A DNA stretch of 64,000 bases from Astropecten irregularis. Lineage: Eukaryota > Echinodermata > Asteroidea > Paxillosida > Astropectinidae. Position numbers and translations under genes: made by a program. Numbering within the stretch: the stretch's first letter is position 1; every line of letters begins with the position of its first letter. The stretch lies in assembly GCA_963971285.1 (NCBI GenBank), contig OZ020257.1, positions 14,026,602 to 14,090,601 of the forward strand. Reading direction: 5' to 3'. Under the pieces are notes generated by a model. The model saw only the letters and a program-made list of their open reading frames with translations, made no database searches and was not told the DNA's origin. This document shows positions 1-64,000 of this stretch, one piece after another.

Positions 1-63
1 GTTCGCAAAACTATAAAGGAAATGAAAGCAACTGTTTCTAAAAAGAGACTTTCTTTTAAAATT

Positions 64-211
64 TAGGGCCTTTTTGTTTAATTAACGCACAAAATCACGA
101 ATCCAACCGATCCGGATCCCATTTTACTAGTAAATTTTTTTAGCATACCCTGCATGCATAGGACCTGGATCCCCAAATCTGGGATCCTGTAAATTAAACA
201 AACAGGCCCTT
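64..211. mobile_element. MITE family A (GGATCC-containing hairpin)
   Basis: Short element in a SLC30A5 intron with imperfect terminal inverted repeats: AGGGCCTTTTTGTTTAATTA on the left and the complement of TAATTTAAACAAACAGGCCCT-like sequence on the right. It contains repeated GGATCC/CCGGATCCC motifs. A second copy is at 19850-19943 and an internal fragment at about 440-500. No coding capacity. Confidence 0.6.
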
Positions 212-439
212 ACTAAGGCTACATAAAAACTACATAATATTATTAATCATGTTTCGTGGTGTCATCCTCAACATTAGCAAAGTTTTTAAATTTGTAAAAA
301 GTTTGTATTGTTTAGTTTCTGCTGTAATTTCGACGTCGCAAAATGAAGTAGGTAAGAAAATTGTACCTTTTCACTAAAATATTGGAGAAACTTCTTCAAC
401 CTTGGGTTTTAAGGACTCAGGAACATATTTGCTGAAAGT

Positions 440-500
440 AAAAAAGATCAGCGATCCTGCTGATCCGGATCCCATTTTAGCGTATCCTGCATGGGACGTG
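440..500. repeat. Fragment of MITE family A
   Basis: The stretch with GATCCGGATCCCATTTTA and GTATCCTGCATGG repeats the interior of the 64-211 element, without its terminal inverted repeats. Confidence 0.45.
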
Positions 501-606
501 GTCATTATTTAAACTGATGAGCAGTTTGCAGCAGTTTTTACTTGTAGAAATGATACATGTATATTTATTGCCGTTTTTCTCCATGTATTTCTATCTCCAT
601 TTGCAG

Positions 607-11320
<10,714 letters not shown>

Positions 11321-12683
11321 ATGTCCAAGGGGATTATTAGATTAAGGAAGATTAACACTGCATGGTTATTTATTGGTCAAACATCAGTTGGATATGTGAC
11401 ATGAGATCGAGTGTAGCGTACTAGCACATGAGCACTACCTGTACCAGACCTACCAAGTCTCATGCCTAGCCTCTGTCGTGACAGTCATGCCATAGAGCTC
11501 TTTCTCACACTCATACACAAGGCAACCGGCATCACGCCTTTGGACCAGGAAAAAAAACAGCAATTCAAGGCGTATGCTCGGCCGACGGCTACCTATAGCT
11601 AGCTGTTATGCACTGCACTAATTGTTCAAGATCCTTAGAGGAAGATGCATTGCCATAATAAGTGTAGCCGCTGCCAGTACGACCTCCAGATGACCTCCAA
11701 ATGACCTCACAAGGACTACCACACAGCATGACTGTTCTGAATGTCAGAGATATGCCTTAGTTTATGTCACAAGACAAAGCCAGTTTTAAAACCTTACAAC
11801 AATGTCAGTGCGGTTACCGATTTGACCAGTCAACTGGTACCCTGGTCATATACTATTGAAGTAACTGGTCTTGGAACCGACAAAGAACGTCAGCCAACTT
11901 ATAAAGCTTTCTCATTTGTGATGTTTTTTTGTTGGAGGGGGCGTTCCTATTAATTATTTGAATTATTTCTTTTAAAGCCAACCTAAAGATCACCCAGACA
12001 GCCACCAATATACACGTTGATAAGGTTCTTCTTGGGGTAAATTCCAATCCCCATCCCCTCCACCCTTTGCGTGAATATCTTTGTTCCCCAGTCAGAAGTT
12101 TAAGGGGGATAAACAGGAACCAACTACTGATGTCCAACATGGTCGTTTATTCATTGAAGTATTTTTTAAGAAGAGAGCTTATTCCAAAAAGCTGTTTTGC
12201 CTATTTCAGTCTCTGTAGATGCTTGTATTTATGTTCAACTGCGAAGATATTATCAACTTTCCATCTTATTCGCCTCTCTTATTTTCTAAAAGCATTTTCC
12301 GTGATTTTGTTCAACTATTAAGCTTTTTTTCCAGAGATGCTGCTCTTGAGAAAGTTTTGATCAAGACTCATCAATTATTATTGCATTAAACAACAGTTTG
12401 TCACAGTGCAACAAGCCTATATCTTTAACTCATAGCTTAATTTTGTCATCCTTAAAGAAGTATGTAATACGATATTGGTGTACCGAGACAAGCCCAATTT
12501 AAGCCATTTGCGAGTTAATCTGAATAGTATCTGGTACACAGACTTCTTTCATTGCATATAAACACCCCAGTTTGAATTTCCCAGACTAAAGACTGTTGCT
12601 ATATCAAATGTATGATTCGGAGCAAGCTTTTGCGTAGCGATACCTATCTTCGGAATGGACGGGTTCCTTTGTGCCATTCTTAT
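11321..12683 (+). other. SLC30A5 3' flank / probable 3' UTR
   Basis: No further conserved coding sequence. AT content rises downstream of the stop. An ATTAAA is present near 12381, and the first canonical AATAAA is at 13174-13179, beyond a transposon copy. The true polyadenylation site cannot be decided from sequence alone. Confidence 0.4.
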
Positions 12684-12990
12684 CAGGCGCTGTTCTAGAG
12701 CCAAAATGTTGGGGGGCTAGAAGAGCCATTATTTTTTGGGGGGGGGCTAGAAGACCCAATATTTTGGGTTCTTCTAACACTCGCTTCTGCTATGTCTTAT
12801 TAGGGGTCGAAAAACATGCACATTATAGCCCACACAACGCGTTTTTATGTAATTGCCGCTTAATAACTGAAAAAATCCAGTATTTTCAAGAATTGTTTTT
12901 TTCACTTGCATTTTTTTTGGGTGGCTGGACAAAATTTGTTTGGGGGTTACAGCGCCCACACCCCCCCCCCCCCCCCCCCCCCCCCCGTCC
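12684..12990 (+). mobile_element. hAT-like MITE (CAGGCGC ends), copy 1, with poly-C tract
   Basis: Starts CAGGCGCTGTTCTAGAGCC and shares its interior (TTCTTCTAACACTCGCTTCT, AAACATGCACATTATAGCCC) with the complete inverted copy at 57844-58142. The right end is replaced by an uninterrupted run of about 27 C at 12959-12986 that probably grew from the C-rich terminal part. Confidence 0.7.
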
Positions 12991-13364
12991 CCCCTGGAGA
13001 ATTCAGGTTTGGATGTTTATGTACAGTAACAGAATTCGGTGTACCAGATATTGTTCAATTTTAAACTCGCAAAAGTCTTATAAGGCAACAGAATCATTTC
13101 TGAAATGTATGACCCTGTTGCATTGTGTAAATTCCACCTTATGTCAGCATTATTCTGCTGCCATGTTGATTTGAATAAATATGAAATGAAATACATTGCC
13201 AATTCAGTTTTTATCTTCTTGCAGTTGCGTTTGGTCAGAGTTATTTTACTCAGACAGCTTTTGGGGACTAGGTTTTACCTCAAAGCAAAGATAACATTAA
13301 CAGAATTCTGCACTAGACTTTGCAAAAAAAGTTACATGGAAATAGACTTGCGTGGTGTATGCCC

Positions 13365-14521
13365 CCGGTAGTTCCCCTAGTAGTTCCCCAGTATGAAGTA
13401 GTGCCCCCCGGTAGTTCCCCTAGTAGTTCCCCCAGTATGGAGTAGTGCCCCTAGTAGTTCCCCCAGTATGGAGTAGTTCCCCCAGTAATTCCCCCAGTAT
13501 GAAGTAGTGCCCCCTGGTAGTTCCCCCAGTAGTTCCCCAGTATGAAGTAGTGCCCCCCGGTAGTTCCCCTAGTAGTTCCCCCAGTATGGAGTAGTGCCCC
13601 CTAGTAGTTCCCCCAGTATGGAGTAGTTCCCCCAGTAGTTCCCCAGTATGAAGTAGTGCCCCCCCGGTAGTGCCCCCAGTATGAAGTAGCTAGTGCCCCC
13701 CGGTAGTTCCCCTAGTAGTTCCCCAGTATGAAGTAGTGCCCCCCCGGTAGTTCCCCGAGTAGTTCCCCCAGTATAAAGTAGTGCCCCCCCGGTAGTGCCC
13801 CCAGTATGAAGTAGCTAGTGCCTCCTGGTAGTTCCCCTAGTAGTTCCCTCAGTATGAAGTAGTGCCCCCGGTAGTTCCCCTAGTAGTTCCCCCAGTATGA
13901 AGTAGTGCCCCCCGGTAGTTCCCCCAGTATGAAGTAGTGCCCCCCGGTAGTTCCCCCAGTATGAAGTAGTGCCCCCGGTAGTTCCCCCAGTATGAAGTAG
14001 TGCCCCCGGTAGTTCCCCCAGTATGAAGTAGTGTCCCCCGGTAGTTCCCCTAGTAGTTCCCCCAGTATGAAGTAGTGCCCCCGGTAGTTCCCCTAGTAGT
14101 TCCCCCAGTATGGAGTAGTGCCCCTAGTAGTTCCCCCAGTATGGAGTAGTTCCCCCAGTAATTCCCCCAGTATGAAGTAGTGCCCCCTGGTAGTTCCCCC
14201 AGTAGTTCCCCAGTACGAAGTAGTGCCCCCCGGTAGTTCCCCTAGTAGTTCCCCCAGTATGAAGTAGTGGCCCCGGTAGTTCCCCCAGTATGAAGTAGTG
14301 CCCCCAGTAGTTCCCCCAGTATGAAGTAGTGCCCCCGGTAGTTCCCCCAGTATGAAGTAGAGCCCCCCGGTAGTTCGAACCCCCAGTATGAAGTAGTGCC
14401 CCCAGTAGTTCCCCCAGTAGTTCCCCCAGTAGTTCCCCCAGTATGAAGAAGTGCCCCCCGGTAGTTCCCCCAGTATGGAGTAGTGCCCCAAGTAGTGCCC
14501 CCAGTAGTTCCCCCAGTATGG
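13365..14521. repeat. 1.15-kb minisatellite, C-rich on + strand
   Basis: More than 25 imperfect units built from AGTAGTTCCCCC, AGTATGAAGTAGTGCCCCC and GGTAGTTCCCCT blocks, in units of about 31 to 43 bp. The - strand is a ladder of G4-G6 tracts spaced by 7-15 bases. Long open frames across it (Trp/Tyr/Gly/Leu repeats) follow from the repeat and have no start context or splice sites, so they are not called genes. It lies between the convergent 3' ends of SLC30A5 and the 15.5-kb gene. Confidence 0.95.
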
Positions 14522-15432
14522 GTTGGCAGAACATCCGGACATGAGGCCGCCAGACCGCCGATGACGAAAACGATGAGTCCAATTAAAACCCAGATGAACT
14601 TAGTCCAAAATAGTCCAAAAGCTTGGTCAAACGCAAGAATCCAAAACTTGAGTTAGTATAACTTATAAATATTTGACGACTCCAAACAAAGAACAGACAA
14701 TTATATTATTCTTTCCAAAGAAACAAGGCACTGAAATAAGAACACAGTTACAAATGAATTCATTCCAATATTATTTCTTTATTGGAGAAAAAAAACAATC
14801 ACAATATTTATGTACAATTGACATGCCAAGATCTGATGAATGTTTTCATGTTTTATGCCCTATAATTGGAGAAAAATCTCGACAAAAAATATAATGTTCT
14901 GTAAACGAAGAATTTGATGTGCTCTAGCCATGACACGTCCCACGATAAGTTTTTCAGATTGCGACTCAGTTTAGGACTTGATTTCATCGAAATGACACTT
15001 AGTTTGCTTTCCAACCCCCCTGTTTTCTGAAGGCTAAATCTGCCCGCCTGCAAGGAGCCAAACAGTTGCAATCCTCTGACAATGGTTTCTTCTCTCAAAT
15101 TGTTCATGTAATCCCATTAACATCAAACCAATCTGTATTCCACTGGCAGTTGAATAGGTACTTAACCACAAAACCATTACCTTGAAGTTTCCAAGTCTAG
15201 CATTCTGTACCAAATGCTCGTTTTATGAATATGAAATCAAGTATAATTGCTTCACCTTATGCTAAATACTTAGAGAAAAAAGTACTTACTAGAAGTATTT
15301 ACTTGGAAGCACCTGCTAGTTTTTATGAATACGAGCCAATATCTAGCAAATAAACTAACAAAACAAACTCTCTGAAGACCTAAGATGTCTGGAACTAACA
15401 AACTTAGAGCCATTTCAATTGTTATCACACCA

Positions 15433-15540
15433 GGGGTCGAATTCACCAAACAAACGTAACTTACTACCAAACGTAGGATACGGTGGGTTATCCTTTGTAA
15501 CTCAACTTTTGATCAATCGTAGGGCTTCATGAAGTCGACC
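15433..15540. mobile_element. MITE family I, abutting a gene's stop codon
   Basis: GGGGTCGAATTCACCAAACA at one end and GGGCTTCATGAAGTCGACC at the other, with the family I core GGTGGGTTATCCTTTGTAAC. Its end is 5 bp from the stop codon of the - strand gene at 15546-16400, so it would form the start of that gene's 3' UTR. Confidence 0.65.
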
Positions 15541-15545
15541 ACAGC

Positions 15546-16400
15546 TTACTGACGTCTTTGAACCCACAAATAAGACATCTTGGCAATTGTAAGCATAGTA
15601 ATTAACTGTACCAAGATATTAACTATTGCGATTAATTCTTGGTTAGAGAGTTCATTTCCAGTAATCAAATTCCCCAAGAACCTAATAAAAAACCCAGCAA
15701 AGAGACACGTTGTTGTGATTATAGAAACCCATCCCATGCATTTCAAGAAATACTTAAAGACTCCATTCAAATACTCTTCATTGCTGTAACTGACACAAAC
15801 CAGTCCTAGGACAACCAGAATCAGAATAATTAATAGATCCATGAAGAATGCTTGCTCAACAAGAAAATCTTCATTTTTTTTCAGGGTGGAACGACTCTCA
15901 AGAACCAGTTCATCGATGCTTCTGTTCATTCCGGCAAATGACATCTTACCAGATTCTACAAAGTCTTTCAACAAACTATCTGCCGCTTTCAGGGATACCT
16001 CTACCCTACCGATCAAAGCGTCAGTGCTTTTGTGCATGTTCTGAATGGCCAGTCTTAGGTCTCTTTCAAATTTGCTCATCATCTCCTCGTGTTCCTTGTT
16101 CATTCGTTGGCGTTCGGCATCATCACGGTTACGTTGACGCTGTTCATACCCATCATCTCTGTTGAAAGTAGAGAAGGTCAATTTGATAGTGGTGAAAGCC
16201 TTCCAAGTTTCAGAGATCCAGCTGTATATCTTGTACAGTGTGCTTAAGCCACTGACTACTGTAGACAGAGCACCATCATCAGCATCCTTATCAGTGGCAT
16301 CACTGGAACGCCACTGATCCTTATCACCTGCATGCACTTGAAGGCTGATGGTAATACACAGCAGCACAAACACTACTCTGAGAACCAGACTCCTCAACAT
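15546..16400 (-). CDS. Unrecognised signal-peptide, coiled-coil, three-pass membrane protein
   Basis: Family not recognised. 284 residues in a single coding exon. The start at 16400 is preferred over an in-frame ATG 36 bp upstream because TTTCAG (a 3' splice site) lies 9 bases before it, and the protein then opens with a clean signal peptide (MLRSLVLRVVFVLLCITISL, then QVHAG). The mature part has an acidic stretch, an amphipathic segment (about 45-70), a charged segment with coiled-coil potential rich in R/E/Q/M (about 80-160), then hydrophobic segments near 184-206, 219-243 and 256-278, ending WVQRRQ. A 5' UTR exon may end at 17119 (G|GTAAG on the - strand). Flanked by a minisatellite, with a transposon 5 bp beyond its stop. 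Single-exon coding and lack of resemblance suggest a lineage-specific gene. Confidence 0.72.
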   Translation of the reverse strand: MLRSLVLRVVFVLLCITISLQVHAGDKDQWRSSDATDKDADDGALSTVVSGLSTLYKIYSWISETWKAFTTIKLTFSTFNRDDGYEQRQRNRDDAERQRMNKEHEEMMSKFERDLRLAIQNMHKSTDALIGRVEVSLKAADSLLKDFVESGKMSFAGMNRSIDELVLESRSTLKKNEDFLVEQAFFMDLLIILILVVLGLVCVSYSNEEYLNGVFKYFLKCMGWVSIITTTCLFAGFFIRFLGNLITGNELSNQELIAIVNILVQLITMLTIAKMSYLWVQRRQ

Positions 16401-17118
16401 CTTGAAGATCTGAAATGATGACCAATTAACATACATACTAATTATTTATGCAAGTAGAAGTAATAAACTGCCACAAATTGCTCATCAACCAAAACAATAA
16501 CCTGAAATATATATTTTAAAAAATGCTTATATTTACATTGTGGGTAGACTGCATGAAATTATGTGCCATATAAACTGTCATTAATAAAAGTCATTCAAAA
16601 AAGTAATTTAAAGGACTACCTAATGTTGATTTAATTTGCTTTAATCATGTTCTCCAATTTACAAAGCCAAAAGAAATAGCTCGTTAAAAAAGCATTCACA
16701 GGGACCCATTCAAGCGACTGTACATGTATATGTCAATAACACAGCAGACTTGCTGTGTGTGATCAAATATAACCTTGATCTGTGACCTACTATACTGGGT
16801 TGTAAAAATCAAAAGTTCAAAACTCTCCTGTGGAGTACAAAAACTATTAAAAAGCAAAACCCAAGTTTCAAGTTGATCCAATAAACTCTACCAATTGTGG
16901 TCCTTTTTTTCCTTAAAGACCAGTCTGCGTACATAATAGACAGGAAAGTTAATTTCCCATAGGATGTGAATTACATGAATGTCATAAAATGTCATCATAA
17001 AGCCACTGTTATTGAAAGTAACTCTGTGCAGTCTCAAATCACTCATGCATACATTCTAGTATATATTTTTACCATGCACGTACATACATACATACTGTAC
17101 ATCATGCAATATTCTTAC

Positions 17119-17195
17119 CAATTGTCAAGCAGGCAGCATAGAATGAAACCAAACCGTGTTGTTAGCGGACGATAATCGATCTGCCTTTAAAGTAT
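17119..17195 (-). other. Candidate 5' UTR exon of the 15546-16400 gene
   Basis: On the - strand ACAATTG|GTAAGAAT gives a strong donor ending the exon at 17119, to pair with the TTTCAG acceptor at about 16410. A TATTTATAGG motif (complement of about 17219-17228) could be a TATA element for a start near 17195. The left boundary is a guess. Confidence 0.3.
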
Positions 17196-17393
17196 ACCGA
17201 GACCACCAGAGACATATCCTATAAATACTGAAGTTCTAAAGGCTGACGTGGCATTAGGAGGTATATTGCAAGTATGAAGAGGGGGAATTCCCCATGACAT
17301 CATGGTATGTATTCAACAGCTGCAGCTGGAAACACATCCCATCATTTGCTGAAAGTGCACTTAATTATACTTCTATCATAATGCCTTTCATAA

Positions 17394-17627
17394 CAAAGGC
17401 TCAGGCTCTGGCTTGGGCTCGAGCTTCGCCTCTGTAATCCATATGCTGAAAATATAGCTTGTGGTTTTTTATCGAGGCTAAATTTCTGTTTTCTTTTTCA
17501 AACCAGAGAATCTACTTCCGGACCACAGCTAAAAGCCTCTATTTTTATACACATTATTTTAGAATGGATTCACAAAATGGAGCCGGGGCCTGAGACGGAG
17601 CCTGAGCCTCCGTTTCGAAAAGGCCCA
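17394..17627. mobile_element. MITE family G
   Basis: AGGCTCAGGCTCTGGCTTGG at the left; GCCTGAGCCTCCGTTTCG and AAAAGGCCC at the right. Shares the GTGGTTTTTTATCGAGGCT and TTTAGAATGGATTCACAAAA core with the other family G copies. Confidence 0.65.
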
Positions 17628-18027
17628 TAGAGTGAGGAAGTGCTTCTATCCAGCAGTGTCACAACATGTATACACCAGTATGACAGACCTATCGATCAGC
17701 TCTCCTATATCATTCCGTGAAACTCCAATGAAATCAGTCAAACTCCTACACATTCTAAAATGTATTGGTAAATCTCCCAATATTTAAAAAGTATATGCTG
17801 TAGAATAGTCATATCTTTTGTAATGCATGTGGCATTACATTTGTCTTAACAAATCAATAATTCTAAATCAATTGAGCCATCTGGCTGGATGGGCACTGTT
17901 GACAGCCACACGCTGAGCACAACACAATGTAATTTCATTCATTACAAGGTCGATCATGTTATTTCACATTTGATAGGAGAACGTTTCCAAACATAACATT
18001 CCATATCGGAATTATTTAATCATGTTC

Positions 18028-18236
18028 AAAGGTACAATACATGATTGGTAAAGGTCTCAAGACAGCACTCACACTTTGTCTGATCAAACATGTACATGAA
18101 ATAATAAACCTGTGAAAATTTGAGCTCAATCGGACATCCGAGTCTGAATTTCTACCACCACCATCTTCATACCCTGAAAGTTATACCTAAATCTGTGAAC
18201 ATTTCTGTTTGGATATGTTACCAATCCTGTACTTAC
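18028..18236 (+). mobile_element. Family B-related element
   Basis: Left end AAAGGTACAATACATGATTG, then GTCTGATCAAACATGTACAT and TTTGAGCTCAATCGGACATC (shared with 61912), then the family B right-half phrases CTACCACCACCATCTTCATA and AAATCTGTGAACATTTCTGT. Confidence 0.55.
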
Positions 18237-18894
18237 ATGTAATTGAATAGTACTTGAAATGACTATCATGGGTTTTTATTTGTTCAAATTATTCTTATAG
18301 CAGGTGGCATATTGAGGTCTGCAGTGCACTGAGGGGGATTTTGTTTTATAATCCTATCATTTTTGCTTAGAAACAGTTAAGAAATTAGCAATTAACAAAT
18401 ATTCTTCTGCCATAAAATGACTTTCATTACAAATTCCACGCCCATCAACCCAAGTGTGTAAAGTGCAATCGTGGATCCTTATTGTTCCTCTTACGTTTGG
18501 ACTTAAACCTTTTGGCAGCAGTTCCATTGGTTTTGTACATTTTTCCAATCATGGACCTTTTCCTTATCGTGGCCCATATTGTCCATTTTGTTATTAGTCC
18601 ACGGTTTGAATACATGTCACTACAAACTCACTGATTACAACCTCAAAAAAGCAACAAAATCAAGGAAAATTCTTAATATGGTGACAATTTTTTAATTTCG
18701 ACAATGCTTTTCATAGTATTCAACTTCCTGAAAATACAAACTCAACACACAAGAATTGTGATCAAGGTAACAGCTACGGGCTTGTTTAGTTCGACAAGCA
18801 AAGCTGACCAAACTCCTAACTGTTAAATAAAGCCATTTCAGTCATTCTGTGCATCTAATTAATGATATTTGAAAGAATTATGCAAATAAGTCTG

Positions 18895-19204
18895 GGCCCA
18901 ATTTCATGGAATCCGTTACCGTAAGCAAAAATTCTTCACTTTTATGGTAGCAGACTTTTTTGCTTACGGTTAGCGTATTTCACGGGAGAGTTTTCTTTTT
19001 GGTAACGGTAAGCACAGACTTTCTGCAGAATGTATATATATATGACAGTGCGTTAGCAGAAATAAATCAAGGTTAGCCTAGAAATTCTTCGCTAACCGAT
19101 GAAGTGCTGAAAGTCTTGCTTACGGATTTCATGAAATCTATTTCATGCAAAGCAGTGCCCTTAACCTCAAAAATAGGCCGTAACAGATTCCATGAAATTG
19201 GGCC
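18895..19204. mobile_element. MITE family P
   Basis: Ends GGGCCCAATTTCATGGAATC and GATTCCATGAAATTGGGCCC form an inverted repeat. Contains GCTTACGGTTAGCGTATTTC and GCAGAATGTATATATATATG. Second copy at 34384-34676. Confidence 0.7.
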
Positions 19205-19633
19205 CTGGTCCTTCATTCTGTGATGGCGCTTCAATGCAAAGCTTGTAACCTGTATCAATTTATCATAAAACTAGGAGCTTTTCAAAGATGGTTGAGAACA
19301 TGTCAAATAACAGCTTCAAAAAACTAAAATTCATGATGTTGTCTTATTTTCATTATCTTTTTCGAATTAAACTTTGCACTTGTAAAACACAACACCACAA
19401 ACCATATCACTTTACCATTACAAATTAATAGCAATTTTTTTCCAACAAATTAAAAATCTTTTCAAGAATTATGTACAACCGATATATTTTCAAAACAGTT
19501 TACTTTCAATGTCAAAAACAATAAGGCACTTCATAGAAATTGCGACAATATTTTGTATCAAAACTTTCCAACGGTAAAGCCACAAAAACTAAGTAAGTTT
19601 GATCAAGAATTGTGGTGATCTACAGCAAGACTT

Positions 19634-19849
19634 AAGGCCTTTTCACACGACGCTAAAAAACATCTCAACCATTGAGAAATTCTCTCATGGGTCTGGACCT
19701 CGGCAAAATCTCTCAAGGATTCACCAGGGACGTCGGTCACTCTCAAGCATTGGTGTCGTTTCACACAATGACACTTTTGTAAGATTTCGCTACCAGGGGA
19801 GACTTTCTCAATGGTTGCGAGTTTTTTAGCGTAGTGTGAAAAGGTCTTT
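19634..19849. mobile_element. MITE family E
   Basis: AAGGCCTTTTCACACGACGC to GCGTAGTGTGAAAAGGTCTT. The interior contains the family E phrase CAGGGACGTCGGTCACTCTC. A family A element follows with no gap. Confidence 0.75.
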
Positions 19850-19943
19850 AGGGCCTGTTTGTTTCAGGCACAAGATCAGAAATCCTGCATGGGATGTGGA
19901 TTTGCAAGATCACTGATCGCGTGGCCAAACATACAGGCCCTAA
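19850..19943. mobile_element. MITE family A, short copy
   Basis: AGGGCCTGTTTGTTTCAGGC at one end and GGCCAAACATACAGGCCCTA at the other. The interior repeats GATCAGAAATCCTGCATGGG. Confidence 0.6.
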
Positions 19944-20639
19944 CTTCCCACAACTTTACTAGTTAATGATGGTTGGACTAGGCAAGTCTATGTATGTAAC
20001 TAACCTTCAGAGCATTGCTGTGCTGGTTACCAACTGATTTGTCTTCATGCAGACTGCTGAACACAACAGGGAACCAGTGATGACCAAAGAGCCCTTCACA
20101 TCTTACTAGGTGTGTTCGATCAGCTCACCTAGGTCACATCGAGTCAGCCCCCATGTCGTTCGATTAGGTCTGACGTCATTCTTTGTGGTTCACCATCACT
20201 ACGATGGGAAAAACATCACACACATTCAAGATGGCTGATCCAAGCAACATGACCCGTGTTGACCAAGGTGAACTAATGGAAATCACCTAATATCACTTTA
20301 TACATGTCCACACTTAAATTGTTGCTCAAACTTGCACAGTTTTTCACTGCTTTCAAAAGAAGAATACAGAGAAAAATGGGTGATTTTCCAGTTAACACAT
20401 ATACATATACAGTATTTGCAAGGCACTTCAAGATAGCACAGTCATTCCTATTGAGATATAAGAAAATACTAATAAAGCTGAAAAATTCCTTTTAGAGCAG
20501 CAGTTAAAAGTATGATTGTCTGACAGTCATGTCCAATATCTAGTTATTAACTGGATTCTTGTTGAATTCAATGTGATCTCTCAAATGTTACAGAATGTGT
20601 GGAGAGTCAGCTGGTGTCATCAGCCGGTACCACCTCTGC

Positions 20640-21205
20640 CTTCTTGCTTTCTAAGTCTCTCTAGGCAGCAGCCCTGAAGCCACCTCTAACGTCTTGCTTC
20701 CTCTCATGTATCAAGGCAACATGTCCTGAAGCCACCTCTCATGTCTTGCTTCCTCTCTCAAGGCAGCAGTCCTGAAGCCACCTCTCATGTCTTGCTTCCT
20801 CTCTCAAGGCAGCAGTCCTGAGAGAATCTCCACCTTCTTGCTCTATCCGTCTCTCAAGGCAGCAGTCCTGAAGCCACCTCTCACGTCTTGCTTCCTCTCT
20901 CAAGGTAGCAGTCCTGAGAGAACCTCCACCTTCTTGCTCTATCCATCTCTCAAGGCAGCAGTCCTGAAGCCACCTCTCATGTCTTGCTTCCTCTCTCAAG
21001 GCAGCAGTCCTGAAGCCACCTCTCACGTCTTGCTTCCTCTCTCAAGGTAGCAGTCCTGAGAGAACCTCCACCTTCTTGCTCTATCCATCTCTCAAGGCAG
21101 CAGTCCTGAAGCCACCTCTCATGTCTTGCTTCCTCTCTCAAGGTAGCAGTCCTGAGAGAACCTCCACCTTCTTGCTTTCTCCATCTCTCAAAGCAGCAGT
21201 CCCGA
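20640..21205. repeat. Minisatellite in the KIF24 3' end
   Basis: Alternating units of about 46-48 bp built on AGGCAGCAGTCCTGAAGCCA / CCTCTCATGTCTTGCTTCCT and AGGTAGCAGTCCTGAGAGAA / CCTCCACCTTCTTGCTCTAT. The array begins about 20 bp after the KIF24 stop codon and would be transcribed as 3' UTR. Confidence 0.9.
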
Positions 21206-21222
21206 TACCACCTCTGGCCTCT

Positions 21223-40663
<19,441 letters not shown>

Positions 40664-42978
40664 GATGGTTGGAGTACCTTAGCAATCTTTGATGTTACAG
40701 AAGAGGAAGCCAGCCCGAAGCCTTACCACTGGTGTAGTACAAGCAGATGCCCATGTAACAAGTAGTCAGTCAGGCGATTCATTGCAAATCCTTCAAGGCT
40801 TGCAGATTACCTGTGGATTACAAAGGATTACATTTTTAAAGCAGATTAGTTGGTGTTATTGAAGACAAAGGATTACCAAGAAACTTACAATTCAGAGTGA
40901 CTGTTCAGGAATATGAAGGACTGTTTCCATTTTGGCTTGACTTCAACATCAGCAAAGAACCTCTGCTTACCACAATATACAACCCGGGATTCTGGGAAGT
41001 TGTGAACTCGTGCAAACTTTATCAGTGATTGAGAAATTGTTTGGTACAGGTGATATTGCTAAGTTTGCAGGAAGGTTTGTTGGCTTGTTTTTGTACCGCA
41101 CAGAATGTACAGTACACACACCTACTGGTATTTCACACACTATAAACTCGAGAGGCATTTGAGCTTGGAACTTCCTTAGCTAGAGCCTACTAAAGTACAT
41201 TATACAAAAAGAAATGTAGCAGAAAGTTTTTTTTCGAGCAAGCATCAGCAGAATTAATATCAGAATTTCAGATACAATACAATGCAACCTTCAACTCATA
41301 TTATTTATAGTAGGCCTATAACCTAATAGTCATAAATCTGTCACTTTGTCATACATTCACAACAATGTACACATGAGCTACACACCTCAGATCTAGAGCA
41401 AGGGACAATAGCCATTGGGTACATGTACATGATGGACCAAGTTATTATGAAGGCAGTTCTGCTTGCACATTACCACAGATAGTGACAAGTTCTGTTCTAG
41501 ACAGATTTGAGGCTTTGCATGGTGACAATTGGTATGTGGATCGGTTTGCAGAAACACCACATATACAGTAAGACTCGTTCGTACTTTCACATTTCTATTT
41601 CGTTCACACTTCTCATAAGGTCTCAGCATTTCAAGTATTTCGACTAGCCTACTCTAGTCATCATCAGGAGACAGAAAGTTCTGCTCTGTTGACTCATCAT
41701 TACTACTGCCTAGTCCTACTCAACTTTGAATCATCCTCACACCCATTTAACAGCCGATTGGCCAGGCAGTGTATTTGGAAAGAAAACAGCAAGATGTAGT
41801 AGGCCACATAGAAAGCAAGGGCTTTGCAAGGCTAGACTGGTACATGTGGGCCTAAATATTGTTCTTGTGCCAACTGTTCTACAGGTACTATATCATGACT
41901 ATACACACAACACCCATACCGTCTCTGCCCTACTCCATACACATTGAAAAGCTCTGCATGTGTCCTATAGTGTCTGAGAAATTCAATAAAACCTGAAGGT
42001 TGTTGACCAAGCGATGCCTAGACAATTATTGACAAGAGGGTTGTGACAACACTACCCTAACTGTTCATCTTTTCAGAGTTTATGGGATTCTAAAAAGGGT
42101 CATTTGTTCAACTCAACCTTCCAAACTGTTAAGTTCTGTTTTTCATCAGGAAGAATTTCAACAGCTTGTTGACAGTGCAATTTGGTGAACATAATGGTGA
42201 CTGTCAGGATGCATTCTAGTTTTCTACCCATTGCTGCTGTTTATAATTCGCACTGTCTATGGAAAGTTCTACAAAGCTAGGCATTAATGCACAAGGGAAA
42301 AATATTGAAAACATTCAAAAAATGGGGTGCGTTTTATTTACAATACAGTATGGCATGTATTTTCAAACAATTTTTTGAAGAAAGCGGTTTGACAATTTAG
42401 ATAACTTTAATTAAAATGAATTTATGATGAACTTCGGTTTTCTGGCCAACCTTTCTGATGTCACTACTGAAGGAACAACAACTGGAATAATGTCACTGTC
42501 AGTTCAACTAAATTCTGCAAAATTGAATGCATTTGTCAGCATGAAATATATTCCATACAACATTCTGAGAATGTTTCCAAATCAGAGTAAGAAGAAGTCT
42601 AGCCATCTGATCGTTTGAACAATGTGCTCATTTAGTAGACTCTGACTGGTATCCTTTCAAAATATTTTAAGAATTCACATAAACTGCCATCAAATTCAAA
42701 GTGCATTGATGCGTACAATTTATAAATCAATACCGACAATGAAAAGCTTGCAAAACAGAAACCCAATGGATACATTCAACAGTCAAACAACATATTGATT
42801 ACTTTACTATGAAAAGAGATTTCACAAACATGTAGCTTAGAATGTACATCATGGATTCAATTTAATGAAAAATTTATATAAGAACATTTCAAGATGACTG
42901 CGCGTATGAGCTATGCTAAATTTCTTTAAACAAATTCTCATTTGTTTAAATGAAATTTGAAATTAGAATTCAAAATTT
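40664..42978. other. Region upstream of the KIF24 coding start, no gene seen
   Basis: AT-rich DNA with no conserved coding stretch. It probably contains KIF24 5' UTR intron. A 3' splice site near the start codon cannot be fixed with certainty: GCTAAG lies 15 bases before the ATG behind a TTCCTCTTCTGT tract. Confidence 0.35.
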
Positions 42979-43342
42979 AAAGGGAGGGTACAGAATTGGT
43001 TAGACAAAATACACTTCATCATGATCACATATTCACATAAAACTTACACAGTATAATGGTGATGATAGGAGAAAACATCCCACAAAATGTTTTTGTCTGA
43101 AATGCCATATTCGTTGAGAAATAAATGAAACTATTTTCGCTTTGAAGCGTTTTATTCATTCCTTGAAATGTGTAACAGTTCTCTGTACACGGGTTTTCAC
43201 TATTTTCTCGTGACCCAGATGGCTGATTGACCTGAAACGTCTACAGGTTTGTCAGTTAAGGTATATATGATGGATTACATAATGTGCTTTCACTGTCAGC
43301 AACGGTTTTGTCGCAAAAACCAGTTCTGTACCATCCCTTTAA
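42979..43342. mobile_element. MITE family M
   Basis: AAAGGGAGGGTACAGAATTG to CAGTTCTGTACCATCCCTTT, inverted terminal repeats, 364 bp. The length and AAAGG start resemble family B, but the interior differs. Confidence 0.7.
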
Positions 43343-44051
43343 GTAGATTTGTTGTGATATTAGAAAGAATTAAGAATTTTAAATAATACCAAAAAGTGTG
43401 AATTTCACTTTAAGGTTCACTACAATTGTATATAATTTATGCACATTTAAAAATATATTTAAGCTTTGCTGACAAAAAATAAGGGCCTACTGAATAGCGC
43501 TGCGCACTTGCGCTAAAAATAGCACCGAACCTCAGACAAACATTGCAACGTGGCCATGCAAACGTGTGGTGAGTGGAAGCATACATGGAAGTATGTGTGC
43601 GCGTTGCGCGTGGTGTGACGTCATTAGTGCGGAACGCTATTGCAATTTAAATAGGCCAGGCCTACTTTACTTATCAATTTTTCAACATGAAACCATGGAG
43701 GAAGAAATTGCCATTATTCTTGACTCCCAGTATGCCAGTAATCAATTAGTGAATTACATCATCAAACAGAACATGGTAGTTTAACTAGGAAAATTTCCCC
43801 TTCCAATTCCCTTAGGAAAATAGAAAAGCTGAAAGTTCTGGTTCTAAATCTATTTCTCCCTCCATGAGCTGAGCAAGCGCCAAAGCAATGCACCAGCGTA
43901 CATGTACAACAGTACTGAGTGATACACAATGTACACGTTATAAATACATTTTACACACCACATACCAAACGACCTTTTGCATTTCTATGATTCTAATTTC
44001 TAACGTTAGCCTACAATTTTTGCAGATAGAGGGCTTAGACAATTTACTTAC

Positions 44052-44290
44052 CATGATTTTCCAGACGAACTTGGACTGTGCATGTTATCTGTCCCGTTTT
44101 TGGCTTCCAATTTAGTTTCAAATCATCCCGCCTCAGAGATATTTACCTCGTAGAAATTGAAGGTAGTCGTACTTTTCAGTTTGTTGTGAATCAAATCAAG
44201 CAGCGCGGCGCGGCGCTACAGCTTTGTTTTGAATGGTGCAGAAAATACACCCATTCGCGAACGGGAAAGTCTTCGCTACCTACCCATTCA
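44052..44290 (-). promoter_or_regulatory. Candidate KIF24 first exon and CpG-rich promoter
   Basis: On the - strand AAAATCATG|GTAAGTAAAT is a strong splice donor at 44052, and upstream of it is the only CpG-dense patch nearby (GCAGCGCGGCGCGGCGCTAC, 44201-44220; ATTCGCGAACGGGAAAG). This fits a non-coding first exon of KIF24. A weaker alternative lies at about 45076-45175 (ACAAATG|GTAATA after a CGCCCGCGCC block). Confidence 0.35.
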
Positions 44291-44755
44291 ATGTAAGCAA
44301 AGCAATTTGACAGGTCGGGCACTTTCAGCTCAACAGAACATTGAAAAATAAATTAAATAATGCGTGCAATAATTTTTTTTTATCTCATTTTTTTTAACGT
44401 TAATTAAAAAAAGATATCATATTTAATAAAAAGATGAAACGTATAAGCATTTAATATATTTTTAATGCGCTTTTTGAAATGGAACATCAGAATCATCACT
44501 ACATTATTTCACATAAAAGCGCAGTGCCTTGAAATCAGAATTTCCAAACAATTATTTTTTGCCTGCAAAACTGATCCTTCCTTTGTTTGGACACAGAAGG
44601 ATGACGAGTTACTGATCATCTGAGTTGCTACTTTAAAAAAAAAAAATTTTACTGTAGGCCTATCTTATTTTATAGAACTTTTATCGATTTAATTGTGAAT
44701 TAATTCATCAATCAATAAATCAGTATTTATCACATCCATCCATAATGTAATACGT

Positions 44756-44929
44756 GCGATTCACAACTTAGTGCGCCTCCAAAAGTTTGCAATGCGATAG
44801 CCAATCACAGCGCTTGAAATGTGTCGGTGTAATGCGCATTTCTGTCGACAGATTCCGCGCAAATTGTGAATGGCCAATTACGCATTACCAACTCTTGGAG
44901 GCGCACTGTTGTGAAACGCCCGTTTACAT
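44756..44929. mobile_element. MITE family L
   Basis: ATTCACAACTTAGTGCGCCT to GGAGGCGCACTGTTGTGAAA, with CCAATCACAGCGC facing GTGAATGGCCAATTACGC. Second copy at 53676-53843. Confidence 0.75.
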
Positions 44930-45190
44930 TATAGGCCTATGCACTTCTCAATTAATTCCATTCATTAATTTTATTCCTATTTTTGTACGTCGATCGGAAC
45001 ATGAATAGCAAATAAACATTAAAAATTTACACCAAAAGGCTGGATAATTATGATTACATGAAAAATTATTATTACCATTTGTCAAGGAAGCGGTTAGGCC
45101 GAGACTCGTTTGCGGTGATCATCAGGCGCGGGCGTGCTGCCTTATTCTTCGAGTCTTTGATTTCCTGGCGCTGAAAACTGAGATAGAACC

Positions 45191-45437
45191 TGGGGCCAAT
45201 TTCATAGAGCTGCTTAAGCACCAAAATTTGCTTAAGCACCAAAAACCTTCGTTAAAAAACTCAGTATGCCAGCCAAAACTCCTTGTGAATGTTATGCTCG
45301 GCAAACAATGGCCGGATACATGTCAAATGCAGTAAACATCACATGAAAATTTGGTTGGTAATCCTGTTTGATCAAGGAAGACTTTTCATGCTTATAAGCA
45401 AATTTTATGCTTAAGCAGCTCTATGAAATTGGCCCCA
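45191..45437 (-). mobile_element. MITE family D, reverse orientation
   Basis: GGGGCCAATTTCATAGAGCT to AGCTCTATGAAATTGGCCCC with the reversed interior GCCAGCCAAAACTCCTTGTG. It lies in the KIF24-NUDT2 intergenic space. Confidence 0.8.
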
Positions 45438-46473
45438 GGTGTTATCTCGGGGACTATCTTGGGATGTTTCGTAAAACGTCGACTGTTGGGATCTCGAAGT
45501 GATCGACTTTGTAAACTTGAGTCTCATCAAATTGTCCATAACCTAGTTTGATCTGACCTATCAGTCGATCTAGAACGAAGTTCCGGCTCAGTGGATCCAA
45601 GTTGTGATCGCAATCGGCCGCCATAGATTGTGGTCGACACCTGACTGGAATTTGATCGACACATATGGGACGGTAAAAAAAAGTCTAGATATATAGTTTG
45701 ATAACTTGAACTCTAGGCTGGATTGCGACCGACACCTACTGTACTGGACTGTGATATGGCAAGTCTGGATTGTGATCGACACTGACAGGCTGTCGCGGTC
45801 GTGCGTGAGGATACGCATCAGTGGGACATGTCACCAACAAGAATAAATCATTCTGATTGGATGAACCGGCCTATGAAGTTGCCCGCCTTCCACGAACTTA
45901 CGCCTGATTATCTGTATAATTCCGAAATTCGTCATATAAATCATAATAAAAATCTGCAAAAAGGAAAATGCTCACTGTCATGCAATCTAAGCTAACTGTT
46001 CCTATTTCAAATGTGTTATTAAGACTCAAAACATGCGGATATTTGAGCATTTTGAGTCCAAACCCTTCATCAAATAACCACAAGGTAATATTACTTTCAG
46101 ATTTTATCAAATCTAATGCACTTATTTTCTTGTACAAAGCCAGTGAAATCGAGCTAAGAATGAATTATTATTATTTCAGGATAAAATAGCGGCTTGGAAT
46201 CATGCTTTCTTTAGTTCTGGGTCTTGTAAAAAAACAATAGGATAAATTTAGAACATTTATTAGAAACTTACGTTGAAATTATTACAATATGTACCCCAAA
46301 AAAATTATATCTTTCCGAGTGAAGCCGAATCGCGAACGTTGTACCATTCGAAGTTGGGCAACAAAATAGACTGGTGCCTTCAAAATTAATGTTCACTCAT
46401 TCATCATGCATGCTGTGAAGATGGAAGCAGACGTCATGTTTTATGCACATTACATGAGCACATACATTATGTT

Positions 46474-48408
46474 ATGATGGCGTCCGTAGATCAAATCGTC
46501 AAAGCTGGCGGTTTACTTGTCTTTCGACGTTTTAAGAAGGAAATACAGTACTTGTTGCTCCAGAAAACCAAAAATAATACCAGCTGGACTCCACCTAAAG
46601 GTACTGTATGTGCGATGAACAAGGAGTGAACGGATTTCAAACGTAAACATGATGTAGCCTAGGCCCATTTATGATTTAGCACTCGTAGGCAAACGAACCC
46701 GTTACGGAATGAGACTAGCTAGCCTAACGTTAGACCAACATCAATAACAATATCACATTTTTTCGTCGTTAATTTGTTGTTCAATTTACGGTCAGCATTG
46801 AATTATTCACTCTTTCAGGACCCTGCAATAATTTTCTTGTTGTTATTTTTATAGGCCCCCTATTTGTCTTAATCTGTTCAGTACGTGTAATCTTCATTGT
46901 TCGCTAGCGCTGTGTGCACATAAATTAAATTGACTAGGGCTTGGCCTTCCCGGTTTCAAAAGCATGCAAACTGACCCATGCTACTCGGGCTATAGTAGTT
47001 GCAATGATCATTAACCCTAGGTCTGACATGGGGACTGGGACCTAACCCTAGGTCTGACATTGGGTTACGATCATCACAACTACTCAGTCTACTTTAATGA
47101 GAGACTTTTGAGAACCGGTTTTCAAGTCAACAGCGCACGCAATTGTGAAGCATTGTTTTGTGCCTGCGCTGTTGTGCGTGCGCTGTTGACTTGAAGACCG
47201 GTTCTCAAAAGTCTCCCATTGAGATGTTTATGACGGAAGACAAAGCAAGTATTATTATAGTTGCGATGATCGTAACCCTAGGTCTGACATGGGGACTGGG
47301 ACCTATGGGGAGTGGGACCTAAGGTCCCAGTCCCCATGTCAGACTTAGGGTTACGATCATCGCAACTAGTATTATTACATGAATTATGGGATGTCCATGA
47401 CAAGTCTGATGACAATGTTCTCCAATGACATGTGAAAACTGATACTAGTACTAGCCCAATGATACCCAACACAACGTCTGTCGTAAATTGGGTCCAGTCC
47501 CAGTCGCTTCATTTTATCTGTCTCAAGCTTTAGATTAGATATAATTGATTTAGATTGAATTTGATAGCCATCTCTCATCATCTGGAGTCGATTTCACAAA
47601 GCCCTAAGATCGATCGTAACTCGACTTACAAAGGATAACCCATCGTATCTCACGACTTCTACGCCGGACTTGCAATGCTCCAAAATACCTACGATTGATA
47701 GTAAGTTACAATGAGTTTAGTGAAATCGACCCCCGGACGTATTGGCTGAAATAAAGTCCATGGCTTGAGAAAGCCCATCCTTTGATTCCCTGATGCATGA
47801 TAGCTTTGAAGAAACTCCCAAAACTGATAAAGGGTTATTACGGTCATCACAAGTACTATATCAATAACAGTGATGAATGGCAACTTTCTTAGCTCTTTGA
47901 CTCCACTGGGCATGCGCACCGGTCACTGCACTTTTTTCCCTTAAATTTACAGCTGTTTCATGAATCATGTTTATTTTTAATCTAAATAAGTAGGCCTTGT
48001 GGGGGTATAAATATGAACATGAAACAGTTGTAGGACAAAGTCTAAAAAATAAATGTCAAAAGAATGTAGACAAGATTTTTTTTTGTATCCTTCGCAGGTC
48101 ACGTTGATCCCGGTGAAAGTATCTACGAAGCCGCCCTCCGAGAAACAACCGAAGAGGCGGGGCTCCTACCAGAACATCTGAATATTCATGAGGACATATC
48201 CTGGACAATAAAATACCAGACCAAGAAAGATAAGACTAAGGAGGTTGTCTATTGGCTGGCCCAGATGAAGGACAGCAGCACGCCGATAGTCTTATCCAAT
48301 GAACATCAAGGTTACAAGTGGTTAGGAGTCTCTAAAGCTAGTTCAATTGCTAAGTACCGGGACACCAAGATGATGTTTCGGGAAGCCGAAGACCTCCTGA
48401 ATCAATGA
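46474..48408 (+). CDS. NUDT2: Bis(5'-nucleosyl)-tetraphosphatase (Ap4A hydrolase), NUDT2
   Basis: Nudix enzyme that asymmetrically cleaves Ap4A to ATP and AMP. Two coding exons, 46474-46600 and 48098-48408 (stop TGA), joined at AAAG|GTACTG and TTCGCAG|GTCACG, giving 145 residues (human 147). The splice falls inside the WTPPKGHVDPGE block, immediately before the Nudix box, which is intact: G-HVDPG-E-SIYEAAL-RETTEEAGL fits Gx5Ex7REUxEExGU. Further family signatures are GGLLVFRR, VYWLAQ, and LSNEHQGYKWLG. Two adjacent ATG codons (46474, 46477) open the frame; the first is used here. Divergently arranged with KIF24. Confidence 0.96.
46996..47082. mobile_element. MITE family K, copy 1
   Basis: TAGTTGCAATGATCATTAAC to GTTACGATCATCACAACTA, with inner CTAGGTCTGACATGGGGACT. 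It lies in the NUDT2 intron. Confidence 0.7.
47095..47220. mobile_element. MITE family J hairpin
   Basis: TTTGAGAACCGGTTTTCAAG / CTTGAAGACCGGTTCTCAAA arms with CAACAGCGCACGC / GCGTGCGCTGTTG inside; the two halves are almost fully complementary. It sits between the two family K copies. Confidence 0.8.
47249..47377. mobile_element. MITE family K, copy 2, with 9-bp target duplication
   Basis: Element 47258-47368 is flanked by GTATTATTA on both sides (47249-47257, 47369-47377). Arms TAGTTGCGATGATCGTAACC and GGTTACGATCATCGCAACTA are perfectly inverted, and pairing continues through CTGACATGGGGACTGGGACC. A 9-bp duplication suggests a Mutator-like transposase. Confidence 0.8.
47584..47734. mobile_element. 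MITE family I
   Basis: GGAGTCGATTTCACAAAGCC to TAGTGAAATCGACCCCC, core ACAAAGGATAACCCATCGTA. It lies in the NUDT2 intron. Confidence 0.65.
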
Positions 48409-49960
48409 CATCGATTGGACTCTGCATAGTTTTATTTCTTGCAAATTGCAAAGTTCTACCTTGTTTAACACAAAAAAAATCATCCCTTTTAAATAGTGTG
48501 TGATTTTGTTCTTCTCCTTTTATCAATTTTTCTAACATTTTGTTTTCCCCATTTTGAAAATGACTAAAATAATCTGTAAGAATCATTGCAGTATGTTTCC
48601 AGAATCCAAATGAATAATTGTAGCAAACAAACATCAATATGAACGCATGCAATGACATGTACCGTCCTACAAATATTTCTAAGGATGTCTGATTATATAT
48701 AGGTGCAATAATGTTATTTCAGAGTTGATTGTAAAAATGTATCTTGTAAATCAACCTTATTTTGTTTTGTTTCTCAAAATTCTTGTCGAAAAATTATGTA
48801 CAATTTTTCCAAATTTTAGAAAAAAAGTCTGTACGGAACCGTAAATATTTTATTGAAATTAGAGTGCTTATGTAAACTTTATTTCATGCAATTGAAATGA
48901 TTGACAACTCTAGGCTGATAACACACAAGTACATGTACAAGATGCCTCTCTGTAAGTGTTATTGATTGGTACCAGATAAGAGTGCAAAAGCATTGGAACC
49001 AAAGTAGGTTAATTTCCCAGCACTCTGCACAATTCAATACAGTTCCCATCAGGAAATGATAATTTGCTTTCATAAAGACCTCATATACATGTACACACAC
49101 ACACTGATATTTCGGTTATTTTTTTTTCCAAGACCATTCATGAAGTTAATTTGTGAAATTTCCTCTCAACTTTGTTTTACAACAACGATAATGGAAATTA
49201 AATTTTCAACATTTTGCTCTTTACTTTATCTGTGCAATTCAAATTTACTAACAAAATACCCAGAAAATATTGAAATCTATTTCATATCCTAAAATTGGAA
49301 GAAAAAAAAGCACAAACCGCCCACTATACATACCTTTCACTACTTTTCAGGTACTTAGGCATATTTCATTGTTTGTAGAAAGACTGTTTAAAAAAAATAC
49401 TTTAGAGTTACTTGTTAAAATCTTGTTGAGAAACTACTGGTCATTTGAACTTAATTATTGTGGAACTGAAATAGGATAAAATACCATAGGACATGTACGG
49501 GTCATTGTTAGTGAATGCTTAACCAGACTTCAACAAATACTGTATGTTGTCAACTTGTCATAGAGATAAGAGTGTATTTAATTCCCCTATTTAAGATGGA
49601 AATATTTAGGATGTAGGTCTATTTGAAATTGGTGCTTTTTTTAAATGTGAAACACATCACACTGCAATAAGTGAAACAAATTTTTTGCAGAATTTAAAAA
49701 TTTGCAGAAGGATTTTTTGCAGTATTGATATAGAAATGGGAAGATTTAGGGGCTGAAACATTGCTTAGAACTTGTATAAAATGTTCAATTGCATCATTGG
49801 TATGTCAGGATTGTGGAACTATTACTCGCCAAAAACAATGCATTGTAGAAAATTAGTAAATTGAACGTAGACAAAAAAATAGTTAGATGAACTCCAATCT
49901 CCTGGGTGTTTTGGATTGGCCTGGCAAGTGCTGTTTAGTTGGCCTTCACCTTATGAACAG
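48409..49960. other. NUDT2 3' flank, no gene seen
   Basis: AT-rich sequence without conserved coding frames or recognisable repeats. No AATAAA is found close to the stop; the first one noted is at 51097-51102. Confidence 0.4.
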
Positions 49961-50212
49961 GGGGCAATTTCATAGAATTGCTAAGCACATAGAGCTGCTA
50001 AGCACAAAATTAGCTCAAGTTTGAAAAGTTTGAAAAAAAACAAAACGGGACTACCAACCCAATTTCCATATGATGCTTATGACTTGGTTTCGGACTTGTT
50101 TGCTGAGCATAACATTCACAGGGAGTTTCGGCTAACAAACTGATTTTACTTACCAAGTTTTTTGGTGCTTAGACAAATTTGGGTGCTTAAGCAGCTCTAT
50201 GAAATTGGCCCC
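49961..50212 (+). mobile_element. MITE family D
   Basis: GGGGCAATTTCATAGAATTG to AGCTCTATGAAATTGGCCCC, with an internal TTTCGGACTTGTTTGCTGAG and the doubled GGTGCTTA motif. Confidence 0.7.
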
Positions 50213-52463
50213 TGGTGTCCATCTTCTTTGGACATGGACTAAAGTTGGGTCGTCAAGCCAGCCAATACCTTGGATCTACAGTCACTTTGTACTCGATAAA
50301 ATACCGCAGTACTAAGTAATGGCTTGGAGGCAATTTGAGAATAATTAAGACATTTCATGATAGCTGGACATTTACAAAAGAAAGGAAAATGGATAGTCCA
50401 TCATTCCTATTCATAGTGGAATAGAAAATTATGCTGTAAAAAGGCATCCCTGGTTTCAAAATTGTATGGAAGTTTCCTTCAACAGAATAAGATGTGATTA
50501 ATCATAATGTCCACTTAATGACACGTGACAAGTGTTTAGCACAAAACAGGTTACCAACTAAAATTCTGTGTTATGTATATTGCCTGCAACTGGTTCCCAG
50601 CTGAACTTCGCTTAGCATATAAATCTGCTAAGTAATTTTCCCTGCTATGTGAAAGCGGATCTATAAGAGTAGGTCAGGGTCTTTAAAAAGAAAACTGAAC
50701 TCTGTTGAGACTTGAAAATATCATGGTGAAGGTGGTCATCATTTAAGCATTTTTACCCTTTAGCTAATGTTAAGTCTGCTCCAACAATTTGATGATGTCA
50801 TTGTATGTAATCTCATATCCACATGTATACAAGTTTGAAGTTTTTAATAGTAACGTGTACTTCATTCTCTCACCATTAAATTTAAAAAGGCGTTCATGAA
50901 CATAAGTCCATTCTGGTTGGTCTGATACCCAGCTTCTAGAGTAAAAGTGACTCACCTAAATATGACTCTTCATCTGTTGGGTCCGACTAACCAGAGTGGA
51001 CTAATTGTCCGGGAACACCTTTAAACACCTGTATATGGTATCGATCTAGACATGGAACAAGGCAACTTTCAAACAGAAATCATATGCACAAATCAAAATA
51101 AACAGCTTTCACATGCCATATTCATGCCATATATATAAGTGTATAGACATGTACGACATTGTATGTATATAAATATTTATCACATGTGCAGATTATACCA
51201 GTGTAATTGCTGCATCATTTATCTAACTGTATGTAAAATACTGTTGGTTGTGGACACCATTGGTACAGATTTAACACTTTTTTGATGCTCTTTTTCTTTG
51301 TTTTGTTATTTTATTATCATTATTATTATTATTTATCTTTATCTACATGTTCAAGCTCAAACCTAAACAGTATTACAGTTTGTTTATATAATTCCTAGTT
51401 TATAATGTATGCATGAGTCATCCACCGAGGGGCGGAGCTAGGCCTTCTAAAGGAAGGGGGCAAACAGTATGAATTATGGCTCTATTTTGTATTTTAGCAG
51501 TCTAAATCTGCCATGGTAACGGCATTTCTGATTTATCTATTAAGATGATATTTTATGGCAAATTCATCTTGGGACGATTTGTGGGATAAATGATGGATTG
51601 CAGTGTTTGACACTTCTTCCCTATCCCACTCGCGTTACCATGGTATTCCAAATTATCCAGCCTATCAAATGCTCCATTAATACCAAGTTGTTTTATACAA
51701 TTTAAAATTTCATCAAATCAATCATTTAAAAAAAAAAGTGAAATCTTTAATATATGCAAATGAGTACAGTTTGTAAAACCTCCGTTTTGTGCTATATTGG
51801 TTGTTGTTGTTGTTGTTGGTATCTTTTCATTGTAATATAGATTTGCCAGTTTTAATTAAATGCCGTTGGAATGTTTTACGGCCAAACCAAACATATAATG
51901 TTGATGGTCTTGCACTGCAGTGAGAAAAACCAATATAAAAAGACAAGTTGGAATTCACTTTTCATAGATGTACATGTTCACCAAGTCTACCGGGGAAAGT
52001 AAGCCTAGTAACATTTCCCCGCAAGGAATAGAAAAAAAAAAACAATCAAAATATACAGTTGGTTCAGAATTATACTACTGAAACATACACGTGTAGATTT
52101 ATTTCAGAGAAAACTAATAAAAAATTGACGTTGTGTTGAAACAGTTTGTGTTTGTTGCTTTGTGCAAAGATAAAGCGTGATCTTCTCTTTGTGGTTCAGA
52201 TGAAATGGGAATCGTACAAAGATTTGCTAAGTGAACATGGTTGCCAGTCAGATTTTCATGAGATGTTCATTGGCTGTGACTGGTACTCGGCTGTATTTTG
52301 CTTAGCATGAATGACAGAGTCTCCATGAACTGGGCCAGGGAGCTTACTGCTCATTGTGACTTGGTAGAATATAATAAGCAATATGTAGTATTGTGCAATG
52401 TGCATCTTTGGAATTTCTTGCCAAAGGGTGGCTGTGTCACATGACTGGGTAGTGGGTACCCCC
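50213..52463. other. AT-rich intergenic DNA, no gene seen
   Basis: No conserved coding frame. A short (TTG)n run lies at 51799-51819, and traces of a decayed D' element at about 50520-50650 and 52208-52330. Confidence 0.4.
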
Positions 52464-52710
52464 GGGGCCAATTTCATAGAGCTACTTTATAAGCACAAAA
52501 TTTGCTTAAGCATGAAAAGTCTTCCTTGATCAAACAGGATTACCAACCAAATTTTCTTGTGATGTTTTACTGCTTTTGACTTGTATTCGGCCATTGTTTG
52601 CTGAGCATAACATTCACAAGGAGTTTTGGCTGGAATACTGATTTTATTTACCAAGTTTTTTGGTGCTTAAGCAAAGTTTGGTGCTTAAGCAGCTCTATAA
52701 AATTGGCCCA
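52464..52710 (+). mobile_element. MITE family D, reference-quality copy
   Basis: GGGGCCAATTTCATAGAGCT to AGCTCTATAAAATTGGCCC. Contains the full family interior: TTGATCAAACAGGATTACCA, TTGTATTCGGCCATTGTTTG and GTTTTTTGGTGCTTAAGCAA. Confidence 0.8.
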
Positions 52711-53013
52711 GGTGGCAGAGCTATGGTAAAGTATTCCTCAGATGACAAACTGAGCTTCCAGTCACAAGTTCAGTCAAATTTTCTTGGCTCGTTCCATAAC
52801 CTTAAGCAGCACATAATGCACAACCTACAAAATTTTGATATTAAAAAATGAACAGGTGTAACGGGTGAAGTTTTGCAGATGGTTTCCAGAATAAAGAAAA
52901 AGCAAAAATTGTATTTCTGAATACAATTTGCTTGGGTCAGATCAGATGTCAAACCTGTCATACATTGATGCACCTGTTAATTGATGTTAACATGCACCTG
53001 TTAACTTCTGATG

Positions 53014-56000
53014 TCATGTTGTGTGTCTCTCCGATGTCCTGTCATTAACTGCAGCTGCTAAACTCTGTGGAGGACAAAAAAGAATGAATCAACATTAACC
53101 AAAGCAATTCCAACAAATGTTGGGCATGGTCGTGAGAAACAAGGTAGAGTCATTTGTAACGGTCAAATGATCAGGAAGGCATGGAATATACCAATATTCA
53201 TCAAATTCGGTCTCCTAATGTTACTGGGGTCGATTTCACCAAAACTCACCGTACCTTACTATCAATCATAGGACTAATATGATGGGTTATCATTCGTAAT
53301 TCGAGTGAAATTGACTCCTGGACTCATCAAACTCAGTTCAAAAATGGGAAAAGGGTGGCAGTTTATAAACATTCAACTCTGACACAACGACAAAATATTC
53401 ACCCAAAGTATGAGGAATCATAACTTTATATAGAATTCAGGCATGCAACTTGGACTTTACCAAAAATGAAGAAATTCTAATCTTTACCTTACATTGTACA
53501 GTGTTCTTCATTTTTCAATGGCATAATAGTGAAGTGAAAAAAAAAAAAGTCAGCTGATCCAAGGAAAAGTTGCATGTCTGGAAATCTTTCCAAGTGTCAA
53601 TTTTTTTGGTAACCAGAGCCTCTTTTCAACTTATTCCATGCTTCCTTGTAGAAGTCTGAAGACTAACTTGCAAAATACGGGCCATTCCAAACAGTGCGCC
53701 TCCAAGAGTTTGCAGTGTGTTGCCCAATCACCACGGAATTTGTCAACCCTTTCCAAATGTGCACTGGATTGACAAATTATGTGCATTGTGATTGGCCAAC
53801 GTGTTGCAAACTCTCGGAGACGCACTATTTGGAATCGCCGTATTGTGGATCCCCTTTTCAGAATGTGGCACATCTGACTTAATTATCAAGGTGACAGATA
53901 GAGCTAATATTTCAAGATGTCTTGGATCTTACCCTAAGTTCTGCTAATTGATCGATACTGTCTGGAGGAAGTTGAATGTCAGAGCTCGACTCCTCAAGAC
54001 GGGATGACAACCTGTGATTAAAAAAAAAATACAACAATACAATGCATTGTCTCACTTCCTAACTCTTTACATTACGGAATGCAGAATTACAGAACTTCTT
54101 TAAAATGAAAATTTGCCATCTACACAGCAAGAAACAAATTGTCACATCCAAAGGAGTCAAACGTAAAGGAGTCACACTTTATAAAGGAGTCACACTTTAC
54201 AAATGAGTCACACTTTATAAAGGAGTCACACTTTAAAATACATGTAAAGGAGTCACACTTAATAAAGGAGTCACACTTTAAAATACATGTAAAGGAGTCA
54301 CACTTAATAAAAGAGTCACACTTTAAAATACATGTAAAGGAGTCACACTTAATAAAGGAGTCACACTTTAAAATACATGTAAAGGAGTCACACTTAATAA
54401 AGGAGTCACACTTAAAGGAGTCACACAGGGGTATTGAGATTTATGTTACCTTTTGATCGACTGCTCAAGGCTGCCTATTTCCTCTCGTGTAGACTTCAGT
54501 TCCTACACAAACAGGTCCAAGAGTGTGGTTTATTCCAAACTATTCATACAAATTCTTGCTATTCATTCAGATACCTTCTCCTTTCATCAAAATATCTTGC
54601 TATTCATTTAGATATCTTCATTACTCTTACAGATATCTGCTATTCATTTGCAATCCAAATGTCTTTGATATCTTCAATATGAATGCAGATATCTTTGTTT
54701 TTCAGTCAGATATCTTTCCTATTGACATAATGACAGACATGTATTACTGGTTGCAGCTTTTAGGGCAGAAGGAGAAATGGGACTGATGTTGAGATAGGAT
54801 ATTAAAGTGGAAGGGTTGGGTTGGGATTTGATGGCCAATAAAGGCCTTTTCCCACTAGATCGCTCATCCCCGGGGCGAACTAACCCCGGCGCCACTCCGG
54901 GGTGAAAATTTTAACCCTGGTCCTGAGCAGGGTTGAACTATTAACCCCGGAGAAAAGGCAATATCGGGGATGGCTCAGGGGTGACGGAGGGGTGAACATT
55001 TCATGTGGGGATCGTGGCTTATTTTCACCCCCGGGGCCACCCCCGAGATTGGTCAAGTGGGAAAAGGCCTTAACTAATCTTCCTCACAAAGAAACAGGAA
55101 TGGAGACAAGGTACAAGGCTTTCCCTCCATCAGGAAGTCCGGCCTTTATAAGCTAACCTCTTCAGCTTCAGTCTGTTTGCTCTCCAAGAGGTTCACGGCT
55201 TGTTCCAGGGACTGATGCTTCAACGTGCTGCTGTTCTGCACTATGCTGCCCTAGTGTGGATAGATAGAAATCAGTTTCGAATCATTTGACAGAGTAGACC
55301 ACGGCCGACTGGCTTGGGGTGTACTGTACATGTATACTGACCAGTGGAAAGATGAGTTCACAGTTAAGGTTGGGAAGATCAGCACTCCAACTGACATACG
55401 CCAGCAAAAATGATCTTACTTCTTTCTGAGAGGATACTTGATGCTAACTAACCTGAAGGCCTCTCTTGTATCTTCTGTGTATGTCTTTGGCAACCTTTTC
55501 ACGTAACACCCTACGCTGCCTCTGGAATGCTCTATACAGAAGACGTGTATCTGGATGGTCCCTGGATTGAGAAGGTGCACAAATTGGAATATTAATAGTG
55601 TCATAGATAACTATCACACAGTGCAATGTAGCAAAGACCATCTGGGTATTCTTACAAGTTTTTACTGATTATTACTAATACTGGTATTTGGAATTATAAA
55701 GAGAAGGGAAGTATTCAACTGATGGGCAACACAAGTAATAAGTATGACACACCCTGTGCACAAACCTTATTGGAGACTGAACCGGTGCCCAACAGAGGGC
55801 ATTTTGAGATTAAAAAAAAGGCTGCCGTTGCAGCTTCGAAGTGTATCATTGTATGTCAAAAACATTCCGTAAAACTCACTTTTCAGATATGCTTCCCCAG
55901 TTATTCTGTTGGTTGTGCCTTATTGTGTAAACACATGTGTACACTCCAGTATTTATGCTATGTGTGCTTGTTCTTACTACAAGCATTGTTCAGTGACCAA

Positions 56001-56396
56001 AAAGGCCAATATGTTTGACCAAGTCCAAGAGAATACATAGCTGAGATTGAAGTTCGTCCTATAATTAACTTCCATAACATAAGTTTTACTTTCTTCTTGA
56101 GTTAATACACAGTGAGTGAGTGACAGTACAGTAGGCCTACTGTCTGATTTAGGCCATGTACTGTAGGCCTAACTTGTAAGTTGTAAAGAATTTCTGTTGC
56201 CAAATTCGCGACAATATTTCATTCTAAACCATCAAAGCATGCACTGTACGAATACAAGCATTTTCACTGACCTGTATTTAGGAGGAAACATTTCTTGAAA
56301 CTGTGGAAACGAGTCAAACGGACCCAAAATGACCGCTGGATCCAGAAGCAGTTCCGCAAGCAAATTACTGCGCGTTAGTGGTAGCCTTGTTGCCAT
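53014..56396 (-). CDS. Unrecognised small coiled-coil protein, six exons
   Basis: Family not recognised. Exons 56396-56272, 55561-55453, 55250-55158, 54502-54450, 54011-53933 and 53064-53014 (stop TGA) join in phase through GT-AG introns to give 169 residues. The N-terminal part has a hydrophobic/Pro segment (LLLDPAVILGPFDSFPQF, FPPKYR); the second exon is strongly basic and helical (TRLLYRAFQRQRRVLREK, HRRYKR) and faintly LYR-like; exons 3-5 are Glu/Gln/Leu-rich with coiled-coil character (LEQAVNLLESKQTEAEE, REEIGSLEQSIKR). No signal peptide or membrane segment. The first ten residues (MATRLPLTRS) are encoded by a transposon terminal repeat (see 56359-56836). Six in-phase exons argue for a real gene, probably with orthologues in relatives; the last exon is the least certain. 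Confidence 0.75.
53226..53320. mobile_element. MITE family I, short copy
   Basis: GGGGTCGATTTCACCAAAAC to TCGAGTGAAATTGACTCC, core ATGGGTTATCATTCGTAA. It lies in the last intron of the coiled-coil gene. Confidence 0.55.
53676..53843. mobile_element. MITE family L
   Basis: CGGGCCATTCCAAACAGTGC to GCACTATTTGGAATCGCCG, with CTCCAAGAGTTTGCA facing TGCAAACTCTCGGAG and a central palindrome about CCAATCACC / GTGATTGG. Confidence 0.75.
54155..54428. repeat. 45-bp minisatellite in an intron
   Basis: Units of AAAGGAGTCACACTTAATAA plus AGGAGTCACACTTTAAAATA and CATGT repeat about four times, with simpler AAAGGAGTCACACTT units at both ends. It lies 22 bp from exon 54502-54450 of the coiled-coil gene. 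Its Lys-Glu-Ser-His reading frame is a by-product of the 45-bp period. Confidence 0.9.
54841..55071. mobile_element. MITE family F
   Basis: AAGGCCTTTTCCCACTAGAT to AAGTGGGAAAAGGCCTT, with internal CCCCGGGG-type blocks (TTCACCCCCGGGGCC, AACCCCGG). It lies in an intron of the coiled-coil gene. Confidence 0.7.
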
Positions 56397-56836
56397 CTTG
56401 TGATTGGTCCGTGTGCAGCGATGCGTAGTCGTGCAGTCAATGTACATACACATAGGCAGTGGTTAGTGCGTAGTCGTTGCCGTACAGCCTCGATTCATGT
56501 ACAAGTACAGTGCATCCGCATTGTACGGGGTACGTGTGGCTGACGTGAGACTTGAAATTTTAATCTGAATTCCGAATTTTTTTTCAGATTTTATACTCAG
56601 AATTTCAGCTTTGCTCTGCACGGAAGTATAAGAAAAAGGTCTTTTAAATTTGAGCTTATTTCTCGGTGTTTTCAACTTCAGATTTTGTTTTGTTTGGCCA
56701 CTCACATCCCCGACGTACGTGCGTGCGGTACTTGTATATAGCACACGAGTCGCGCAGTGCATGCAGTGTGTAGCACACACGGATGGACCAATCACAAGAT
56801 GGCAACAAGGCTACCACTAACGCGCAGTAGCAAATT
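56359..56836. mobile_element. Transposon-like element whose inverted repeat supplies a start codon
   Basis: Element 56367-56828 (462 bp) is flanked by the direct repeat AGCAAATT at 56359-56366 and 56829-56836. The terminal inverted repeats are identical over 44 bp (ACTGCGCGTTAGTGGTAGCC inward, up to GGACC). In gene orientation each repeat carries GGACCAATCACAAGATGGCA, that is a CCAAT box and an ATG. The left copy's ATG is the start of the coiled-coil gene. The interior has no transposase. 8-bp duplications are made by hAT, P and Merlin-type elements; the superfamily is not decided here. Confidence 0.88.
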
Positions 56837-57835
56837 GACAGCCGCCATTTTTCGTATTATTTACTGGCTGTTTTGTGCCCATTGGTGGCGCTGTTTCAAT
56901 TTTCCTGCCGAAGAAGAAGATGACACTGCACTCAAAGTGATGGTGCATGCACCAAACTGATTAGCATAAAATAATTAATGAACACTCCTAAAATAATTAT
57001 TCTTTTAATTAGGGAGTTCATGCAGTTAAAATGTTGTGTAATTATGACAAGTTATCACAACCTGGGTGTCCTGTGCTTTAAATAATTTATTTGAAAAGAC
57101 TTGACTTTTCTCTGGGGGTAACTTGGCAATTAACTAAATTTCTCATCTGCAACCCTACCAAACATTCGAAATAATTTGACAGATTTAGATTCACACTCCA
57201 ATTCCCAGTATTGAGGCAAAACCTGAAAGGCTCCTGGATCCAGTTTCAATGTCAAGTTTAGTTTAAACATGGAGGAAGGAAAAGCTTTTCCTTCCCATGG
57301 TTTCGAGGTTTACACCACTGAGTCCAACGTTATGTATTGTGGCAAACCTCGCCGAATGAGGGCGCATGCTCAAGACACTGTTTTGTAAGACATTGTCACA
57401 TCTTTCCGTCGCATAAGAACAAAAAGTGTCATTTGATTCAATGGAACAACTACAAGTGGAGCAGATTTCAAAGGGATTATTTTGATTACTGACAAGTCTA
57501 ATAACTTCATAAGTAATTTGTCCCAACTCCTTTTCAGTGATAATCTCCCAGTTGTAAACGTAGGCCCTACGCCTAATTACCTCCGGGCGTATCTACCGAC
57601 ATTGGCCGGCGTTTTGTCCGTCAATGCCAGGCGTGCGCTACAAAATAATTATTGCCGATCCTGGTGTCAATGTCAAGATGTCATAAACTAAAAACCAATC
57701 AAGTTAGAGACTGCTTCTAGTTCTAAGGATGTTTGGTTCAGTGAAAAGACTGGTTGGAAGTTATAGTTTATAGGTCGGTGGGTAGTGAGCCTGGTATAGG
57801 TTGGTCGGTCGGTGGATCTGGTCGGTCCATGATTG

Positions 57836-58150
57836 GTGTTTGGCAGGCGCGGTTCTACGGGGGGCTAGGGGGGGCTGTAGCCCCCCCAAAAGTTTGTCTA
57901 GCCCCCCAAAAAAAATGCAAGTGAAAAAAAATTATTGAAAATACTGGATTTTTTCAGCTATTAAGCGCCAATTACATTAAAAAATCGCGTTGTGTGGGCT
58001 ATAATGTGCATGTTTTTCGACCCCTAATAACACATAGCAGAAGCGAGTGTTGGAAGAACCCAAAATATTGGGTCTTCTAGCCCCCCAAAAAAATAATGGC
58101 TCTTCTAGCCCCCCCAAAATGTTGGCTCTAGAACCGCGCCTGGTGTTTGG
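57836..58150. mobile_element. Complete hAT-like MITE with 8-bp duplication
   Basis: Element 57844-58142 (299 bp) starts CAGGCGCGGTTCTA and ends TAGAACCGCGCCTG, with GTGTTTGG duplicated on both sides (57836-57843, 58143-58150). The ends continue into C-rich/G-rich arms (TAGCCCCCC / GGGGGGCTA). Related to 12684-12990 in opposite orientation. Confidence 0.88.
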
Positions 58151-59039
58151 TATAGTCATTGTTTTTCCCATGGCAATCCAGCATTTTTACGAGGAGTCCT
58201 GAGGAATCCTCGATGTTTGTACTTGCCAATATCATGAAACAAACAAGCGGTTTGGTGCCAGGCTGTTTCTAGGAGATATATAGGAACTGTGGGGCGAATA
58301 CATCGACTGGTACAAGCGATCCAGTCCCTAGCACAGACAACATGCAGCGGCGCCGGCTGCTCACATTCATGGGGGCTTGTGGAGCTTTTAACGGCTCACA
58401 AACAGCTGATCTCCACGGCAGTAAAACGAGAAATAGATTGCAATGTTTCACATGCTTCACAAAAACCCCCCAGAATATTTCATGATTCATGTTTTGCATG
58501 GCTGCTGCAGCTTGCTTTACAATGCTTGAATAATACTGAATTTAAACATACTATATTTATAGTATACTTCGGAAATTACAATCCTATACTCCATTTTTAA
58601 AAGACTTTCGGCTCCACTCTGCTGGGTTTTTCTTTTACAAACCTTCCGTATAACTTAATCTATATAGAGTTATATTTTTCTGTTTTATTATCAGTTTGCG
58701 CAAATGAATATCCCATGGGGATTCCTACAGGATGAATCCAGATAAAAAAGGAATATATCGCTTACATCCGTGGATAATTCAGACGGATTATGATCACTAA
58801 CCAAATACGCCCACTTAAAGAAAAAAAACCTGGATTATCTGGTCAGAGAGCTGATAAAGTTAACTCGAGTTTGAAATTGTTATCAACATGCCGCACTTAT
58901 CCTTTGAAACTGATAATTCCCTTTGGGTTTTATTTAGTTGCTTTAAAGGTAGTACATGTATCCATGGATGACGGAAAAGCCTTCCTCCATGATGTATCAT
59001 ACTTTGGTAGCACTGCCGAAACAGAAAACTAGGCACTGT

Positions 59040-59265
59040 AGCTCTTAAGCCTGGTGAAACCTTTTATGGAAAGATGATGAGAAGAAGGGAAAGTTTTAGA
59101 GGTGGGAGGAAACCCCCAGAGTAATATTCTGGGTAAAACCCACGGAATCAGGCAGGGACTGAAAACCCAATCCACTTGTGGACTGAGCCAGACTTGAACT
59201 CTGTCTGCAGAGGTGAAAGGCGAGGAAAGAACCTCTCCGCCAACCTGACTCCCCATCAGTTGTTT
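59040..59265 (+). repeat. Probable dispersed repeat
   Basis: Contains GTGGGAGGAAACCCCCAGAG and CTGGGTAAAACCCACGGAAT, resembling the GTGGGAGGAAACC...AAACCCAC motif I recall from mobile elements of many animals. Single copy in this window, so the boundaries are not known. Confidence 0.4.
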
Positions 59266-59299
59266 GGTAACTTACTTAGGCCAGTGAGCGAAGCAACAT

Positions 59300-60740
59300 T
59301 CCTAGATAAAGCTGAACCATTGTTTCATTTAAAAGGTCATCAGCTTTACACAACGGATGTTTCACTTTTATTTTCGTTCTTAATTTTTTTCTTTGATTCG
59401 TTGTTGTTTGTGTTTTTCGTCCTTTTGTTGTTTATTCGTTCTTGTTGTTGACTCATTTTGTCGCGATGAACAGTCAGTACAGTGCGCATCAGACGATCGA
59501 AGCCCTCTGATTTGGTATAGGGCATAAACATATATACGGCAATTAAATAATTCAAATTGTTTGCCCAAAAATAGATTACTCCTGTCAGTCCCTGTGAAAT
59601 TGGAAGATGATTAACTGTCATTGCAGCGTGAAATGACTGAGACATACTGCTATGATCACAAGACAGGATGGGTTATGAAGGCGAGCAAAATAAGTTCCGC
59701 ACGAGGCTCCCTAAGCAAGGGTAATATTTCCCGTCTTGCAGGGTCGGCCGTCCGGCCGTGGAGGAGGAGGAGGAGGCGCTACCGATTGCGGTCGGCGCTA
59801 AATCCGGTCTGCCCGCAGGTGGGCCGGATCTTGAGCCCCCTTCTTAACCTCCCTGGGGCTATCCCCGGTTGTTTGTGTAGCCGATTACGGGGGCAGCAAT
59901 TTGAAGAAGAAGTTGAGATGCCGGTGATAGCGTGTCAGCTATCATTAAGTGCAGCGGGAGGTAATCCACTGATAATGATGATGCCGAAATTCAGGATGTA
60001 ATTCACAGAGTTTAGATGGAGGTCCACTTAACTCCTTAAACCATTTTTCTTTTATTGAGGATTCAGCCTGGACAAGGCGGCGGTTTTTTTTATTTTCAGG
60101 TTGGATCGGGAAACTCCCACTCACTCTAAAACAAACATTGTCCAAAATATGACAGCACGGCCGGGTTATCCGTGGTGCATCATTTCGAGCGCTTTCGTGA
60201 GACACGAGGGCGGGGTAAAGAAAGTTCTCTTCTGCTGTAGTGCGGGGGCTGAGGACAGCCGCTCCAAAGTTCTGAAGAACTTGGAGATGAAACTGGGGCA
60301 TTTGTAAGGCAGACTACACCTGATGATATGATCAAGATGGATTGGTCATCATGGTTCGGTGTCCCTGGTGCACAGCTTGCATGATGGCATACACCAACGC
60401 AAATGTCCATATTGACGCGGTTGTAGATAAACAGGTTTGCACACAGCAGTGTCATCTCACCTTGTGTTGACTTTAACCATGAAGCAGAAGCTAGCTCAAA
60501 CCTCGCAAATATCCCCTAGTCACGGCCTAAGTTTGAGATTGCCTGTATTCCCTAACCCTAAACCAGCTCTCTTCTCAACCGATAATTAGACGGACTCGGA
60601 CGAATTGCCCAACACCCAAAGAATGGCTTAAGACTAACGTCAATATCTATAAAGCGAGAAGGGCATAGTCCGTTTTGACCTAAGGCTAAGACAGACAAAT
60701 TAGGAATAAGATGAAATCCTGAAATATCTACCCGTGATTG
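59300..60740. other. Mixed sequence with a GC-rich patch, no gene seen
   Basis: 59740-59900 is GC-rich (GTCCGGCCGTGGAGGAGG, TGCGGTCGGCGC) and open on both strands for about 120 codons, but shows no recognisable domain or consistent splicing. It could hold an exon of an unseen gene or an old repeat. Confidence 0.3.
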
Positions 60741-60745
60741 CCCTT

Positions 60746-60915
60746 TTTGCACTGATGAACTGTGGAGTGCTGTGGCCAATCTACAGATTGTGGGTTCGAA
60801 TCCAGCCACGGGCTATTGGAGCTTGCGTCCTTGGGCAAGACACTTTGACACATATTGCTCCTCTTCATCCAGGTGTCAAAGGGTACTTGCGAGGGTTGAG
60901 ATGGCTTTGTGGTTT
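60746..60915 (+). mobile_element. tRNA-derived SINE, second family, copy 2
   Basis: GAGTGCTGTGGCC then, after a deletion of the region between the A and B boxes, GATTGTGGGTTCGAATCCAG, GGGCAAGACACTTTGACACA and ATTGCTCCTCTTCATCCAGG, matching the reverse strand of 28491-28757. Confidence 0.7.
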
Positions 60916-61125
60916 GATTGTTTTTCTAAACACACATCCCTTTTCATTTTATTTTTGTTTTAATGTGCACTCCATCCTGTTTTCTGTGAGAAATGATATG
61001 ATAAAGGTATACATGTGTAATTGCTGGTTCTATTTTATTTCCTACAAGTTACATTCCCGTTTGAGGCTGTTTCCACTTGAGAAAGAAGGTTCAAGAAATA
61101 AAGATGCTAAGCTGAACTTGAACAG

Positions 61126-61392
61126 TGGCCAATTTCATAGAGCTGCTTAAGCACCAAAATTTGCTTAAGCATAAAAACCTCTGTCACCTTTATGAAAAAC
61201 CTTTGTAAAATAAAATCAGTATGCCGGCCAAAACTCCTTGTGAATGTTTTGCTCAGCAAACAATGGCCGAATACAAGTCAAAAGCAGTACTAACATCACT
61301 TGGAAATTTGGTTGGTAATCCTGTCTGATCAAGGAAGACCTTTCATGCTTAAGCAGATTTTGTGCTTAAGCAGCTGTATGAAATTGGCTCCA
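61126..61392 (-). mobile_element. MITE family D, reverse orientation
   Basis: TGGCCAATTTCATAGAGCTG to AGCTGTATGAAATTGGCTCC with the reversed interior GCCGGCCAAAACTCCTTGTG and CAATGGCCGAATACAAG. Confidence 0.75.
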
Positions 61393-61911
61393 GAAGAGAA
61401 TTGTTATAATGGACAACTCCAACTGGCTCGATACGATCGAGTTTGACAGAACGGCTTTGCCCGCGTTCGCACCCTATACAACCAAATCACTTTCAGCCTT
61501 CTTGGAACATCATGAACACGCAATAATACCCCCTCCATCTATACCGCTAACGGCCACAAACCCCCAAAAATACAGACTCAAATCAAAACACTGGAATCGC
61601 TTTATAAGACAAGTTCCACGAAAAATGCCGTCTTGAGAAAATAAATTGACAACACACACAAACATGCCTAGAACGAAAGTAACTCCGTGTTATTGAATTG
61701 ACGGCGTGTGCTCAGTGCGGGAAGATGAACGCTTCTTTTCTCGCTTGATTTCAGGCCGATATTATTGCTCGTAGTTTCGATCGAAATTTACAATCAGGGT
61801 TGTCAAATTAAATTTGTCAGCACGAGAGCTTTCTCGGAACGTGGCCATTGTCTTTAAAACCACCTCCTATATGGACAAATAGCCTAATGGCAATTGGTTA
61901 TTAGGCCCTAA

Positions 61912-62050
61912 AGGTATAATACATGATTGGTAAACGGTCACAGAACTGCACTCACACTTTGTCTGATCAAACATGTACATGGAATAATAAACCTGTCAAC
62001 ATTTGAGCTCAATCGGACACCCGAGTCACAAGAAAATAGCAAAAACCTGA
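61912..62050 (+). repeat. Family B-related fragment
   Basis: AAAGGTATAATACATGATTG, GTCTGATCAAACATGTACAT and TTTGAGCTCAATCGGACACC match the left half of 18028-18236. Confidence 0.55.
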
Positions 62051-62717
62051 AATTGTTCTTATAAAACATAAAGTGAACAAATAAAAATTGACTGGAGCGG
62101 GATTCCAACCAGCGAATCCCATTTAATTATTAATCAAGTGGTACAAGACAAAAGAAAAACGGCTCGAAAACGTTAAGAGGTTTCAAATCTGTCGAATCTG
62201 ATGATTCCTTGGAAAAAAATATCTTTTGTGGTTCACCATTGATCACCCTCGCACTAGATACTATAGCTTACCATACAGAACTGGCCTAAATGTCAAACAG
62301 CCGCCCCCATTTTACACCTCCCCCGTTCACCAGAAGCGAAGGAAACCTTCCCCGACGTGTGGATGTGTCAAGTTGTCAAATTTCTGGCACGAAAAATTGC
62401 AAGCAAACATGCTGGAGTGGCCGACGAGCGAGGGAGACGGGACCAACCCACGCACCGACCGAAGAGCCGTTACACCCGGCAGTCACTGCACTGCAGCACG
62501 CTGCTCTGAAGTGGTTTTACGCGATGCCTCTTAAGTTTAGCATCTGGAACGTCAGAGATTCAAGTGAAATCCATCCCCAGTCCGTCGATGAGTGCACAAG
62601 AGTGCAGTCCAATATTTCAAAAAAGCTTTTTTAAAAAAACCTCTAAATTGAATATTATTAACACGAATCGCAGTCGCTTCGTCCCAGATATATCGATTGG
62701 CAGAAAATGACCACGCT

Positions 62718-62870
62718 GGGGCCGATTTCACTAAAGTTTTGAGATCATATCGCTAAAGCCCAAATCCATTGCTAAACGGAAAATTGCTATGCAAAGTAGC
62801 AATCGATTTTCCGTTTAGCGATGGATTCGGGCTTTAGCGATGATCGCAAAACGCAGTAATGAAATCGGTC
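62718..62870. mobile_element. MITE family H palindrome
   Basis: GGGGCCGATTTCACTAAAGT to GCAGTAATGAAATCGGTC, with GCCCAAATCCATTGCTAAAC facing GTTTAGCGATGGATTCGGGC. Second copy at 21953. Confidence 0.8.
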
Positions 62871-62873
62871 ATC

Positions 62874-63000
62874 CCGGGTCGATTTCACCAATCTCATCGT
62901 ACCTTACTGTCAATTGTATGATCCATTGCAGTCCTCGTACTGTGGGTTATCCTTCGTAACTCGAGTTACGATCGATCGTAAGGCTTTTTTTTTTAATTGA
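62874..63000. mobile_element. MITE family I, right end decayed
   Basis: CGGGTCGATTTCACCAATCT, core GTGGGTTATCCTTCGTAACT and CGATCGTAAGGC, then a T-run replaces part of the end. It directly follows the family H element. Confidence 0.5.
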
Positions 63001-63243
63001 CTCACATCTGAATTCCGAGGTATCATTACCACTGAAATTAGCAGGTGAAAAGGTCTTTCAACGGTGGATCGCAGCTCGAATGTCGTGATTTCCTGTGTCC
63101 GTTGATACCTGAGATAATTCTGGCGAATTTGAAATATCTTCAAATAGCTAGACAGGCTCGTGACATTCATTGCTTGACGACTCATTCCGTACTTGCAACT
63201 ATAGGACCGTAAAAATGGTATTTTGGCTAGTTAATGAATGTAT

Positions 63244-63606
63244 AAAGGGCATGTTGTGATTGAGCAGCTGCCGGCTGCTCATACTAGTTCGATTTGTCAT
63301 GGAATAAAAACAAACCTGTGAAATTTTCAGCTCAATTGATCATTGAAAACAGTAGAAAACGACGAAAAACCGTTGCAATTGTTAGGCCACCTTGTGTGGG
63401 AATAGCTGTGTCATTTTTGATCATCCGAAGATCAAAATTGTTTTTGGTGTTTGGTTTGACTCTTTTCTGGATAAATACCGCATTTCAGGCAGAAAGATTT
63501 GTACAGTATGTTTCTACCATTGTCGTCTTTATACCCTGTTATAGTTATACGTAAATCTGTGAAAATTTCTGTTTTGGTTTGTTACCAATGTTGTACATGC
63601 CCTTTA
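63244..63606 (+). mobile_element. Family B-related element, complete
   Basis: AAAGGGCATGTTGTGATTG to CAATGTTGTACATGCCCTTT, inverted ends, 363 bp. The right half repeats family B phrases (CTTTTCTGGATAAATACCGC, GTATGTTTCTACCATTGTCG); the left part has AAACCTGTGAAATTTTCAGC as in the 18-kb relative. Confidence 0.7.
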
Positions 63607-63624
63607 ACACTTTTGCATCAGTAA

Positions 63625-64000
63625 GAGTATATATACGTATCAGAACCTAGCACCGTCGAGCAAGAAACGTCATGGTAATATGTAAAATATGACTGGCAGT
63701 GACGTTAATAGGGGCAATGCACGTATGGCATTGGTAGCATTCAGGATTTTTAAAATATCACGAGCTTCAGGCTATTGTGCGTGCTGAGCTTGTATTCGTG
63801 CTGATATTGTACAACCTGTACGCGATCCATGCACTCAGGAATAACCGAGATGTATCACGGCATACAATCTCCTTACGCCGACAAACTTAATACACGACAC
63901 CAGTCACGTCGCATAGCGATCAGACGAGAGTTCGGCTTCACATTATATCACAGATTCAACCCACGTTTAGGTTGAAGATGCTGCGAAGAGTCCTCATTTG
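63625..64000 (+). promoter_or_regulatory. Possible promoter and first exons of a gene leaving the window
   Basis: GTATATATACG at about 63629 could be a TATA element; CGTCATG|GTAATA near 63676 a donor; ACGTTTAG|GTTGAAG near 63971 an acceptor, followed at once by ATGCTGCGAAGAGTCCTCAT, which would begin a protein MLRRVLI. The layout (acceptor, very short leader, ATG, basic then hydrophobic residues) resembles the 16400 start of the unrecognised membrane protein. Speculative. Confidence 0.2.

Follow-up and report, generated by a model that had tools for sequence, protein, structure and literature searches.

In a starfish, a 462-bp transposable element has inserted 12 nt past the A of the ATG that opened a predicted Cnl2/NKP2-family gene, and one of its terminal inverted repeats (TIRs) places an ATG in frame with the remainder of that gene. 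Statistically, insertions across the element family often follow a rule of motif and distance, in which a YY1-type motif, GCCATNTT, lies a fixed number of bases beyond the target-site duplication, and insertion into the NKP2-family gene was probably not random. We consider it slightly better than even (about 55%) that a young MULE MITE, directed by the YY1 motif, displaced the start of the gene and supplies a replacement in-frame start from its TIR. The locus offers a testable case of how a mobile element might be tolerated where a gene is most easily damaged, presents a DNA transposon whose choice of target apparently follows a host transcription-factor motif, and illustrates a possible single-step route to a new N-terminus. 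It also joins two known facts: transposon ends may contain YY1 sites, and some YY1 sites serve as start codons as well. That link was not found in the literature searched, which covered few subscription papers and in which no YY1-targeted transposon and no transposon-supplied start codon on point came up.

Insertion at the start of a predicted NKP2-family gene

The window, that is the whole 64-kb stretch analysed (C21:14026602-14090601), derives from an assembly of 475.7 Mb. Its features, numbered from the first base of the window, are as follows.

56367..56828, strand not assigned: non-autonomous MULE (MITE), 462 bp, multicopy and TIR-bounded
56367..56410, - strand: TIR adjoining the coding exon, with an outward ATG at 56396-56394 and CCAATCACAAG before it
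56785..56828, + strand: second TIR, identical to the first, its outward ATG pointing at the old promoter
56359..56366, + strand: target-site duplication copy 1, AGCAAATT
56829..56836, + strand: target-site duplication copy 2, AGCAAATT
56542..56710, strand not assigned, bounds approximate: core of the element, a second MITE of ~175 bp with ends CAGGGATGTGAG, also found alone
56841..56851, + strand: YY1/TISU-type motif GCCGCCATTTT (AAAATGGCGGC on the - strand) containing the old start codon
56846..56848, - strand: old start codon (MAAV...), now opening an 18-codon frame whose TGA ends at 56792
56272..56396, - strand: predicted new first coding exon from the TIR ATG, MATRLPLTRS-NLLAELLLDPAVILGPFDSFPQFQEMFPPKY(R), with GT next; boundary set by eye
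55453..55561, - strand: coding exon 2 of the NKP2-family gene, GT-AG, boundaries by eye
55158..55250, - strand: coding exon 3
54450..54502, - strand: coding exon 4
53933..54011, - strand: coding exon 5
53014..53064, - strand: coding exon 6, including the stop codon

Inspection of the element reveals perfect inverted ends of 44 bp (45 counting a shared T/A) that start ACTGCGCG and are flanked on both sides by AGCAAATT, in agreement to the base with a preliminary description of this DNA. Both ends carry the CCAAT and AAGATGG motifs which that description had listed. The element begins after codon 4 and splits the gene. On the - strand its inner end reads ATG (56396) GCA ACA AGG CTA CCA CTA ACG CGC AGT, followed by AAT TTG CTT GCG, which confirms the in-frame ATG proposed earlier. 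Joining the flanks with one AGCAAATT restores the old ATG to the same frame and gives MAAVNLLAELLLDPAV, again as proposed, and the 18-codon frame from 56848 likewise closes inside the element. GCCGCCATNTT occurs once in the 64-kb window on either strand, at the old start of the NKP2-family gene. The preliminary description had also put forward an older MAAV-NLLAE N-terminus, and this is borne out by Patiria miniata LOC119746319 (68%), which begins MAAVNLLAELLLDPAV and supplies the MAAVNLLAEL-type start that was sought there, together with the orthologue of Asterias amurensis (61%), which begins MAAVKKLAEMLLNPDV. Both of the two orthologues found thus begin MAAV with an empty site, confirming the old start; none beyond these two emerged from 8000 candidates scored by profile.

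Read from the TIR ATG, the gene has six open coding exons with GT-AG borders (by eye) and a predicted protein of 169 residues. A hand-spliced protein with the old start, one residue short, matches PF09447 (Cnl2_NKP2) at 1.2e-10 and 41.7 bits against a gathering cut-off of 27; the match begins at residue 6, so that the four exchanged residues fall outside the matched stretch. Judged by its sequence, the gene belongs to the Cnl2/NKP2 (kinetochore) family and probably serves chromosome segregation. It is single-copy among the matches found, all six protein matches in the assembly (E up to 10) lying at its own locus, and the five PDB matches up to E = 1 include no Nkp2 chain. Nkp1 and Nkp2 are dispensable for viability in budding yeast (PMC6407923). 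In the available text of other sources, Nkp2 is given for two yeasts only (PMC7729030), is called absent in vertebrates (PMC9252888) and goes unnamed in the main text of a comparative-genomics paper (PMC5579357). The sea-star gene (53014-56396) stands as an observation of its own, for a kinetochore subunit that the available text lists for yeasts and calls absent in vertebrates (PMC7729030, PMC9252888). Elsewhere in the window, the + strand at 46450-48450, beyond the 3' side of the gene, appears by eye to encode a Nudix (NUDT2-like) protein, and a long tandem-repeat array of the GTAGTTCCCCC type occupies 13360-14520.

The element family and its assignment

A 41-nt TIR pattern allowing up to three mismatches gives 43 matches in the assembly against none for the backward-read control, and is therefore not a chance pattern. 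A search with the element returned at least 95 matching pieces (best 40 of 699 candidates scored), the longer matches elsewhere in the assembly being 77-95% identical to it. A young group of eleven copies stands out, with each member 0.65-1.49% from the majority sequence; the window copy is nearest to the consensus, from which it differs at 3 of 462 bases (0.65%) and by two deletions, with 2 private changes, and is on this measure young. Where both ends are recognised (19 copies), the duplications are exact in 12 (8 or 9 bp), match at 7/8 in three and are poorer in four. The expectation raised earlier, that other copies of the end with 8-bp duplications exist in the genome, thus holds. The element is short, TIR-bounded, multicopy and free of a transposase frame, as a MITE should be; a 110-codon frame that overlaps it was not judged coding. 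One copy of 296 bp (L031) lacks the nested core and so probably predates the nesting, and ten loci (L038-L047) match the nested core alone and were left out of the copy count.

On C15, a MULE transposase (PF10551, 8e-9, above cut-off) lies between two TIRs separated by 19.1 kb, and the duplication of this long element matches at 7/8. The transposase frames are discontinuous, and by its place the gene probably belongs to these ends; gypsy-type frames in the same element are read as a nested retrotransposon. By eye the transposase contains a CxC..CxH pattern, without a Pfam SWIM match. SWIM zinc fingers are found in many MULE transposases. Given the shared ends, the PF10551 transposase and the 8-9 bp duplications, the element is best read as a MULE MITE, the superfamily having target duplications of 8-11 bp (PMC6446971). 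It resembles Muta1 of Aedes aegypti in its 8- or 9-bp duplications, TIRs and short non-autonomous derivatives. In contrast, little or no sequence preference is described for Muta1 in the text available, whereas the starfish MULE has a YY1-type motif at a fixed distance (PMC5225508). Within 6 kb, a C18 relative of the transposase (39%) has no matching long inverted ends and no GCCATYTTG. This locus (L066, C18:20341500-20347500) holds a 606-residue open frame, 39% to the MULE transposase and with no recognisable ends in the 6 kb, which is perhaps a domesticated transposase.

A YY1-type motif at a fixed distance from insertions

Translation of the flanks, read outward from the element ends, revealed a recurring GCC-ATY-TT. 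With flank bases numbered outward from the element, 10 of 44 ends have an exact GCCATNTT at base 16, where 0.011 is expected from bases 81-1500. Taking the best side of each copy, 10 of 28 carry it at base 16 and controls reach a maximum of 1 over 1,360 offsets; across flank offsets 1-40 there are 10 exact motifs at base 16, 1 at base 17 and none elsewhere. Two copies with 9-bp duplications, L016 and L027, carry the motif at base 17, which makes 7 bp from the duplication the constant. Measured in this manner, with adjustment for 9-bp duplications, 12 of 28 copies have the motif on one side, against a mean of 0.010 and a maximum of 1 over 1,260 control offsets. The 28 copies comprise 27 of 30 fetched loci and the 19-kb element, L029, L030 and L035 having been dropped for want of a recognisable end; two settings were made by hand, the motif side in L027 and, in L010, a shift of the end by one base. 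At the NKP2-family gene, the GCCAT of the old-start motif also begins 7 bp past the duplication. The preliminary description was supported in part: its insertion four codons in, with a MAAV start replaced by the TIR ATG, agrees with the orthologues, the other copies and the single-copy gene, and it had missed the old start as the probable target signal.

The 16 copies lacking an exact motif score 7/8 (two), 6 (four), 5 (two), 4 (three), 3 (one) and 2 (four), so that 8 of 28 lie at or below 4/8, and some of these motif-less copies are old, shortened or one-ended. Among the 12 copies with 7-8/8 at base 16, 8 have C at base 14, 11 have C or G at base 15 and 7 have G at base 24; the bases beside the target motif lean to YY1. 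The motif lies left of the element in seven exact copies and right in five, as expected because the ends are identical. Three of the 12 exact targets (L011, L012, L027) fall in one host repeat, while L020 and L021, both exact, have flanking repeat sequence in common. L037 occupies the same host repeat as the first three, its motif side lost. All four of these insertions are at the same spot of that repeat, AAGATGGCnGCCATG followed by GTGTAAAC or a close variant, an apparent insertion hotspot with a YY1-type motif. That the flank motif might stem from insertion of the element into copies of itself was rejected by eye, since the flanks around GCCATNTT are unlike the TIR and, except for the two shared host repeats, unlike each other.

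The target is known to be a true start codon at this NKP2-family gene only. Pfam scans of the 2 kb downstream in five of the other 11 exact-motif copies (L010, L013, L014, L032, L033) left four without a match, which for the copies scanned does not amount to there being no gene. The single match was THAP (8.2e-5, 23.7 bits against a cut-off of 23.9), with its ATG downstream of the element. L025, whose motif scores 6/8, is not at a start: the exon downstream of it encodes the C-terminal part of an emp24 protein. As a separate observation, a shortened copy of the MITE at L032:1740-2170 has a CAAGATGGCGGC (TISU-type) sequence on one side and a THAP-domain exon on the other.

Other transposons offer partial parallels. 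Dada, like the starfish MULE, is a DNA transposon with a sequence target at a fixed distance and a subterminal motif shared with that target; unlike it, Dada makes 6-7 bp duplications and targets snRNA/tRNA genes, where the starfish family is a MULE with 8-9 bp and a YY1/start-codon motif (PMC3706591). Its 6-7 bp duplications led to rejection of identity with Dada. The SaTar MULEs also have a sequence-specific target, which differs in being a microsatellite and is often hit without duplication (PMC5907723). Lancelet ProtoRAG shares GCCATCTTG in the TIR, where it is bound by YY1, and its TIR promoter activity is bidirectional. ProtoRAG differs in its 5-bp duplications and RAG transposase, and the available text holds nothing on YY1 at the insertion target (PMC7481187). 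Identity with ProtoRAG/Transib was rejected, as 5-bp duplications and a CACTATG heptamer end contrast with the 8-9 bp and ACTGCGCG found here.

Proposed initiation from the element end and alternative accounts

The element ends carry GCCATCTTG within CCAATCACAAGATGGC, so that insertion places a look-alike of the displaced start beside the rest of the gene. TISU, with core AAGATGGC, binds YY1 and holds a start codon near the transcription start, the element itself lying at +5 to +30 (PMC2518114). The TIR matches this core exactly, and the old start, AAAATGGC, is one base off. Both resemble TISU in having an ATG inside a YY1 site; TISU was described in human genes, with a short leader (PMC2518114), and the sites here are TISU candidates by sequence. 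In the proposed mechanism, the YY1-type motif GCCATNTT, which also held the TISU-like start codon, would have chosen the insertion site. YY1, or a transposase of the same specificity, would tether the element beside a YY1-type start, for which the element end could then substitute. Transcription and translation of the NKP2-family gene would most likely now begin at or just upstream of the TIR end. The CCAAT-to-ATG gap in the TIR is only 6 nt, an unusually short spacing for a CCAAT box, which counts against this mechanism. The context of the TIR ATG is strong, with A at -3 and G at +4.

Counted from the A of each ATG, the genomic start lies 12 nt from the duplication and the TIR start 30 nt from the element end, both multiples of 3, which sets the TIR ATG in frame as MATRLPLTRS-NLLAEL. 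That is to say, with these distances fixed, any insertion at a AANATGGC start would be in frame regardless of orientation or duplication length. The outward ATG is kept in 44 of 44 recognised ends (up to 8 mismatches). We tentatively raise the possibility, which we would not favor, that the family as a whole seeks YY1/TISU starts with both ends carrying a matching start, such that insertion either way replaces promoter and start in frame. Such an insertion would repair its own damage, and the family could then persist within the opening codons of essential genes. A frame match arises by chance at ~1/3, and multiplied by ~0.65 for the lack of a stop this becomes ~0.2 overall; with odds of this order we make no claim that the match evolved for a purpose, and there is no sign of selection.

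The same ~0.2 would suit a reading in which the insertion simply breaks the gene and leaves a null allele, or a strongly reduced one, that is recent and may still be segregating, its in-frame ATG being a coincidence. The closeness of the element to its consensus (0.65%, two private changes), the single haplotype seen and the viability of budding yeast without Nkp1/Nkp2 (PMC6407923) are all consistent with such an allele. Set against it are the openness of all six coding exons, the strong context of the TIR ATG, the location of the exchanged residues ahead of the conserved stretch and the lack of a second gene copy in the matches found. A recent null would present the same picture, however, and because the insertion is young, an intact downstream frame proves little. 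We regard a null allele as possible but doubtful. It is unlikely that the old promoter is still used and the element serves as a 5' leader, with leaky scanning, reinitiation or splicing inside the element giving access to the TIR ATG or to the ATGs at 56453 and 56447. The old CCAAT and YY1 motif do remain upstream, and the element contains a weak splice donor at 56705 (home-made score 4.0) and a pyrimidine-rich AG ending at 56616. The stretch from 57000 to 56396, however, contains 11 upstream ATGs, of which 8 lie at or downstream of the old start codon, and these open frames of 18 codons (old start) and 99 codons; transcripts from the old promoter would thus meet 8 to 11 ATGs before that of the TIR, which makes a start inside the end likelier. 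Within the element, every upstream frame that is out of phase with the gene has closed by 56463; past that point just two upstream ATGs follow, 56453 and 56447, both in the gene frame. Exact splicing-out of the element was rejected, as GT-AG or GC-AG ends occur at none of the nine possible cuts of exactly 470 nt.

Initiation from the TIR is compatible with more than one reader of the target motif, which may be host YY1 or the transposase. That the MULE transposase, and not YY1, recognizes GCCATNTT in both TIR and target is a serious candidate at a little under even odds. It would account for one motif common to TIR and target, has a precedent in the Dada subterminal motif shared with targets at a fixed distance (PMC3706591), and is consistent with a weak FAR1 DNA-binding match (0.055, below cut-off). 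In contrast, the bases beside the motif fit YY1, and lancelet YY1 binds the same 9-mer, GCCATCTTG, in a deuterostome TIR, that of ProtoRAG, and contacts its transposase (PMC7481187). There, YY1 represses TIR transcription and suppresses transposition, which argues against a simple helper role; mutation of the motif also lowered TIR activity (PMC7481187). Passive enrichment, in which MULEs prefer open promoters rich in YY1 motifs, is very improbable. MULEs do tend to insert in or near genes (PMC6446971; Muta1, PMC5225508), but a single offset carries the signal and a fixed distance contradicts a general preference, the motif moves by one base in the two copies whose duplications are 9 bp long, and several targets lie within repeats.
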